From contig JABFGJ010000001.1 in the NCBI GenBank assembly GCA_013112545.1, positions 372,001 to 436,000 on the forward strand: a DNA stretch of 64,000 bases, in the 5' to 3' direction. How positions within the stretch are numbered: position 1 is the first letter of the stretch; each line of letters opens with the position of its first letter. Of the stretch, positions 1-64,000 are shown in pieces. The notes below the pieces were generated by a model. It had not been told where the DNA came from. It ran no database searches and saw nothing but the letters and a program-made list of their open reading frames with translations. Source of the stretch: Bacteroidota bacterium. Lineage in GTDB: Bacteria; Bacteroidota; Bacteroidia; Flavobacteriales_E; Vicingaceae. The position numbers and the translations under genes are program-made.

Positions 1-2235
1 ACCATGCCTGATGCTTTAACTGAATGGAAGTTTAGGGCTTTAGCACATAGCAAATCACTTCAAATTGGGTTACTAGAACAAAGCATAAAAACACAAAAAG
101 AATTGATGGTTTTTCCAAATGCTCCTCGTTTTTTTCGAGAAGAAGATCAATTAAACTTTAGTGTACTTGTGAGTAACTTATCAGATTCTGCCATCGACGG
201 AAATGTAAGGCTTGAATTTTTCAATGGATTAACAAATGCCAAAATTGACATCATTGAAACCCTAAGAAACGAACAAGCTTTTTTTATCAAATCAAAAGAA
301 AACAAGACTTATACTTGGAGCATAAAAATTCCGAAGAACATATCAGTAATAACTTATAGAGTAACTGCAGAAACCGAAAAATATAGTGATGGTGAAGAAA
401 AAATGATTCCAGTACTGCTAAATAGAATGTTAGTGACAGAAACATTGCCTTTAACCATAAGGGGAGGGAAATCAAAAAGTTATTTATTTGACAATTTGCT
501 TCATTCCTCTAAATCTACTAGTCTTGATCACAAATCATTAACGCTTGAGCTAAGTCCAAATCCTGTTTGGTACGCAATACAAGCTTTACCTTATTTAACT
601 GAAAGTAAGTCAGAATGTTCAGAGCAGTTATTTACTCGATTTTATGCCAATGCAATAGCTGAAAAAGTGGCAAATAGCAATCCTAAAATCAAACAAGTTT
701 TTGACCTTTGGAAATTGAATAATTCAACTGAACTGCTTTCTAAGTTAGAGCAAAATCAAGAGCTAAAAGGTGTATTGTTGGAAGAAACACCTTGGTTGAG
801 AAGTGCCAAAAACGAAACGGAGCAAAAAAGCCGAATTGCCCTTTTGTTTGACTATAATCGAATGGCTAACGAACTTAGCTATACGTTAGATAAACTTACA
901 GAATTGCAATCACCAAACGGTGGTTGGCCATGGTATAAAGGTATGCGTGACAATCGTTACATGACTCAATATATTGTATCGGGTTTAGGTCATTTAAGAA
1001 AGCTAAACATCGATTTTAAAAATGAGGGGTTTTTAGAAAAAGCCATTGCATATCTTGATCAAAGAATTATTGAAGATTACGCTAAATTATTAAAGGAGAA
1101 AAGAGATTTAAGCCAAAACAACATCACACATTTTCAAATACAATATTTGTATGCAAGAAGTTTTTTCAAAGAAATTCCTCTTCCAGAAAACAAAACGGCG
1201 TTTCTATATTATTTCAATCAAGCAAAAGAGTTTTCAATGAGTCAATCTATCTACATGAAAGGAATGATAGCACTTGCACTTCATAGATACAAACCAGATA
1301 ATGAAACATCAATCCAATTGTTAAAGTCTTTAGAAGAATATGCTATACTCGATGAAGAATTGGGAATGTATTGGAAAAATAATTCAGGCGGTTATTATTG
1401 GTATGAATCTAAAATTGAAACACAGGCTCTGCTAATTGAAGCATTTGATGAAATTACAAACAATGTAGAATTAGTAGAAGAGCTTAAACTATGGTTGCTC
1501 AAGCAAAAGCAAACACAAGCATGGCCAAGCTCAAAGTCAAGCGCTGAGGCTTGTTATGCTCTACTTATGCGTGGCAGCGATTTGTTGAATCAAGAAAGTG
1601 AAGTCATATTGCAAGTTGGGGATGAAATCATTCATTCTAAAACAGAAAAAGCCGAGGCTGGCACAGGATATTTCAAAAAACAATGGACAAAAACGGAAGT
1701 TAAATCCAACATGGGAAAAATTGAATTAGAAAATTTGAATAAGCAAGCTGTTTGGGGTGCAATTTATTGGCAATACTACCAAGATTTGAATCAGATAAAA
1801 CAATCAAATGATGATCAATTACAGCTTTCAAAAACTTTATTTAAAGCAACTATTTCAGCATCTGGAGAAACATTAATCCCTATTCAAGAAAATAATATCC
1901 AAATTGGAGACAAAATAGTCAGTCGAATTAGACTTGAAGCGTCTCGAGATTTCGAATTCGTTCATTTAAAAGATATGAGGGCTTCAGGTCTTGAACCTAT
2001 AGAAGTTATTTCTGGATATCGCTTTCAAGATGGACTAGGTTATTATCAGACAGTTAAAGACGCATCAACTAATTTCTTTTTTGACTATTTGCCTAAAGGG
2101 GTTTATGTTTTTGAATATGCCACAAGAGCGACATTATCTGGTTCGTTTTCAAATGGAATCAGTTCTATTCAATGCCTTTATGCACCTGAATTTACTTCAC
2201 ATAGCCAAGGAAATAGTTTAAAAATTATAGACTAA
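1..2235 (+). CDS. alpha-2-macroglobulin family protein, C-terminal part (5' end outside window)
   Basis: The reading frame is open from base 1, so the ATG at 4 is almost certainly an internal methionine of a much longer gene; full-length bacteroidotal homologues run to roughly 1,900 residues. The visible part opens with the PDALTEWKF stretch that precedes the receptor-like and thioester-type domains in this family. C205-S-E-Q208 (counted from the ATG at 4) matches the CxEQ thioester motif. The GGWPWYKG region near residue 300 belongs to the alpha/alpha barrel of the thioester domain. Such proteins are thought to be envelope-anchored protease traps; that role is inferred from the family. A lipoprotein gene follows 16 bp downstream and may be co-transcribed. 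Confidence 0.85.
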   Translation, partial: TMPDALTEWKFRALAHSKSLQIGLLEQSIKTQKELMVFPNAPRFFREEDQLNFSVLVSNLSDSAIDGNVRLEFFNGLTNAKIDIIETLRNEQAFFIKSKENKTYTWSIKIPKNISVITYRVTAETEKYSDGEEKMIPVLLNRMLVTETLPLTIRGGKSKSYLFDNLLHSSKSTSLDHKSLTLELSPNPVWYAIQALPYLTESKSECSEQLFTRFYANAIAEKVANSNPKIKQVFDLWKLNNSTELLSKLEQNQELKGVLLEETPWLRSAKNETEQKSRIALLFDYNRMANELSYTLDKLTELQSPNGGWPWYKGMRDNRYMTQYIVSGLGHLRKLNIDFKNEGFLEKAIAYLDQRIIEDYAKLLKEKRDLSQNNITHFQIQYLYARSFFKEIPLPENKTAFLYYFNQAKEFSMSQSIYMKGMIALALHRYKPDNETSIQLLKSLEEYAILDEELGMYWKNNSGGYYWYESKIETQALLIEAFDEITNNVELVEELKLWLLKQKQTQAWPSSKSSAEACYALLMRGSDLLNQESEVILQVGDEIIHSKTEKAEAGTGYFKKQWTKTEVKSNMGKIELENLNKQAVWGAIYWQYYQDLNQIKQSNDDQLQLSKTLFKATISASGETLIPIQENNIQIGDKIVSRIRLEASRDFEFVHLKDMRASGLEPIEVISGYRFQDGLGYYQTVKDASTNFFFDYLPKGVYVFEYATRATLSGSFSNGISSIQCLYAPEFTSHSQGNSLKIID

Positions 2236-2251
2236 TTCGAAAAATTTGCAA

Positions 2252-2848
2252 ATGAACACTATATTTGTTTTTCATCAATATAAATTTGAATTGAAATCTT
2301 TAAATAAGTTAACATTCGGTTTTATAGCATTATTCCTAATTGCGTGTGGCAGTTCAGAAACAAAATCAACTGCTGAAACTGAAAATGAAAATACAGAAAA
2401 TCAAAACTCTGAATCTGCTATTGACTTAACAGATATGGAAAAAACAGACTTATCAGAATTTGATTTTCCTATAGAAATATACATTCCTTCTAATAATGGA
2501 AAGCCTGAAATTACTGCAACTGAATGGGGAAGCATAGAAATTCGTATTGGAGATAATTTTGGAGTGGAAATTATCCCTAACGGTTCAGACATTACATCAC
2601 GCAAAGCTGATATGGATAAAGACTTGGTTTTTACTTATAACTTTATAGAAGAAAGTCCCGATTTAATCGTTTATGAACAAACCATTTTAGATAGTGGCGT
2701 TGAACCTGAGTTTCACTTTTTTATGAATAAAACAATAAATGGCGAGCTTTTCGAAATAAAAAGTTTAGCAGAAATGAGTTTTAAAAAACATCATATAGAA
2801 AAGATGTTAAACGCTGCAAAATCCATTCAAGTCAAGAGCGCAAGCTAA
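2252..2848 (+). CDS. putative lipoprotein of unknown function
   Basis: This is a 198-residue protein. An upstream in-frame TTG (2246) exists, but the ATG at 2252 is the better start. A hydrophobic segment (about residues 20-31) ends in the lipobox-like L-I-A-C32-G-S-S, so a lipoprotein signal peptide is likely, although its N-region of about 20 residues is long. A Thr/Glu/Asn-rich linker follows (about residues 35-60), then a mixed alpha/beta region that I do not recognise. It lies 16 bp behind the alpha-2-macroglobulin-type gene, so a shared envelope role is possible but not shown. A strong hairpin terminator follows the stop codon. Confidence 0.75.
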   Translation: MNTIFVFHQYKFELKSLNKLTFGFIALFLIACGSSETKSTAETENENTENQNSESAIDLTDMEKTDLSEFDFPIEIYIPSNNGKPEITATEWGSIEIRIGDNFGVEIIPNGSDITSRKADMDKDLVFTYNFIEESPDLIVYEQTILDSGVEPEFHFFMNKTINGELFEIKSLAEMSFKKHHIEKMLNAAKSIQVKSAS

Positions 2849-2871
2849 AGGTTCATGAACAAATTGAAAAT

Positions 2872-2901
2872 AAAAAAGGGACGATAAATCGTCCCTTTTT
2901 T
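2872..2901. terminator. bidirectional intrinsic terminator
   Basis: The inverted repeat gggacgat (2878-2885) / atcgtccc (2888-2895) is flanked by A6 on the left and T6 on the right, giving a U-run on either strand. It sits between the convergent lipoprotein and universal stress protein genes. Confidence 0.85.
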
Positions 2902-2918
2902 AATACTTATATTTTTAA

Positions 2919-3746
2919 TTATCCGAAGTGCTCGGGTACAAATATTTGAGAAGGATTCATAACAATAACAGGTAGTCCGTATTTGTTTGAAATAACATCC
3001 ACTTCACCACTTCCTTTAAAAAGATCTGGTAAAAACCCGCCATCGCCTGTAGAATTTACAATTGCTAGCATATCTGCGTCTATATCGTTTGCATAGTCTA
3101 TTAATTGAGGTATAAAATTCCCATTCTCTGGGGCAACCTCAACTTCATACTTCACTCCTCTTTCATCAAAGTAATGTTTAGCAAAAGTTAACTCTCTAGT
3201 CACTTTTGTTCTAATAAATTCATCTGTTTCGTTCGAAGTAAAAATGTGAACTACAGCACCAAAATGTTTCGCAATACTTGCCGTAATCGAAAGTTTCGAC
3301 TTGGTTTCTTGAGAGAATTTTATTGGTAATACGATATCTTTAATTTCTCCACTTGATTTCTTTGTTTGAACTACAATAAAAGGAACTTTAGAATGCCCGA
3401 TAACTTTTAAAGCATAGCTACCTGTTAAACGTTGAATTCCTTTAACTCCATGAGTTCCCATTACAATTAGCATAACATCTTTTTCAGTTGCTACTTCTGG
3501 AATTTGATCAAAAATACTTCCTTTGCGAATTTCGTAGTTAACCGGTACGTTATACATATTGGTTGAGTCAGTTGCAATTTGTTTCAATTTTTCTTCAGCT
3601 GCTTCTTGCGCTTTATCACTTGAAATTACATGTAAAAGTAGAACCTCCCCATTAAAGCTTTTAGCTACCATAGCTGCATGTGACACAGCTGCTTCTGCTT
3701 GTTCAGTAAAATCGGTAGGTACCATTACGCGATAAGTATTCTCCAT
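2919..3746 (-). CDS. universal stress protein, tandem UspA domains
   Basis: The 275-residue protein has two Usp domains, about residues 1-130 and 140-268. Domain 1 opens with YRVMVPTDFTEQA and carries the ATP-binding-type glycine motif GTHGVKGIQRLTGS near residue 97. Domain 2 has a degenerate version with no clear glycine motif, so only domain 1 is likely to bind nucleotide. Tandem Usp proteins of this size are common in Bacteroidota; the cytoplasmic stress-related role is from family knowledge. The ATG at 3746 is supported by the start of the conserved domain. A TAnnTTTG element lies 28 bp upstream, so it probably has its own promoter although PfkB is encoded upstream on the same strand. Confidence 0.93.
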   Translation of the reverse strand: MENTYRVMVPTDFTEQAEAAVSHAAMVAKSFNGEVLLLHVISSDKAQEAAEEKLKQIATDSTNMYNVPVNYEIRKGSIFDQIPEVATEKDVMLIVMGTHGVKGIQRLTGSYALKVIGHSKVPFIVVQTKKSSGEIKDIVLPIKFSQETKSKLSITASIAKHFGAVVHIFTSNETDEFIRTKVTRELTFAKHYFDERGVKYEVEVAPENGNFIPQLIDYANDIDADMLAIVNSTGDGGFLPDLFKGSGEVDVISNKYGLPVIVMNPSQIFVPEHFG

Positions 3747-3774
3747 GAGTCTTTGTTTTATGTTAAGTTCACTC

Positions 3775-3782
3775 CAAATATA
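3775..3782 (-). promoter_or_regulatory. candidate promoter -7 element for the universal stress protein gene
   Basis: On the minus strand this reads TATATTTG, matching the Bacteroidota -7 consensus TAnnTTTG, 28 bp before the ATG. No clear TTG -33 element is visible. Confidence 0.4.
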
Positions 3783-3847
3783 TCAAATATTCGTATAATA
3801 AACACTGTTTTTTTAATATTTACTAATTAAAAGCCAACAAGTTGAGT

Positions 3848-4780
3848 TTAAATTGTATTTTCTAACACGATATCAAACTGAACTAAGTCAACAAATTGCT
3901 GTAATCGTTTACCTATTTCGTCATCAGATAGGTCAACTAAGCGTTCTGTACCGAATTTTTCAACTGAAAATGAAGCAAGTGCGCTACCATGTATCAATGC
4001 TCGTTTCATGTTTTCAAACGAAACATCTTTTGTTTGGGCTATGTACCCAATAAAACCACCAGCAAAAGTGTCGCCTGCACCAGTTGGGTCAAATACTTCT
4101 TCTAAAGGCAAAGCAGGAGCAAAAAACACTTGATTTTTATGGAACAATAAAGCACCATGCTCTCCTTTTTTAATAATTAAATATTTTGGGCCCATGCCCA
4201 TGATTTTTTGAGCAGCTTTCACTAAGGAATATTCACCAGAAAGTTGACGCGCTTCTTCGTCATTAATAGACAGTACATCCACTAATTTTAACGTTACTTT
4301 CAATTCATCCATCATGATGTCCATCCAGAAATTCATGGTGTCCATCACAATTAATTTTGGTCTTTTTCTTAAGCGCTCAATTACTTGTTTTTGAACAGAT
4401 GGCGCTAAATTCCCCAACATTAAATACTCACAATCTTGATATTCTTCTGGTATGATTGGATCAAAGTTTTCTAAGACATTCAATTGTGTGTCAATCGTGT
4501 CTCTCGTATTCATATCATTGTGATATTTTCCTGACCAAAAGAATGTTTTTTCTCCTTTCTTGATTTGAAGACCTTTGGTATTTACCCCATGTCTTTCTAA
4601 CATTTTTATATATTCCTCTGGAAAATCTTCTCCAACAACTGAAACAATGTTTACCTTGTTTACATAGTTAGAAGCAGACAAACCAATAAAAGTTGCCGCA
4701 CCACCAAGAATTTTGTCTGTTTTTCCAAATGGAGTTTCAATTGCATCAAAAGCAACTGTGCCAATCGTTAATAAGCTCAT
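3848..4780 (-). CDS. PfkB-family carbohydrate/nucleoside kinase
   Basis: This 310-residue ribokinase-fold protein has an N-terminal GGAATFIGLSA segment (substrate-binding region, about residue 26) and the C-terminal PfkB signature DPTGAGDTFAGGF (about residue 232), which contains the catalytic aspartate and the GAGD anion hole. The family phosphorylates sugars or nucleosides with ATP. The sequence alone does not fix the substrate; bacteroidotal members are often simply called sugar kinase. It is transcribed in the same direction as the Usp gene but separated by about 100 bp with a promoter-like motif between them. The start is the ATG at 4780, immediately before the first beta strand. Confidence 0.9.
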   Translation of the reverse strand: MSLLTIGTVAFDAIETPFGKTDKILGGAATFIGLSASNYVNKVNIVSVVGEDFPEEYIKMLERHGVNTKGLQIKKGEKTFFWSGKYHNDMNTRDTIDTQLNVLENFDPIIPEEYQDCEYLMLGNLAPSVQKQVIERLRKRPKLIVMDTMNFWMDIMMDELKVTLKLVDVLSINDEEARQLSGEYSLVKAAQKIMGMGPKYLIIKKGEHGALLFHKNQVFFAPALPLEEVFDPTGAGDTFAGGFIGYIAQTKDVSFENMKRALIHGSALASFSVEKFGTERLVDLSDDEIGKRLQQFVDLVQFDIVLENTI

Positions 4781-4803
4781 TAAATTTCTATTTTAATTTT
4801 TCG

Positions 4804-4811
4804 CAAAGATA
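4804..4811 (-). promoter_or_regulatory. candidate promoter -7 element for the PfkB kinase gene
   Basis: The minus strand reads TATCTTTG (TAnnTTTG consensus), 23 bp before the ATG at 4780. Confidence 0.4.
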
Positions 4812-4871
4812 TTGTTTAATTCAAAACTTTGAGGTAATATTGCAGCCCAATTCTTGATAAAAGAATTAAAG

Positions 4872-4948
4872 TTTTCCTTAGCTCAGTTGATTAGAGCATC
4901 TGATCCCGATTCATCGGGAAGGGTTCTTTTCCAATCTAACTAAGATCG
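4872..4948 (+). pseudogene. degenerate tRNA-Asn-like copy 1
   Basis: The 5' half matches the real tRNA-Asn at 5092: a mutated acceptor strand, then the D-arm GCTCAGTTGATTAGAGC and the first strand of the anticodon stem. The anticodon loop and the second stem strand are replaced by the palindrome TCCCGATTCATCGGGA (4904-4919). The T-arm and the 3' acceptor strand are absent. It cannot form a standard tRNA. Confidence 0.75.
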
Positions 4949-4981
4949 TAGTGTTGAAATAAAATTATTAGGAAATAAAAT

Positions 4982-5058
4982 TCCTCCTTAGCTCAGTTGG
5001 TTAGAGCATCTGATCCCGATTCATCGGGAAGGGTCCTTTTTCAATCTAGCTAAGATTG
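4982..5058 (+). pseudogene. degenerate tRNA-Asn-like copy 2
   Basis: It is identical to tRNA-Asn through acceptor strand, D-arm and first anticodon-stem strand (TCCTCCTTAGCTCAGTTGG onward). The palindrome TCCCGATTCATCGGGA at 5014-5029 replaces the anticodon loop. A hairpin CAATCT...AGATTG (about 5042-5058) takes the place of the T-arm. In copy 1 that second hairpin is broken by substitutions, which argues for decay rather than conserved structure. Confidence 0.75.
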
Positions 5059-5091
5059 TTGTGTTGAAATAAAATTATTAGGAAATAAAAT

Positions 5092-5165
5092 TCCTCCTTA
5101 GCTCAGTTGGTTAGAGCATCTGACTGTTAATCAGAGGGTCCTTGGTTCGAGCCCAAGAGGAGGAG
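5092..5165 (+). tRNA. tRNA-Asn (anticodon GTT)
   Basis: All arms fold. The acceptor pairs TCCTCCT (5092-5098) with AGGAGGA (5158-5164) and is followed by discriminator G. The D-arm is GCTC/GAGC. The anticodon stem TCTGA/TCAGA encloses loop CTGTTAA, giving anticodon GTT. The T-arm is CTTGG-TTCGAGC-CCAAG. CCA is not encoded, as is usual for this group. A terminator hairpin follows directly. Confidence 0.97.
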
Positions 5166-5167
5166 CA

Positions 5168-5196
5168 AAAGCCACGCAAATGCGTGGCTTTTTTTA
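5168..5196 (+). terminator. intrinsic terminator of tRNA-Asn
   Basis: The stem AAAGCCACGCA / TGCGTGGCTTT (5168-5191) has an AA loop and is followed by a T-run. It ends the tRNA transcript. Confidence 0.9.
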
Positions 5197-5223
5197 TTTT
5201 CTTACTTTTCTTAGTTTTATTTC

Positions 5224-5376
5224 ATGGGGCATTTTGTTTATATCATCTATTCTGAAAGTATTGACAAATACTACGTTGGAAAAACAAAATCAGTTCAAAA
5301 TAGACTATAGTTTCATAATTCCAAACTCAATAAAATTTGGACAAAAAAAGGCAAACCTTGGATTCTTAAAACCTAA
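5224..5376 (+). pseudogene. decayed GIY-YIG endonuclease-family gene
   Basis: In the frame of the ATG at 5224 the sequence reads MGHFVYIIYSESIDKYYVGKT, the GIY-YIG core (here YII-YYVG). It continues to QNRL, hits TAG at 5308, resumes with the FHNSKLNK and TKKGKPWILK segments, and meets TAA at 5374. Two in-frame stops in an otherwise recognisable domain mark a pseudogene. Small GIY-YIG (UPF0213/YhbQ-like) genes of about 80-100 residues are common in Bacteroidota, often beside tRNA genes. The downstream remainder to about 5527 shows only a small hairpin (5419-5433) and no gene. Confidence 0.75.
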
Positions 5377-5527
5377 TTTTACAATAGGAGAGGTATTCCT
5401 CCTAGCAACGAGACAGGTGCAACCTAGGGTTGCGCAATAGCTTGCTCATTGGTTTGGATACACTAATTTAATCTATATAAAATAGGAATAAATGTAGTGT
5501 GCGTTTATTTGATTTTTAGCGAAAAAA

Positions 5528-5989
5528 ATGAAAACAATCCTTTTAACACTTTTAATTTCCTGTTTCTCCCAAACTAATATTTTTGGACAATTAATAATTT
5601 CGGGAAGTACTTCTATTGAAACTATAAGAGATAAAGTGCAATTTCAAGTCGATACTCTTTCTCAATCAGGAGACAGCATGTTTGTGATTGTTTCTAAATT
5701 TGAAAAGGAAATTTTAACTTATAAAGAAGAACAAATTTTTGTTCAATCTAAAGTAAGAGAACATAGAGTAGTTTTTAATGGGCTTTCAGAACAATGGTAT
5801 CCAAATGGAATGAAAAAGTCAGAAGGCAAATTGAAGAATGGAGAGAAAGTGGGACTTTGGAAGTATTGGGATAAAAGAGGAAACTTAACTCAAGATATTG
5901 ATGCAGATGCTTTTGGCCGAGGACGAGGTTCGAGTAGTGACTTTATATTTATTGATGAAGAAAAGGTTATGAAAAGAAAAAATCAATGA
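5528..5989 (+). CDS. secreted protein with MORN/YwqK-type repeat
   Basis: The 153-residue protein begins with a signal peptide (about residues 1-20, ending FGQ). The C-terminal half contains a W-x-P-N-G motif with K-x-x-x-G-x-x-K-x-G-x-W-x-Y-W, the antiparallel hairpin repeat of MORN-like and YwqK-type proteins. It has one to two repeats, whereas longer family members have many. The label YwqK antitoxin in databases rests on weak evidence and no toxin partner is nearby. The protein is probably periplasmic or outer-membrane associated. Its exact role is unknown. It is monocistronic and convergent with purQ. Confidence 0.75.
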   Translation: MKTILLTLLISCFSQTNIFGQLIISGSTSIETIRDKVQFQVDTLSQSGDSMFVIVSKFEKEILTYKEEQIFVQSKVREHRVVFNGLSEQWYPNGMKKSEGKLKNGEKVGLWKYWDKRGNLTQDIDADAFGRGRGSSSDFIFIDEEKVMKRKNQ

Positions 5990-6102
5990 GGTTTTAGATT
6001 TTGAAAAAATTAAATCACAGACTTTAGCTTTCCTGTTCCGCATGGCTTACCAATTAGCGATGTGACAAATTTAGGGCAATATTGATTATCGACAACCTTT
6101 CC

Positions 6103-6795
6103 CTATACCAAAACCTCTCTCACCAAAGATTCTAATATTCTAAGTCCGTCGATGTTTCCAAGTTCTAAATCGGCTGCTCTTTCGGGGTGAGGCATCATAC
6201 CAAATACGTTTCTACCCACATTACATACGCCTGCAATGTTGTTTAAAGTCCCGTTCGGGTTTGCTTCGTCGGTTACATTGCCTTCTGCGTCGCAATAACG
6301 GTAGATCACTTGGTTGTTGTGTTCGATTTTACTCAATAAATCATCTGGTGCAAAAAACCGACCTTCTGCATGAGCTATCGGAATTTTCAACACTTCATCT
6401 AATCCAACTCCTTGGTTAATTAAACTGGCGTTGTTATCCGCTTTTAAATAAACATTTTTACAGGTAAACTTTTGGTGGTCGTTGTGCAATAATGTGCCAG
6501 GCAATAGCTTCGATTCGCATAAAATCTGAAATCCATTACAAATTCCCAACACATATCCTCCATTTTCTGCATGGGCAATTACTTCTTTCATGATAGGAGA
6601 AAAACTTGCTATCGCACCTGACCTTAAATAATCTCCGTAAGAAAATCCTCCTGGCAAAACGATAAAGTCAGCTCCTTTTAAACTCGAATCTTTATGCCAT
6701 AAACGCTCTACTTCAAAGCCCATAATGGTTTCTAATACATAAATCATGTCTTGGTCACAATTGGAGCCTGGAAAAGTAATTACACCGAATTTCAT
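6103..6795 (-). CDS. purQ: phosphoribosylformylglycinamidine synthase, glutaminase subunit PurQ
   Basis: The 230-residue class I glutamine amidotransferase supplies ammonia for FGAR to FGAM, step 4 of purine synthesis. Visible features are the N-terminal FGVITFPGSNCDQD, the oxyanion region LPGGFSYGDYLRSGA, the nucleophile elbow GICNGFQ with catalytic Cys (about residue 86) and the C-terminal His-Glu pair in MMPHPERA. The ATG at 6795 was chosen over an upstream TTG (6813) because the conserved domain begins MKFGVITF. Many Bacteroidota have purQ fused to purL; here it is free-standing, so a separate PurL (and PurS) must be encoded elsewhere. Confidence 0.96.
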   Translation of the reverse strand: MKFGVITFPGSNCDQDMIYVLETIMGFEVERLWHKDSSLKGADFIVLPGGFSYGDYLRSGAIASFSPIMKEVIAHAENGGYVLGICNGFQILCESKLLPGTLLHNDHQKFTCKNVYLKADNNASLINQGVGLDEVLKIPIAHAEGRFFAPDDLLSKIEHNNQVIYRYCDAEGNVTDEANPNGTLNNIAGVCNVGRNVFGMMPHPERAADLELGNIDGLRILESLVREVLV

Positions 6796-6810
6796 CTTGA
6801 TTATTTTTTG

Positions 6811-6818
6811 CAAAAATA
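6811..6818 (-). promoter_or_regulatory. candidate promoter -7 element for purQ
   Basis: The minus strand reads TATTTTTG (TAnnTTTG consensus), 15 bp before the purQ ATG at 6795. Confidence 0.4.
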
Positions 6819-6854
6819 GCTATTTGCTTTGTCCTAAAAAAAAATTATATGGAT

Positions 6855-7808
6855 TTAAACGATCCACTTTACTACAGAAAAAGCAATTAAGAAAAGTAAT
6901 AAGCCAATTTCTAAAATCCACTTTTTATTAAAATAATAATAGAAGTTCCCTACAAAAAGTGAAGCTGGTATTAATAACACAGCTAACACACGATCTCCTC
7001 TCATAAATAATAATATGAACGCAACAACAAATAGAAAACTCAAATAAGAAATTTGATTGCTAACATGAACTGTTAATTTTGCTTTTCTCACTAAATTGAA
7101 AAAAAAGCCAATTAAAAATAAAACTATATAGCTCAATTTCCAATAATTTAAGCCTTGCCAATAAGAATTATAACTAAAAAGCGTATCAATATTCTCACTC
7201 AAAGTTGTTAAGTTATAATCGAATACATATGCTATGGAAAAGGTATAAAGCATTGGTAAGATTAGCCCGAGCAAAGCAATTAAATAGGTCTTTAATTTAA
7301 ATGGTCTAATAATAGAAACTCCAACTATAAAGACTATAAAAAAATATATCGTTGGCAGATAGATTAAAGTAGCTAGTCCTAAATATAAAGTGCCATTAAA
7401 TACAATCTTATTGATGTTTTTTTGATTATAAATGGTCAGGAAAAATCCAACTTGCATCAAAATTAAGGCAGTAGCTAACAATAAGTCCAGTTGTATTAAC
7501 ATGTTAGGCCACAATCCAAGTCCTACCAAAAAAAGAAGTAGTAAAGTAGATTTCTTGCCTTCAAACAATTTATGCTTTTTGGACAAAGAGGCCCAATAAA
7601 TTCCACAAAAGGCGATTATTACTGAGCCTAGACAAACAGCGATAATGGGATAATTGAATAATTCTGGGTTTTTAAATCGAAATACACCAGTATTTATTTC
7701 TTGAATTATAAATATCTCATTATATAAAGCACTGAATATGTATAATATAATCGAACCAATCAATAAGAGTTTTCCAATATTGGAATTGAATATGGTTTTT
7801 GTATTCAT
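6855..7808 (-). CDS. multi-pass membrane protein, DUF6427-like
   Basis: The 317-residue protein is strongly hydrophobic throughout, with about nine or ten predicted membrane segments, e.g. near residues 13-32, 52-72, 85-105, 135-165 and 175-200, and the last at the C-terminus. I assign it to the DUF6427-type family from its size, topology and position beside purD and DUF6341, a neighbourhood I recall from flavobacteria. No biochemical function is established. The start is the ATG at 7808. The gene is followed closely by purQ but a promoter-like element lies between them. Confidence 0.65.
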   Translation of the reverse strand: MNTKTIFNSNIGKLLLIGSIILYIFSALYNEIFIIQEINTGVFRFKNPELFNYPIIAVCLGSVIIAFCGIYWASLSKKHKLFEGKKSTLLLLFLVGLGLWPNMLIQLDLLLATALILMQVGFFLTIYNQKNINKIVFNGTLYLGLATLIYLPTIYFFIVFIVGVSIIRPFKLKTYLIALLGLILPMLYTFSIAYVFDYNLTTLSENIDTLFSYNSYWQGLNYWKLSYIVLFLIGFFFNLVRKAKLTVHVSNQISYLSFLFVVAFILLFMRGDRVLAVLLIPASLFVGNFYYYFNKKWILEIGLLLFLIAFSVVKWIV

Positions 7809-7856
7809 TTTTTTGAACAGGCTATATGGATGCTTTATTTAGAGAATTATATTTAA

Positions 7857-7864
7857 TACTTTTG
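7857..7864 (+). promoter_or_regulatory. candidate promoter -7 element for the DUF6341 gene
   Basis: It reads TACTTTTG (TAnnTTTG consensus), 23 bp upstream of the ATG at 7888 in the divergent intergenic region. Confidence 0.4.
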
Positions 7865-7887
7865 CTTTGTAAATTTAACAACACGCG

Positions 7888-8073
7888 ATGACTTGGAATG
7901 AATTTGTTTATGGTTTAGGAGATTTATTAGAAGCTTCTTTCGAAATTTTACCTGTTTTAGGTAATATCCCAAATATTATTTTTTCACTTATTATCTTTTT
8001 TGGTTTAGTCTATTGGATTATGCAATTGAAGAAGTTTAAAGCAGAAGCCCAAAGAAACGGCACTGCAGATTAA
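7888..8073 (+). CDS. small membrane protein, DUF6341-like
   Basis: The 61-residue protein starts MTWNEFVYGLGDLLEASF, has one transmembrane helix (about residues 30-48) and ends in a charged tail. Sequence, size and the position between DUF6427 and purD fit the DUF6341 family of flavobacteria, which has no established function. It is divergent from DUF6427 and convergent with purD, with an 11-bp gap to the purD stop and no terminator between them. The motif TACTTTTG upstream fits a dedicated promoter. Confidence 0.75.
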   Translation: MTWNEFVYGLGDLLEASFEILPVLGNIPNIIFSLIIFFGLVYWIMQLKKFKAEAQRNGTAD

Positions 8074-8084
8074 TTTCCATTCAA

Positions 8085-9356
8085 TTACAAATCGAAACCA
8101 ATATCCTTACGATAATATTTCCCATGATAATCAATGGTGCTTGCATTGGCAAACGACTTTGACAGCGCTTCTTTCATGTTATTTCCATACGAAGTAATGG
8201 CTAATACTCTGCCTCCATTTGTTATTATTTCGCCATCCTTTTCTGTTGTTCCAGCATGAAACAACATGCTATCGCTTACTTTCTCAAAACCTAACATCGG
8301 TTTTCCCTTTTCATATTTTTCTGGATAGCCTCCAGCTACTAACATAACAGTAGTTGCAAACCTATCATCTATTTCTAATTTTTCCTCAGCTAGTTTCCCA
8401 TTAGAACAAGCCAATAAATGGCTCAGCAAATCTGATTTAATTCTTGGCATCACAACTTCAGTTTCAGGGTCGCCCATTCGCACATTGTACTCGATTACAA
8501 ATGGGTTATTTTCAACAATCATTAAACCGATAAACAAAAAACCCTTATAATTAAAGCCTCTTTTATTTAAACCTGCTACAGAAGGTTTAACTATACTATC
8601 TTCTATTTTTTGCATCAGATTGGAATTGACAAATGGAACTGGCGATATCGCTCCCATCCCACCAGTGTTAAGGCCTGTGTCTCCCTCTCCAATTCTTTTA
8701 TAATCTTTTGCTTCTGGTAAAATCAAATAGTCTTTTCCATCGGTTAATACAAAAACAGACATCTCAATTCCATCTAGATATTCTTCTATAACAACTTGGC
8801 TGCTTGCTTTACCAAATTTTTCATCCAACAGCATGTTTGCTAATTCTACTTTGGCTTGCTCTAGATTATTTAAAATTAGAACTCCTTTACCTCCAGCTAA
8901 ACCATCTGCTTTTAAAACATAGGGAGGGTTTAAAGTCTCTAAAAAGGCATAAGCCTGCTCAATAGTTTTGGAATCAAAGGTTTTGTATCTAGCAGTTGGC
9001 ACATTAAATTCTGCCATAAATTCTTTAGCGAAATCTTTACTGCCTTCAAGTTGTGCCCCTGCCGCGTCGGGACCTATTATTTTTAATTTATCGAATTTAG
9101 ACAAAGCTCTAAAGTAGTTCACAATGCCCTCAACTAAAGGCGCTTCAGGGCCTACTACCAACAAATTGATTTGGTGTATTTCAACTAAGTTTGCTAATGC
9201 ATCAAAATCAGACAAATTAACTTGTAAGTTAATGCCAAGCTTTTTTGTTCCAGCATTTCCGGGTGCTATAAAAATTTTTGGATTTTGTTTGCTTTGATTT
9301 ATTTTCCAAGCAATAGCATGTTCTCTACCTCCAGAGCCTAAAATTAATACATTCAT
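8085..9356 (-). CDS. purD: phosphoribosylamine-glycine ligase (GAR synthetase)
   Basis: The 423-residue ATP-grasp enzyme joins phosphoribosylamine and glycine (step 2 of purine synthesis). Landmarks are the N-terminal MNVLILGSGGREHAIAWK, GPEAPLVEGI near residue 69, the ATP-grasp loop KADGLAGGKGV near residue 150, GGMGAISPVP near residue 233 and the metal-binding EYNVRMGDPETE near residue 288. Its length is normal for the family. It is encoded near purQ, but the two are separated by the DUF6427/DUF6341 pair rather than sharing an operon. Confidence 0.97.
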   Translation of the reverse strand: MNVLILGSGGREHAIAWKINQSKQNPKIFIAPGNAGTKKLGINLQVNLSDFDALANLVEIHQINLLVVGPEAPLVEGIVNYFRALSKFDKLKIIGPDAAGAQLEGSKDFAKEFMAEFNVPTARYKTFDSKTIEQAYAFLETLNPPYVLKADGLAGGKGVLILNNLEQAKVELANMLLDEKFGKASSQVVIEEYLDGIEMSVFVLTDGKDYLILPEAKDYKRIGEGDTGLNTGGMGAISPVPFVNSNLMQKIEDSIVKPSVAGLNKRGFNYKGFLFIGLMIVENNPFVIEYNVRMGDPETEVVMPRIKSDLLSHLLACSNGKLAEEKLEIDDRFATTVMLVAGGYPEKYEKGKPMLGFEKVSDSMLFHAGTTEKDGEIITNGGRVLAITSYGNNMKEALSKSFANASTIDYHGKYYRKDIGFDL

Positions 9357-9398
9357 GTTTCTATTTTTGCTGAGAAACCCATTAGAAAACAGGTAAAA

Positions 9399-9869
9399 CT
9401 ATTCCATTTTTAAGAGTTCGTATTCTTCAGAAGCCCATCTAACATAGCGTTTGTCATATATAAAGCCGTCCTTTTGGTCTTTTATTAAAATATTAGCTAT
9501 TGCAGGAAAAACAGGTTCTTCTTCTATTCCTTCCTTCATTTGGAACAAATCGATATCTAATTGGAAGAAAAAATTACCAGTAATTAAACTATCAGGAGTT
9601 TGTGCAATTACTCCAACTGTTTTGGTTATGTAACCTTCTTTAGTAAAACTTATGTTATATATTGAACCTAAAGCAAAGCGATACTTATAGCTTCCGTTTT
9701 TATTGTTTATAAACTCATCAACTATTTCATTATCTTTTACTACCTCTATGGTAACATCCTTTAGTAATACAGAGTTGTTTTCTACTCTTCCATGAAGCAT
9801 AAGCAAACCTCCTTGACCAAAACTAGCTGCGCTAAAAAAAAACAATAAGAAGGCCGATAAAGTTTTCAT
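9399..9869 (-). CDS. secreted protein with carboxypeptidase regulatory-like domain
   Basis: The 156-residue protein has a clear signal peptide (residues 1-18, ending FGQ). A small beta-sandwich-like segment follows (about 24-85): GRVENNSVLLKDVTIEV, then GSYKYRFALGSIYNISFTKEGY. This is the pattern of the CarboxypepD regulatory-like fold common in bacteroidotal envelope proteins. The remainder has no recognised domain. It lies 42 bp upstream of purD on the same strand and might be co-transcribed. The function is unknown. Confidence 0.7.
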   Translation of the reverse strand: MKTLSAFLLFFFSAASFGQGGLLMLHGRVENNSVLLKDVTIEVVKDNEIVDEFINNKNGSYKYRFALGSIYNISFTKEGYITKTVGVIAQTPDSLITGNFFFQLDIDLFQMKEGIEEEPVFPAIANILIKDQKDGFIYDKRYVRWASEEYELLKME

Positions 9870-9909
9870 GTAGAGATATTTAGACTAAAATACTAATTAA
9901 AAGATTCAA

Positions 9910-11136
9910 TTACAAGCCTAACAATACTTCTTCTGGATTTTTACCTCCAAATATTATTCTACTTGGATTCTCTATCATTTCTTTTACTTTCATTAAGAAA
10001 CTTACAGATTCTTTTCCGTCAATTATTCGATGGTCGTAAGTTAAAGCCACGTACATTATTGGCCTAATAACAACTTGCCCATTAACAGCTATTGGCCTTT
10101 CTACGATATTGTGCATGCCCAAAATCGCTGATTGAGGTGGATTAATGATTGGAGTACTCAACATACTACCAAATACGCCACCATTAGTAATGGTGAAAGT
10201 TCCACCAGTCATTTCGTCAATTGAAATTTTTCCATCTCTTGCTTTTATTGCCAATCGCTTAATTTCTGCTTCTATTTGAGCCAAAGTCATTTGCTCGGCA
10301 TTTCTAACAACTGGCACCATTAAGCCCTTAGGGCTACTCACCGCTATCCCAATATCAGCATAATCATGATAAATAATTTCATTGTCGTCTATCATTGCAT
10401 TTACTGTTGGAAATAAATTTAAAGCTTCAGTTACTGCTTTAGTAAAAAACGACATAAATCCTAAGTTCACATCGTGGTGTTCTCTAAATTTATCTTTCAT
10501 GCGTGATCTCAATGCCATTACTTCACCCATGTCAATCTCATTAAACGTAGTCAACATGGCTGTTTCGCTTTTAACAGCAACAAGTCTTTCAGCAATTCTT
10601 CTTCGCAAAGAAGTCATTTTTTCTCTGCGCTGCTCTCTTGATCCACCCCAACCTTGAACTGCATCAGAAGAAATTCCGGCAGCCATAGCATTTACTACAT
10701 CTTGCTTGGTTATTCTTCCTCCTTTACCTGAAGCATTAACTTGGCTTGCTGAAACATTGTTTTCATCCATTAGCTTTCTTGCCGATGGTGACGGATGACC
10801 TGCAGCATGAGAAGTTTCGGCTTTCGCTGGTTCTGCTTTAGGAGCTTCCTCCTTTGTAATTTCTACTTTCTTTTCTTGTTTTGGAGCTCCCTCAGGGGCT
10901 TTTGCACTCGTATCTATTTCAGCGACAACACTCCCAACTTCTATCGTATCACCTTCTTCGGCTTTCAACGAAATTGTTCCTGCTGCTGATGCAGTTAATT
11001 CTAATGTTGCTTTATCTGAGTCGATTTCTGCTATTACTTGGTCAATTTCTACATATTCACCTTCTGTAACTTTCCATGATGCTAAATCTACTTCTGAAAT
11101 TGATTCTCCTGGACTAGGAACTTTTACTTCTTCCAT
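9910..11136 (-). CDS. odhB: 2-oxoglutarate dehydrogenase E2, dihydrolipoyl succinyltransferase
   Basis: The 408-residue protein has three domains. A lipoyl domain (1-76) carries the DSDKATLEL lipoylation site at K42. A peripheral subunit-binding domain follows (about 118-152, [13 protein letters not shown]...GGRITKQDV). The C-terminal acyltransferase domain has the active-site motif DHRIIDGKE near residue 377. An Ala/Pro/Lys-rich linker joins the first two. It transfers succinyl groups to CoA in the TCA cycle. It follows the E1 gene by 17 bp, so the pair is an operon. No E3 gene is in the window. Confidence 0.96.
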
Positions 11137-11153
11137 TTCTATTCATTATAATG

Positions 11154-13910
11154 TTATGATACAACCATTGAAAAACTCAACACGCTATCAATTATACTTT
11201 TTTGTCTTTTTGCAAACACTTTTGATGACCCAGATGCTGGGCTTGCACTCGAGTGTCTTGAAACTACTTTCCAATCATTTCCTTGTTCGGTGCTTGATTT
11301 AATAAACCACCAAGCCCCCATATTTTCTGGTTCTTCTTGTGCCCAAACCAAATTTTCTATGTTGGGATATGTTTTTAATAATTCATTGAATTGCTTTTGT
11401 GGGAAAGGGTATAATTGCTCAAATCGAATGAGTGCAATGTCTTCAATCTCTGCTGTTTTAATGGCAGAATTTAATTCATAATACAACTTTCCTGAGCAAG
11501 CAACCAATGTTTTTGCATGCTCTTTTTTAACTGTTTTATCGTCTAATATTTCTTGAAAAGATCCTTTTGATAATTCATCAATTGAAGATATTACTTCAGG
11601 ATGCCTTAATAAACTCTTTGGCGAAAAAACAATAAGCGGGGTTCTAAATTCTCGCTTCAATTGTCTTCTTAGTACGTGAAAGAAGTTAGCAGGAGTGGTT
11701 GGATTTACAATTTGCATGTTCAAGTCGGCAGACAAGCTTAAAAAACGTTCTAGCCTTGCACTTGAGTGTTCTGCACCTTGTCCTTCATATCCGTGAGGCA
11801 AGAGCATCACAAGTCCACTTTTACTATTCCATTTATCTTCTGCACTACTCAAAAACTGATCTATAATAATCTGTGCTCCATTATTAAAATCTCCAAACTG
11901 AGCTTCCCAAATGGGTAATACATTTGGAGAGGCCATGGAGTATCCATACTCAAATCCTAAAACCCCATATTCTGAAAGCAAAGAATTATAAATTGAAAAT
12001 TTAGCTTGTTTATCGCTTATGTGCTTTAATGGGATGTATTCTTCTTCTGACTCTTCAACTTTAATCACCGCATGTCGATGCGAGAAGGTTCCTCTTTCTA
12101 CGTCTTGCCCCGTCATTCTAACTGGGTGCCCTTCGTCTAATAAAGTGGCATAAGCCAATAGCTCGCCCATACCCCAATCTAATGCGTCATTATCGACCAT
12201 CGCTCGACGGTCATCCATTAACTTTCTAGATTTTTTAAAATAAGGCTTCTCTTCCGATAGATGGGTAATCGTTCTACTAATTTCTATCAGCCTCTTTTTA
12301 TCAAAACCAGTTTCTGGTGAGCTATGAAAATCATTTTCATTTGAAGCCCTAATCCCTTCCCATGTTTTCTCTAAGAAGTTTGAAATAACCGCTTTGTCAA
12401 TTTGTTTTGAATCTGTTAAGCGATCTTGAAGCATATCGTTGAACGTGGTTTTATACTCGTTCGCCTCTTCTTTAGAAATTACTCCTTGGTTTATCAAATT
12501 GGCCAAATATATTTCTCTAGGATTTTGGTGCTTCGATATTGCTTTGTATAAAATTGGTTGCGTAAATCGAGGTTCATCTCCTTCATTATGCCCATATTTT
12601 CGATAGCATAACAAGTCAACAAACACATCCTTTTTATACTTATTTCTATATTCTAAAGCTAGTTTAATGGTGTGAACTACCGCTTCAACATCATCTCCAT
12701 TGACATGAAAAACTGGACACAAGGTAACTTTAGCCACATCTGTGCAATAGGTACTAGATCTTCCGTCTAAATAGTTGGTCGTAAATCCAATTTGATTATT
12801 TATGACAATGTGAATTGTTCCTCCAGTGTGATAAGCATCTAATTGAGCCATTTGAATCACTTCGTAAACAATGCCTTGCCCAGCAATTGAAGCATCTCCA
12901 TGAATTAAAATAGGAGCAATTTTGTCAACTGAACCTAAATACTCATCCACTTTTGACTTTGCAATACCCTCAACTATCGGATCAACAGCCTCTAAATGAG
13001 AAGGATTTGGCGATAAAGTTAATTTTACTTTATTTCCATTGTCAGTTTTTATATCGCAAGAATAGCCCAGGTGATATTTTACATCCCCATCAAATAAATT
13101 GTCTTCGTATTCTTTTCCTTCAAATTCGCTAAAAATAGATTCATAGGTCTTATTAAATATGTTTGCTAACACGTTTAATCTTCCACGATGAGCCATTCCT
13201 ACAACAAATTCTTCGATTCCCATATCAGCTCCTGTTTCTATAAGCGCATCTAATGCGGGAATTAATGATTCTCCTCCTTCTAAAGAAAATCTTTTTTGAC
13301 CTACAAATTTCTTATGTAAAAATTGCTCAAATACAACCGCCTGACTTAACTTATGAAGCATGTGCTTCTTTTCTTCATTAGAAAACGAAGATTGGTTTTT
13401 GTTTGACTCTAATTTTTCTTGAAGCCACTTCACCTTATCTGGCTTTCGCATGTAGCGATATTCCACCCCTACCGAATGGCAATAAGTCATTTCTAAATGA
13501 GCAACAATTTCTTGCAAACTACATTCTTTTAACCCAATTTCACTAGCGGCTTTAAATGTGGTGTTTAAATCTGCCTCTGACAATCCAAAGTTTTCCAAAG
13601 CTAAGGTTGGCGAATACTTCCTTCTATCTCTTACCGGATTAGTTTTGGTGAAAAGATGCCCTCTAGTTCGATAGCCATTAATTAAATTTAAAACCTTGAA
13701 CTCTTTATCCAAGTCGGAGCTTGATTCGAAAACTGAAGGTTTAGTGCTAGTTTTAGTTGCTTCGGTGTCATAATTTTTAACTGCAAATTCAAATCCTTCA
13801 AAAAACTTGAGCCAGCCCTCTTCTACAGAGTTTGGGTCTTTCAGGTATTGCTGATAAAGCTCATCTACGGCCGATATGTCCGCATTGCCTAGGTAAGAAA
13901 ACTTATCCAT
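11154..13910 (-). CDS. sucA: 2-oxoglutarate dehydrogenase E1 component
   Basis: The 918-residue thiamine-diphosphate enzyme decarboxylates 2-oxoglutarate and succinylates the E2 lipoyl group. The N-terminal YLGNADISAVDELYQQYLKD region matches the E1o E2-binding tail. Other landmarks are GMAHRGRLNVLANI near residue 240, the ThDP-binding GDASIAGQG with INNQIGF near 340-375, YRKYGHNEGDEP near 435, and the C-terminal transketolase-like half with LPHGYEGQGAEHSSAR. The length is typical. It is the first gene of the sucA-odhB pair, with a promoter-like element about 30 bp upstream. Confidence 0.97.
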   Translation of the reverse strand: MDKFSYLGNADISAVDELYQQYLKDPNSVEEGWLKFFEGFEFAVKNYDTEATKTSTKPSVFESSSDLDKEFKVLNLINGYRTRGHLFTKTNPVRDRRKYSPTLALENFGLSEADLNTTFKAASEIGLKECSLQEIVAHLEMTYCHSVGVEYRYMRKPDKVKWLQEKLESNKNQSSFSNEEKKHMLHKLSQAVVFEQFLHKKFVGQKRFSLEGGESLIPALDALIETGADMGIEEFVVGMAHRGRLNVLANIFNKTYESIFSEFEGKEYEDNLFDGDVKYHLGYSCDIKTDNGNKVKLTLSPNPSHLEAVDPIVEGIAKSKVDEYLGSVDKIAPILIHGDASIAGQGIVYEVIQMAQLDAYHTGGTIHIVINNQIGFTTNYLDGRSSTYCTDVAKVTLCPVFHVNGDDVEAVVHTIKLALEYRNKYKKDVFVDLLCYRKYGHNEGDEPRFTQPILYKAISKHQNPREIYLANLINQGVISKEEANEYKTTFNDMLQDRLTDSKQIDKAVISNFLEKTWEGIRASNENDFHSSPETGFDKKRLIEISRTITHLSEEKPYFKKSRKLMDDRRAMVDNDALDWGMGELLAYATLLDEGHPVRMTGQDVERGTFSHRHAVIKVEESEEEYIPLKHISDKQAKFSIYNSLLSEYGVLGFEYGYSMASPNVLPIWEAQFGDFNNGAQIIIDQFLSSAEDKWNSKSGLVMLLPHGYEGQGAEHSSARLERFLSLSADLNMQIVNPTTPANFFHVLRRQLKREFRTPLIVFSPKSLLRHPEVISSIDELSKGSFQEILDDKTVKKEHAKTLVACSGKLYYELNSAIKTAEIEDIALIRFEQLYPFPQKQFNELLKTYPNIENLVWAQEEPENMGAWWFIKSSTEQGNDWKVVSRHSSASPASGSSKVFAKRQKSIIDSVLSFSMVVS

Positions 13911-13940
13911 AATAAGATTTATAGTGATTTTTCACGGCCT

Positions 13941-13948
13941 CAAAGGTA
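13941..13948 (-). promoter_or_regulatory. candidate promoter -7 element for sucA-odhB
   Basis: The minus strand reads TACCTTTG (TAnnTTTG consensus), 30 bp before the sucA ATG at 13910. Confidence 0.4.
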
Positions 13949-13990
13949 ACTAAAACCGATGAATTAAACTCATGCAACTTAACTGCAAAT

Positions 13991-14362
13991 TCAACTTGGA
14001 TTGATGCTTTTAAAATGTTGTCGAATGATTACTTTTTTCAACTCTCTTTCAATTATCATTTTTGATATTTCCTCTGCTGGTTTTTCGTATTCATTACTAA
14101 ACAATACGTGTTTTAATTGCCTTTCATCCACATCAATAGCGTATAAAAGCGAAAAAAAATTGCTCGAGTTTATCTCTAAAAACCGATCGATGATTGGCGT
14201 AATTTGGTCATATAGCTCTTGATAAGCTGTGCTTGCAATTCCGCTAAACTTAATGTCGTGATCAAACAGTGCAAAGTCTTTTTGAATTTGCGCTGCAGTT
14301 GCTTTTATTAAGTCTATTTTTTGATAATAAATTGATAAGTCCTTCAGTGCCGGAAAATCCAT
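13991..14362 (-). CDS. hypothetical protein
   Basis: This 123-residue, probably cytoplasmic, helical protein starts MDFPALKDLSIYYQ. The frame extends upstream to a GTG (14413), but the extra residues look unlike a protein N-terminus, so I use the ATG at 14362. Charged amphipathic segments predominate, with no signal peptide, membrane helix or motif I recognise. The conserved-looking core DVDERQLKHVLFS near residue 76 and the absence of frame damage suggest a real gene. It is divergent from the SDR gene at 14484. The function is unknown. Confidence 0.6.
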   Translation of the reverse strand: MDFPALKDLSIYYQKIDLIKATAAQIQKDFALFDHDIKFSGIASTAYQELYDQITPIIDRFLEINSSNFFSLLYAIDVDERQLKHVLFSNEYEKPAEEISKMIIERELKKVIIRQHFKSINPS

Positions 14363-14483
14363 GAAACAAAAATAATACGGATTAAGATATAAAACGAGCC
14401 AAACGCTTTTCACTTTGAGCCAATTTATATGTAAGCCTTTTTTTATTCTGAGAACTAGTATTTAATTTAGTTGTTTAATTGCT

Positions 14484-15395
14484 ATGACAGAAAAAGTATT
14501 AATTAGTGGGGGCACGGGTTTACTAGGTAGCCGTTTAACTGAAATTCTTATAAAAAAGGGATATCATGTTGCGCATTTGAGTAGAAGTAAAAATAAATCA
14601 ACTGCTATAGAAACTATCGTTTGGGATGTAAACCAAATGCAATTAGACCCAAAATCAATTGAAAAATATGATTATATCATTCATTTAGCTGGCGCTGGTA
14701 TCGTTGATGAAGCTTGGACCGAAAAAAGAAAGAAAACTATTATAGATAGCCGAGTAAATAGCACTAATCTGTTGAAGCAAGCAATTGCCGTCAATCAAAA
14801 AAAACCAAAAGCTTTTGTTGCCGCTTCAGCAATTGGTTTTTATGGCATTATAACATCAGAACATATTTATACAGAAAATGATCAAGCTGGAAAAGATTTC
14901 TTAGCCAGCACATGTGAGTTGTGGGAACAAAGTAGTGAAGAATTAAAAGGGTTTGGGTTTCCTATCTCAAAAATCAGAATTGGCTTGGTTTTAAGTAAAC
15001 ATGGAGGGGCTTTAAAAGAAATTGCTAAGCCAGTAAAATTTGGTTTAGGTGCTGCACTTGGTTCGGGTAAACAATACATGCCATGGATACACATTGACGA
15101 TTTATGCCAGTTGTTTATTTATTGTTTCGAAAATCAAAAATCAGCAGTATTTAATGGAGTCGCTCCCAATCAAATGAATAACAAGGAATTCACTAAAACA
15201 TTAGCTAAGGTTTTAGGTAAACCTTTTTTCTTACCTAATGTGCCTTCTTTTGTTTTGAAGCTAATACTTGGCGATAGGGCTCAATTGGTTTTAGAAGGTA
15301 GTAGAATTTCTGCCGAAAAAGTGAAAAAAGATGGGTTTGCTTATCAATTTGAAGATTTAGAAACTGCATTAAAAGATATTTACAAAGCAAATTAA
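14484..15395 (+). CDS. TIGR01777-family NAD(P)-dependent epimerase/oxidoreductase (YfcH-like)
   Basis: The 303-residue extended-type short-chain dehydrogenase has the N-terminal Rossmann motif ISGGTGLLGSRL (residues 7-18), HLAGAGIVDEAW near residue 70, SAIGFYG near 113 and the C-terminal DUF1731-like region with GDRAQLVLEGSRISAEK. This combination defines the YfcH/TIGR01777 family, whose substrate is unknown in most bacteria. The homologue SDR39U1 in eukaryotes is likewise poorly understood. It is monocistronic and convergent with the next gene, with only 2 bp between the stop codons. Confidence 0.92.
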   Translation: MTEKVLISGGTGLLGSRLTEILIKKGYHVAHLSRSKNKSTAIETIVWDVNQMQLDPKSIEKYDYIIHLAGAGIVDEAWTEKRKKTIIDSRVNSTNLLKQAIAVNQKKPKAFVAASAIGFYGIITSEHIYTENDQAGKDFLASTCELWEQSSEELKGFGFPISKIRIGLVLSKHGGALKEIAKPVKFGLGAALGSGKQYMPWIHIDDLCQLFIYCFENQKSAVFNGVAPNQMNNKEFTKTLAKVLGKPFFLPNVPSFVLKLILGDRAQLVLEGSRISAEKVKKDGFAYQFEDLETALKDIYKAN

Positions 15396-15397
15396 GC

Positions 15398-16360
15398 TTA
15401 AATGCTGTGCTTTTTTATTTTTTTCGCCAATTGCAAACTACTTGAATTAGATTTATAAATACAGGTAAATGGCGTTAACTCACCGCCAAATCCTCGTAAA
15501 TATTTTTCTATCGCTTCTATGCTGCTTCCTTCGAAATTAAACTTGTTTTTTTGCTTGGTCTTAGCATTTTGAATGGCATGCCACATCAACAAACTCATAG
15601 CACCAGAGTTTTTAAATTCTTTCATGGCTCCGCCAATTAAATAATATGCTTGATGTTGATCCCAAACCAAGCACATGGCTGCATGAAGATTCCCTTCTTG
15701 ATCCATAACATTCCAAACTTTGCCTAATTGGTGTTTTTTAATGTACTCATAAATACGCTGAAAAATCATCGAATCATCGATGGGAGAGTTAAGGTTTTGC
15801 GCTTCAAAACTAGATTCAAAAGCTTGTTTCAATTTCTTGCTATCTTCTGCTTCATTTATAATTAAAAACTTTTCGGCCTTTCGAATTTGTTTCTTGATAT
15901 TATCTCTAAAGTTTAGAAAAATACTTTCTATGGATTCAGTTAGTGGAAGTATATACGTAAAGCGCTTTTGGTCTTCAAATCCATTCCAGATTAAAGGTAA
16001 AGAGTTCTTAAACTCTAGGTGAAAATTTTGCTTCCATTCCGAAAAGTCAGGAAGTTGAGTTATTAATTCTTCGATGAGCTTTTTTTCAAATGCAATTTTT
16101 GTATCCACTTTTTGGCCTTCTGGATAGCGGATATAAATCCCCGAATAGGGCGTAAAGTGAGGTTGTGTGATGAGGTTCCAAATACCTTTTTTACGAATAA
16201 AATAAGGCCAAACTGCAAAAACTTGGTTGTCGTTTGAAACTACAGCAACATCCCAATTGTTTTGCACCACTTCATTCCACCAATTAAAATGTAGCGAAAA
16301 TGGAATTACCGCCTCATTTTCTAAAGAAAATTTCTGAAAAAGTTCTTTTTTATTCATCAT
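15398..16360 (-). CDS. GNAT-fold acyltransferase, FemAB/BioF2-like
   Basis: The 320-residue protein resembles the FemAB-like GNAT proteins of Bacteroidota. A first half contains SFEAQN and INEAEDSKKLKQAFE, and a second half contains LHAAMCLVWDQHQAYYLIGG and NFEGSSIEAIEKYLRGFGGE (about residues 270-295). The second-half motif is typical of the peptidoglycan-bridge/cell-envelope acyltransferase clan. No signal peptide is present, so it acts in the cytoplasm. The acceptor and donor are unknown; envelope precursor modification is an inference from the clan. Two methionines begin the frame (16360 and 16357); either could be used. Confidence 0.75.
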   Translation of the reverse strand: MMNKKELFQKFSLENEAVIPFSLHFNWWNEVVQNNWDVAVVSNDNQVFAVWPYFIRKKGIWNLITQPHFTPYSGIYIRYPEGQKVDTKIAFEKKLIEELITQLPDFSEWKQNFHLEFKNSLPLIWNGFEDQKRFTYILPLTESIESIFLNFRDNIKKQIRKAEKFLIINEAEDSKKLKQAFESSFEAQNLNSPIDDSMIFQRIYEYIKKHQLGKVWNVMDQEGNLHAAMCLVWDQHQAYYLIGGAMKEFKNSGAMSLLMWHAIQNAKTKQKNKFNFEGSSIEAIEKYLRGFGGELTPFTCIYKSNSSSLQLAKKIKKHSI

Positions 16361-16452
16361 TTACAAAGATTGTGATAAATAAACAAAGAATTAGAATATC
16401 TATAGTAAACTAAATCGTAATTCTTTGTTTCTTTGCCGAAAGCTTTAAAATT

Positions 16453-16923
16453 ATGTGGCAACGAATACAAACACTTTTTCTTGCAATTGCAATTGCAATT
16501 AATTTATCCCTTTTCTTTTTAAATCTAGGAAGCACTCAAGTGCTTGAACAAACTGTTTATTTCACAATCTATGGTTTTGAACTACCAGAAGCATTGGGTT
16601 CTAGTCATGTAATACTTTGGTTGGCTTTCATTTGCACTTTATCCATGACCCTAAGTTTTGTAAGTATTTTATCGTTTAAAAAGCGACAAACTCAGATAAA
16701 GCTTGTACAATTTAACTTATTGCTACAACTGGCTTTTGTTGTTGCATTGTTTTTTGCAGTTGAAAAGTTTATGGGCGAGCTAAGTACTTTAGGAGAAGCT
16801 ACTCCTCCTGAATATGATTTGGGTGCCTATTTAACATTGATTCCTTTACTTTTCATCTTTTTGGCTTTAAAAAACATAAAGAAAGATGAAGCTTTGGTTC
16901 GGGCTGCAGATCGAATTCGCTAG
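16453..16923 (+). CDS. DUF4293-family membrane protein
   Basis: The 156-residue protein has four predicted transmembrane helices (about residues 8-28, 50-75, 88-107 and 125-142). The start MWQRIQTLFLAIA closely resembles the conserved N-terminus of DUF4293 proteins, which are restricted to Bacteroidota and have no known function. The TAG stop overlaps the convergent metallophosphoesterase gene by 4 bp. The start is the ATG at 16453. Confidence 0.8.
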   Translation: MWQRIQTLFLAIAIAINLSLFFLNLGSTQVLEQTVYFTIYGFELPEALGSSHVILWLAFICTLSMTLSFVSILSFKKRQTQIKLVQFNLLLQLAFVVALFFAVEKFMGELSTLGEATPPEYDLGAYLTLIPLLFIFLALKNIKKDEALVRAADRIR

Positions 16924-17441
16924 ATTCTTTTTTCTAATTCAATTATTTCTAAATCCAGTATTTTACCCTTATCTAGATTAAATCGCATGAGGGTTAATAC
17001 CTGATGAAAACCCACTTTGCCAGCAGCTCCAGGATTTAGATGCAGGCAATTAAGTTTAGGGTCATTTACTGCTTTTAAAATGTGAGAATGTCCACAAATA
17101 AAAAGCTTTGGTGGGTTTTTGTGAATTTCATCGAACACCCTACGGTCATAACGGTTTGGATATCCGCCAATGTGAGTAATCCAAACATCAAGCTCTTCAA
17201 TTGTGAAACGTAAATTTTTGGGAAATTCTTTCCTGATTTCAGCACCATCAATGTTTCCATAAACAGCACGTAATGGTTTAAAGGCTTTTAAGGTGTCACT
17301 CAGCGTTACATCGCCAATATCACCTGCATGCCATATTTCATCACAATCTTTAAAGTGATGTTTAACTCTAGGATGTAAAAAACTGTGAGTATCTGATATT
17401 AAACCAATTTTTTTCAAATTTGAAATAGATTTTTTAAACAT
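16920..17441 (-). CDS. YfcE/MJ0936-family metallophosphoesterase
   Basis: The 173-residue calcineurin-like phosphoesterase has all metal-ligand motifs: ISDTHS near residue 17, HAGDIGD near 38, VYGNIDG near 58, ITHIGG near 87 and CGHSH near 115, with a final NPGAAG. The family hydrolyses phosphodiesters in vitro with Mn; the natural substrate is uncertain. The ATG at 17441 was chosen over an adjacent TTG. A 12-bp inverted repeat abuts the start codon. Its 3' end overlaps the DUF4293 gene by 4 bp in convergent orientation. Confidence 0.9.
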   Translation of the reverse strand: MFKKSISNLKKIGLISDTHSFLHPRVKHHFKDCDEIWHAGDIGDVTLSDTLKAFKPLRAVYGNIDGAEIRKEFPKNLRFTIEELDVWITHIGGYPNRYDRRVFDEIHKNPPKLFICGHSHILKAVNDPKLNCLHLNPGAAGKVGFHQVLTLMRFNLDKGKILDLEIIELEKRI

Positions 17442-17442
17442 C

Positions 17443-17469
17443 AAACGCCACTTGTGTCAAGTGGCGTTT
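17443..17469 (-). terminator. hairpin between the TPR-like gene and the metallophosphoesterase start
   Basis: The perfect inverted repeat AAACGCCACTTG / CAAGTGGCGTTT has a 3-nt loop. It lies 27 bp after the stop codon at 17497 and 1 bp before the next ATG. A pure T-run is lacking on the minus strand, so termination may be partial, or the hairpin may mask initiation. Confidence 0.55.
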
Positions 17470-17496
17470 AAGCAATTTTAACCTCTAATAATCATC

Positions 17497-18330
17497 TTAT
17501 TCATCATCTTCTTCCTCTTCTACATCATCGCTTCTAAATGATTTAAAGATGGTTTCAGATTCTTTTTTACGAGCTTCTATGTTTACTTCTTTGCCCTTAA
17601 TGTACTCTTTCATTTTCTCTTTCATTACTAGAGCGTCGTCAATGTCTTTTTGAGTGGGCTCATACTTATAAGAAGCAAAGTATTTATCATATTCTCCACT
17701 TTTAACTATTAAGGCAAACTCATCCAATGCGTCAACTAAAGTTTGAGCTGATTCTGGATCTGGAACGTAATCTAAACTTAAATTTTCCATCGCAAGCATG
17801 ATGCTTTTTACACCTTCTCCAACATTTCTAGATTTTATTTCATAGACTCCTTTCATCAACCATACAGCGTAGTCGTCTTCGTCAAATTTGGTAATGGATT
17901 TTAAATAATAAGCAGCCTTACGGGCATCGTTGTTATCATAATAAATCTCAGAAATCGTAATGGTAGAGTCTTTTAATTTTGCTAAAAACTCTTTGGCTTC
18001 ATCATAAACAGCCATGTTTTCAGCTGGTTTGTTTTTATATTTATCTAATTTATAAGCTGCTTTTAGCGCATCTTTCATAGCTTTTGGATAGTCCTCTTGA
18101 AGTTCTGGCTTTTTTGCAATCTCAAAATTAGCTTGAGCCAAATAATACCAAGCCCATCCACTTTTGCGATATTCCGGATCTTCAATTAATTTTTGTGACT
18201 TAAAGGCGGCATCTTCAAATTTGCCATCAACCATTAAAAAGGTGATTTTGCCAAGTTTTTTATCTTCAGGCTGTGCTTGCGCATAGACCAATGAAAGAAG
18301 AAATAGAGTTAAAAAGCTAATATGTTTCAT
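17497..18330 (-). CDS. secreted TPR-like protein
   Basis: The 277-residue protein has a signal peptide (MKHISFLTLFLLSLVYAQAQ), so the ATG at 18330 is preferred to an upstream TTG. The body is alpha-helical with alternating Ala/Tyr/Leu pairs such as GWAWYYLAQANFEIAKK and AVWLMKGVYEIKSRN, which suggest tetratricopeptide-like repeats between residues 20 and 210. A charged tail ends in EEEEDDE. Such proteins usually act as scaffolds in the periplasm; the partner is unknown. The hairpin at 17443-17469 probably ends its transcript. Confidence 0.75.
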   Translation of the reverse strand: MKHISFLTLFLLSLVYAQAQPEDKKLGKITFLMVDGKFEDAAFKSQKLIEDPEYRKSGWAWYYLAQANFEIAKKPELQEDYPKAMKDALKAAYKLDKYKNKPAENMAVYDEAKEFLAKLKDSTITISEIYYDNNDARKAAYYLKSITKFDEDDYAVWLMKGVYEIKSRNVGEGVKSIMLAMENLSLDYVPDPESAQTLVDALDEFALIVKSGEYDKYFASYKYEPTQKDIDDALVMKEKMKEYIKGKEVNIEARKKESETIFKSFRSDDVEEEEDDE

Positions 18331-18390
18331 AATTTGTGTTTTCAATGTGTATAGTTAATCATTCTTCTCGATTTTACAAAATCCATACCA

Positions 18391-18418
18391 TTGGAATTGA
18401 TTCTTTCATTTAACTTTG
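18391..18418 (+). promoter_or_regulatory. candidate promoter (TTG -33 and TAACTTTG -7) for gene at 18423
   Basis: TTG at 18391-18393, a 17-bp spacer and TAACTTTG at 18411-18418 form the best two-element match to the Bacteroidota promoter in this window. The motif ends only 4 bp before the ATG, which predicts a leaderless or nearly leaderless mRNA. Confidence 0.5.
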
Positions 18419-18422
18419 TTGC

Positions 18423-18956
18423 ATGGAAAAAAGAATCAGCCAAGAAAAAAGACCAGAAGGACTTTTGATAAAGATTAAGGCATATAAAGATGACTCTAAA
18501 CAAAGTATTTTAACCATTTGGATGGTTGCTTGGACATTGTGTGGGTTAGCCATTATCAGTCAGATTTTTTACGAGCAAGACGAAAAGATGAAAACCATGA
18601 TTTTAGTTTTTGCAAGTTTTTGGGGATATTTTGAATACATTGTAGTTAAAGCATTTCGCTGGAGAAGAAAAGGGGAAGAACAAATATTGATAAGTGAAGA
18701 CAAAATTCATATCGGTAGAACAATAAGTAACCGTGGTTTTCTTAAACCTTATCGCAAAGACTTAATGAATAAAGTTAGGCTGATTGAAAAAGAGGAAAAT
18801 TCTTTTATTAAACTTTTTGGTGATTCTTATTGGGTTATTGGCGGTCAGACTTTAGCCTTGCCTGTAAACGGAAAAGTTTTATATTTTGGCCTTAGACTCA
18901 GTGATAAAGAAGCCAATCACTTGATGAAAATAATTAATAAAGAGTTACCTGATTAG
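18423..18956 (+). CDS. hypothetical two-helix membrane protein
   Basis: The 177-residue protein starts with a basic cytoplasmic segment (residues 1-28), followed by two transmembrane helices (about 29-48 and 57-77) and a C-terminal cytoplasmic domain of mixed strands (about 90-177). The shape resembles PH-like membrane proteins with a helical hairpin plus a beta domain, but I do not recognise a named family. It is convergent with the polyprenyl synthase gene. The function is unknown. Confidence 0.65.
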   Translation: MEKRISQEKRPEGLLIKIKAYKDDSKQSILTIWMVAWTLCGLAIISQIFYEQDEKMKTMILVFASFWGYFEYIVVKAFRWRRKGEEQILISEDKIHIGRTISNRGFLKPYRKDLMNKVRLIEKEENSFIKLFGDSYWVIGGQTLALPVNGKVLYFGLRLSDKEANHLMKIINKELPD

Positions 18957-18977
18957 TTGTTCTAATTGAATGGTGAT

Positions 18978-19952
18978 TCACTTCACCCTACTCATCAACA
19001 TTTCGGCGATATCACTTAAAGGTTTTTTTAATTCTTTCTCAGCAGAAATCTTATTCAACGACTCCATGGCCTCATTAAAGTAAGACTGCATGGCGGCCTT
19101 TGTTAATTCTGGAATATTAAGTTCATTGTAAATTGCTAGGGTTTTTGTAACCTTCTGCTCTTCAGTAAAACTTGCACTTAAAGATAGGTTTAAATCCAAT
19201 TTTTGCTGATTGTTTGCTTTTTCTAATGCAGTTAACAACAAATAAGTCTTTTTATGGGAAATAATATCTCCACCTACTCTTTTTCCAAATTTATCTGGAT
19301 CGCCATAAGCGTCTAATAAATCATCTTGTATCTGAAAAGCAATTCCCAAGTTTCTGCCAAATTGATAAATTAAACTGGCATCTTGTTCAGAGGCATTTGC
19401 AATCAAAGCCCCTAATTTTAGGCTACAAGCCAATAAAACAGCCGTTTTTAACTCTATCATTTTAATGTATTCCGATAAGGTAACCGCCTTAGTCGTTTCA
19501 AAATTCATATCCATTTGCTGGCCTTCGCAAACTTGAATAGCTGTTTGATTAAATAATTTAAGTGCAGCTGGCAAGTGCTTTTGATCGAGTTTTGCTAAAA
19601 ATTCATAGGCTTTTACAAACATTACATCCCCAGACAAAATTGCAATATCTCTATTCCACTTTTCATGAACAGTAGCTTGGCCTCTTCGCATGGGAGCTTC
19701 GTCCATAATATCATCGTGAACCAAGGTGAAGTTGTGAAAAACTTCTATGCTTATCGCTCCATAAAGGGCCTCTTTTATGTCTCCTCCAAACAGTTCGGCA
19801 GACATTAGGCATAGCGCTGGTCTAATTCTCTTGCCCCCTAAATTTAATATGTATTTTATCGGGTCATAAAGCTCTTTCGGAGAGCTGTTTAGCTCAATCG
19901 AGTTTAACTCTTTTTCTAATAACTTAGCATAAGTTATCCAGGAAGTATTCAT
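18978..19952 (-). CDS. polyprenyl synthetase (trans-isoprenyl diphosphate synthase)
   Basis: The 324-residue all-alpha prenyltransferase elongates allylic diphosphates with isopentenyl diphosphate. The first aspartate-rich motif is VHDDIMDEAPMRRGQ near residue 85 and the second is QIQDDLLDAYGDPDKFG near 210, with GGKRIRPALC near 40 binding IPP. A phenylalanine lies five residues before the first motif, as in short-chain (C15-C20) synthases, but product length cannot be fixed by eye. It abuts the upstream SDR gene (0 bp gap), so it is co-transcribed with the rmlA/SDR pair. It could supply the quinone tail or lipid-carrier precursors. Confidence 0.92.
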   Translation of the reverse strand: MNTSWITYAKLLEKELNSIELNSSPKELYDPIKYILNLGGKRIRPALCLMSAELFGGDIKEALYGAISIEVFHNFTLVHDDIMDEAPMRRGQATVHEKWNRDIAILSGDVMFVKAYEFLAKLDQKHLPAALKLFNQTAIQVCEGQQMDMNFETTKAVTLSEYIKMIELKTAVLLACSLKLGALIANASEQDASLIYQFGRNLGIAFQIQDDLLDAYGDPDKFGKRVGGDIISHKKTYLLLTALEKANNQQKLDLNLSLSASFTEEQKVTKTLAIYNELNIPELTKAAMQSYFNEAMESLNKISAEKELKKPLSDIAEMLMSRVK

Positions 19953-20888
19953 TTATAAAAAGAATGAAGGATTTTCTATTACTTTTTTCAAGCCTTCAAC
20001 TAATGAACGTGGTTCACGTCCAAGCAATTCAAGCATTTTTCGAGTATCCGGTTGCCTTCTACTCATGTCCCCTTCCTCTAAAGGTGGCAAGTGAATGATT
20101 TTAGACTTAGAATTGGAAACTTTAACAATTTCTTGAGCAAGTTCTAAAACAGTATATACTTTATCTGAGCCAATGTTAACGACATCGTTTATAATTTTAT
20201 CTTCCATAAAGGCATTGACACAAGCTTGAATATTGTCATCAACAAAACAAAAAGTTCTAGTTTGTGAGCCATCGCCATAAATGGTGATGTCCTCTCCTTT
20301 TAAGGCAGCTGAAATAAACCTGCTAACTACAAAGTCTTTGCTTTGCAAAGGGCCATAGGTATTGAAAAAACGGAAAATCGTGTAGTTTAAGTCATACTCT
20401 TGTTTGTATGATTTTAAAAAGGCTTCACCTACATTTTTTACAATTGCATAAGGCAATCTAGAGTTTAAAGGTGTTGTATATTCGTGCTGAGGAAGTTCAA
20501 CAGGTTCTCCATAAACCTCAGAAGAGGATGAAAAGAACACTCGTTTTACTGAGGTATTTTTACATAAATCAAGAACGTTTCTCATTCCTTTTAAATCATC
20601 TAAAACCATAATTGGATTTTCGATGGTTCTTTTAACACCAACAACAGCTGCATAGTGAAAAACATAATCAAATTTATTTCCGTAAAAAATACTTGAAATT
20701 ACTTGATTGTCATTCACATCGCCCTTTATAAACTTTACATTTTCAAGTTGAGGAATTCTTCGGATGTCTCCTGTCAACAAATTGTCAACAATGGTAATAG
20801 AGTTTCGAGTATCTTCAGCTAATTTATGAGCTAAAGAACTTCCAATAAAACCTGCTCCTCCGGTTATTAATATGTTTCTCTTTCCCAT
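19953..20888 (-). CDS. NAD-dependent nucleotide-sugar epimerase/dehydratase (extended SDR)
   Basis: The 311-residue protein has an N-terminal TGGAGFIGSSLAHKL Rossmann motif, catalytic serines in FFSSSSEVYGEP near residue 123, Y-x-x-x-K as YAIVK near 148, and the sugar-nucleotide region FFNTYGP with GDGSQTRTFCFVDD. The C-terminal EEGDMSRRQPDTRKM resembles UDP-glucuronate decarboxylase and related epimerases. It is not an obvious RmlB (dTDP-glucose dehydratase). Direct abutment with rmlA upstream and the prenyl synthase downstream indicates an operon. The substrate is unknown. Confidence 0.88.
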   Translation of the reverse strand: MGKRNILITGGAGFIGSSLAHKLAEDTRNSITIVDNLLTGDIRRIPQLENVKFIKGDVNDNQVISSIFYGNKFDYVFHYAAVVGVKRTIENPIMVLDDLKGMRNVLDLCKNTSVKRVFFSSSSEVYGEPVELPQHEYTTPLNSRLPYAIVKNVGEAFLKSYKQEYDLNYTIFRFFNTYGPLQSKDFVVSRFISAALKGEDITIYGDGSQTRTFCFVDDNIQACVNAFMEDKIINDVVNIGSDKVYTVLELAQEIVKVSNSKSKIIHLPPLEEGDMSRRQPDTRKMLELLGREPRSLVEGLKKVIENPSFFL

Positions 20889-21746
20889 TTAAACGAGTTT
20901 TAAAAGGTAATCTCCATAGCCACTTTTCAATAAAGGTTCTGCTAATTTCAAGAGTTGTTTTTTATCAATAAAGCCCATTCGAAAGGCAATTTCTTCTAAA
21001 CATCCAATTTTTAACCCTTGTCTTTCTTCTATAACTTCAACAAACTGACCGGCTTGCATTAAAGATGAAAAGGTGCCAGTATCTAACCATGCCGTTCCTC
21101 TATCTAAAATAGCTACTTGCAATTTCCCTTTTTCTAAATATACTTTATTGACATCCGTTATTTCATATTCTCCTCTAGCACTAGGCTTTAAATCTTTAGC
21201 AATTTTTATAACATCATTATCATAAAAATACAGGCCTGGCACAGCAAAATTCGATTTGGGTTTTACTGGTTTTTCTTCGATGGAAACAGCAATTTGATTT
21301 TCGTCAAACTCAACCACTCCATATCTTTCAGGGTCAGAAACATGATAGGCATAAACGACTCCTCCATCAGGGTCATTATTCGCTTGTAATAGGTTAGACA
21401 TGCTTGATCCATAAAAAATATTGTCGCCTAAAATTAAAGCAACCTTGTCGTTACCAATAAATTTTTCGCCAATTACAAATGCTTGTGCTAAGCCATTTGG
21501 AACTTCTTGAACGGCATATTGGAAATCACATCCAAACTGAGATCCATCGCCCAATAGCTTTTTAAAACTTTCATTATCATGTGGTGTAGTAATAATTAAA
21601 ATCTCTTTAATCCCTGCGCTCATCAATACTGATAAGGGATAATAAATCATTGGTTTATCATAAACCGGCATTAATTGCTTACTTACAGCTAGTGTTAAAG
21701 GGTGTAATCTTGTTCCAGATCCTCCTGCTAATACAATTCCTTTCAT
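20889..21746 (-). CDS. rfbA: glucose-1-phosphate thymidylyltransferase
   Basis: The 285-residue RmlA makes dTDP-glucose from glucose-1-phosphate and dTTP. Visible features are the N-terminal [18 protein letters not shown] nucleotide-binding signature, [26 protein letters not shown] near residue 108, [19 protein letters not shown] and the C-terminal [12 protein letters not shown]. The length is typical. It lies 25 bp behind the RND transporter gene and abuts the SDR gene. It probably feeds the dTDP-sugar branch whose FdtA/FdtB enzymes are encoded at 49467-50914. Confidence 0.96.
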
Positions 21747-21771
21747 GCTATTTTGTTTGGGTCGAAATTAA

Positions 21772-24171
21772 TTATTCTATTTCTTTTATGGATTTTACTT
21801 CCAAATCGTTTAATTCTATGTCGTCTTCCTCGTCTATAATTACCAATAAAACTTCTTCTTTAAAGGCCTTGGTCGTTAACCAATGATCGAAAGACAAAAG
21901 TAAAGAAGGAAGTAAAATTAAATTGGATGCCATGGCAATTAACAAGGTAATTGAAACCAGAAGCCCCAAAGCAACTGTACCTCCAAACTCAGAAGCCGTA
22001 AAAACTCCAAATCCAAAAAACAAAACAATCGAAGTATAAATCATGCTAACTCCTGTTTCTTTTAAGGCCAATAAGCAGGCTTCTTTTAGATTTAAAGAGT
22101 GTTGGTGCAACTCTTGCCTATATTTAGCTAAATAGTGTATTGTGTCGTCAACCGAAATTCCAAATGCGATGCTAAAGATTAAGATGGTAGAAGGCTTGAT
22201 TGATATGCCAAAATATCCCATAATAGATGCGGTAAACAACAATGGCAATAAATTGGGAATTAGACTCACTAAAACCATTCGCAATGAGGCAAATAGCAAT
22301 GACATCATGATTGCAATTAATACGATTGCAATACTTAGACTTACAAATAAATTTTTAACTAAATATTCAGTTCCTTTAAGCCAAACAACACTGGTTCCAG
22401 TAAAAACAACTGAGTATTTATCTGGGCTAAAAATAGAGTCCACTCGTGGTTTTAAATCACCTAATATCGCTTCCATTCTATTTGACCCTACATCGGCCAT
22501 TTGAGCAGTAATACGAGCAATCGAATTTGTTGAATCTAAATACGAGTTTAACAGGTTTTGATTTTTGCCATCTGCAGACTTTAAATACGGTCCTAAAAAA
22601 CTCATTTCTTGAGAATTATACAAACTATACTTTTCTGGGTTTCCTCCGTAAAACCCTTGTTTTGCAAACTTTAAGCCTTCAATAATAGAAAGCGGCTTTG
22701 AAAATTCTGGATATTCACTAAGTAAACTTTGCAGTTTATCTATTCGTTTTAATGAAGAGAGTTTGGTGATTCCTCCTTTTTTATGAGAAGTTACTGTTAC
22801 TTCAAAAGGTAAGACCCCTTTAAAGTTCTCTTCAAAAAACTTTAAATCTAAATAAACTGGATCGTGACGAGGTAAATCATCTGCTAAATTCCCTGTAGTT
22901 TTAATTAGCGTTGTACCATAAATGGAAATGCAAACAATGGCAATTGTAACAACAAAAACCCACTTGCGGTGGCGAGTTACAATTATAATTAATTGATCGA
23001 CAACCAAATGAACCCACTGCCTTTCTAAGTGTTTGGTGTGTTTTTCTCTTGGCGGTTTTTGAAAACTCAGAATGATGGGCAGTAAAGTAATGGATATTAA
23101 AAAGGCAGAAGCAATACCACAAGAAGCAACAATACCAAATTGAATTAATATTTCGCTATCGGTAAAAATAAAAGTTCCAAAACCTAATGCTGTTGTTGTA
23201 TTGGTTAAAAAGATAGCATTGCCAATTTTAAGAATAACTCTTCTGAGAGCCAATATTTGATTCCCATGCCTTTTATATTCTTGATGGTATTTGTTGTAAA
23301 TAAATATACAATTGGGAATACCTATGACAATAATAAGCGGAGGAATTAAACCAGTTAAAATGGTGATTTCATAGCCAAATATTCCCTGAATACCTACAGC
23401 CCAAATAACGGCAGACAGCACCACCACCATTGAGAAAAACATGGCTTTTAAAGACCTAAAAAATAGAAATAAAATTCCTGAAGTAATGAGTATGGCTAAT
23501 AAGATAAAGAGTTTTATTTCTGCACTTACTTTAGAGGTATTGTTTGCTCGTATATAAGGTAAGCCAGAATACCTTACTACTAATCCTGTTTTTTCTTTAA
23601 ATAAATCTATTTCGTGCAAAATGTCCGCCATCAACACTCCTCTGTCTTTCGAGTCGAGTAATTCACGATCGAGCGTTAAGGCCATTAAAGTAGATTTCTT
23701 GTCTTCGCTGAATATAAACCCTTCATAAAAAGGCAAGTCAAATACTTTTTTTAGTAAGCTATCAAGTTCTACTTGAGATTTTACAGGTGATTGGATGACT
23801 TGATGGGGTTCGAATTTTTTTTCTGTAGTATTTTTCTTGAGATCAAAAACGGTGGCAATAGAAACGACATTGTCTATACCCTCTACTTTTAAAAGGTGAT
23901 CGGAAAGTTCTAACCAGGCATTGAATTTTTCAAGTTCATATAGGGTCGAATCTTTTATTCCGATAACCATTATACTTCCATCTTGACCAAATTGGCTTTG
24001 AAATTTCTGAAATGAAATCAAGGTAGAATCGGTCTCAGGTAAAACCTGAGCCATTTCATAGCTCATCTTAACTGTTCTGGCGTGATAGGCCAAAAAAACA
24101 GTGGCAATAGCCATAATAGAAATAATAAAATATCTCCTACGTAATATAAAACTGGAAAAATTATCCCACAT
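21772..24171 (-). CDS. MMPL/patched-type RND transporter
   Basis: The 799-residue protein has the duplicated RND layout: one N-terminal helix (about residues 15-30), a large extracytoplasmic loop, a five-helix bundle with sterol-sensing-like segments (about 225-375), a helix near 410, a second loop and a final bundle (about 625-775). The motif FGISVDDTIHYLAKY in the last bundle carries the acidic pair used for proton coupling in the family. Relatives move lipids, hopanoids or other hydrophobic compounds; the cargo is unknown. The ATG at 24171 is preferred to the TTG at 24186. No membrane fusion protein or outer-membrane factor gene adjoins. Confidence 0.88.
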   Translation of the reverse strand: MWDNFSSFILRRRYFIISIMAIATVFLAYHARTVKMSYEMAQVLPETDSTLISFQKFQSQFGQDGSIMVIGIKDSTLYELEKFNAWLELSDHLLKVEGIDNVVSIATVFDLKKNTTEKKFEPHQVIQSPVKSQVELDSLLKKVFDLPFYEGFIFSEDKKSTLMALTLDRELLDSKDRGVLMADILHEIDLFKEKTGLVVRYSGLPYIRANNTSKVSAEIKLFILLAILITSGILFLFFRSLKAMFFSMVVVLSAVIWAVGIQGIFGYEITILTGLIPPLIIVIGIPNCIFIYNKYHQEYKRHGNQILALRRVILKIGNAIFLTNTTTALGFGTFIFTDSEILIQFGIVASCGIASAFLISITLLPIILSFQKPPREKHTKHLERQWVHLVVDQLIIIVTRHRKWVFVVTIAIVCISIYGTTLIKTTGNLADDLPRHDPVYLDLKFFEENFKGVLPFEVTVTSHKKGGITKLSSLKRIDKLQSLLSEYPEFSKPLSIIEGLKFAKQGFYGGNPEKYSLYNSQEMSFLGPYLKSADGKNQNLLNSYLDSTNSIARITAQMADVGSNRMEAILGDLKPRVDSIFSPDKYSVVFTGTSVVWLKGTEYLVKNLFVSLSIAIVLIAIMMSLLFASLRMVLVSLIPNLLPLLFTASIMGYFGISIKPSTILIFSIAFGISVDDTIHYLAKYRQELHQHSLNLKEACLLALKETGVSMIYTSIVLFFGFGVFTASEFGGTVALGLLVSITLLIAMASNLILLPSLLLSFDHWLTTKAFKEEVLLVIIDEEDDIELNDLEVKSIKEIE

Positions 24172-24297
24172 AATAATAAAGCTCAATAGCTTTGAATGGA
24201 TAGTACAATTAAAGCTTGCGCAAATATCGAAATTAAATGCTAAATCAAAGAAAATATCTTGAATAAGAATAATTTCAAATAAGCATCTTTCAATTTA

Positions 24298-24305
24298 TAC
24301 CTTTG
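24298..24305 (+). promoter_or_regulatory. candidate promoter -7 element for the TRIC-type gene
   Basis: It reads TACCTTTG (TAnnTTTG consensus), 18 bp before the ATG at 24324. Confidence 0.4.
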
Positions 24306-24323
24306 CCTCAAAATATTAAAGCA

Positions 24324-24980
24324 ATGAATATAGAAACTTCCATAAACGAAATGCTGAAATACCTCGACTTAATAGGTACTTTAGTTTTCGCCATAAGTGG
24401 AGCCATGGCGGCATCTAACAAGAAATTAGATTTATTTGGAGCTGCATTTATTGCCTTTGTAACTGCAGTTGGTGGAGGAACTGTTCGAGATTTACTCATA
24501 GGAGCTACACCAGTTGGATGGATGAGAGATTCTAGTTATCTCTTTATTATTTTAACAGGAGTTGGCTTGACATACTTGTTTCAAAAGCAAGTTCGCAAAC
24601 TTCGGAAAACTCTTTTTTTATTCGATACCATTGGAATTAGTGTATTTACTATTTTAGGAATGAAAAAAGCATTATTAATTGATGTTGACCCCATTATCGC
24701 CATTATGATGGGAATGTTTTCTGCTGTGCTTGGCGGTGTTATTCGAGATATGTTAATCAATGAAATTCCTTTGATTTTTAGAAAAGAAATCTATGCCATG
24801 GCTTGTATTCTTGGAGCAACAGCTTTTCATTACATTCAAAAAACAGGGCTCAGTTTTGAGTGGAATGCACTCATTAGCATATTGCTAATTATACTGATTC
24901 GAATAGTGGCTATAAAATTTAAAATTGGTTTGCCTAGAATTGACGATTCAAAAAAATTGCCTTTTCAACGAAATAAATAG
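24324..24980 (+). CDS. trimeric intracellular cation channel (TRIC/UPF0126) family protein
   Basis: The 218-residue membrane protein consists of two inverted three-helix repeats plus a seventh helix. Each repeat has the signature glycine-rich kink, GGGTVRDLLIG (about residue 52) and GGVIRDMLINEIP (about 136). Prokaryotic TRIC homologues are homotrimeric K+-permeable channels; the physiological role here is not known. The ATG at 24324 was preferred to the TTG at 24303. A short inverted repeat (24968-24991, ACGAAATAA/TTATTTCGT) spans the stop codon but lacks a T-run. Confidence 0.9.
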   Translation: MNIETSINEMLKYLDLIGTLVFAISGAMAASNKKLDLFGAAFIAFVTAVGGGTVRDLLIGATPVGWMRDSSYLFIILTGVGLTYLFQKQVRKLRKTLFLFDTIGISVFTILGMKKALLIDVDPIIAIMMGMFSAVLGGVIRDMLINEIPLIFRKEIYAMACILGATAFHYIQKTGLSFEWNALISILLIILIRIVAIKFKIGLPRIDDSKKLPFQRNK

Positions 24981-25030
24981 GCTTATTTCGTGGTATTAGG
25001 TTTATTGCTGTTAAAAACGATAAGTGGTGT

Positions 25031-25517
25031 TATTTTTCACAATTTTCTTGGAAACCACTCTCTAACTCGTTTTTACTCGCACCAAATATTGCCAAAAAAT
25101 TCATAAACTTTACTCATTCTTTTATTCCACTTTTCCTTGATGAAATTGGAGCAAAAATCAAGAAAAAACAAAGCTTCCTCCCTATTCCTTTCGCCGCCTA
25201 GCTGTTTTTTCATCCCGCCCCAAATCGAAATAATAAACAAAATGCTAGTAATTACAGCATTGGTAATTAGTAATTATTTTTCACAATTTTCTTGAAACCC
25301 ACTCCTTCTCTTGTTCTTAATGCACCAAATAATGCCAAAAAATTCATAAACTATACTCATTCTTTTATTTCAAATTTCCTTGATGAAATTGGAGCAAAAT
25401 TCAAGAAAAAACAAAGCTTCTACCCCTAGCCTCTCGCCGGCTCGCTGTTTTTTCATCCCGCCCCAAATCGAAATAATAAACAAAATGTTAGTAATTACAG
25501 CATTGGTAATTAGTAAT
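25031..25517. repeat. two tandem direct repeat units of 244 and 243 bp
   Basis: Unit 1 (25031-25274) and unit 2 (25275-25517) both begin tatttttcacaattttctt and end gtaattagtaat, and are about 90% identical by eye. A third, partial copy of the beginning (25518-25536) is the 3' end of the T9SS cargo gene, so each unit carries the codons for its KKIVKN tail plus about 220 bp of downstream DNA. This accounts for the gene-free stretch 24981-25509. No open reading frame of note lies within it. Confidence 0.85.
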
Positions 25518-27009
25518 TATTTTTCACAATTTTCTTAGTAATTACATTCCCTTTTTCATCTTCAACTTGAATAATATACATTCCTGTTTGTTCAGGCAAC
25601 TCAAATTGCTTTTGCCTTGATTTTAGCTTTTTGATTAATTGGCCTTGTAAATTATAAATGCGAATGGATTCTATGTTTTCAGAATTTGAAATGTTTATTA
25701 TGCCATTACTCGGGTTGGGATATAACTCCAAGCTTTCAGCTTTTAGCTTTTGGCTTTCGACTCCTGTTAAAAGATCGTGTATTCTTACAATCGGTTGGCT
25801 AGGTTGACCATCCCATTTTAAAAAATCTCCATATACATAATAACCGCCAAGCTTAGAGGCTTTTATACCAACAACCCCTGCCAAGCCGCTACCATTTTGA
25901 CCTGAACTATCGGGACCTGCACCTAAAAAATACTGAGGCTCTACATTGCCAACTGAATCTATTTTTACTATACTACTTCTAGTATAACCATTGTAAGAAT
26001 CAAATACACCCCCCACTAAATAACCGCCGTCTGGTGTTTCTGCTATTGATCTTATCTCCTCAGCTCCAGGAAATACAGTAGAAGTCAATTGAATTGCAAA
26101 ATTAAAACTCGAATCTATTACACCATCGGGTTTTAGTTTTACTAAGTATCTAATTTTACCAGCTGTGTCATTTTTTAGCTCAACATACCCATTGATAAAC
26201 AAACTACCATCAGAATTAACCTTTTTAATAAAAAAACTACTGCTAAATGAGTTCTTTAAAGGGCTTGAGAAAGTAGTATCTAAAGTGCCATCATGATAAA
26301 TTCGACATAAGCCATTGATGGTTTTCCCATTGTATTGTGTAAAGCTCCTCGGTAAGCCATAAACAAGAATTCTACTTGAATCATATTTAAAAAAGCCTTG
26401 TGGTTGATAATTTGGACTTGCTTGAAAGCTGCTATCATAAAGGCCTTGTGGGTTTAATTTCACAATGTACTGATGCGGAAAGGTGTCGTTATAACTGTAT
26501 ATTTGACAAGAGGTAGGTTGACCACCTCTATAATTAGCCATTAAGGATGAGCCGTCTGGAAAGAAATAGGGGGCGACTCCTGTTCTACAAGATGCTGTTC
26601 TCCAATAGTTATTAAAAAAAGCATTATTGAGAAGTGTGCCAAATGTATCTAATTGTAAGTAAAGACCTTCTGATATTAATGCAAACATTGTATCATTAAT
26701 TGGATAAATAGAACTCCTCGTTTGACCACCTCCAACAGATGCAGAAAAGTTAGAATTAAAAACACCACTTCTTTGTGTTTGAGTAAAATTACTGTGAGGT
26801 GGAATTCCACTACCCCCAACATCAAAATCACCTACTATAAATAACTTCCCATTTTTAGGATTTTCCCAAACATCCGCAACCCTGCCGCCATAAGGGGTAT
26901 TTGTTCTAATATCAAAATAAGGTAAGAAACTCGGATCTATTGTATAGGGTTGAGCTTGCAGAATTATTGCAAGTATGCCAAACATCAAGGTAAATCCGAG
27001 TCTCTTCAT
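25510..27009 (-). CDS. T9SS cargo protein with delta-60-type repeats
   Basis: The 499-residue protein has a signal peptide (residues 1-19, ending LQAQ). It contains repeats of the form V-K-L-x-P-x-G-x-x-D-x-S-F (IVKLNPQGLYDSSF, LVKLKPDGVIDSSF, RIYHDGTLDTTF), the delta-60 repeat expected to form a beta-propeller. A type A T9SS sorting domain follows (about residues 425-499): LELYPNPSNGIINI, IRIYNLQGQLIKKL, GMYIIQVEDEKGNVITKKIVK. It is exported through the outer membrane by T9SS and the tail is probably cleaved. The function is unknown. The last 20 bp recur in the tandem repeat downstream. Confidence 0.9.
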   Translation of the reverse strand: MKRLGFTLMFGILAIILQAQPYTIDPSFLPYFDIRTNTPYGGRVADVWENPKNGKLFIVGDFDVGGSGIPPHSNFTQTQRSGVFNSNFSASVGGGQTRSSIYPINDTMFALISEGLYLQLDTFGTLLNNAFFNNYWRTASCRTGVAPYFFPDGSSLMANYRGGQPTSCQIYSYNDTFPHQYIVKLNPQGLYDSSFQASPNYQPQGFFKYDSSRILVYGLPRSFTQYNGKTINGLCRIYHDGTLDTTFSSPLKNSFSSSFFIKKVNSDGSLFINGYVELKNDTAGKIRYLVKLKPDGVIDSSFNFAIQLTSTVFPGAEEIRSIAETPDGGYLVGGVFDSYNGYTRSSIVKIDSVGNVEPQYFLGAGPDSSGQNGSGLAGVVGIKASKLGGYYVYGDFLKWDGQPSQPIVRIHDLLTGVESQKLKAESLELYPNPSNGIINISNSENIESIRIYNLQGQLIKKLKSRQKQFELPEQTGMYIIQVEDEKGNVITKKIVKNNY

Positions 27010-27010
27010 G

Positions 27011-27190
27011 TTAGTTTACGATTAATTTGTCTTTTTTAATTACTTCTGTTTCATTCTTTATTATCTGATAAAGGTAAACCCCATTCTCGAAACTTTGTAA
27101 ATTAATCTCTTGTTTGTTGTTTACAATTCTTCTACTCAATACTTTTTGCCCAATTACTTTTTTATATCCGCTACAAATCAAACTAAGAAA
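27011..27190 (-). pseudogene. orphan T9SS C-terminal sorting domain remnant
   Basis: The minus strand reads GYKKVIGQKVLSRRIVNN, KQEINLQSFENGVYLYQ and IIKNETEVIKKDKLIVN before a TAA at 27011-27013. This is the second half of a type A sorting domain. No start codon, signal peptide or passenger domain precedes it: the frame is bounded upstream by the TAG (27191-27193) of the histidine kinase. It looks like the tail of a deleted secreted-protein gene. Confidence 0.75.
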
Positions 27191-30100
27191 CTACCCCCTT
27201 GGAAAAGTTAATTTAAAGGTTGTACCCACTTCAACAGTGGAGTCAATTTCTATCTTTCCTTTTAAATTTTCGAGTATGTTTTTAGACATGGCCAAGCCTA
27301 AACCAGATCCACTCGTTTTGGTAGTAAAGTTGGGTTCAAAAATTCGCTCTAATTGGTCAGGTTGAACACCAATTCCATTATCTGCAATGCTAACTACATA
27401 GCTCGTATCGCTTGACAATAGACTGATTCTTATATGTATATTCAAATCCTTTTGTTTGGCTTGGATGCTGTTTTTTATCAAATTATTAAAAACACGAATC
27501 AATTGGTCGCGATCTGCTTTTATAAATGCTTGCTCTATGGGAATATCCAATTCTATGATGGCACCATCTCGTATGGAATACAAATCAACTGCTGTTTTTA
27601 TAATTTTTACTAAATCTATTGCTTCGAATTTTTGCTCTGGCATTTTTGCAAAACTTGAAAACTCACTCGCGATATTCGATAAGGTCTCAATTTGTTCTAC
27701 CAAAGTTCTAGTGGTTCGCTTTACCTTTTCATCCAAGTCATCGCTTTTTCGATCATAAGCCATTTGCAAATGCTGAATGCTCAACTTCATGGGCGTTAAT
27801 GGGTTTTTAATCTCATGAGCTACTTGTTTGGCCATCTCTCTCCAAGCACCTTCTCTTTCTGACTGCGCCAAACGGTCGGCACTGTCGCTAAGCTCTACTA
27901 TCATGCGGTTGTATTCTTTTACTAATGAGCCAATTTCATCATCGCTATTCCATTCAATTAACTCTAATTTGCCGCCAAACTTTAATCTTCCCAATTGTTT
28001 TCTTATCATCAACAATGGCTTCGATAATTGATTAATCAGCAATACAGATACAATTAAGGACAAGACAAAAATGGCAACATAAATGTTAATGGTTGACACC
28101 AAAAAGCTGGAAATCTCTTCTTCCAATTCTCCCTGCTTTGCAAAATAAGGTAGGTTTAAATAAGCTATAATTTCGTTGTTATCGTTTTTGAACGGAAGAT
28201 AAGCCGAGAGGTATTCCATTTCTCCAATCTTCTCATTCAGCAGACACTCTGCCTTGTTGTCTTCAATTAACATCTTATATGCAACTGGATTCAACCTATT
28301 GCTCTTTAATCCTTTAGAAAAAACCTCAAACCTCGAGCTGGCAAATAAAATGCCTTTGGTATCATATATATTTATGTCCGTATAAAACACATTGGATAGC
28401 TTTATTAAGCTCGCATTAACAAATACATTGATGCTGTCTGACAATTGCTCTTCCCCTCCAATTGCGTTTTCTAATTCTATATTGACCGAGCGGATTTTTT
28501 CGGCAATGCTTTTAAAGTTTTTCGATTGATTTTGTTGCTTGATATAATAGGTTGTGCCGATGCCAAATAAAACCAAAGCCAATAAAAGTGAGGCAATTAA
28601 GAAAAATTGTATTCTTGAAGAAAAGTCATTAAACATAATTTTAAACCGCAATGGAAAACTTGGAAGGCTTAGGCTCAGAAATACATACAATAAGCTGTAA
28701 ATGACTAACAAATAGGCCAATGAAGTTAAAAAATTATAGGTGTTTTCAATCTTTCGACTCAATACAATGGTCACGTTTTTATTTTTTTGAAAAACCGTAT
28801 GCACATGATTCTCCGATTCGTATTGATACATCGTGTTTTCGGCCAAGTCTGAAACTTTGTTTACCGTAGAATAATTAAAATCCCCAGAGTTTAAAATCAA
28901 ATTTCCTTGATCGTAAACCGCATAAGAATAGTTCCGAATGTCAATGTTGTCTTTTTTGCTTTTTTCATCAATCAACAATTCTGGATAACCATCGTTTTGA
29001 TTAAACATATTGGCACTCATTTCTATAAACAGATTAACCGAAGTGCCCTCCGTTGGCAATTCAAGCTGAGCGATGTAATCTATTCTTCCCGCTAAGTTTC
29101 GCAACTGAAATAAATTACTTGAACTAATTAAATCCCCTTCATATCGTATTCGATTTTGATAATACTCTATACAAGATACTTTCCGGTTAGTCGGGTTGAT
29201 GTATAAAAAATCTGTTGGATGGCAAACCGTAAAAAGCAAAGAATACTTTTTCCAATAGCCTGAGAAATATTTGGTTCTTAAATACTCGTCTAAGCTGGGA
29301 TTTTTGATGCTGCTCTTTTGAATTAATTGTTGAATTATGGTGTCTTTCCTAATTTCATTTTGAACATTGTCGAATAAATACTCTGCAATGGGGTCTTTCT
29401 CTTCGGCTAGTTTGTGAATAATGATGTTGCGCTTTTGGGCTTCTCTATTTTGCGAGGCCTTGTTAATTACAAATGCAGAAATAGCTGATAAGCAAATCAA
29501 CAGCACCAAAATGCTAATGGTTGGTCTGTTTTTGGTTTGATTGACAAACAAAAGCAATAAGGGAATCATTAGCCAAAAAGACAATAGGCTTATGGTAAAT
29601 GCAGATTGAAAGATAAAAGCAAAAACAGCAGATAACAGAACTGTCATTCCAAATAAGACAATTCGCTTAAAATGCAGCTGACTCGACTTTACAACTAAGT
29701 CTAATAAAGTAATGGCTGAAAACAAAAGCAAACCAAAACCAAACAGACTCAAAAAACTAATGTAATTAAGGTCGAATAAATTGTTTAAGTTAAAGCTTAT
29801 TGTAGAGTTTTGTATGCTATCTTGAATTATTACCAAAGTATAATTTCCCAAGGCTACAGAAGCAATTAACACGAGACCCAAAACCCATTTTTGTGTTAAA
29901 ACTTGATGGTGCTTATTTAGTTGATAGGCTAAATAGAATGCAGTAATCACATTCAGTAAAAAATCACCAAAAGTGGGCATCCACCGAGAAAAAGCATAAA
30001 TGTCGGGTTGAAAAATAGGCAACAGCGACCAAGAAGTAGGAACGAAATAAAAGAGAAGCAAACGAATTAAAACAAGGCTTAAAACCAAGCTAAAAACTTT

Positions 30101-30781
30101 TGCCAATTGAGAATTAAAAAATTTTGGAATTATGGCTATGAGCAATACGATGCCAATGAGCGATATAAGTGCTTGAAGTTTGGATAATGAAGAATAAACC
30201 GACTTAATTGATTTTAATTGAAGATCAAAAACTACCTCCCCAGCATTATTTTCTATGGAATATCCATATTCTGATGGTGGACGAATGGATTCGATTAACT
30301 CATAGTTGAAATCGGCTTGCAGCTGGTTTTTCAAGTATTTGTTTTGATAGGGATAATCTGTTTGAATTAAAAGCAGGCCTACGAATAATTGTGTCTTATT
30401 TTGTATGCTTGCTTTGTAATATAGGCCATTTCCCAATTTCACTAAGCTGTTTTCTTGGCTCAATTGATTAAGTTCAAAAGCAGCATTTTCATCAGTCCAA
30501 AAAATGAGTTTATTGTTCTCAATCACATAGAAGGAACTGTTTTCATCCTTATCTAAGCTCAATAAGTCCTCATTAATCCTCAACGATTGGTTTAATTCAA
30601 ACTGTTCCTTAAGCTTCTCTAATTCAGCATTTAAAGCTGCTTCTTTTTCTAGAAATTTATGTTGAAACTGATTTAATTGAAATTGCTTTGAGTTTTCTTT
30701 AATAGAATCGGGTAAGTGGTACCCAATGAGGATAAAACAAATGCTTAAAATAAATAATGAAACTAATTTCTTACTTGACAT
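27191..30781 (-). CDS. large membrane sensor histidine kinase, NtrY-like
   Basis: This is a 1196-residue protein. An N-terminal helix and an extracytoplasmic segment (to about 185) are followed by a cluster of seven to eight transmembrane helices (about 195-445), a second extracytoplasmic region, two helices (about 695-770), a further sensor segment, a last helix, HAMP, a dimerisation domain with phospho-accepting His in HEIKNPLTP (about residue 990) and a HATPase with NNLIKNSIQ, DNGIGV and SGSGLGLAM. The kinase core resembles NtrY. No response regulator gene adjoins, so the partner is unlinked. The signal is unknown. A TAnnTTTG motif lies upstream. Confidence 0.9.
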   Translation of the reverse strand: MSSKKLVSLFILSICFILIGYHLPDSIKENSKQFQLNQFQHKFLEKEAALNAELEKLKEQFELNQSLRINEDLLSLDKDENSSFYVIENNKLIFWTDENAAFELNQLSQENSLVKLGNGLYYKASIQNKTQLFVGLLLIQTDYPYQNKYLKNQLQADFNYELIESIRPPSEYGYSIENNAGEVVFDLQLKSIKSVYSSLSKLQALISLIGIVLLIAIIPKFFNSQLAKVFSLVLSLVLIRLLLFYFVPTSWSLLPIFQPDIYAFSRWMPTFGDFLLNVITAFYLAYQLNKHHQVLTQKWVLGLVLIASVALGNYTLVIIQDSIQNSTISFNLNNLFDLNYISFLSLFGFGLLLFSAITLLDLVVKSSQLHFKRIVLFGMTVLLSAVFAFIFQSAFTISLLSFWLMIPLLLLFVNQTKNRPTISILVLLICLSAISAFVINKASQNREAQKRNIIIHKLAEEKDPIAEYLFDNVQNEIRKDTIIQQLIQKSSIKNPSLDEYLRTKYFSGYWKKYSLLFTVCHPTDFLYINPTNRKVSCIEYYQNRIRYEGDLISSSNLFQLRNLAGRIDYIAQLELPTEGTSVNLFIEMSANMFNQNDGYPELLIDEKSKKDNIDIRNYSYAVYDQGNLILNSGDFNYSTVNKVSDLAENTMYQYESENHVHTVFQKNKNVTIVLSRKIENTYNFLTSLAYLLVIYSLLYVFLSLSLPSFPLRFKIMFNDFSSRIQFFLIASLLLALVLFGIGTTYYIKQQNQSKNFKSIAEKIRSVNIELENAIGGEEQLSDSINVFVNASLIKLSNVFYTDINIYDTKGILFASSRFEVFSKGLKSNRLNPVAYKMLIEDNKAECLLNEKIGEMEYLSAYLPFKNDNNEIIAYLNLPYFAKQGELEEEISSFLVSTINIYVAIFVLSLIVSVLLINQLSKPLLMIRKQLGRLKFGGKLELIEWNSDDEIGSLVKEYNRMIVELSDSADRLAQSEREGAWREMAKQVAHEIKNPLTPMKLSIQHLQMAYDRKSDDLDEKVKRTTRTLVEQIETLSNIASEFSSFAKMPEQKFEAIDLVKIIKTAVDLYSIRDGAIIELDIPIEQAFIKADRDQLIRVFNNLIKNSIQAKQKDLNIHIRISLLSSDTSYVVSIADNGIGVQPDQLERIFEPNFTTKTSGSGLGLAMSKNILENLKGKIEIDSTVEVGTTFKLTFPRG

Positions 30782-30812
30782 GTCGTCGCTTTCAACAATA
30801 ATTGAACCTATT

Positions 30813-30820
30813 CAAAAATA
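30813..30820 (-). promoter_or_regulatory. candidate promoter -7 element for the histidine kinase gene
   Basis: The minus strand reads TATTTTTG (TAnnTTTG consensus), 31 bp before the ATG at 30781. Confidence 0.4.
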
Positions 30821-30886
30821 TGGAATTTGAAGATATACAATGATAAGCTTTGTAATCTTCATGAATGAACCATTGAAGTTTTTTAT

Positions 30887-31258
30887 TTATTCATTGAGTA
30901 ATTTCCCTTTTTCGGTAAGAATGTGTCGTTGGTTTGGATGGTTTGGAAATTTCATCTCAAATAACTCAGCTTCTAACGCTGGTTCCAATTAATTTTCTCT
31001 AAAATTTCCTGCCTGTTTCAAATCCATTACTTGTTGAATTTCTTTTCGGCTCATTTCATCATTTAATGCATTTATAAGATTTCGAACTTCTACGGAAGTG
31101 CTACGGTAGTTCATCGAAGCTTGGTCGGTACATGGTCGGTAAATAATGATTTTGAAATCTTCATCCAGAATAAATACAGGCACTTGTAAGTTGTTTTCAT
31201 GTGCAATACGAACCATTTTTGCAGTACCTGTGCCTAATCTTTCGGTATAGAATAAATC
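30887..31258 (-). pseudogene. remnant of a RecG-like/AlbA_2 ATP-binding protein (C-terminal part)
   Basis: The frame reads DLFYTERLGTGTAKMVRIAHENN, then EMSRKEIQQVMDL and GNFREN, a TAA at 30989, and resumes in the same frame with LEPALEAELFEMKFP and LTEKGKLLNE before TAA at 30887. The ERLGTGT...MVR segment and winged-helix tail are typical of the C-terminus of RecG-like ATP-binding proteins with an N-terminal AlbA_2 domain. The first several hundred residues are missing (stop in frame at 31259) and one nonsense codon interrupts the rest. Confidence 0.7.
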
Positions 31259-31348
31259 TTACCTAGCCCCGAATCGTCTCGTATGCAAGTCGATTATACC
31301 TTGTTTGAACAACAATATAATCAACCTTTAATAATTCTTTGTAAAAAT

Positions 31349-31378
31349 AAAAGCCCCACACTTGCATGCAGGGCTTTT
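31349..31378 (-). terminator. intrinsic terminator of the atp operon
   Basis: On the minus strand the stem AAAAGCCC ... GGGCTTTT encloses a TGCATGCA palindrome and is followed by ATTTTT. It lies 20 bp after the atpG stop codon. Confidence 0.75.
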
Positions 31379-31398
31379 CAAAATATATTTGATAATTC

Positions 31399-32283
31399 TT
31401 AATTATTTAGGGCTTCTGCTCCTCCAACAATTTCTAAAATTTCATTGGTAATGGATGCTTGTCTTGCTTTGTTGTAAACCAATTTAAGGTCGCCAATTAA
31501 CTCGGTAGCATTGTCCGTTGCTTTGTGCATTGCAGTCATTCTAGCGCCGTGCTCTGAAGCATAAGAATCTAAAATAGCTTTGTAAAGCTGAATTTTTAAT
31601 GACTTAGGTATTAATTCAGTAATTATTTCTTCTTTCGAAGGCTCAAAAAGATAATCTACGTTTTCGCTTTTTCCCTTTTCTTGCACTGGTGGTAGAATTG
31701 GTAGGTATTGCTCAACAATTACATTTTGAACTGCAGCATTTACAAACTCATTGTAAATCAATTCTATTCTGTCAAATTGTTTGTAAGAGAAAGACCTCAT
31801 TATTTTTCTAGCAACACTTGCAACGGTATCAAAAGTCAAGTCATCATAAACTTGATCTAACTTGCTCGGTAATGTAGTTCCTTTAATGTTATAGGCTGTT
31901 TTCTTAAAAAAGTCGTCTGCTTTTTTTCCGATTGCCAAAACAGTAATGTCTTTACCGGCATATTTGCCTTCAGCAAGGCGGTTGGTTTCTTTGATAATGT
32001 TTGCATTAAACGCACCTGCTAAACCTCTATTAGAAGTAATCGGAATCAATAGAACCCTTTCAATAGGTCTAGTGTCCATATAAGCGTTTTCAGAGCTATT
32101 ATCAGAACTAGCACTTAAGTTACTCAACAATTCACTCAATTTGTTGGCATAAGGCCTCATTTGAGTAATTGAATCTTGAGCACGTCTAAGTTTTGCTGCC
32201 GATACCATCTTCATCGCAGAGGTAATCTGTCTTGTAGATGATACAGAAGTAATTCTGTTACGTATTTCTTTTAAGTTTGCCAT
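31399..32283 (-). CDS. atpG: F1F0 ATP synthase gamma subunit
   Basis: The 294-residue central-stalk subunit starts MANLKEIRNRITSVSSTRQITSAMKMVSAAKLRRAQ and ends ASITNEILEIVGGAEALNN, the two coiled-coil helices that rotate inside the alpha3beta3 ring. The middle SNRGLAGAFN motif is conserved. It is the last gene of the operon, 21 bp after atpA and followed by a terminator. In many bacteria atpD and atpC come next; here they do not. Confidence 0.97.
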   Translation of the reverse strand: MANLKEIRNRITSVSSTRQITSAMKMVSAAKLRRAQDSITQMRPYANKLSELLSNLSASSDNSSENAYMDTRPIERVLLIPITSNRGLAGAFNANIIKETNRLAEGKYAGKDITVLAIGKKADDFFKKTAYNIKGTTLPSKLDQVYDDLTFDTVASVARKIMRSFSYKQFDRIELIYNEFVNAAVQNVIVEQYLPILPPVQEKGKSENVDYLFEPSKEEIITELIPKSLKIQLYKAILDSYASEHGARMTAMHKATDNATELIGDLKLVYNKARQASITNEILEIVGGAEALNN

Positions 32284-32304
32284 TTCTTTGTTTTAAAGAA
32301 AATT

Positions 32305-33888
32305 TTACTTGCTTTTATATGTTGAAGCGATATCTGCTGCAACTTTTTCTAATACTGATGTTTCTGCCTCAGTGTATTTCCCTGCTTGAAGCGCATCCAA
32401 CGTATCTCTATGATTCAAGTTTAAAAATTCAAGGTATTCTGCTTCAAATTTTCTTACTTGATTTACAGGTACGCTTCTCAACAAACCTTTCACTCCAAGG
32501 TGAATAATTGCAACTTGGTTTTCTACAGTCATTGGAGAATTTTGAGCTTGTTTCAAAATCTCAACGTTTCTAGAACCTTTGTCAAGTACAGACTTTGTTG
32601 CAGCATCTAAATCAGAACCAAATTTAGAGAATGCTTCTAGCTCTCTATATTGAGCTTGGTCTAATTTCAATGTTCCCGCAACTTTTTTCATCGATTTAAT
32701 CTGAGCAGAACCTCCAACACGAGATACCGAGATACCAACGTTAATAGCTGGTCTTACACCAGAAAGGAATAAGTTAGACTCTAAGAAAATCTGTCCATCT
32801 GTAATCGAAATTACGTTTGTTGGAATGTATGCAGAAACGTCACCTGCTTGTGTTTCAATAATTGGAAGAGCCGTAATAGAACCACCTCCTTTTACTAGTG
32901 GTCTCAACGATTCTGGTAAATCATTCATTTTAGAAGCAATGGTATCGTCATTAATAACTTTTGCAGCTCTTTCTAATAACCTTGAGTGAAGGTAAAACAC
33001 ATCACCAGGATATGCCTCACGACCTGGAGGTCTTCTTAACAATAATGATACTTCACGATAAGCAACAGCTTGTTTTGATAAATCATCATAGATAATTAAT
33101 GCGGGTCTTCCTGTATCTCTAAAAAACTCAGCAATAGCAGCACCTGTAAAAGGAGCGTAAAATTGCATAGGTGCAGGGTCTGAAGCTGGTGCAGCTACAA
33201 TAGTTGTATAAGCCATTGCGCCAGCATCTTCTAAGGTTTTAACAATACCTGCAACAGTAGATCCTTTTTGACCAATTGCAACATAAACACAGTAAACTGG
33301 TTCACCTTTATCGTAAAATTCTTTTTGATTGATAATGGTATCAATTGCTACCGTAGTCTTTCCTGTTTGTCTATCTCCAATAATCAACTCACGCTGACCT
33401 CTTCCAACAGGAATCATAGAGTCAATTGCCTTAATTCCAGTTTGTAAAGGCTCGTTTACAGGTTGACGGAAAATAACTCCTGGAGCTTTTCTTTCAATTG
33501 GCATTTCGTAGGTAGTTCCTAATATATCACCTTTTCCATCGATTGGGTGACCTAAGGTGTTAACTACTCTACCTAACATTCCTTCACCAACATTAACAGA
33601 AGCAATACGACCAGTTCTTTTAACTGTGTCCCCTTCTTTAACTTTATTTGAAGAACCTAATAATACGGCACCAACATTGTCTTCTTCTAGGTTTAGTACG
33701 ATACCCATAAGACCGTTATCAAATTCAATCAACTCTCCTGATTGCACTTGAGACATGCCATAAATTCTAGCAATACCATCTCCAACTTGTAGAACGGTAC
33801 CAACTTCTTCTAAATCTGCGGCAGTTTTTACACCCGCTAATTGCTCTCTAAGTATTGCAGAAACTTCTGCTGGATTAACTTCAGCCAT
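32305..33888 (-). CDS. atpA: F1F0 ATP synthase alpha subunit
   Basis: The 527-residue non-catalytic nucleotide-binding subunit carries the Walker A sequence [13 protein letters not shown] near residue 170, the conserved [26 protein letters not shown] region near 270 and [17 protein letters not shown] with the arginine finger in VSRVG near 380. The length is normal. It is part of the atpBEFHAG run, 12 bp after atpH. It acts on the cytoplasmic face of the membrane-bound ATP synthase. Confidence 0.98.
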
Positions 33889-33900
33889 CTTTTTTATTTA

Positions 33901-34443
33901 TTATGCTTGAACTAATTCGTTTTCTATTTTTCTTAATTGTCCTTGAATGCTTGCATCCAATTGTTTGTCGCCAATTCTCATTATCAACCCTCCCAACAAG
34001 TCTGAATCTACAGTTTCTTCCAGTTGAATTTCAGAGAATTTATATTTTTCTTTAATGGTTTTTAATATCAATTCTCTAGAATTGTTATTCAATGCAGTTG
34101 CTGTAGCAAGACTAACTTTGGCGATATTATTTTTCTCGTTGTAAAGCGAGATAAATTCTTGCATCATTACATCGAGGTGTGATTCTCTATTATGATCTAC
34201 AAGCAATTGAATAAATTTCAATGTTAAAGCATTTACTTTTCCATCAAAAATTGCACTTAAAATGCTGTGCTTTTTGTCTGATTTTATCAAAGGACTAGAC
34301 AACAACATTTTTAAATCAGCACTTTCTTCAATCAGTTTGTGTATCATTTTAACATCTACCACAGTAGTGTCTAATGAATTGTTTTGATCTGCCAATTGCA
34401 TTAATGCTTTTGCATATCTTTTTGCAGCTCTAACTCCTTTCAT
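33901..34443 (-). CDS. atpH: F1F0 ATP synthase delta subunit
   Basis: The 180-residue OSCP/delta protein starts GVRAAKRYAKALMQLA, the conserved N-terminal helix pair, and ends with the C-terminal DSDLLGGLIMRIGDKQLDASIQGQL signature. It ties the peripheral stalk to the top of F1. It lies between atpF (3-bp gap) and atpA (12-bp gap), the standard order. Confidence 0.96.
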   Translation of the reverse strand: MKGVRAAKRYAKALMQLADQNNSLDTTVVDVKMIHKLIEESADLKMLLSSPLIKSDKKHSILSAIFDGKVNALTLKFIQLLVDHNRESHLDVMMQEFISLYNEKNNIAKVSLATATALNNNSRELILKTIKEKYKFSEIQLEETVDSDLLGGLIMRIGDKQLDASIQGQLRKIENELVQA

Positions 34444-34446
34444 GTC

Positions 34447-34947
34447 TTAGTTGAGTTTAGACTCGTTCATAGCTGCCTCAATCAATTCATTTTGTTTGCC
34501 ATCGGCGGCTAATTCTTTTTTCAAAATCTTTTCAGCAATTGAAATTGACAATTCAGCAACATGAGTTTTAATCTCATTCATTGCGGCGTTTTTTTCAGCT
34601 TTAATTGCTTCTTGTGCAGACTTAATAACTTTATCTGCTTCTTCACTTGCTTTCAGCTTTGCATCGCTAATCATTTTGTCTTTTGCTTCGCGAGCAGCTT
34701 TAATAATCCCTTCTCTTTCTAGACGTGCTTTGGCTAACAACTCTTCATTGTCTTCCTTCATTTGTCTCATCATCTCCTTAGCCTTATCAGCCGCTTCAAG
34801 ACCTTCTTTGATTTTATCTTCTCTAGCCTTAACCGAAACTAATATCGCAGTCCAAGCGTACTTTTTTAATAAAAAAAGCAACACTAAAAAAACAATCATT
34901 TGCCAGAAAAACAGGCCTACCGAAAAATCGTTTAATAACTTTTCCAT
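34447..34947 (-). CDS. atpF: F1F0 ATP synthase b subunit
   Basis: The 166-residue peripheral-stalk subunit has one N-terminal membrane helix (about residues 11-28, FFWQMIVFLVLLFLLKKY) and a long charged coiled coil with many Ala, Lys and Glu residues (about 35-155). The length is typical. It follows atpE after a 77-bp spacer that contains a strong hairpin, and is 3 bp from atpH. Confidence 0.96.
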   Translation of the reverse strand: MEKLLNDFSVGLFFWQMIVFLVLLFLLKKYAWTAILVSVKAREDKIKEGLEAADKAKEMMRQMKEDNEELLAKARLEREGIIKAAREAKDKMISDAKLKASEEADKVIKSAQEAIKAEKNAAMNEIKTHVAELSISIAEKILKKELAADGKQNELIEAAMNESKLN

Positions 34948-34974
34948 CTTTTAATTTTTTTTGAAAATTCAATT

Positions 34975-35011
34975 AAAACAACAAAGCAGCCAACCGCTAC
35001 TTTGTTGTTTT
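34975..35011 (-). promoter_or_regulatory. intercistronic hairpin between atpE and atpF
   Basis: The 12-bp perfect stem AAAACAACAAAG / CTTTGTTGTTTT encloses a 13-nt loop that itself pairs AGC with GCT on the minus strand. It starts 14 bp after the atpE stop codon. The position suggests partial termination or protection of the atpE message, but neither is shown. Confidence 0.6.
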
Positions 35012-35024
35012 GTTTTTGTTTGAA

Positions 35025-35231
<207 letters not shown>

Positions 35232-35245
35232 TTAATGAATACTTG

Positions 35246-36307
35246 TTAATGATGATCGTCATGTTCTGCTGCAGCTGCACCAAAATACAATGCCGTAAGC
35301 ATGGTAAAGATGTATGCTTGCAGAAATGCAACCAATAGTTCTAATACAGATAAAAATAATGTTAATCCTAAAAATGCTCCTGTAGCAAACCAGTTGTTAA
35401 AAACATATAACAAACCAATTATACTCATGATTACAACGTGACCCGCTGTCATGTTCGCATACAAACGTATCATAAGAGCAAAGGGCTTTACAAAAACACC
35501 TAACAACTCAATTGGAGCTAAAATAACTTTCATGGGAGTTGGTACTCCAGGCATCCAAAAGATGTGGGCCCAATAACTTTTCTTAGCAGTAAACTGCGTG
35601 ATAATAAAAGTGATTAATGCCAATCCAAATGTAACAGCGATGTTATTGGTAACGCCTATTCCTAGTGGAGTCATCCCAGCCAAGTTTAAAAACCAAATAA
35701 AGAAAAATACGGTTAGTAAGTAAGGCATGTATTGACCATAACTTTTTTTGCCAATGTTTGGAATAGCAATATCATCTCTAATAAATACAACTAAAGGCTC
35801 TAAAAGTCTTCCCTTTTTGTTTGGAATCATACTGTGTTGATATGATTTTGCGAAATTTCTGAATAACCAAAAGATCAGAATAGAAATCAGAATGATTGAA
35901 AAAACATTCTTAGTTATAGAAAAATCTAATGGCTTTACATTTGATGGGTGATGAGTAGCCTCATCCATTTCGATAGTGCCTTCAGCGTCTGTTCTATATA
36001 TTTTACCGTGAAAAATTTTATAATATTTCCCATTTGATTCTGCAACGGCTTCACCATGATGAAACTTAGAAGACATAAATAAATGAAAACCTTCATCTAC
36101 TAATATAATAGGAAGCGGAAATCCAATTCCGTATTCATGCCAAATGGTAAAATCGTAAGAATCTTGTAAATGATGTCCAATATATTCTTTGATTTCTGTC
36201 TTTACGTTTGGCTCAGATTGTGCGCTAGAATCTCCCGATGCATTAACGCAAAGCGGTGATAATAAAAACGTTAAAACCAGAATTGAAAATAATCTTTTTA
36301 CTAACAT
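35246..36307 (-). CDS. atpB: F1F0 ATP synthase a subunit with N-terminal extracytoplasmic extension
   Basis: This is a 353-residue protein. The ATG at 36307 gives MLVKRLFSILVLTFLLS, a signal-peptide-like start. About 110 hydrophilic residues follow (His-rich near HHGEAVAE and ATHHPS) before the a-subunit core. The essential arginine lies in LMIRLYANMTAGH near residue 281. The N-terminal extension is typical of Bacteroidota a subunits. The C-terminus ends in EHDDHH. A TAnnTTTG motif upstream could be an internal promoter for atpB-atpG. Confidence 0.95.
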   Translation of the reverse strand: MLVKRLFSILVLTFLLSPLCVNASGDSSAQSEPNVKTEIKEYIGHHLQDSYDFTIWHEYGIGFPLPIILVDEGFHLFMSSKFHHGEAVAESNGKYYKIFHGKIYRTDAEGTIEMDEATHHPSNVKPLDFSITKNVFSIILISILIFWLFRNFAKSYQHSMIPNKKGRLLEPLVVFIRDDIAIPNIGKKSYGQYMPYLLTVFFFIWFLNLAGMTPLGIGVTNNIAVTFGLALITFIITQFTAKKSYWAHIFWMPGVPTPMKVILAPIELLGVFVKPFALMIRLYANMTAGHVVIMSIIGLLYVFNNWFATGAFLGLTLFLSVLELLVAFLQAYIFTMLTALYFGAAAAEHDDHH

Positions 36308-36341
36308 ATCCACCAATCAAATAGGGGTTTTAATTCGGATG

Positions 36342-36349
36342 CAAAAGTA
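36342..36349 (-). promoter_or_regulatory. candidate promoter -7 element for atpB
   Basis: The minus strand reads TACTTTTG (TAnnTTTG consensus), 34 bp before the ATG at 36307, in the 107-bp gap after DUF6168. Confidence 0.4.
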
Positions 36350-36414
36350 AACAAATTAAATAGTCTGAAAAAACAATAATTGAAATATTTCAACTGTGTT
36401 CATTCTAAATCAAG

Positions 36415-36807
36415 TTATGCCCTATTTAATATTTTTACAAGCCTCATTGTTTCTAAGGTTAAGCCTAAAGAATAGGGAAGAAAAAAGGCAAAAAATTCCG
36501 CAGTTTCTATTTCATTGTCTTGCTTATAATATGGGCTAAAAAAAATGAGAAAAACAGCAAATTTCACAAAGGACCCTCCTAAAAACAAAAAACCTAAGCT
36601 ATTGGTGTATTTTTTTTGAAGGAAAATAAGCATTGCAAAGCTCATTACAACCATCAAATAATTGATTAAATAAGAAGGAATTAATAAGTGTTGAAAATAG
36701 TCTATGTCGTTTTGATGCTGAATAAATGCATGAATTGGAAAAGCGACAATAAAAATTAAACCTAACTGTAAAGAAAAAGCAAGTATTTTATTTGTCTTCT
36801 GAGTCAT
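36415..36807 (-). CDS. DUF6168-like membrane protein
   Basis: The 130-residue protein has four predicted membrane helices (about residues 8-28, 42-65, 71-92 and 102-122). It sits between atpZ and atpB, where flavobacteria encode a DUF6168 protein and other bacteria encode AtpI. An assembly or cation-supply role in ATP synthase biogenesis is an inference from position only. It overlaps atpZ by 20 bp, implying translational coupling. Confidence 0.7.
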   Translation of the reverse strand: MTQKTNKILAFSLQLGLIFIVAFPIHAFIQHQNDIDYFQHLLIPSYLINYLMVVMSFAMLIFLQKKYTNSLGFLFLGGSFVKFAVFLIFFSPYYKQDNEIETAEFFAFFLPYSLGLTLETMRLVKILNRA

Positions 36808-37012
36808 TTATACGGTTGACTTGTTTTAATAAATTATACATTGCAATGGCTACTGCCAATAGCGTAAAGCCAATTGTAAACCAATTTTTTTCGTGAGGAT
36901 ATTCTGAATCTAGCTGTTTTCCTAGATAAGCGCCAAAAAAAATAGTAGCTCCCATTTGGAGGCCCGCTCCAGTGAGTACTATAAATTTATTACGCTGTTT
37001 TTGAGGTTTCAT
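36788..37012 (-). CDS. atpZ: AtpZ/AtpI-family protein
   Basis: The 74-residue two-helix protein has helices at about residues 12-30 and 46-63. The sequence GAGLQMGATIFFGAYLGKQLD matches the AtpZ family, which helps c-ring assembly or Mg/Ca uptake with AtpI in other bacteria. It overlaps the bactofilin gene by 23 bp upstream and DUF6168 by 20 bp downstream, so all three are one transcript. Confidence 0.85.
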   Translation of the reverse strand: MKPQKQRNKFIVLTGAGLQMGATIFFGAYLGKQLDSEYPHEKNWFTIGFTLLAVAIAMYNLLKQVNRINDSEDK

Positions 37013-37424
37013 TCCCCTTTTTATTCATGGAATGTTTGCTGTTTTCTAAGCCTTTAACAACCGCTCCCATTTTGCAAGATCCTGTAAAATTGGCTCCTGG
37101 CTCAATTTGCAATTTATTGGCAGTAATTTCTCCAACGATATTTGCAGTTGATTTTAGGGTCAGTAATTCATTTACAATTAAGTTAACTTTCATATCTCCC
37201 GAAATGGTTGCATAAGCACATTCAACGTTTCCTTGAACCAAACCATTTTCGCCAACTACAACTTTACCCTCTGATTTTAAATTGCCAAATAGTTTTCCGT
37301 CTATGCGAATATCTCCTTTGCAAATAATATCTCCAGTAATTTCAGTACCGCTTCTTATTGTATTAATTGCAGAAGCATCTACTTCATTATTTCTTGCCAT
37401 TGTTTTCGATTTAGAATTAAACAT
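36990..37424 (-). CDS. bactofilin-family cytoskeletal protein
   Basis: The 144-residue protein has the right-handed beta-helix DUF583 core (about residues 22-122): GTEITGDIICKGDIRIDG, then KVVVGENGLVQGNV and ANIVGEITANKLQIEPGANFTG, with regular glycine spacing. The flanking tails are short and polar, as usual. Bactofilins polymerise on the inner membrane without nucleotide and guide cell-wall or envelope machinery. It follows porW by 55 bp and overlaps atpZ by 23 bp. An M23 peptidase gene, a common bactofilin partner, lies divergently at 40250. Confidence 0.93.
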   Translation of the reverse strand: MFNSKSKTMARNNEVDASAINTIRSGTEITGDIICKGDIRIDGKLFGNLKSEGKVVVGENGLVQGNVECAYATISGDMKVNLIVNELLTLKSTANIVGEITANKLQIEPGANFTGSCKMGAVVKGLENSKHSMNKKGNETSKTA

Positions 37425-37442
37425 AAGAGCATTTTAAGTTTG

Positions 37443-37450
37443 CAAATTTA
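37443..37450 (-). promoter_or_regulatory. candidate promoter -7 element for bactofilin-atpZ-DUF6168
   Basis: The minus strand reads TAAATTTG (TAnnTTTG consensus), 18 bp before the ATG at 37424. Confidence 0.4.
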
Positions 37451-37479
37451 CTATTTCTTCAATTGATATAAAACTTATC

Positions 37480-40110
37480 TTAATCTATAGGATAGTTTTC
37501 ATTAAAAAAAGTCACGTATTCTTGTTCGTTACGAGATTTAAACAACAATCTAAAATTCTCATTTGATATTAAATATTCTGTAGCTCCTTCTTGCCTAGCT
37601 TTTAACATTAAAGCACTATTGTTGCGTGCAGCTTTATAATACCTTGCAGCCTGTTCTAGGTTTTCAAATGTTCTGATTAAAAATAACTGGCTATCATTTA
37701 GTGCAGATGATGTGATTTGTAACTTGGTTTCTCTAAAAAAGTTCTTGTTGAAGTCTGATATTTGATTTTTAAACTCATTTAAATCTTTGTCTTTCACATC
37801 TATCGTGAACACAAAAATATGCTTTGCTTTGGGATTAAAGACATATTTTATTTCTTCTTCCGATTCAGCATTCTTTTCCGTAGTAGCCGTTTTATTCATG
37901 AAATTCAATATTTCTTGAGCTTTTTCTTTTACTGGCTCTTTGGGGAATTCTTGAATAATATATTCTAACTGCTTGCGAAATGTTTCTTTGTCTTCTGTAT
38001 AACCTATCGATTTGGCTTTCATAAAAGCAAACTGGGGTCTCAAATGATTTTTGCTAAAAGCAGTTTCTGCTCTATTGCAACTAGTAATCACGTCTGCATA
38101 TAAACCGTATTGGTATAATTTATAGGTCGCTTGATAAAATTCCTCTACTTTTTGTTTGGTTTCTTTACTCTCCTTATTATAATTTGGGTTTTTTATTAGG
38201 TAGGCATATTCGCTAAATGGATGGTTTTCTAAAATCCATTTTTTTTCTTCTTCGGCTAATTCCACATCAGCATTGGCTGTGTAAGTCCGATAAAGTTGAT
38301 AATGAGCTGGCAAATTGTATCTAGAAGTATCATATTCAGAAGTAATTCTTTTAAAAGATTTTATAGCACTCGGATAATCTACAAAACTTTCTTTGAAAAT
38401 GGTTCCTACATTAAAAAGTGCTTCAACCAACTTCCCGTGGGCATTTAGTTGGTCTTTCATTTCTACAGGGATGTCTTTTAAGTAAAATTCCGGGTCGTAC
38501 TTCTGCGCTTGAGCTAATGAGTCCGCTTTAATGTCCTCTGGCGTAAGTTGAGCGACCTCTTCAATGTTTGTATTTGTACTTACAATTGATTGGCTTTTCT
38601 TACGGTTCCAGTTGTCTTCTAACTTTCGTTCTCCCCAAACTTGCTTAAACTCTGACAAGCCAAGAGCTTTAGTCGTAACATTATAAAAATACCATTGCCC
38701 TTTTGAGCGTCCACTGTTTCTATTTGTGGAGTTAAACCCAGGGTTTTCTGCTTGTTGCTGCCTAAGTGCCAAAGCCCTCATTTCTGCTTGCTTCTTGCGA
38801 TCTTCTTCTTCTTTTAGCTTTTTTATAATTTTATTGACTTGTTTCTTTCTGTCTTTTTCATTCAGTTGTCCCAAAGCCAACAAGCTATCTTGAAGCATGA
38901 TAACTTTAAGATTCGTAACAAGCTCTTGAAGGTTATTATTTTTAGATTCTACTTCGTAATATTCTGGGTGGTCTTTAGGCAAAAACTGAAGCGTACTATC
39001 GTAATGTGATTGAGCTAAGACATAGTCGGGTCTGGCAAAATATAATTCTGCCAGCTTAAAATATGATTGTGCTTTTTGCTTGTTGTTGGTCACACTGAAT
39101 TTTACTGATTTTCGCAAATAATCGACAGCTAAAGGCTCATCTTTTTCTTTTAATGCCAATTCTGCTAAAGCAAAATATATTTGATCTCGGAATTCCTCAT
39201 TCTTTTTATCACGCAGCATCTTATTTAATTCCTTTTTAATGCCATCGCTATTGTTGGCTGTTGCATCAAAAGCTAAAGCTCTGCTAATTCTAGCATTAAA
39301 ACGCATCGTGTAATTGGGATTAAGTTTAATCACTTGCGAATACAATTCAGTAGCTCTTGCTAAATTTTTATCTTTCAAATACAGTTGTGCAAGAATATAA
39401 GTGTAGCGTCTTCTTTCTTCTTTTGGTTTAGTAAATTTTATAGCGTCTTCCAATTTTTCAATTGCCTTAGCTCGGTTTTTTTCTTTTTTTAGGTAAAAAT
39501 CAGCGTAAACCGCATAATAATCTCCTTTTAATTCTTCTGGATATTTTTTATATTCTAATTCAGCTAGATCTAAAAACTCTTCTGCTTTATCCCATTGTTC
39601 GGTTTCTATAAATGTTTTTATCAGCCAATTTAAACCTTGATAACGATTCGGGTCTTGTTTAAAAGCTTGATAAACATATAAAAAAGTTTCTTCTGCCAAA
39701 CCAAATTCTCTTTTATACAATCTCGCCTTAGCTATTAAAAAGTAGCTATCATCAATCCATTTTACATTTTCTTTTTTTCGAATATAGATGGAATGTCTTT
39801 CGATTACTTGAGAGCATTTCTCAATTATTTTATCCATGTCAGGATACATGCTTTGAGACTTTTTTTCATCGGGATAAATGAAGATAGGTAAGACTTGGGA
39901 GTAATCATCTACATGAGATTTTTTGACTATTATATCATTTTTCTTCATGATTTCTCGAGCATTAAAATAGCCGTTATACCTCGAAGTTGTGTTGTGGTAT
40001 CCCCTAGATAAAAAAGTGCTTTTTTTGCGCGAGCAAGAAACAGTAAGCAAACTCATTAAAAGAATTAACAAGGCACTATGGGTCAGAAGATATTTTATTC
40101 GCAGAAACAT
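37480..40110 (-). CDS. porW: T9SS-associated lipoprotein PorW/SprE
   Basis: The 876-residue lipoprotein has lipobox LLTVSC26. The motif SRGYHNTTSRYNGYFNAREIM directly after it is the hallmark start of PorW/SprE proteins. TPR repeats fill about residues 100-440. A Lys/Glu/Gln-rich linker follows, then a second helical region and a C-terminal domain. SprE is required for gliding and T9SS secretion in Flavobacterium; PorW links the PorK/N ring to the Sov translocon in Porphyromonas. The window contains at least three T9SS-sorted products or remnants, which fits a working system. It is the first gene of the run into bactofilin and ATP synthase. Confidence 0.92.
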   Translation of the reverse strand: MFLRIKYLLTHSALLILLMSLLTVSCSRKKSTFLSRGYHNTTSRYNGYFNAREIMKKNDIIVKKSHVDDYSQVLPIFIYPDEKKSQSMYPDMDKIIEKCSQVIERHSIYIRKKENVKWIDDSYFLIAKARLYKREFGLAEETFLYVYQAFKQDPNRYQGLNWLIKTFIETEQWDKAEEFLDLAELEYKKYPEELKGDYYAVYADFYLKKEKNRAKAIEKLEDAIKFTKPKEERRRYTYILAQLYLKDKNLARATELYSQVIKLNPNYTMRFNARISRALAFDATANNSDGIKKELNKMLRDKKNEEFRDQIYFALAELALKEKDEPLAVDYLRKSVKFSVTNNKQKAQSYFKLAELYFARPDYVLAQSHYDSTLQFLPKDHPEYYEVESKNNNLQELVTNLKVIMLQDSLLALGQLNEKDRKKQVNKIIKKLKEEEDRKKQAEMRALALRQQQAENPGFNSTNRNSGRSKGQWYFYNVTTKALGLSEFKQVWGERKLEDNWNRKKSQSIVSTNTNIEEVAQLTPEDIKADSLAQAQKYDPEFYLKDIPVEMKDQLNAHGKLVEALFNVGTIFKESFVDYPSAIKSFKRITSEYDTSRYNLPAHYQLYRTYTANADVELAEEEKKWILENHPFSEYAYLIKNPNYNKESKETKQKVEEFYQATYKLYQYGLYADVITSCNRAETAFSKNHLRPQFAFMKAKSIGYTEDKETFRKQLEYIIQEFPKEPVKEKAQEILNFMNKTATTEKNAESEEEIKYVFNPKAKHIFVFTIDVKDKDLNEFKNQISDFNKNFFRETKLQITSSALNDSQLFLIRTFENLEQAARYYKAARNNSALMLKARQEGATEYLISNENFRLLFKSRNEQEYVTFFNENYPID

Positions 40111-40147
40111 TAAAACAGCTTAACTCAAAAACAATTAAAAAATTATA

Positions 40148-40155
40148 CAAATTTA
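40148..40155 (-). promoter_or_regulatory. candidate promoter -7 element for porW
   Basis: The minus strand reads TAAATTTG (TAnnTTTG consensus), 37 bp before the ATG at 40110, in the divergent region shared with the M23 peptidase gene. Confidence 0.4.
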
Positions 40156-40249
40156 TATGAATCGGCTAAATTAAGTAAACTATTACTCCCATTATAAATG
40201 TTAGAATAGGCTCATTTTATTTCGGATATTTGGCCTAGAAAATAATTGC

Positions 40250-41119
40250 ATGGATTCTAAAAAAGTAAAAAATAAGTTTTTTAAAAAAATAAAAAACAAG
40301 TATCGGCTTGTAATTCTAAACGATGCTTCGTTTGAAGAAAAGCTATCCATAAAGCTTTCCCCTTTAAATACTTTTATTATCACCTTTTCTGCAGCAGTTT
40401 TACTTATCCTCTTTGTTACTATAGTTATTGCATATACTCCATTAAGAGAATCTATTCCTGGATATACGGATGTTAGTTTAAGAAAAGAGCTTACTGCTTT
40501 GGTGTTAAAAAGCGACTCATTAGAAAAAGAGTTAGAGCAAAATCATCAGTATATAAAAAATATATCTGCTATTCTTAGAGGAGAGCTTCCCGAAACAGGA
40601 ATTGACGATCAAATCGTAGATGCTACAGTGTCGCCTGGGAATCCCAATATAAAATCTAAAGAAGATTCCAGTTTGAGAGAATATGTTGAAAGAGAAGAAA
40701 CTTTTTCATTAAACTCTAGTAAAGATGAAAATGGAAACTCGGGAAATAAAGTGTTTTACTTTCCCCCACTGATTGGCTCTGTTACTAGTGAGTTTAATCC
40801 TTCAGAAGATCATTTTGGAATCGATATCGTAGCACCCAAAGATGAGGCCATTAAAGCCACCTTAGCTGGCACTGTTATTTTCGCCGAATGGACTGTTGAA
40901 ACTGGATATGTTATCCAATTACAACATGCTAATAACTTAACATCAATATATAAACACAACTCTGTTTTACTTAAAAAAACAGGAAATAAAGTTAAAGCTG
41001 GAGAGGCGATTGCCATTGTTGGAAATTCTGGAAAATTGACAACAGGCCCTCACCTCCATTTCGAATTGTGGAGAAATGGAACTGCGCTTGACCCTAAAAA
41101 ATATATAAATTTTGAATAA
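40250..41119 (+). CDS. M23-family metallopeptidase (murein hydrolase type)
   Basis: The 289-residue protein has a basic cytoplasmic start, one membrane helix (about residues 43-66), a coiled-coil stretch (about 80-115), a low-complexity linker and a LytM domain (about 175-287). Zn ligands are visible in HFGIDIVAP and in the C-terminal GPHLHFELW. It is expected to cleave, or regulate cleavage of, peptidoglycan cross-links in the periplasm. The TAA overlaps the ATG of the GH3-family gene by 1 bp (TAATG), so they are co-translated. Confidence 0.92.
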   Translation: MDSKKVKNKFFKKIKNKYRLVILNDASFEEKLSIKLSPLNTFIITFSAAVLLILFVTIVIAYTPLRESIPGYTDVSLRKELTALVLKSDSLEKELEQNHQYIKNISAILRGELPETGIDDQIVDATVSPGNPNIKSKEDSSLREYVEREETFSLNSSKDENGNSGNKVFYFPPLIGSVTSEFNPSEDHFGIDIVAPKDEAIKATLAGTVIFAEWTVETGYVIQLQHANNLTSIYKHNSVLLKKTGNKVKAGEAIAIVGNSGKLTTGPHLHFELWRNGTALDPKKYINFE

Positions 41120-42612
41120 TGGGAATTAAAGCAAAACTTAGTTTGCCATTTGCAAAAATCATCCGTTCTAAAACCAAAAAATGGTCTTCAAAACCAATTG
41201 AAACACAAGAAAAAGTTTTTAAGCATTTAATTTCTAAGGCTAAGAAAACCACCTTTGGAAAAGACCATAAGTTTGAGCTTATAGATAACTATGAGGATTT
41301 TAAAAAACAGGTTCCCATTCGTACTTATGAAGACCTAAAATCTTATATCGACCAAATTGTTGCCGGAAATGAAGACGTAACTTGGCCAGGCAAACCCATT
41401 TATTTAAGCAAAACCTCCGGCACAACTTCTGGAGCTAAATACATTCCTCTTACCAAAGAGTCAATTCCATACCATATAGATGCTGCTAGAGATGCCATTT
41501 TACACTATATCGCTGAAACTAAAAAAGTTCATTTTGTAGATGGCAAAATGATTTTCCTACAAGGTAGTCCAGAATTGGACTTGAGTTATAAAATTCCTGT
41601 TGGGCGACTCTCGGGTATCGTTGCACACTATGTTCCTAATTATTTACAACGCAATCGAATGCCATCACTAAAAGTGAATTGCATAGAAGATTGGGAAGAA
41701 AAGGTGTTAGCTATTTGCAAAGAAACTTTGGCAGAGGATATGCGATTAATTTCGGGAATTCCTCCTTGGGTTCAAATGTATTTTGAAAAACTAATAGCAA
41801 TAAGCGGCAAGGAGAATATCAAATCTATTTTCCCAAACTTTTCTTTATTTATATACGGCGGGGTTAATTATGAACCATATCGCGCCAATATGGAAAAACT
41901 AATTGGAAAGCGAATCGATTCTATAGAACTTTATCCGGCTTCAGAAGGATTTATTGCTTTTCAAGATAGTCAGAATAAAGAAGGGATGTTATTGTTGCTT
42001 AACTCGGGAATTTTTTACGAGTTTATACCAGCGGCAGAATTTTTTAATGAAAACCCGACAAGAATCTCTTTAAAAGATGTTGCCTTACATGTGAACTATG
42101 TGATCATATTAAACACCAATGCTGGATTGTGGGGCTATAATATTGGTGATACTGTAAAGTTTGTATCGCTTTCTCCTTATCGGATTGTTGTAAGTGGAAG
42201 AATAAAGCATTATACCTCAGCTTTTGGGGAACACATCATTGCAGAAGAAGTTGAAAAGGCGATACAATATGCTGTAGAGAAAACTGGTTTAATGGTAGCT
42301 GAATTTCATTTAGCGCCACAGGTAAATCCTAAAGAAGGTAAGCTACCTTATCATGAGTGGTTTGTTGAATTTTTAGACCCAAATTCTGATGTAACAGATT
42401 TTTCAACTGCTTTAAATGAAAAAATGATGGAGTTAAACCCCTACTATAATGACCTTATAAATGGAAAAATTCTTCGCAACTTAATCATATCCAAAGTAAG
42501 AAAAGATGGGTTTCTTGATTACATGAAATCTCAAGGAAAACTAGGTGGGCAGAACAAATTGCCCCGATTGGCCAACGATCGAAAAATAGCTGAAAGTTTG
42601 CACTTGTTGTGA
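41119..42612 (+). CDS. GH3 auxin-responsive-like acyl-adenylating protein
   Basis: The 497-residue member of the GH3/firefly-luciferase-like superfamily has an ATP-binding loop SKTSGTTSGAKYIPLTKES near residue 95, YPASEGFIAFQDS near 273, and NIGDTVKF with VVSGRIKHYTSAFGEHI near 340-375. The plant name comes from auxin-amino-acid conjugation; bacterial members adenylate unknown carboxylates. It is widespread in Bacteroidota. It is coupled to the M23 gene by a 1-bp overlap, which hints at an envelope-linked acyl transfer but does not show it. Confidence 0.9.
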   Translation: MGIKAKLSLPFAKIIRSKTKKWSSKPIETQEKVFKHLISKAKKTTFGKDHKFELIDNYEDFKKQVPIRTYEDLKSYIDQIVAGNEDVTWPGKPIYLSKTSGTTSGAKYIPLTKESIPYHIDAARDAILHYIAETKKVHFVDGKMIFLQGSPELDLSYKIPVGRLSGIVAHYVPNYLQRNRMPSLKVNCIEDWEEKVLAICKETLAEDMRLISGIPPWVQMYFEKLIAISGKENIKSIFPNFSLFIYGGVNYEPYRANMEKLIGKRIDSIELYPASEGFIAFQDSQNKEGMLLLLNSGIFYEFIPAAEFFNENPTRISLKDVALHVNYVIILNTNAGLWGYNIGDTVKFVSLSPYRIVVSGRIKHYTSAFGEHIIAEEVEKAIQYAVEKTGLMVAEFHLAPQVNPKEGKLPYHEWFVEFLDPNSDVTDFSTALNEKMMELNPYYNDLINGKILRNLIISKVRKDGFLDYMKSQGKLGGQNKLPRLANDRKIAESLHLL

Positions 42613-42633
42613 ATTAAGTAATGGCAGCCCCTT

Positions 42634-43989
42634 TTATTTATGATCTTTAAAAACTGTAAGCACCGTTAGCAGCACAATTTTAAGGTCGAAAAAAATTGTC
42701 CAATTGTTTACGTAAAAACGGTCTAAACGAACCCTATTTTGCAACAAGGATAAATCATCGATCTCACCTCGAAAACCTCGAATTTGTGCTAATCCTGTAA
42801 TACCTGGTTTAATGGCATGTCGGTTCATAAAATTTCCAACGATTTTACTGTATTCTTCTGTATGCTTTAACATGTGTGGTCTTGGCCCCACAATACTCAT
42901 CTCGCCTTTTAGCACGTTGATAAACTGTGGCAGTTCATCTATGCTCGTTTTGCGAATAAAAGCTCCCACTTTTGTAATTCTTGGGTCATCTTGTGTGGCC
43001 TGTTTTACATCTGCTAGAACATTGGTTCGCATACTCCTGAATTTATAACAATAAAATTCTTTGTTATCTATTCCTGTGCGCTTTTGCTTAAAAAATATTG
43101 GCCCTTTTGAGTTTAGTTTTATAGCAATAGCCATAATAGGAAAAAGCCAACTCAGGAGAAATAGTGTCACAAATAATGAAAAAACAACATCAAATGTTCG
43201 CTTTACAAAAGCATTGTAAGGCTCGTCAAGAGGAGTTAATGTTACTCGAAATATTGAAGTTTGATTTAGTTTAGCTGCCTCTAATTTTCTTGCACCTAAT
43301 TTTCTCCAATCGAAAATAATGCGCAAACGAATAAAATTATTATCACAATAATTAGAAATTTCTTCTAATCGGTCTTCGTTAAACCTAGAAAGCGGAACAT
43401 AAAGCTCTGTTATGGTAGTGTGCTTCTTAATTGAAGATAACTCATGTTCAAGATTCTGTGGCTCTTTAATATTTATTACTTGTTCGTATTCTAAATCTAT
43501 TTCTTCATTCAGAAAAGAAACAATTTCCTCTTGATAAATAGCCGAACCAACAACGACTATTGCGGACTTAATAGCTTTTCTTTTTAAATAAGTCCTGTAT
43601 ATTTTTTGAGAAAAGTACCTGCCAATAATCAAGAAAACCGAAAAGTTTAGATAAGTATAAAACAGAAATATCCGTGAATAAAAAGTCTTGATAAGTCCAT
43701 TAAAGGCAATGGTAACAACAAACTGAACAAGCACAACAAAAAACACCCGAAGGATGTATCTATTTCTACTTGAAAAATGTTGTCTTTGATAAACCTTTTG
43801 ATTAGTTGCGATAAACAACCATGTAAGGTTGATAAAGAGCAATAAACTCAGGTAATTGCTTTCGGAGAATTGAAAAGCAGGATCTCCCCAAAACCTTAAA
43901 AATAAACCAATAAAAAAGGCCAGATTTAAACTAAATAAATCAACTAGCTTATAAATTTGGCCTAAATAATATTCTTTATTTTTAATCAC
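42634..43989 (-). CDS. undecaprenyl-phosphate sugar phosphotransferase (WcaJ-like)
   Basis: The 451-residue polyprenyl glycosylphosphotransferase starts glycan repeat assembly by moving a sugar-1-phosphate to undecaprenyl phosphate. Four N-terminal membrane helices (residues 10-120) and a CoA_binding_3-like middle domain precede a fifth helix near 270 and the catalytic bacterial sugar transferase domain with FKQKRTGIDNKEFYCYKFRSM, SIDELPQFINVLKGEMSIVGPRP and IKPGITGLAQIRG. The start is a GTG at 43989. It is the last gene of the glycan operon, 16 bp after the preceding gene. Confidence 0.93.
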   Translation of the reverse strand: MIKNKEYYLGQIYKLVDLFSLNLAFFIGLFLRFWGDPAFQFSESNYLSLLLFINLTWLFIATNQKVYQRQHFSSRNRYILRVFFVVLVQFVVTIAFNGLIKTFYSRIFLFYTYLNFSVFLIIGRYFSQKIYRTYLKRKAIKSAIVVVGSAIYQEEIVSFLNEEIDLEYEQVINIKEPQNLEHELSSIKKHTTITELYVPLSRFNEDRLEEISNYCDNNFIRLRIIFDWRKLGARKLEAAKLNQTSIFRVTLTPLDEPYNAFVKRTFDVVFSLFVTLFLLSWLFPIMAIAIKLNSKGPIFFKQKRTGIDNKEFYCYKFRSMRTNVLADVKQATQDDPRITKVGAFIRKTSIDELPQFINVLKGEMSIVGPRPHMLKHTEEYSKIVGNFMNRHAIKPGITGLAQIRGFRGEIDDLSLLQNRVRLDRFYVNNWTIFFDLKIVLLTVLTVFKDHK

Positions 43990-44005
43990 CTTTGCTTATA
44001 TATGG

Positions 44006-45097
44006 CTAAGGTGCTAAATTAGTAAATAAGTCTTCATAGGCTTTTACGATTTTCTCCCAAGTAAAATCGTTTCTAATTTTTTGCTTGTTGTTTAGTCGCA
44101 TTGAATGATCCGAATTTTCTGAAACAGGCTTTTCGATTCGTTCTTTAACTTGTGTAGCATTTTCAAAATAAAAAGCATCTTCGCCCAATATGGCTTTATT
44201 AAAAATATTGTTATGTGCTACAATACAAGTATTAGATGCCATTGCTTCTAACAATGAAGGATTAGTTCCCCCAACAGAGTGTCCATGAAAATAAAGCGAA
44301 GAATAATGCCGTAAGTTGTTCAGCTTTTCTATATCGTATATCCCGCCTACAAAACAGATTTTTGTGTTATTCTTGTATTTTTCAATTAAATGGCTAGAGA
44401 ATTCGTTTTCCGTTTTACCAACCACTATAAATGGCCATTCACTATTCGATAGATTAAACCCATCTAAAATGGTTTCCACGTTATTCTCGGGTTCCATTCT
44501 AGCTATAAGTAGGAAATATTGGTTTTTTTGGAGCTTAAACTCATCCAATACACTTTGGTTTGGTTGTTCAAACACATCTGCACCATAGGCGATATAAGTA
44601 GAGTCCACCTGATACTTTTCTTTAAGGTAGGACTGAATGCCAATTGAATCAGCTACCAAAACATCACTACTTTTGACCGCCCATTTTTCAGCCATTTTTA
44701 AAAAGCCTTGAACTTTTCTTGAAAACTTAGTTCTTTTCCATTCTAAGCCATCCATATTAGTTACAATAGTAGCTTTTTTGGGAAGTAAAAAAGCCCAAAC
44801 TGAACTGCTAGTATAACCCAATTGCAACAAAATATCGAAGTTTCGTTTTCTAGCATCTAATATGCAGTTTAAATCATAAACAAATTGGCCTGCCGTGCCT
44901 ATTTTATCTTCTAAATCTTTACTATGAATTAGATTTACCCCTTCCCAAGTTTTTTCTTGATAAGGGTGTAAAGAAGAATTGTAAACAAAAACTTCGTGCC
45001 CTTCACTCGCTAAGTACTTAGATAAATATGAAGCAAATTGCTCAAATCCCCCATAATGGTTGGGAACACCTCTAGTTCCTAATATTCCTATCTTCAT
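44006..45097 (-). CDS. GT4-type glycosyltransferase, DUF1972 subgroup
   Basis: The 363-residue GT-B enzyme has the N-terminal MKIGILGTRGVPNHYGGFEQFASYL, the DUF1972 signature found in rhamnosyl- and related transferases next to WcaJ-type genes. The C-terminal GT4 site has GGTNPSLLEAMASNTCIVAHN near residue 283. It probably adds the second sugar of the repeat on the cytoplasmic side. It overlaps the upstream O-antigen ligase-like gene by 26 bp. Confidence 0.9.
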   Translation of the reverse strand: MKIGILGTRGVPNHYGGFEQFASYLSKYLASEGHEVFVYNSSLHPYQEKTWEGVNLIHSKDLEDKIGTAGQFVYDLNCILDARKRNFDILLQLGYTSSSVWAFLLPKKATIVTNMDGLEWKRTKFSRKVQGFLKMAEKWAVKSSDVLVADSIGIQSYLKEKYQVDSTYIAYGADVFEQPNQSVLDEFKLQKNQYFLLIARMEPENNVETILDGFNLSNSEWPFIVVGKTENEFSSHLIEKYKNNTKICFVGGIYDIEKLNNLRHYSSLYFHGHSVGGTNPSLLEAMASNTCIVAHNNIFNKAILGEDAFYFENATQVKERIEKPVSENSDHSMRLNNKQKIRNDFTWEKIVKAYEDLFTNLAP

Positions 45098-46364
45098 TGG
45101 GGTTTAAACTTAATTTTTGAATAAATAATAAGAAAAAAACAAAAAATACAATACCTTTATTTCGCTCTAAAACAGATTCAGTCATTTGAAAAATTGTAAA
45201 GGCAATCATAAACAAAAGCAAAATGTAGTTTTTATCTGCTAAGGCAATTTTAAAGAAAACAAAATTTAAGCCTATATATAGTAAGAGCCCAATTAAACCA
45301 AGCTCAACAAAAGTTTGGATGTACTGATTGTGCAAATTATAGTCTTTATAGGCCGGGTTTAAACCATTTTTATCAAACTCTTCATTCATCACATCTTTAC
45401 GGTCGCCTGAGCTTAAACCCAAAACAAAACGATTGTTATCATTTAGTTTTTTAAACCCTAAATACCAAAAAACCACTCGAAGCGATGTGCCGTTAAACAG
45501 GATTCGATCCTCATGTGTCAGCACTTCTCCAGATTTGATTTTTTCAAGATTTTCAATCCCACTAAGTTGTGTTAACTCACTAATTCTGTTTTTAATAACA
45601 GGCGATTGAGAGAATGTAATGACACAAACCAGCAAAATACCGAACGAGGCAATAAGTTGTTTTTTCTTAATTCTTCCTTTAATTAGATTAAAAACAGCTA
45701 AAGATACAATGCTTAAAATGGTTACAACCAGAACATTTTTAGAAGCTGAAATAACTAGAGCGGCAAATGCAAGAACGGTAGAAACGGTCATTAATGCGAT
45801 TTCGATAATGCTATTGCTAATTCTATTAAACAAGAAATAGATAAACAGAACGCTCAAATACAGACAATAGGAATAAAATACGGCATGAAACCCTAAAACT
45901 TCAGTAAAGTCGTGGTAAATCAAAAAAGTTCCCTCTTGAAAATAATGTATTATTGAAAGACTAATTAAAAAGATGTTGCAGATTGCTATTGAATAAATAA
46001 AGTATTTAACTAGGCTGATTAATTGTTCTCTTTTAAAAGTTAGGTCCCCTAGAATTAATGGAAAAATAATAAAACTCAATTTGCTCTCTAAGTTTGTAAA
46101 TCCAACTTTTAAATTACTAGTGTATAATAATGAAATTGCTTGCCAGAAAAAAAGTGAAAAAAACGCAAGGGTCATCCAATTGTATCCATCTTTGGTTTTA
46201 AATGATTTGATACTTTCTTTAGCTACAATCTTTTTAATTATCCAAAAAAGTGCTAGTGCAATTATGCCAAGGTTTGATATCTTGAAGGATAAGGGAACAG
46301 TTGAAATTATAAAAATCAATGAGAAATAAATTGCCTTATCAAGATATGTGATGCTGTTCTTCAA
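45072..46364 (-). CDS. O-antigen ligase/polymerase-like membrane protein (Wzy/WaaL type)
   Basis: This 430-residue protein has about 10-12 membrane helices and one large extracytoplasmic loop (about residues 260-345) containing the LHNQYIQTFVELGLIG motif, typical of the O-antigen ligase/Wzy_C family. It either polymerises repeats or ligates them to a lipid anchor; sequence does not distinguish the two. The start is a TTG (46364), as there is no ATG nearby. A second protein of the same general class is encoded at 47477. Confidence 0.85.
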   Translation of the reverse strand: MKNSITYLDKAIYFSLIFIISTVPLSFKISNLGIIALALFWIIKKIVAKESIKSFKTKDGYNWMTLAFFSLFFWQAISLLYTSNLKVGFTNLESKLSFIIFPLILGDLTFKREQLISLVKYFIYSIAICNIFLISLSIIHYFQEGTFLIYHDFTEVLGFHAVFYSYCLYLSVLFIYFLFNRISNSIIEIALMTVSTVLAFAALVISASKNVLVVTILSIVSLAVFNLIKGRIKKKQLIASFGILLVCVITFSQSPVIKNRISELTQLSGIENLEKIKSGEVLTHEDRILFNGTSLRVVFWYLGFKKLNDNNRFVLGLSSGDRKDVMNEEFDKNGLNPAYKDYNLHNQYIQTFVELGLIGLLLYIGLNFVFFKIALADKNYILLLFMIAFTIFQMTESVLERNKGIVFFVFFLLFIQKLSLNPNEDRNIRN

Positions 46365-46398
46365 AGTTTATAGGCAATTTGTTTAGGTGCAAAACTAA

Positions 46399-47472
46399 CT
46401 ATTTCAATACTTTATTATAAGCCATCAATGTTTTTTTTGCGGCCTCCTCCCAGGTGTAATTTTGGCTCACAAAATCCTTCAATTCGGGGTTTGTTTCTGC
46501 TTGAAGCGCTTTTACAATAGCCTCCCTAATTGAGTCTGGACTCCCAGGTTCACAATAAAAGGCAAAGTCCTTAAAATATTCTTCTGTATCTCCTTTTCGT
46601 GTTATCACAATGTTACAAGCTCTTGCTGCCGCTTCAATCGTACTTAATCCGGTTGTTTCAAACCAACTCGGCAATACATGAACTTTAGCTTGATCTAGTC
46701 TTTTTATAATTTCTGTTTTATCTAACTGTCCTAGAAATTCAATATTGTCAGTCGCTTCTTTTTTGCATTGTTCGAAATAGGCTTGATGATTTGGAGCAGG
46801 TTTACCAATGATTTTCAAGGGTATATCCGTATTTCGGAGAGCTCGAATCAAATTGAGTTGGTTTTTTATAAACTCAATTCTTCCGATGCACAATACTTCT
46901 TGCTTTTTTTCGGCAATAGAAGGTCTTTGTATAAAGTCGGAAGATATTGCATTTGGAACCTTAATGTACTCGTTATCAAAATTGTATCTTTTTTTCAAAC
47001 GTTGAAACTCATGATGAGAGTTAGGTAAAAGCATAGCTGCTTTATTTAATAATGATTCTATGCTTTTTTTGTGGCCATGTAGTAAATAGGTGTTGTCAAT
47101 TAGTTTTTCTCCATTCAATATCAATCGCCCTAATGTTTTAATATAATCCGTTCCATCTGGACCAAAAAGCCGAGCTAAAGTTTTAAACATAACCCCTCTT
47201 TCTTCTTTTTCTATTTCTGAATAATCAACAAAAATGGTTGAAATAACATAGGGCAACTTCGACTGTTTAACATGTGCAGAAATACTATTTGGCCTGATTA
47301 TGTTAAAAAAATGAATCAGCCGATAGTTTTGATATTCTATTTCTTCATCAGCTAGTTTTATATCAACCTCAACCCCTAATTTCTTTAAAGCAGCTGCAGT
47401 TTGTTCTATTTGCACAGTATCTCCCCCTGGAACAGTAAATAGTGTGGGGCGGCTAATCATCAAAACCTTCAT
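46399..47472 (-). CDS. GT4-family glycosyltransferase
   Basis: The 357-residue GT-B protein starts MKVLMISRPTLFTVPGGDTVQIEQTA. The C-terminal nucleotide-sugar region includes VLCIGRIEFIKNQLNLIRAL near residue 193 and the donor-binding LPSWFETTGLSTIEAAARACNIVIT with the EX7E-type glutamates near 270. Donor and acceptor are unknown. It sits between the two Wzy-like genes with a 4-bp gap to the upstream one. Confidence 0.88.
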   Translation of the reverse strand: MKVLMISRPTLFTVPGGDTVQIEQTAAALKKLGVEVDIKLADEEIEYQNYRLIHFFNIIRPNSISAHVKQSKLPYVISTIFVDYSEIEKEERGVMFKTLARLFGPDGTDYIKTLGRLILNGEKLIDNTYLLHGHKKSIESLLNKAAMLLPNSHHEFQRLKKRYNFDNEYIKVPNAISSDFIQRPSIAEKKQEVLCIGRIEFIKNQLNLIRALRNTDIPLKIIGKPAPNHQAYFEQCKKEATDNIEFLGQLDKTEIIKRLDQAKVHVLPSWFETTGLSTIEAAARACNIVITRKGDTEEYFKDFAFYCEPGSPDSIREAIVKALQAETNPELKDFVSQNYTWEEAAKKTLMAYNKVLK

Positions 47473-47476
47473 AAGA

Positions 47477-48709
47477 CTAAGTTAGTTTGAATTTTTTAGA
47501 AGGAATAATTTCAAACTCCTTAAATAGTGGAAGTATAGCAATTATCCAAAGGATGAGTTCTGCAGTTGAAGTGATAAAACTGCCCATAAATTGATAAATA
47601 AAAACGAAACTAAACAGGCATAAGTTAAAGTAGTTGCGACTGACATTAAATTTAAAAAATAAAAAAAGTTGAAGTGAAATTCTTAAAAACAAACCTAAAT
47701 ACCCATAGATTGCTAGTGTTTCAGCAGCTGAATTTGGAATTGCAATTGTTGGCCAATTTTCTTTCTGGTATCCAATTGGATCCCTTTTCGCATAATATGG
47801 TCGAATAACTTCTTCACCAATTACTTTTATTTGACCAGGCCCTATACCAAACCATAGGCTTTTTTGAGCAGCACATTGATGAGCTAAGTAAAAAGCTTCA
47901 TTAGTTCTACCATTTACTGAAGTGTCTTCTCCCTGAAAAATTTTTTCTATCCGTTTTGAAATCGAATTATCATTATTTGCCACAGCCACAAGCCCTATTG
48001 TGCATAGTAATAGTGGCAATAAAAAAACTTTTCGAATCTGTCGAAATTGAATTGCAACAACAGTTATTGTAAAAATGATACTCAGTCCGAATGCTGCAAA
48101 AAAGCCAAATGAAAAAGTAAAAACGATAGGCAAAAAAATGGCTATAACGAAGCAAAAGTGACGAAATGTGCTTTTATTGATAAAAAGCAAAAAAGCAAAA
48201 ATGGCAAGTGGCGAACAAATATATGCAAGGTAAGAAGGCTCATAAAAGAACCCTTTAAACCGAAGTATTGTATCTTCACCTTCACCAATAAAATCATGTG
48301 CTTGCCATAAAAAGTAGCTTATAGGTGTTTTAAGAATAAGTAAGCCGATTAAAAACAAACAAGCAATGCTGATTAGATTAAAAATGAAAACATTATGTAG
48401 TTCGCTTTTTAATTCTCTTAAATAATTATAGCTTGAAAAGCCTGTAAAAAGCAATACCAAATAATAAAAAGAAGATTTAATATAAACCGTAGAATCTACA
48501 CCAAGATTAAAGTGTATAAATCCATAGAAAAAGCTAAAGCTTAAAAAAGAAATTGCCCAAATAAGCGTTTTTTTATTAAAGCTCTTCTTAACTCCTAAAA
48601 GAGCAAGGATGTTAATCCAAGTAATAGGAGCAATAAGAAATACAGTATTAAACAAAAAGAAGATTTGGCTTAAAAAATAAGTGCTGTATCTTTTAATTTT
48701 ATTTAACAT
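47477..48709 (-). CDS. Wzy-like polysaccharide polymerase (second in cluster)
   Basis: The 410-residue protein has about 11 membrane helices. A conspicuous extracytoplasmic loop at about residues 270-320 holds FYLAHQCAAQKSLWFGIGPGQ and YQKENWPTIAIPNSAAETLAIYGYLG. The GIGPG and NS-x-x-E-x-x-A-x-Y-G pattern is typical of O-antigen polymerases. Either this or the 45072 gene is the repeat polymerase. It overlaps the GT2 gene upstream by 11 bp. Confidence 0.8.
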   Translation of the reverse strand: MLNKIKRYSTYFLSQIFFLFNTVFLIAPITWINILALLGVKKSFNKKTLIWAISFLSFSFFYGFIHFNLGVDSTVYIKSSFYYLVLLFTGFSSYNYLRELKSELHNVFIFNLISIACLFLIGLLILKTPISYFLWQAHDFIGEGEDTILRFKGFFYEPSYLAYICSPLAIFAFLLFINKSTFRHFCFVIAIFLPIVFTFSFGFFAAFGLSIIFTITVVAIQFRQIRKVFLLPLLLCTIGLVAVANNDNSISKRIEKIFQGEDTSVNGRTNEAFYLAHQCAAQKSLWFGIGPGQIKVIGEEVIRPYYAKRDPIGYQKENWPTIAIPNSAAETLAIYGYLGLFLRISLQLFLFFKFNVSRNYFNLCLFSFVFIYQFMGSFITSTAELILWIIAILPLFKEFEIIPSKKFKLT

Positions 48710-49463
48710 GAAGAATTTTTTTACAGCTTATTTTAAAAAATATCCAGTAATAATCGATGTGTGCAAAGAATTTTGAACGAGCATTATTTTTAATTCTAGC
48801 TTGCATCGCTTCTTTTAAAGCCTTTTGAATTAAGGTATTGCTAACTCCATCCGCATTCATTTCAACCAAAAACTGATTGATAAAAATAACATTTAGTTTT
48901 TTGCCTTTCCTCAGTAAAAGTTCGTAGTCTCCTGCTATTCTATAACTTTCATCAAATTTGCCATACTGCAATATGTAGTTTTTATTAATAAAGCCACCTG
49001 CATGTAAAATTTTCATTTCTCTTTTAAAAGACTTCCAATGCCAATCAGTACCGAATTCTCGCTCTAGTATTCCATTAGACACAATTCTAGCTTTTGCAGT
49101 TATAAAATCCGATTCTGGATTTTTAAACATTTGCTTTCTGTATTGTTGAATTGCTTTTGGAAGGTATATGTCATCCGAGCCTAAAAAAGAAATCCAATCT
49201 CCTTTAGCCAAATCAAGTCCTTTGTTCCAGGCATTGTATATTCCAGTATCTTTTTCGCTAATCCATTTAAAAACAACACCCGCATCATTAAAAAATTTTT
49301 CAAACTTTTGAATGATTAAAAGAGTCGAATCTGATGAACCTCCATCAACGATAATATACTCCATGTTTGAGCAATCTTGATTCAAAATAGAATTCAAGGT
49401 GGACTCTATAGTTTTTTCACTATTGAAACTAGCTGTGATTACACTTAGGTTAATCTTTTCCAA
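48699..49463 (-). CDS. GT2-family glycosyltransferase
   Basis: The 254-residue GT-A enzyme has the N-terminal LSVITASFNSEKTIESTLNSIL, YIIVDGGSSDSTL near residue 36, the ISEKDTGIYNAWNKGLDLAKGDWISFLGSDD motif block near 70-100 (metal-binding SDD) and GGFINK further on. The pattern resembles WcaA/PGL-type transferases. The start is a TTG at 49463, 3 bp after the aminotransferase gene. It acts at the cytoplasmic membrane face in repeat-unit assembly. Confidence 0.9.
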   Translation of the reverse strand: MEKINLSVITASFNSEKTIESTLNSILNQDCSNMEYIIVDGGSSDSTLLIIQKFEKFFNDAGVVFKWISEKDTGIYNAWNKGLDLAKGDWISFLGSDDIYLPKAIQQYRKQMFKNPESDFITAKARIVSNGILEREFGTDWHWKSFKREMKILHAGGFINKNYILQYGKFDESYRIAGDYELLLRKGKKLNVIFINQFLVEMNADGVSNTLIQKALKEAMQARIKNNARSKFFAHIDYYWIFFKISCKKILHVK

Positions 49464-49466
49464 ACC

Positions 49467-50552
49467 TTAATTAAATCGGTTCATAATATCAACAACTTGA
49501 AGTATATCTTCTTCTGAATGAAAATAGGAAATTGGAAGACTTAATGTTGTGCGATGAATTTCTTCAGCTATAGGAAAGCGCTCATTGATAATACCTTTCA
49601 TTGCCTTTTGATTGTTAGGCGCAACAGGATAATGCACTTCGGTCTTCACTTGATGCTCTTCTAGATATGCTTTTAGCTGGTCTCTTTTTGGATGCCTCAC
49701 ATTGTATATGTGAAAAACATCGTGAAATTCAGGATCTCTATCTGGTTTAATAAACTGATCGGAAAGGCCATTAAAATAGATTTCAGCTAGGCTTCTTTTG
49801 TGATTGTTAATTTGATCTAAATGCTTTAGCTTTATTCTTAAAAATGCTGCTTGCACTTCATCTAATCGTGAATTGTAACCTAATACTTCGTTGTAATATT
49901 TTATTTTGGAACCATAATTCCGAAGTGTTTTTATGGATTCAGCTTTCTCTTCGTCTTGGCAAATAAGTCCGCCAGCGTCGCCTAATGCTCCTAAATTTTT
50001 AGTTGGATAAAAACTAAAAGCTCCAAACTCACCAAAAGTTCCAGTTAGTTTATTGTTTTGCATGGCACCATGGGCTTGAGCTGCATCTTCAACTATTTTA
50101 AGTTGGTGTTTTTTCGCAATTTCAATAATTCGATCCATTTCACAGCATTTACCATATAAATGCACCGGCAAAATTGCTACTGTTTCACTTGTAATCTTAG
50201 CTTCTATAAGTTTAGGGTCAATATTATACGTTTTAATATTGGGCTCAACTAAAACAGGTTTTAGCCCCACATTTACTATTGCTAAAATACTAGCGATATA
50301 AGTATTAGAAGGAACTATAACTTCTGAATTCGGTTTAAAGTTAAACGACTTAAGGGCTAATTCTATAGCATCTAATCCAGAAGCCAAGCCAACACAATAG
50401 TCAGCTTTGCAGTAGCTTGCGAACTCCTCTTCAAAGGCTTTTACTTGCTTGCCTAAAACAAACCAGCCGCTTTCTAAAAAGTGATTGAACGTATTTTTAT
50501 ATTCCTCAAAAAAAGGAGCATTTAAACGACGTAAATTTTCATATTCTATCAT
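49467..50552 (-). CDS. fdtB: DegT/DnrJ/EryC1/StrS aminotransferase, FdtB-like
   Basis: The 361-residue PLP-dependent sugar aminotransferase has the EDAAQAHGA aspartate, the [18 protein letters not shown] motif with the Schiff-base lysine near residue 186, and the [24 protein letters not shown] region. Pairing with a 3,4-ketoisomerase (2-bp gap) points to dTDP-3-amino-3,6-dideoxyhexose synthesis (Fuc3N or Qui3N), as with FdtA/FdtB or QdtA/QdtB. Product stereochemistry cannot be read from the sequence. Confidence 0.88.
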
Positions 50553-50554
50553 AA

Positions 50555-50914
50555 CTAATAGGGTTCATCTATATAATCTTCAACATCGTATTTTGTAGAA
50601 GCAAAAACCAATAGTATGCTTCCTTCTGAAAATTTATCCATGGTGTGCCAGTCATCTTTATCTAAAATAAGGCATTTGCTTGGGCTGTCTAATATGACTG
50701 TTGATTCTTCACCGCGATTATTCATATAGATTTCACAAGACCCATTGAGGCAAATTAATGCCTGGGTTGTCGATTTGTGACGATGTCCCCCTCGCTTACC
50801 TTTTGCTCCATATATGTAATACACGCGTTTTATATCAAAAGGGATTTTATCTTGAGCCACCGTTAAGTAACCTCTATCGTCTCCGAATGTAGCTAATTCT
50901 ATTGTTTTTCCCAT
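50555..50914 (-). CDS. fdtA: dTDP-4-keto-6-deoxyhexose 3,4-ketoisomerase, FdtA/QdtA-like cupin
   Basis: The 119-residue WxcM-like cupin has [12 protein letters not shown] near residue 10, [21 protein letters not shown] with the catalytic His pair near 45, and [13 protein letters not shown]. It moves the keto group from C4 to C3 before amination by the adjacent FdtB-like enzyme. It needs dTDP-4-keto-6-deoxyglucose, so an RmlB must be encoded outside this window. It abuts the aminotransferase gene. Confidence 0.9.
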
Positions 50915-50925
50915 GTATCTTCAAT

Positions 50926-51912
50926 TTAATCTAATGGATATAAGTTAAAATTCTTATCGAATTTACGTTTAATCCGTTTCAATTTATCTTTTAATGTATT
51001 AGGTTTATTTCTAGTGCCATGTGGGTCAATTTCTCGATCTACTTTTTGAACCATTGTTTTTGCTTCATCCAAAGCCTTAAGATATGGTTTATAAATTAAG
51101 TCTAAAACATCCTTCTCAAGCGTATAATTTCCAAAATCAACCTCATTGGTGTTTAAGAACCTTACATCGTGAAAGTGAAAGAATACAACATCAAATACTT
51201 TATTGGTCTTTTTTTCTAACCCGATGAGCTTATTGTTTTGAAGTTCAAATTTATATTGTTGAACGTTCCAAGGGGCAACTCCTCCTCCCAAATGTTCTAA
51301 TTCATGAATACCATCAAAACGCTCTGTCCAATCATCAAGATACTTTTGATCACCAAATTTTCCGTCTTCTGGAATTGCATAACACCATTCGATACATGCA
51401 TCAACCCACCAATTAAGGCACTTTAAACCCAATTCGTCATTTTTAAAATACATGAATTGAACACAATATATACCGCTCATTTCACTTTGGTCATATTTAG
51501 GTGTATAGCGATGTTCAGTAATTAAGACTGACTTGTTTGGATTCTCACTAAGCAAAGGCAATGGCGAGCTAAAGAAATACAAATCTGAATCTAAATAAGT
51601 ACAATGGTCCAAGTGGTAGGTTTCAAGGCAATATTTAATTACTGACGATGTGCTAGTCCAACAATACTCACCTACCCCTCTATGTGGTTTTACACTTAGC
51701 AGTCGTTCATTTTCAAAAGCTTCTAAAGAAATGATAATTGCATGTTGTAAGTTTAATGTCTTTAAAATATCATGACTCTTCTGGTTGAAAGCAACGATAT
51801 AAAGCTTAAAGTGTTGACATTGTTTTTCCAAACTATTGTAGAGAGCTAAACCCCTAGACAAGTAACTCGTATCAAACAAGGTACAAAAATATAATGTATC
51901 AGACTCTTTCAA
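50926..51912 (-). CDS. GT-A glycosyltransferase-like protein, GT8-type
   Basis: This is a 328-residue protein. LYFCTLFDTSYLSRGLALYNSL at the N-terminus and CTYLDSDLYFFSSP near residue 103 supply a DxD-type metal site (DSD). The later FHFHDVRFL region resembles the HxH close of GT8-like folds. Such proteins transfer hexoses from nucleotide donors; the donor is unknown. The start is TTG (51912), overlapping the methyltransferase gene by 14 bp. The C-terminal tail is basic, perhaps for membrane contact. Confidence 0.75.
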   Translation of the reverse strand: MKESDTLYFCTLFDTSYLSRGLALYNSLEKQCQHFKLYIVAFNQKSHDILKTLNLQHAIIISLEAFENERLLSVKPHRGVGEYCWTSTSSVIKYCLETYHLDHCTYLDSDLYFFSSPLPLLSENPNKSVLITEHRYTPKYDQSEMSGIYCVQFMYFKNDELGLKCLNWWVDACIEWCYAIPEDGKFGDQKYLDDWTERFDGIHELEHLGGGVAPWNVQQYKFELQNNKLIGLEKKTNKVFDVVFFHFHDVRFLNTNEVDFGNYTLEKDVLDLIYKPYLKALDEAKTMVQKVDREIDPHGTRNKPNTLKDKLKRIKRKFDKNFNLYPLD

Positions 51913-52699
51913 AAATAAAACCTTTATATGTGTAATCTATTCCGTCCCCATCTATCGCTGAAAACTCAGCATGCAAATTATAATTATTTTTTCTAAAAAA
52001 ATTAACAAAAGATTCTTTTTCTAGTAAATGGCATGGGTATGAGGCATCATAAATTTCTGGATTGACTTTTTGCACACATATCCTATTAGCTTTTTTCGTA
52101 TTAAAAGGCATTCTATCTATTATAATGGTCTCAAAATTATATTTTAAAACACCCTCTAAAAGTTGATAAGGGTTTTCTACATATTGCAACATGCTTGAAA
52201 ATAGCAAACAGTTTGGTTTTTGTTCTTGAAAACATTCATCAATGGTATAATAGAATTTTAACTGATTATTCTGAAACTCATTTTTCCCTATTTCTACAAA
52301 ATGATTTTGTTCAATTACATTCCAATTAAGGGAGCTTATACCTGACAAGAATTTTTGATTTTGAAAAAAACTACTTCCTAAACTACCTCCAAAATCAATT
52401 ACGTTTAATTGACTTTCGTTTTTTGACGCAACATATAAAATTGAGGTTAGAAAGGGCCAATTGAAATCTTCTTCAAAAAATAACACACTGTCTCGCTCAA
52501 AAACAGCTTCGCCATGTTCCACTTTTTTTAGTGATGCTCGGACTTTTTCTACTATGATTTGCTTGTCGTAGCCTTCGGATTCCTTCTCAGCTTCTTGCCA
52601 AGTTGCATAATTGCCATGCCAACCATATTTTTTGGTTTTTAGCTTTTTTAGCTGAGTTAACACATGTGGAGGAATAAATCCTTTTATCAATTGCTTCAA
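51899..52699 (-). CDS. TIGR04325-family putative methyltransferase
   Basis: The 266-residue protein has the N-terminal GWHGNYATWQEAEKESEGYD stretch typical of TIGR04325 proteins. A SAM-binding glycine loop follows, NVIDFGGSLGSSFFQN near residue 98, and the conserved end includes YTYKGFIFER. The family occurs in surface-polysaccharide loci and is predicted to methylate sugars. The TTG start overlaps the upstream GT2-like gene by 4 bp (TTGA), indicating translational coupling. Confidence 0.85.
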   Translation of the reverse strand: MKQLIKGFIPPHVLTQLKKLKTKKYGWHGNYATWQEAEKESEGYDKQIIVEKVRASLKKVEHGEAVFERDSVLFFEEDFNWPFLTSILYVASKNESQLNVIDFGGSLGSSFFQNQKFLSGISSLNWNVIEQNHFVEIGKNEFQNNQLKFYYTIDECFQEQKPNCLLFSSMLQYVENPYQLLEGVLKYNFETIIIDRMPFNTKKANRICVQKVNPEIYDASYPCHLLEKESFVNFFRKNNYNLHAEFSAIDGDGIDYTYKGFIFERV

Positions 52700-53589
52700 T
52701 TTCTTAATGATTTTAATTTGGCCTTCACTTTTTGCAAAAAACTTGGTGATGTTGATTTATAAAACTCAGAAAATTTTTTTCGGATATTCTTGTTCTCTTC
52801 TATTATCAATTCGGGTATTCCATTATAAGTGTTAGCTAATTTCACTTCAAAAACATCAGTAGTGTCGCTATGTGTTCCTGTATTATCATTTCCAATATTC
52901 TGAACTAAAGACTCGTGATAATACAATACTAATTGATTGTTTAAAAAAGTAGAAGCCTTCCATCTAACCGCCCAGGAATTGTTTTTCCCGGCAATTTGAT
53001 CTTTTAGCATCTTAGTATAGGGGTAACTTGATTCAAAGTCAAACTCACTACTTAGCTTCTTTTTTTCAAGCTCTTCTAGTAATTCTAACCCATTTTGATT
53101 GAATGTTTTCCATGCTCTTTCCCAAGTAGCCCAGCCCCAGCAGTCAGAACCTCTAAGAAAAAAAGGTTGGTGTGCGTTTATTGTTGGGTAAACATATCCG
53201 TGAATGCTGGCAACAGCCTCAATGGTTTCATATTTAACTAATCCTTCATTCATAAAGTTGAGAAAATAAGGACTTGTTACCAGATCATCTTCTAATACGA
53301 TTACACTAGAATTACTTGCTAATGTTTCACTTACACCTGATAAAATCGAATTGGCTAAACCCCAATTTTTCTCGCGCTCTATTATCCTAACCGACTTAAA
53401 GCCATCAACTGTTTTTAAATAGTGTCTAACTTTAGCTACAGCTTCTTCTTGGCTTTTATCCTTTGCAGCATCACTATAAACTATCAAATCGGTTTTGTCT
53501 GCTAAAAGATTTTTACCTAAAGCCTCAATTGTTCTTTGAGTATGAGCCAATCGAGCGTAAACAAAAAGTATGACAGGGGCATAAGTCAT
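52696..53589 (-). CDS. GT-A glycosyltransferase (GNT-I/GT2-like)
   Basis: The 297-residue protein starts APVILFVYARLAHTQRTIEAL and carries IIEREKNWGLANSILSGV near residue 75 and the metal-binding VIVLEDDLVTSPYFL near 95. A W-rich acceptor region follows (SDCWGWATWERAWKTF near 147). This pattern is typical of sugar transferases in Bacteroidota glycan loci. It starts with ATG and overlaps FkbM upstream by 4 bp. The donor is unknown. Confidence 0.85.
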   Translation of the reverse strand: MTYAPVILFVYARLAHTQRTIEALGKNLLADKTDLIVYSDAAKDKSQEEAVAKVRHYLKTVDGFKSVRIIEREKNWGLANSILSGVSETLASNSSVIVLEDDLVTSPYFLNFMNEGLVKYETIEAVASIHGYVYPTINAHQPFFLRGSDCWGWATWERAWKTFNQNGLELLEELEKKKLSSEFDFESSYPYTKMLKDQIAGKNNSWAVRWKASTFLNNQLVLYYHESLVQNIGNDNTGTHSDTTDVFEVKLANTYNGIPELIIEENKNIRKKFSEFYKSTSPSFLQKVKAKLKSLRN

Positions 53590-54377
53590 TTTCTTTTTAT
53601 TGCAATAATATTCTGATAGGCATAAATTTCACAATCAACTCCTACGTATTCATTAATCTTCAACATTCTACCATTTGGAAGCAATCTAAAGATGTTGTAA
53701 TTTTTCAATAAATCCCAAAAATCTTTAAAAGATGTTTTACTAAAAATATTCATCTCGTTAAATTCAAAGTGAATAACCTCAACTTTACCTTCTTTTAAAA
53801 AACTTCCTAGCCCTAATAAAACATTCAATTCATTCCCTTCAGTATCAATTTTTAATAAATCAATATTTGAAATTTGCTGTTCTTTTAAATAAGATTCTAA
53901 AGAAATTACATCTACTTCGTGTGATACCGCTTTTTTATTGTGAATTTCTTCAATAACTCCTTTGTAGATTGAAGCATGCGAAGAGCCATCTTGATCTTGA
54001 TAGTCAAAAAGCTTAAGACTAGCTTTTTCTTTGCCTACCCCTTTATTGTTCAAGTTGGAAGCTAAACCTTTCATTGTTTCACTTAACTTTTGAAAAGTGC
54101 TTGGATGAGGTTCAAAGCTATGTAATTTAGCACTGGAGTTGATTTTTAGAATGTTTTTAGAATAACGCCCCACATTTGCTCCTACATCAAATACAACGGG
54201 AGCATTAAGTCCTTTTAATGTTTTTTCAAGAAAAGCCTCCTCCCCGCTTTCCTTATCGTTTTTATAATTTAGAACGCCCATTCCTTTTAATGAAGCGTGA
54301 TATAAAAACCGATTCCATTTTATAAAGGACGGTTTGGCAAATATTTTTACATATAGGGACAAAAGTGAATCTCTCAA
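53586..54377 (-). CDS. FkbM-family methyltransferase
   Basis: The 263-residue SAM-dependent O-methyltransferase has PVVFDVGANVGRYSKNIL near residue 55, LHSFEPHPSTFQKL near 80, and LLKIDTEGNELNVLLGL near 173, the three FkbM signatures. It probably methylates a sugar hydroxyl in the glycan. The start is TTG (54377), overlapping the flippase gene by 4 bp. Confidence 0.9.
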   Translation of the reverse strand: MRDSLLSLYVKIFAKPSFIKWNRFLYHASLKGMGVLNYKNDKESGEEAFLEKTLKGLNAPVVFDVGANVGRYSKNILKINSSAKLHSFEPHPSTFQKLSETMKGLASNLNNKGVGKEKASLKLFDYQDQDGSSHASIYKGVIEEIHNKKAVSHEVDVISLESYLKEQQISNIDLLKIDTEGNELNVLLGLGSFLKEGKVEVIHFEFNEMNIFSKTSFKDFWDLLKNYNIFRLLPNGRMLKINEYVGVDCEIYAYQNIIAIKRK

Positions 54378-55702
54378 AGCTTTATAATTCTTTTAAAAGT
54401 GTTAATTAAAAAAAGTGATTTTAATTTCATGACAAAAGTATCTCTTGTTTGCTTATAAAATAAATCAAACAACCATGCTGCAGTTATTTGAGAAACTAAA
54501 GTAGTTAAACTTGCTCCAATTATTCCATATTTTGGAATTAGCCAAAAATTTAGAAGAATATTTACTACAGCACCTAATGAAGTCCTTAACATCGAAATTC
54601 GCTGTAGATTTTCACTAATCAACCAACTACTACTAGCAATACCTAAAGACACAAAAATACCTGCCCAAATATGAATAACCAATACTTTAGCAGATTCAAT
54701 ATATTCTGAACCATAAAGAAACTGAATAATCCAATCTCCTAAGAAAGTAACTGGAATAGCTATGGCTAAAGAAACAATGACCATAAAATCATAAAGCTGC
54801 TGCATTCTCGATAAATAACTAGAATCCTTTCGTTCTTTCGCATTTAAAATAGCCGGAAAAAGGGAGCTGCTTAAAACCATTGGAATAAAATACCATGCCT
54901 CGCTTATTCTTACTGCTGCAGCATAATTCCCATTGGCTTCAGAACTTAGCATTTCATTAATCATTATTTGATCAATCTTCATGTAAATGGTTACTACAAC
55001 ACTTGCTAAAATTAATGGCCAACTATACGCCATTAATTCCTGTGCTTTTTGCTTGCTGTACTCCCATTTAAAAATTGAATTTCCCGACTTAATATAATGA
55101 TAAACTAGTCCTATGGCTACTATAAATAAATCAAAGGTGAATACAGCTGCAAAATAGAATAAATTGGCATTCCAAAAGATTAACAATAACTTGATTATTG
55201 CTGAAATAGATAAAGAAATTATATTTGAATATACTACGTATTTTGACTGAACGGTTGATTGAAAATAAAAATCTATTACATTAAAACTTTGAAAAATTGC
55301 AGAAACTCCAATAACCAAAATCATTAAGGTTAGCACCAACTCTTCTTGCATCAAATAACAGGATAATAACAAAGCAAGTAAAACAACAAATGCCGCCATT
55401 ATTTTTAGACGAAATGCTGTTCCCAGAATTATTTTTTGATCACTTGGCGATTTGACTAATTCTCTTACTACAATACTATCAAGTCCTAATGTGGAAAAAG
55501 CTAGAAAAAGGCCAACAAAACTCATGGCGTAATTTAACATGCCGAACTTTTCAGGCCCCAAAAATCGCGCAACTAAAGCTCCTACAACTATTCCAGAAAT
55601 TAACCTTAGTCCTTTTTCCAAAAAAAGCCATGATGTGTTTTTGAAATACTTTTTAAATCCTTCTTTTTCGTAAAGAGATTTAAATGAGTCTATGATTTTC
55701 AA
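54374..55702 (-). CDS. polysaccharide flippase, Wzx type
   Basis: The 442-residue MATE/MOP-superfamily protein has about 12-14 helices, and EGFKKYFKNTSWLFLEKGLRLISG near its N-terminus is typical of bacteroidotal Wzx proteins. It moves lipid-linked repeat units to the periplasmic face. No ATG is available. The frame has TTG codons at 55732 and 55702, and I prefer 55702 because a promoter-like TACTTTTG lies at 55720-55727, within the longer version. It is the first gene of the 13-gene glycan operon. Confidence 0.88.
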   Translation of the reverse strand: MKIIDSFKSLYEKEGFKKYFKNTSWLFLEKGLRLISGIVVGALVARFLGPEKFGMLNYAMSFVGLFLAFSTLGLDSIVVRELVKSPSDQKIILGTAFRLKIMAAFVVLLALLLSCYLMQEELVLTLMILVIGVSAIFQSFNVIDFYFQSTVQSKYVVYSNIISLSISAIIKLLLIFWNANLFYFAAVFTFDLFIVAIGLVYHYIKSGNSIFKWEYSKQKAQELMAYSWPLILASVVVTIYMKIDQIMINEMLSSEANGNYAAAVRISEAWYFIPMVLSSSLFPAILNAKERKDSSYLSRMQQLYDFMVIVSLAIAIPVTFLGDWIIQFLYGSEYIESAKVLVIHIWAGIFVSLGIASSSWLISENLQRISMLRTSLGAVVNILLNFWLIPKYGIIGASLTTLVSQITAAWLFDLFYKQTRDTFVMKLKSLFLINTFKRIIKL

Positions 55703-55719
55703 TACAAATGCATTTTCAA

Positions 55720-55727
55720 CAAAAGTA
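55720..55727 (-). promoter_or_regulatory. candidate promoter -7 element for the glycan operon
   Basis: The minus strand reads TACTTTTG (TAnnTTTG consensus), 17 bp before the preferred TTG start at 55702. It would place the transcript start after the alternative start at 55732. Confidence 0.35.
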
Positions 55728-55962
55728 TTCAATATTCTAGGCTAGCAGACATATATTTTTTTAGCTTTTAAACAGACAAATGCTAATTATCCCTTTTACA
55801 TTGAATCGAACTTAATCCTTCCTTTTACTTCACGATTTATAAGTGTCTTAAAATTGGATGTTTATAGTGTTTATCCTCTGCTTGTAATAAAGTTTTTTGC
55901 TCATCTATCCGTTTTATTTGGTATTAAACTATTAATAGCATGATATTTGTTTTTTCTAATTT

Positions 55963-57240
55963 ATGAGAATTCTTTTTTTACTTTTTTTAGGATTAATTTA
56001 TCAATATACTTTAGCTCAATCTTTTTTAAGTCAGACAAGCTTTGACTTAGGAGAAATTACTCAGCTCAATGAAGATATTGTTGACTTAAAAATCAACAAT
56101 TTAGCCGCCGATAATTTTCTGCTAAGGGTTGAAGGTAATCGTAACATCACCTACAAATTCACCAACAAAAATATAAAAAGTGGTGAAACCGTAACTTTTA
56201 GATTTAAGCTAAATCCAAAGTCAAAAGGTCGATTAAAAGAGGTTATTAAACTATATTTTAGTCAACAAGCTGAGCCTATTGAACTTACATTTCATGCAAA
56301 GGTGATTGAAGTTGTAAAAAACAACTTACAAGCCTGCCCTAGCTTTAATGGTAAAGAGTTAAGTTTAAATGAAAACGGAGTATATAATCCTCCTGCAATC
56401 ATTAAATCTTATCAAGTAACTCTAAGCGAACAAAAACCAATTAACACAATTTCAGAAGTATCTGAACCTGAAAATAAATCTATTTCTGAAGTAAACAATA
56501 ATACAATCCCTAGAAAACCAAGAGAGAAAAGAGAACCAAAAGTTAACGAAAGACGAAATCAACCATCATTAGGTCAAATTTTGTTTGGAAAACAAAAAGA
56601 TGAAGAGAAGGAAATCAAAGAACCAAAAACTGCTGATACGACATTACAAACAATAGCTGACATAAACGATTCATTATTAAACGACAGTTACAAACCTAAT
56701 AATATTGTTTTCTTAATTGATGCATCTACATCTATGCGAGAAGATGATAAAATGGATTTGCTTAAATCAGCCATGATAGAATTATTGAGGCCCTTAAGAT
56801 CTATTGATTACCTTTCAATTGTTACCTATTCTGGTGAGTCAACTGTTATTCTTAATCCAACTTCGGGAGTTAACAAACAAGAAATTCAGTCCATAATTGA
56901 AAATATAAAAGCTGATGGAAGCACACAGGCTGTTAAAGGAATTAAAAAAGCATTACAAGTAGCTAAATCAAACTTTTTAGATAATGGGAATAATCAAATC
57001 ATATTGGCCAGTGATGGCGCTTTTGATATCGGCGAAAGGAATGAAAGTTTGCGTAAAAAAATTAGGAAAGAGGCAGAAGACGGAATAATGGTTTCGGTAA
57101 TTGGGATTAAAAATGAAAGTTGGACAAATAAATCCTTGAAAGAAATTACCGAATTAGGAAAAGGCTCGCTCATTAGAATTAATAAGACTAACGACACAAA
57201 AAAAGTTCTTGAGGAAGTAAAAAGTAACTCAATATACTAA
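55963..57240 (+). CDS. secreted VWA-domain protein
   Basis: The 425-residue protein has a signal peptide (residues 1-18, ending LAQS). An N-terminal beta domain follows (about 20-115, an abnormal-spindle/DUF1573-like Ig fold by pattern), then a charged Pro/Arg/Glu linker (about 150-235). The von Willebrand A domain (about 245-420) has a complete MIDAS: DASTS, the Thr of DGSTQA and the Asp of ASDGAF. VWA domains bind protein ligands through a metal ion; the partner is unknown. Its stop overlaps a small convergent gene by 4 bp. Confidence 0.88.
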   Translation: MRILFLLFLGLIYQYTLAQSFLSQTSFDLGEITQLNEDIVDLKINNLAADNFLLRVEGNRNITYKFTNKNIKSGETVTFRFKLNPKSKGRLKEVIKLYFSQQAEPIELTFHAKVIEVVKNNLQACPSFNGKELSLNENGVYNPPAIIKSYQVTLSEQKPINTISEVSEPENKSISEVNNNTIPRKPREKREPKVNERRNQPSLGQILFGKQKDEEKEIKEPKTADTTLQTIADINDSLLNDSYKPNNIVFLIDASTSMREDDKMDLLKSAMIELLRPLRSIDYLSIVTYSGESTVILNPTSGVNKQEIQSIIENIKADGSTQAVKGIKKALQVAKSNFLDNGNNQIILASDGAFDIGERNESLRKKIRKEAEDGIMVSVIGIKNESWTNKSLKEITELGKGSLIRINKTNDTKKVLEEVKSNSIY

Positions 57241-57395
57241 TTTGGTACTTCTGAACTGCTAGTTATTTTAGCTTGTGCCTGTTTTAATTCAGCTACTTTT
57301 TTATCGGAATTTTGGATAACAATTGCTAACAGAGAAATTGTTAATGCTAAGCCAAATGAGATTATTGTTCTTCTAATAGAATGAGATTGATGCAT
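57237..57395 (-). CDS. possible small single-helix membrane protein
   Basis: The 52-residue ORF starts MHQSHSIRRTIISFG at the ATG (57395). An in-frame start also exists at 57422. There is one membrane helix (about residues 8-28) after a basic start and a polar tail. The composition fits a real small membrane protein, and it fills the gap between the VWA and dxr genes. Without homology evidence the call is tentative. Confidence 0.45.
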   Translation of the reverse strand: MHQSHSIRRTIISFGLALTISLLAIVIQNSDKKVAELKQAQAKITSSSEVPN

Positions 57396-57480
57396 GGTAG
57401 TAAAATTATTCCCTCTTTTCAAAACTTATTTTAAGAAACGGACTGTAAATTTACGGCAAAATTGAACTTTTGTTTCCAAT

Positions 57481-58650
57481 ATGCGAGAAGAAATTAAAAA
57501 AAGAAAAAAAATTGCACTGCTAGGATCTACTGGATCTATTGGTACACAAGTACTTGAGGTGGTTAGACAAAATACAGACAAATTTGAAATTTGTGTGCTT
57601 ACAGCCCATTCAAATGACCAATTACTCATAAAACAAGCCATTGAATTCCAGCCAAATACAGTAGTTATCGTAGATGAAAACAAGTACGATTTTCTATCAA
57701 ATGAACTTTGGAATCACGACATTAAGACCTATGCTGGTGAGGAATCTTTGAGCCAAGTAGTGCAAATGGAAGAAATTGACTTAGTTGTAACCGCTCTTGT
57801 CGGTTATGCTGGGTTGAAACCTACCATTGCAGCAATTGAAGCAAAAAAGGCAATTGCCCTGGCAAATAAAGAAACGCTTGTAGTTGCTGGTGAGTTAATT
57901 ACTAAGCTAGCCGAACAACACCAAGTCCCAATTTACCCTGTTGATTCAGAACACTCTGCAATCTTTCAATGCATGGCAGGTGAATTTCACAATAAAATTG
58001 AAAAAATTTACCTTACTGCTTCTGGTGGTCCATTTAGAGGTTGGTCTGCTGAGAAGCTTGCTGGCGTTACAAAAGCACAAGCACTAAAACATCCCAATTG
58101 GGAAATGGGAGCAAAAATCACCATAGACTCAGCAACTCTAATGAATAAAGGATTAGAAGTAATCGAAGCGAAATGGCTTTTTGCCCTAAACTCTTCCCAA
58201 ATAGACGTAATTGTGCATCCACAATCCATCATTCATAGTATTGTTCAGTTTGAAGATGGCAGCATGAAAGCTCAAATGGGCTTACCAGACATGAAACTTC
58301 CTATCCAATATGCCATGTCTTACCCAGACCGAATTTACTCCGAATTTCCGCGATTTAACTTTTTAGATTATCCAACTTTAAGTTTTGAAAAGGCAGACGC
58401 AAAAACTTTTAAAAATTTAAGCCTTGCATACCAAGCTTTAGATTTAGGTGGAACAGCAGCATGTGCATTAAACGCAGCCAATGAAATTACAAATGCTGCA
58501 TTTTTAAATGAGCAAATCAGCTTTTTGCAAATTGCCGAAATCAATGAGAAAACAATGCGACAAACTGACTTTATTGCAAAACCCACTATTAACGACTATG
58601 TTGATTGTAATTTAGAAGCCCGAGCTATAGCGACTTCTTTGCTAAAATAA
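57481..58650 (+). CDS. dxr: 1-deoxy-D-xylulose 5-phosphate reductoisomerase
   Basis: The 389-residue NADPH enzyme makes MEP, the second step of the MEP isoprenoid pathway. Landmarks are IALLGSTGSIGTQVLEVVRQ (NADPH site), ALANKETLVVAGELI near residue 133, the metal-site motif PVDSEHSAIFQC near 157, TASGGPFRG, and NWEMGAKITIDSATLMNKGLE near 208. The length is typical. It precedes rseP, an order seen often in Bacteroidota, with a 97-bp gap. Confidence 0.97.
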   Translation: MREEIKKRKKIALLGSTGSIGTQVLEVVRQNTDKFEICVLTAHSNDQLLIKQAIEFQPNTVVIVDENKYDFLSNELWNHDIKTYAGEESLSQVVQMEEIDLVVTALVGYAGLKPTIAAIEAKKAIALANKETLVVAGELITKLAEQHQVPIYPVDSEHSAIFQCMAGEFHNKIEKIYLTASGGPFRGWSAEKLAGVTKAQALKHPNWEMGAKITIDSATLMNKGLEVIEAKWLFALNSSQIDVIVHPQSIIHSIVQFEDGSMKAQMGLPDMKLPIQYAMSYPDRIYSEFPRFNFLDYPTLSFEKADAKTFKNLSLAYQALDLGGTAACALNAANEITNAAFLNEQISFLQIAEINEKTMRQTDFIAKPTINDYVDCNLEARAIATSLLK

Positions 58651-58747
58651 GTTGTTTTCGATGATTTTCATAAGGCTTGTTAATTCATTCCTTTTAAGCA
58701 AAATTAGGTAGTTTAGAATACTTAATTTCGCGTCATAAATTTTATGA

Positions 58748-60067
58748 ATGGATATACTTATTCAAGCCGCTCAATTAATTCTTAGCCTCTCTATTTTAGT
58801 TATACTTCACGAGTTGGGCCATTTTATACCTGCAAAACTTTTTAAAACTAGAGTAGAGAAGTTTTATTTGTTTTTTGACCCTTGGTTTTCTTTGTTCAAA
58901 TTTAAAAAAGGAGATACAGAATACGGTGTTGGCTGGTTGCCTTTAGGTGGTTATGTCAAGATTTCTGGAATGATTGACGAGTCTATGGATACGGAGCAAA
59001 TGAAAGAACCTGCTCAACCCTGGGAGTTTAGATCTAAACCTGCTTGGCAACGCCTCATTATCATGGTTGGCGGTGTTGTAGTTAATGTTATTTTAGGTGT
59101 TGTTATTTATGCTGGTGTTTTATTTACTTGGGGCGATCAATACATTCCTACTGAAAATCTAACGTATGGAATTTACGCTGACAGCATGGCTGTTGAAATG
59201 GGCTTGCAAAATGGCGATAAAATCTTAACCATCGATGGTGACGTTGTAGAAAAATTCAACGACATTCCTTTAAAAATTCTACTAGAAAACGCTAAAACGA
59301 TAGAAATCGTTCGCCAAGGAGAAACAACCTCTGTTGCTATTCCCGATGATACAAGAGCTAAAATGATTCGGAAGCAAACGGCATTTATTCAGCCTGCATT
59401 AATACCAGTTGTAGCACAAGTCACAAAAGGCTCTAATGCAGAAAAAGCAGGTCTAATGTTAGAAGATAAAATTGTTGGTATAAACAATAGCGAGACCCCT
59501 TTCTTTCAAGATGTTGTAAAAACTCTTGGGGTACATAAAGGAGAAACCATAAATCTAGTTGTTACTAGAAATGGTGAGAGAGTTGACTTAACAGCAGAGG
59601 TTAGTAGTGATGGCAAGTTAGGCTTTGGAATAAAACCACAAGAAGAACAATTAGTTTTAAAGACTGAAAAATATGGCTTGTTTGAATCAGTTCCTGCTGG
59701 CATAAATAAAGCTTATGAAAAATTTGAAAGCTATTTAAAACAAATGAAGCTAATCGCTGACCCTGACACCGAAGCCTATAAATCTTTAGGTGGGTTTATC
59801 ACTATTGGAAAAGCGTTTGACACCGAATGGAATTGGTATCGTTTCTGGAATTTTACAGCTTTTCTTTCTATCATTCTTGCCATAATGAACATTTTGCCAA
59901 TCCCCGCTCTTGATGGAGGTCACGTAATGTTCTTGGTTTACGAGATTATTACCGGTCGAAAACCTCATGATAAAGTGATGGAATATGCTCAAATTGCGGG
60001 AATTATAATTCTGCTTGGCCTTATGCTTTTGGCAAATGGTAATGACATTTTAAGGCTATTTCAATAA
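58748..60067 (+). CDS. rseP: site-2 zinc metalloprotease RseP
   Basis: The 439-residue intramembrane protease has the zinc motif H21-E-L-G-H25 in the first helix and the third ligand in NILPIPALDGGH near residue 385. Two PDZ-like domains lie between (GLQNGDKILTIDG near 150; SNAEKAGLMLEDKIVGIN near 230). RseP cleaves anti-sigma factors and signal-peptide remnants. The substrate here is unknown. The start is ATG at 58748; an out-of-frame ATG at 58744 is not used. Confidence 0.95.
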   Translation: MDILIQAAQLILSLSILVILHELGHFIPAKLFKTRVEKFYLFFDPWFSLFKFKKGDTEYGVGWLPLGGYVKISGMIDESMDTEQMKEPAQPWEFRSKPAWQRLIIMVGGVVVNVILGVVIYAGVLFTWGDQYIPTENLTYGIYADSMAVEMGLQNGDKILTIDGDVVEKFNDIPLKILLENAKTIEIVRQGETTSVAIPDDTRAKMIRKQTAFIQPALIPVVAQVTKGSNAEKAGLMLEDKIVGINNSETPFFQDVVKTLGVHKGETINLVVTRNGERVDLTAEVSSDGKLGFGIKPQEEQLVLKTEKYGLFESVPAGINKAYEKFESYLKQMKLIADPDTEAYKSLGGFITIGKAFDTEWNWYRFWNFTAFLSIILAIMNILPIPALDGGHVMFLVYEIITGRKPHDKVMEYAQIAGIIILLGLMLLANGNDILRLFQ

Positions 60068-60136
60068 ACTTTGTTGTTAACACTACATTGTGTTTAAAAT
60101 ATGGACTTTGGCATGTTTTTGACTTACAGGCTGAAA

Positions 60137-60144
60137 TAAATTTG
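60137..60144 (+). promoter_or_regulatory. candidate promoter -7 element for gene at 60158
   Basis: TAAATTTG (TAnnTTTG consensus) lies 13 bp before the ATG, with a TTG 15 bp further upstream (60119-60121), a somewhat short spacing. Confidence 0.4.
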
Positions 60145-60157
60145 TAAAAAATATTTC

Positions 60158-60994
60158 ATGAAGTTTTTCAGCTGTCTTTTTTTAACTCTAATAAGTCTAT
60201 TGTCTTTGGCACAACACGCTACATTGCGCTATACCGAAGAACCTATTAACCTCAACGATCAGTCTTTATTGCTCATACCGTTTGAAAGTAAAATGTATCT
60301 TTCTGATGTCAATCGTGATTTGGCTTTAGCAAACAATTTAAACTCTCAACAAATTATTGAACGCTTTAATGCCGCAATCGACCAAAGTATTCTTTATACG
60401 TTTCAAGAAAAATGCAATGTAAGCTCATTCTACTTGCTAGACGACCAAGAGTCTATTTCGGATTTAGGATATATTTATCAAAATAGAAAGTTAGAATATG
60501 AGCTTGTTTCCAGCACCGAAGAACAAACCAAAGTAGATAAACTCAAATCGAAGTTTAAGAAAAAGGAAGACAATTCTTATCAAGGAGCTAAAATTATAAA
60601 TGGTGAAATAGTCAGCAAGAGAGACGATCGTGAACGCTATATGAAAGCAGTAGTGACCAATCAAAAACTACTCGATAGCCTGAGTGAAAAGTTTAGCAAC
60701 AAATACTTTTTGTTTATCAATGAATTGGATATTCGTAATGATTATTCAGATGCCATTGCCATGCAAAAGATGGAGTATCAGCGAGAAATAAAAATACACT
60801 ACTCTTTATACCACAAAAACGGGGAAATACTTTCTACTGGAATTTCAAGAACAAATTTTCCTGCTAGCGAAAATGATATAAATGTGATTATTAAAAGCTA
60901 TTTTCCTATCTTGGCTCAATATATTTACGATGATCTTTTCCCTCCGGTAGAAGAAAAAACAACAAATAAATTAGGAATTAAAAAATGGAAGTAG
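60158..60994 (+). CDS. secreted protein of unknown function
   Basis: The 278-residue protein has a signal peptide (residues 1-18, ending SLAQ). A conserved-looking LLIPFESKMYLSDVNRDLA segment follows, then a helical middle and a basic stretch KLKSKFKKKED near residue 130. No domain is recognised. Its 3' end overlaps the antiporter gene by 10 bp, so the two are translationally coupled. A periplasmic role connected with the antiporter is an inference. Confidence 0.65.
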   Translation: MKFFSCLFLTLISLLSLAQHATLRYTEEPINLNDQSLLLIPFESKMYLSDVNRDLALANNLNSQQIIERFNAAIDQSILYTFQEKCNVSSFYLLDDQESISDLGYIYQNRKLEYELVSSTEEQTKVDKLKSKFKKKEDNSYQGAKIINGEIVSKRDDRERYMKAVVTNQKLLDSLSEKFSNKYFLFINELDIRNDYSDAIAMQKMEYQREIKIHYSLYHKNGEILSTGISRTNFPASENDINVIIKSYFPILAQYIYDDLFPPVEEKTTNKLGIKKWK

Positions 60995-62283
60995 TAGGAC
61001 CTTATGCAGCGATTATTGGAATAAGTGTAATTATCATTATTTCTTATTTTTTCAATATTATTTCAAAAAAAACCAATATCCCTTCGGTTTTAATGTTGAT
61101 AGGCCTTGGCTTGCTGATTAAGCAAGGACTTAGTTTTATGGGGTTCACCACTGGTGGTGCAACTGAAGCGAGCCTGTTAGAAATTTTAGGTATTGTAGGT
61201 TTAATCATGATTGTTTTAGAAGCCGCTCTAGACCTTCATCTTAGCAAAGAAAAATGGCCGACCATTTGGAAATCTTTTTCCGTTGCCTTACTATCATTAG
61301 TTTTCTCAGCTTTTGCATGTGCTTATATCATCAATTTTTTTATCATTCCAGATTTTTTTACTTCACTCATTTATGCTGTCCCGCTTTCAATTATGAGTAG
61401 CGCTATCATTATTCCTTCTGTTGGCGAATTATCTGAAGATAAGAAAGAGTTTATGGTTTATGAAGGCACTTTTTCTGACATTTTAGGAATTATGTTTTTT
61501 TACTTCCTTATTGGAAATGCCGAAGCTGACACAGCTCAAGTTGTTGTTATGGATGTCGTTGGAAATATAACAATTACCATCTTTTTGTCTATATTAATAA
61601 GCTACGCTTTGGTATTAATATTTCAGAAAATAAACTCACAGGTCAAGTTATTTATGCTCATCGCTGTTTTATTAATCCTTTATTCGGTTGGGAAATTATT
61701 TCACCTATCCTCTTTGTTAATTATTTTAATTTTTGGATTGGTTTTAAACAACAACAAGCTCTTTTTTCAAGGTGTTTTAAAAAAGTGGATTGTTCAAGAC
61801 AAAATAAATGAAATACTGAAAAACTTTCATTTAGTTACTTTAGAGTCGGCATTTGTAATTCGTACTTTCTTTTTTGTTGTTTTTGGAATCAGCATTTCAC
61901 TAGCCAGTTTAGCCAATTTAGAGGTAGCCATTATAAGCCTTTGTATTTTGGTTGCGCTATACGGCGTCCGGTTTATTTTTCTTAAACTCATTGTTCAAAA
62001 GGACCTTTCTCCTCAAGTTTATCTTTCGCCGAGAGGCTTAATTACAATCCTATTGTTTTTTGCAATTCCCGCAGAATATCAATCGGAAAGTTTTGACTCT
62101 GGTATCTTATTATACACCATTATTATTTCGAGCTTAATCATGGCTGTGGCGCTTGTAGCAAGTGGCAAAAAGGTAATACCCATTGAAGACATGTCTTTTA
62201 TTTATTCTCCAACTAAATCGGAGCAAGCAAAAATAGACGAAATAGATTTGGATACTATAGAAGAAAAAAAGGGTGAAGAATAA
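60985..62283 (+). CDS. cation:proton antiporter (CPA-type)
   Basis: The 432-residue protein has about 12 membrane helices. The segments VLMLIGLGLLIKQGL, GLIMIVLEAALDLHL and SIMSSAIIIPSV with MVYEGTFSDILGIMFFY match Na+/H+ exchanger folds, with the acidic residue in EGTFSD in the position of the ion-binding aspartate. A C-terminal acidic tail (about 410-432) is cytoplasmic. Ion specificity (Na+ or K+) cannot be read off. It is coupled to the upstream secreted protein gene and ends 7 bp from the convergent T9SS gene, with no terminator between them. Confidence 0.85.
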   Translation: MEVVGPYAAIIGISVIIIISYFFNIISKKTNIPSVLMLIGLGLLIKQGLSFMGFTTGGATEASLLEILGIVGLIMIVLEAALDLHLSKEKWPTIWKSFSVALLSLVFSAFACAYIINFFIIPDFFTSLIYAVPLSIMSSAIIIPSVGELSEDKKEFMVYEGTFSDILGIMFFYFLIGNAEADTAQVVVMDVVGNITITIFLSILISYALVLIFQKINSQVKLFMLIAVLLILYSVGKLFHLSSLLIILIFGLVLNNNKLFFQGVLKKWIVQDKINEILKNFHLVTLESAFVIRTFFFVVFGISISLASLANLEVAIISLCILVALYGVRFIFLKLIVQKDLSPQVYLSPRGLITILLFFAIPAEYQSESFDSGILLYTIIISSLIMAVALVASGKKVIPIEDMSFIYSPTKSEQAKIDEIDLDTIEEKKGEE

Positions 62284-62290
62284 GTCAGGT

Positions 62291-63775
62291 CTATTGCTTC
62301 ACAACTTTCCGATTCAAAACCTGCCCTTTTTCTGTTTCAATTCTAATTAAATACAAGCCTTTTTCTGTTGGTAGTTCTAACTGTCTCAGACTTCCCTTAA
62401 TATGTTTTAAAAAGCTGCCTTGCATATCATAAACACTTATACTCTTTATTCCTTCTTCACTTTCTATGTTTACAATTCCAGTGCTTGGGTTTGGATATAA
62501 GTCTATTGTCTTTTTACTAAACTCTAAACTCTTTTCTCCCACCAAACAATTGCTTATAATACAACCATTACTATCTACCCGAATTACCCAAGCATCTTGT
62601 TTATAAGGTAAAGCAGGTGGCAAGGCGATTACTTCTCCTGCTGCCATAAAACCACCATCATCCATCAAAACAACATCCCATAAATAATTCTGACTGTCAA
62701 CTCCATTGGGATTGTTTTCGTAAGTAGCCACAAACAAACTATCTCCGTTTTTATCGGTGTGCACCATTAGGCCTTTTATAACTGGCGATGTACTTTCTTT
62801 TCTTCTGCCTACGGCTATTAAACTACTATCTGGCAATTCTAAAACTCGCTGAAAACTATGGTTATTAGAAATAAATCCATACTCTTTGTGCCACATTAAA
62901 TTACCAGAACTGTCTATTTTTAGCAAACTCGCTTTGCCAAAACCATTGCCAGTGCCACCAGAAGCATGAGATGTACTGGCACCAAATACATAATTGCCAT
63001 CTAATGTTTGAATAACATAAGCCACTGCATCGTTGAATTGGGTATTGTGTATATAAGTCCATTGATGTACTCCCATGGCATTTACTTTTATAATCATGGG
63101 GTCAAAATTGAGTACTTGTGGATTGGGATTAGTGCCAAAATGCCGCCTACCGCCGCCTAAAATATAGCCCCCATCGCGGCATTGATATACCGAACTTAAA
63201 CGCTCTGTTAATGAAATTTGTCCGTAATTCCTTTCCCAAAGTTTATTGCCCAATGAATCTGTTTTAACTAACCAGCCATCACTAAAAGTGCCATGCGGAT
63301 AAGAAGTTTCTCCAACCGCTACATAACCACCATCGCTGCTTTGAATAGCCATGCGAAAAGTATAATAATCGGTGGTATCTCCAAAGGTTTTGGTCCATAA
63401 TGTATCTCTTAGTTTGTTTAATTTAATCAGAAAACCAAAACCAGAGGTATCGGCGATTCCTCCACCAATAATAAACCCTCCATCTTTTGTAGGACTGGTA
63501 GAATTAGCCCACCCAAGGTAAATATTTCGGTTATTTATAAAAATAAAGTTTGAGTCTAACAATACACCATTGCTGGTAATACTAAATGTGTTAATGCCTA
63601 AGAACACCCCGGCACTATCTCTTGTACCAGAAAAAAACAAAAAATTAGAATCCAAATGCTCTATATTAAGCACTCCGTCAATGTTATTAAGAAAATCATA
63701 GCTTTTATTAAAATATTGCCCAAAACCATTAAGGTTAAGGGCAATACTTAAAGTCAATAGAAAAACAATTTTCAT
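62291..63775 (-). CDS. T9SS cargo protein with repeated DGGY/DGGF blades
   Basis: The 494-residue protein has a signal peptide (residues 1-19, ending GFGQ). Repeats of the type T-x-D-G-G-(F/Y)-(I/V)-x-G-G (TKDGGFIIGGG, SSDGGYVAVGE, CRDGGYILGGG, MDDGGFMAAGE) suggest a beta-propeller. A type A sorting domain follows (about 420-494): IDLYPNPSTGIVNI, ISVYDMQGSFLKHI, GLYLIRIETEKGQVLNRKVVK. It is exported by T9SS. Its start lies 2 bp from the stop of the preceding partial gene, so they are co-transcribed. Confidence 0.88.
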   Translation of the reverse strand: MKIVFLLTLSIALNLNGFGQYFNKSYDFLNNIDGVLNIEHLDSNFLFFSGTRDSAGVFLGINTFSITSNGVLLDSNFIFINNRNIYLGWANSTSPTKDGGFIIGGGIADTSGFGFLIKLNKLRDTLWTKTFGDTTDYYTFRMAIQSSDGGYVAVGETSYPHGTFSDGWLVKTDSLGNKLWERNYGQISLTERLSSVYQCRDGGYILGGGRRHFGTNPNPQVLNFDPMIIKVNAMGVHQWTYIHNTQFNDAVAYVIQTLDGNYVFGASTSHASGGTGNGFGKASLLKIDSSGNLMWHKEYGFISNNHSFQRVLELPDSSLIAVGRRKESTSPVIKGLMVHTDKNGDSLFVATYENNPNGVDSQNYLWDVVLMDDGGFMAAGEVIALPPALPYKQDAWVIRVDSNGCIISNCLVGEKSLEFSKKTIDLYPNPSTGIVNIESEEGIKSISVYDMQGSFLKHIKGSLRQLELPTEKGLYLIRIETEKGQVLNRKVVKQ

Positions 63776-63777
63776 TT

Positions 63778-64000
63778 TTATTGGATACTAATTTTATGGC
63801 TTTCTGTTTCTCGGCCATTTGTAATAAGACGAACTAAATAGATTCCAGTTGCCCAGTTTTCTGTACTAATCTGGTATTTATTTTGTTTCGAATTTAAATC
63901 TATGCTTTTTATCTTTTTGCCATCTATGTTGTAAACATGAAGTTCTCTTAATGTTTCATCGCTAGGTGTCGAATTTTCGGAAATCGCTATGTAAAATTGA
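63778..64000 (-). CDS. T9SS cargo protein, C-terminal fragment (5' part outside window)
   Basis: The frame is open to the window edge. It encodes about 73 residues of a type A T9SS sorting domain: LHVYNIDGKKIKSIDL, then TGIYLVRLITNGRETESHKISIQ and stop at 63778. The passenger domain is not visible. It lies immediately upstream of another T9SS cargo gene, so the two probably form a secreted-protein operon. Confidence 0.85.
   Translation of the reverse strand, partial: QFYIAISENSTPSDETLRELHVYNIDGKKIKSIDLNSKQNKYQISTENWATGIYLVRLITNGRETESHKISIQ

Follow-up and report, generated by a model that had tools for sequence, protein, structure and literature searches.

Nucleases and palindromes have been linked to tRNA genes, or to each other, in several described systems. 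SegB, a free-standing GIY-YIG homing endonuclease of T-even phages, provides the experimental precedent: it cuts inside tRNA genes and drives tandem amplification of a segment consisting of tRNA plus nuclease (PMC13096335). Like the element described here, the SegB gene lies beside tRNA genes of many isotypes. However, SegB is a phage protein that loses its toxicity upon C-terminal truncation, whereas the element encodes a single domain of ~85 aa, is chromosomal, has palindromes in place of tRNA arms and carries split tRNA pieces on both sides. REP/REPIN sequences and their RAYT (TnpA-REP) proteins also tie short palindromes to a resident nuclease gene, and also occur in coding and non-coding forms (PMC3116915, PMC2817692). 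We did not assign the element to this group: the linked protein is GIY-YIG and not an HUH/Y1 transposase, the palindromes lie inside tRNA copies instead of being dispersed between genes, and their number in the genome that contains the locus is too low (13 TCCCG..CGGGA sites in total). Group I introns in tRNA anticodon loops that bear homing endonucleases (PMC3984707) share the anticodon-loop position and the homing-type nuclease, but the tRNA-Asn gene here is uninterrupted, and an Rfam scan of positions 4600-5500 detected no intron family. Integrative elements with tRNA attachment sites resemble the element in that an intact tRNA is restored and a tRNA fragment is left at the far end; they differ in that the unit of the element has no integrase and its duplicated piece has a palindrome for an arm. 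Slx1 is a nuclease that cuts branched DNA. GIY-YIG nucleases of the Slx1/UPF0213 type are the nearest in fold and sequence to the protein of the element, but the UPF0213-type genes of the same genomes belong to a separate clade and have no tRNA link.

The locus under study lies in a stretch of 64,000 nucleotides (the window) from a genome of the family Vicingaceae, and holds two tRNA-Asn-like units in front of the tRNA-Asn gene. These units are probably the left-hand, non-coding remains of a tRNA-anchored element with an Slx1-like GIY-YIG nuclease that duplicates around tRNA genes while one intact copy is kept.

Palindrome-bearing half units at the tRNA-Asn locus

Tandem Repeats Finder detected a single tandem array at 4875-5123 (period 110, 2.3 copies, 95% match, 0 indels), in which the 2 units and the tRNA-Asn follow each other in exact 110-bp register (Table 1). 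This order, the D-arms at 4881, 4991 and 5101 and the lack of the AT-rich tail ahead of unit 1 had all been described correctly in an earlier note on this DNA. ARAGORN and the Rfam tRNA model called the tRNA at 5092-5166 alone and neither of the half units, which are thus not functional tRNAs by this test. The genome has no second tRNA-Asn gene; after this one, the best matches are tRNA-Met, tRNA-Thr and tRNA-Arg. In both units, a perfect 16-nt palindrome with 6-bp arms, TCCCGATTCATCGGGA, takes the place of tRNA positions 33-43, after which the sequence rejoins tRNA-Asn at position 44 (AGGGTYC) and then diverges. The units fit no known RNA family, since an Rfam scan at a permissive threshold returned only tRNA and sub-threshold matches; matches to leaders or attenuators (Phe and Leu leader), which overlap the tRNA and the terminator, were taken as chance.

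Table 1. Features of the tRNA-Asn locus (positions in the window)
Feature	Position	Strand	Description
Promoter-like TTG-N20-TAATATTGC	4812..4843	+	Nine-genome alignment, TAATATTGC invariant; upstream of intact tRNA-Asn (empty relatives) or unit 1 (window)
Left unit 1	4872..4981	+	tRNA-Asn positions 1-32 (29/32), palindrome, positions 44-50, diverged tail; at native tRNA position
Palindrome TCCCGATTCATCGGGA of unit 1	4904..4919	none	Stands for anticodon loop and 3' anticodon stem
Left unit 2	4982..5091	+	tRNA-Asn positions 1-32 (32/32), palindrome, positions 44-51, diverged tail
Palindrome TCCCGATTCATCGGGA of unit 2	5014..5029	none	Identical to unit 1 palindrome
Intact tRNA-Asn(GTT)	5092..5166	+	ARAGORN, Rfam; sole copy in the genome
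Rho-independent terminator	5167..5197	+	12-bp stem, T run; inverted repeat after tRNA-Asn
GIY-YIG nuclease remnant	5224..5376	+	In-frame TAG at codon 29; C-terminal third absent

The single promoter region that the earlier note had proposed for all three units corresponds to one conserved site ahead of unit 1. Pattern matching and the alignment of relatives gave no other good promoter; the one further match to the loose pattern, near 4927 and within unit 1, is not conserved among relatives. In relatives that lack the units (empty relatives), one tRNA-Asn lies ~20-45 bp past the promoter GCAAAGATATTGTTTAATTCAAAACTTT..TAATATTGC. The promoter alignment showed that in the window, as in three other occupied loci (L006, L007 and L039), this promoter directly precedes unit 1 rather than the tRNA-Asn. 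Because the promoter adjoins unit 1 here and an intact tRNA in the empty relatives, unit 1 occupies the native tRNA start and the working tRNA has shifted to a downstream position. Both the array and the promoter alignment support tandem duplication of a unit starting at the tRNA 5' end, with a single promoter for all three, as the note had suggested.

The same plan was found at tRNA-Asn in other genomes of the family, with left periods of 108 bp (L006), 106 bp (L007) and 127 bp (L037). In L037, a right-side array with a 379-bp unit consists of the tRNA 3' half, a terminator, a GIY-YIG ORF, a D-arm piece and the palindrome. The spacers are unrelated between genera, yet the joint TCTGA-TCCCG..CGGGA-AGGGTYC is conserved, and the variation among distinct Asn joints is almost solely of kinds that preserve the palindrome. 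The Asn joint pattern was matched in 7 of the 46 family genomes, and others are empty or decayed at the same promoter-tRNA locus; occupied and empty alleles thus exist at one locus, as for homing endonucleases. The earlier note favored degenerate, decayed tRNA duplicates, and the further divergence of unit 1 as compared with unit 2 and the loss of the T arm in both would agree with plain decay. However, in both units the anticodon part is not decayed but replaced by an identical perfect palindrome, and other genera carry palindromes with changed letters that still pair. In addition, the three intact tRNAs for which the note had proposed to search in relatives, or indeed several intact tRNA-Asn copies, were present at the locus in none of those examined, which have one intact tRNA or palindrome-bearing half units instead. 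The palindrome joints and the relatives led us to reject simple decay of intact tandem tRNAs, and we give plain decay of tandem duplicates very little credence. The 2 units are best read as what is left of a tRNA-anchored GIY-YIG element that has decayed, namely its left half; the note had seen neither the palindrome nor the GIY-YIG remnant, nor that unit 1 stands at the native position.

What remains in the window is the left half and the intact tRNA-Asn; the nuclease is broken and a clear right unit is absent. Over 48 aa, the nuclease remnant shares 67% identity with the intact Asn-linked nuclease from another locus (L208). Where the right unit would be expected (5396-5433), the window contains TTCCTCCTAGC, which resembles the start of tRNA-Asn, and a perfect palindrome, GCAACC-TAG-GGTTGC; this may be a worn right unit or a chance match. 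For the genome G025, we rejected the idea that the element had moved off its tRNA, as a tyrosine-integrase gene sits beside a partial tRNA-Asn and the locus was probably split by an inserted island. In Vicingaceae AH-660-G13 (L209, 1254-2450), a tyrosine recombinase gene abuts a tRNA-Asn 3' part that bears a nuclease unit, and the complete tRNA-Asn is on a different contig; here the same tRNA appears to have been the integration site of a genomic island that parted the element from it.

The GIY-YIG nuclease and its element at other tRNA genes

The complete element has the order left unit(s), intact tRNA with its terminator, ~85-aa Slx1-like GIY-YIG ORF, and right unit. Left units, of which there are one or more, comprise a tRNA 5' piece, a perfect palindrome, a short tRNA remnant and a spacer, and right units a piece from inside the tRNA, a palindrome of the same kind, a tRNA 3' piece and often a second terminator; either kind can be tandemly amplified. 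The repeat units (106-457 bp) contain a GIY-YIG ORF only or no ORF. None has an integrase, which sets them apart from tRNA-integrating islands. This layout could also be explained by classical homing, in which the nuclease would cut an empty tRNA allele and a palindrome-bounded donor carrying its own rescue tRNA would be copied in. Indeed, the left end is the host 5' half with the promoter, the right end is the host 3' half with the terminator, a complete tRNA lies between them, and presence at one locus is patchy. The carried tRNA, however, is not recoded; being identical to the empty allele it would itself be a target, which counts against the simplest form of homing. Moreover, some loci have a right unit alone (e.g., L286), which duplication explains more simply, and we regard classical homing as quite unlikely.

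The nuclease consists of a single domain of ~85 aa that scored 50-61 bits with PF01541 (Pfam cut-off 22.6) and hence belongs to the GIY-YIG superfamily, although the window copy itself is broken. Among 25 relatives, the catalytic residues Y17, R27, H31 and E64 are invariant and Y6 is present in more than 90%. The structure was predicted with a pLDDT of 93.7, and the closest PDB matches by fold and sequence are Slx1 and UPF0213 (6seh, 1zg2). Interspecies comparisons gave pS values of 0.73-1.09 (near saturation) and pN values of 0.11-0.22; because pN is well below pS, intact copies are under purifying selection as proteins. In a tree of 75 family proteins, none of the 38 UPF0213-type GIY-YIG proteins is encoded near a tRNA, and a second clade is mostly tRNA-linked, with subclades that track tRNA identity. 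The nuclease tree clusters by order, with exceptions, and is compatible with transfer or descent. A tblastn search with an 84-aa nuclease against 50,697 phage records gave no match at 1e-4, and thus no similarity to the SegB family; neither the plasmid collection nor the defense-system models and NCBIfam gave a match.

Beyond tRNA-Asn, the genome of the window has GIY-YIG genes at tRNA-Arg(TCT), two tRNA-Met genes and tRNA-Pro(GGG). The tRNA-Arg(TCT) locus shows the full plan of left palindrome unit, tRNA, nuclease and right palindrome unit, and one of the 2 tRNA-Met loci shows a downstream nuclease only. Upstream of tRNA-Pro(GGG), two tandem 362-bp units each contain a GIY-YIG ORF and a pseudo-tRNA in which the D and T arms have both been swapped for TCACGC..GCGTGA palindromes and the anticodon arm is retained (L063, G000 C14, 1385-2189). 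Beside the 23S rRNA gene of the same genome (L298, G000 C17, minus strand, ~1845-1890 and 2160-2200), tRNA-Ala(TGC) lies between palindrome-bearing tRNA-Ala pieces. The left one contains TCCCGATTTGTATCGGGA. The locus has only a short stretch and no visible nuclease; the same plan is here seen without a nuclease, inside an rRNA operon. A UPF0213-type GIY-YIG gene (L061, G000 C13, 1001-2300) lies within repeats of TCATTGCGAGGAG..GACGAAGCAATCT, which suggests a link to palindromic repeats for a further GIY-YIG branch as well.

We analyzed 2 larger sets of loci, of which a few recur in both. The class-wide sample comprised loci ranked by their resemblance to a model made from tRNA-linked nucleases; adjacency to a tRNA was not itself a criterion. 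A same-strand tRNA was found within 400 bp at 60 of its 69 nuclease loci; 58 of these 60 had extra pieces of the same tRNA, and in 49 there was a palindrome at a piece. The named-genome collection was searched with the Asn nuclease lineage and gave 79 nuclease genes, 58 of them with a same-strand tRNA within 400 bp and 9 more cut by contig ends; tRNA pieces were present at 57 loci and a palindrome joint at 53. The records of this collection include cultured strains of Acidiluteibacter, Cryomorpha, Pedobacter, Chryseobacterium, Algoriphagus and Marinilabilia, as well as others labelled Ignavibacteriota, Balneolota and Rhodothermota; a few (Thioalkalivibrio, Caldithrix) may be misbinned. Judged from these sequences, elements of this kind appear to occupy many different tRNA genes across Bacteroidota and related phyla. 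Arrays of near-identical nuclease units reach 5 to 10 copies. At tRNA-Met, L109 has ten units (457-bp period) and L108 eight (~379-bp period), pointing to very recent amplification.

Palindrome joints and their level of selection

When joints were picked by their flanks alone, 53 of the 67 distinct ones were perfect palindromes, whereas shuffling of the inserted letters gave 1.9 on average and 6 at most. The palindrome replaces the anticodon arm, whole or in part, in Asn, Arg, Val, Ala and Met; it lies in the D arm in Leu and in some Arg, Val and Asn, and in the T arm in some Val, Pro and Phe. In many nucleases the ORF extends across the tRNA piece on the right and the palindrome, which supply the C-terminus LAQLVRVPHVRD. 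Such an end is also seen in many ORFs of the Asn-linked nucleases with the 25/36 joint (L215-L283), where the palindrome doubles as coding sequence. It is conceivable that REP-like palindromes enter tRNA arms, or take their place, in some other way and that the GIY-YIG gene hitchhikes at tRNA loci, as units without a visible nuclease exist (e.g., the pseudo-Ala units of the rRNA operon mentioned above) and palindrome position and sequence vary by tRNA group. Nevertheless, the count in the genome of the window is well under REP abundance, and nuclease lineage, tRNA identity and palindrome position covary. This makes the REP-like explanation distinctly improbable.

The joints contain 368 Watson-Crick pairs versus 11 G-U pairs. 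Because Watson-Crick pairs far exceed G-U pairs, this suggests that palindrome pairing is maintained at the DNA level, and there are fewer wobbles than RNA-level selection predicts. The latter would apply if the palindrome-bearing half tRNAs had a function as RNA, be it as leader hairpins, decoys or processing signals, and the nuclease gene were incidental. The units do lie downstream of the tRNA promoter, and left units show more stable folding than shuffled sequences (median z -2.0; 50 of 99 below -2, in a set that includes a few complete tRNA copies). Flanks also pair somewhat above chance once the palindrome is removed (z below -1.64 in 13 of 40 and above +1.64 in none). This folding signal is, however, owed largely to the palindrome and to inherited tRNA pairing; spacers and tails vary between genera, and empty relatives have no units. 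An RNA function of the units is possible, but it is not needed to explain the data, and we consider it unlikely that such a function accounts for the locus. A GIY-YIG-linked mobile element explains more than tRNA-derived RNAs with another role, a possibility that the earlier note had raised.

Proposed mechanism and significance

We infer cleavage and movement by the nuclease from these patterns, the preferred reading being the tRNA-anchored GIY-YIG element. The nuclease would nick or cut at the palindrome or a cruciform, or in the tRNA-gene arm that the palindrome replaces. Repair of the break, or a single crossover, through the short flanking tRNA homologies could then add units before or behind the tRNA, with homology 1-32 serving for gain in front and homology 44-75 for gain behind. 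The survivors would be only those products with one intact tRNA, because the tRNA gene is essential and, here, single-copy; this need to keep the tRNA intact would also account for the asymmetry between left and right units. If the same event recurred at the native 5' half, the exact 110-bp register would follow. Products of exactly this kind would result if the chromosomal tRNA underwent a single crossover with a small circle bearing a tRNA fragment with a palindrome. Transcription probably runs through the units into the tRNA, so that they form a leader to be removed by RNase P. Some points speak against the element reading: a nuclease that simply recognizes the tRNA gene should cut its own locus, because the intact tRNA-Asn in the element is identical to that of the empty relatives; and tandem duplication could occur without a nuclease. 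Regarding movement, no strain pair differing by the element alone was found, and the nuclease was absent from the phage and plasmid collections.

More broadly, and with the balance leaning slightly against it, we tentatively propose a new class of minimal mobile elements in Bacteroidota and related phyla. In these, an ~85-aa Slx1-like nuclease would act on palindromes in tRNA copies and use tRNA homology for insertion and amplification, always leaving one working tRNA, with nuclease-bearing and satellite forms and lineages specialized by isotype. The literature library that we searched, which has few of the subscription papers and no preprints, contained no description of tRNA-linked GIY-YIG palindrome elements, and the element is apparently undescribed so far. 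Half tRNAs and small GIY-YIG ORFs beside tRNA genes appear to be common in Bacteroidota genomes and to have gone unremarked before. If the element reading is true, a selfish element of ~350-460 bp has repeatedly colonized essential tRNA genes, turning an arm into a palindrome and sparing a working copy. It would then be a compact bacterial counterpart of phage SegB amplification, and experiments could then address the way in which a GIY-YIG enzyme of a single domain locates its target, as well as the reason why elements of this sort are drawn to essential, conserved genes.
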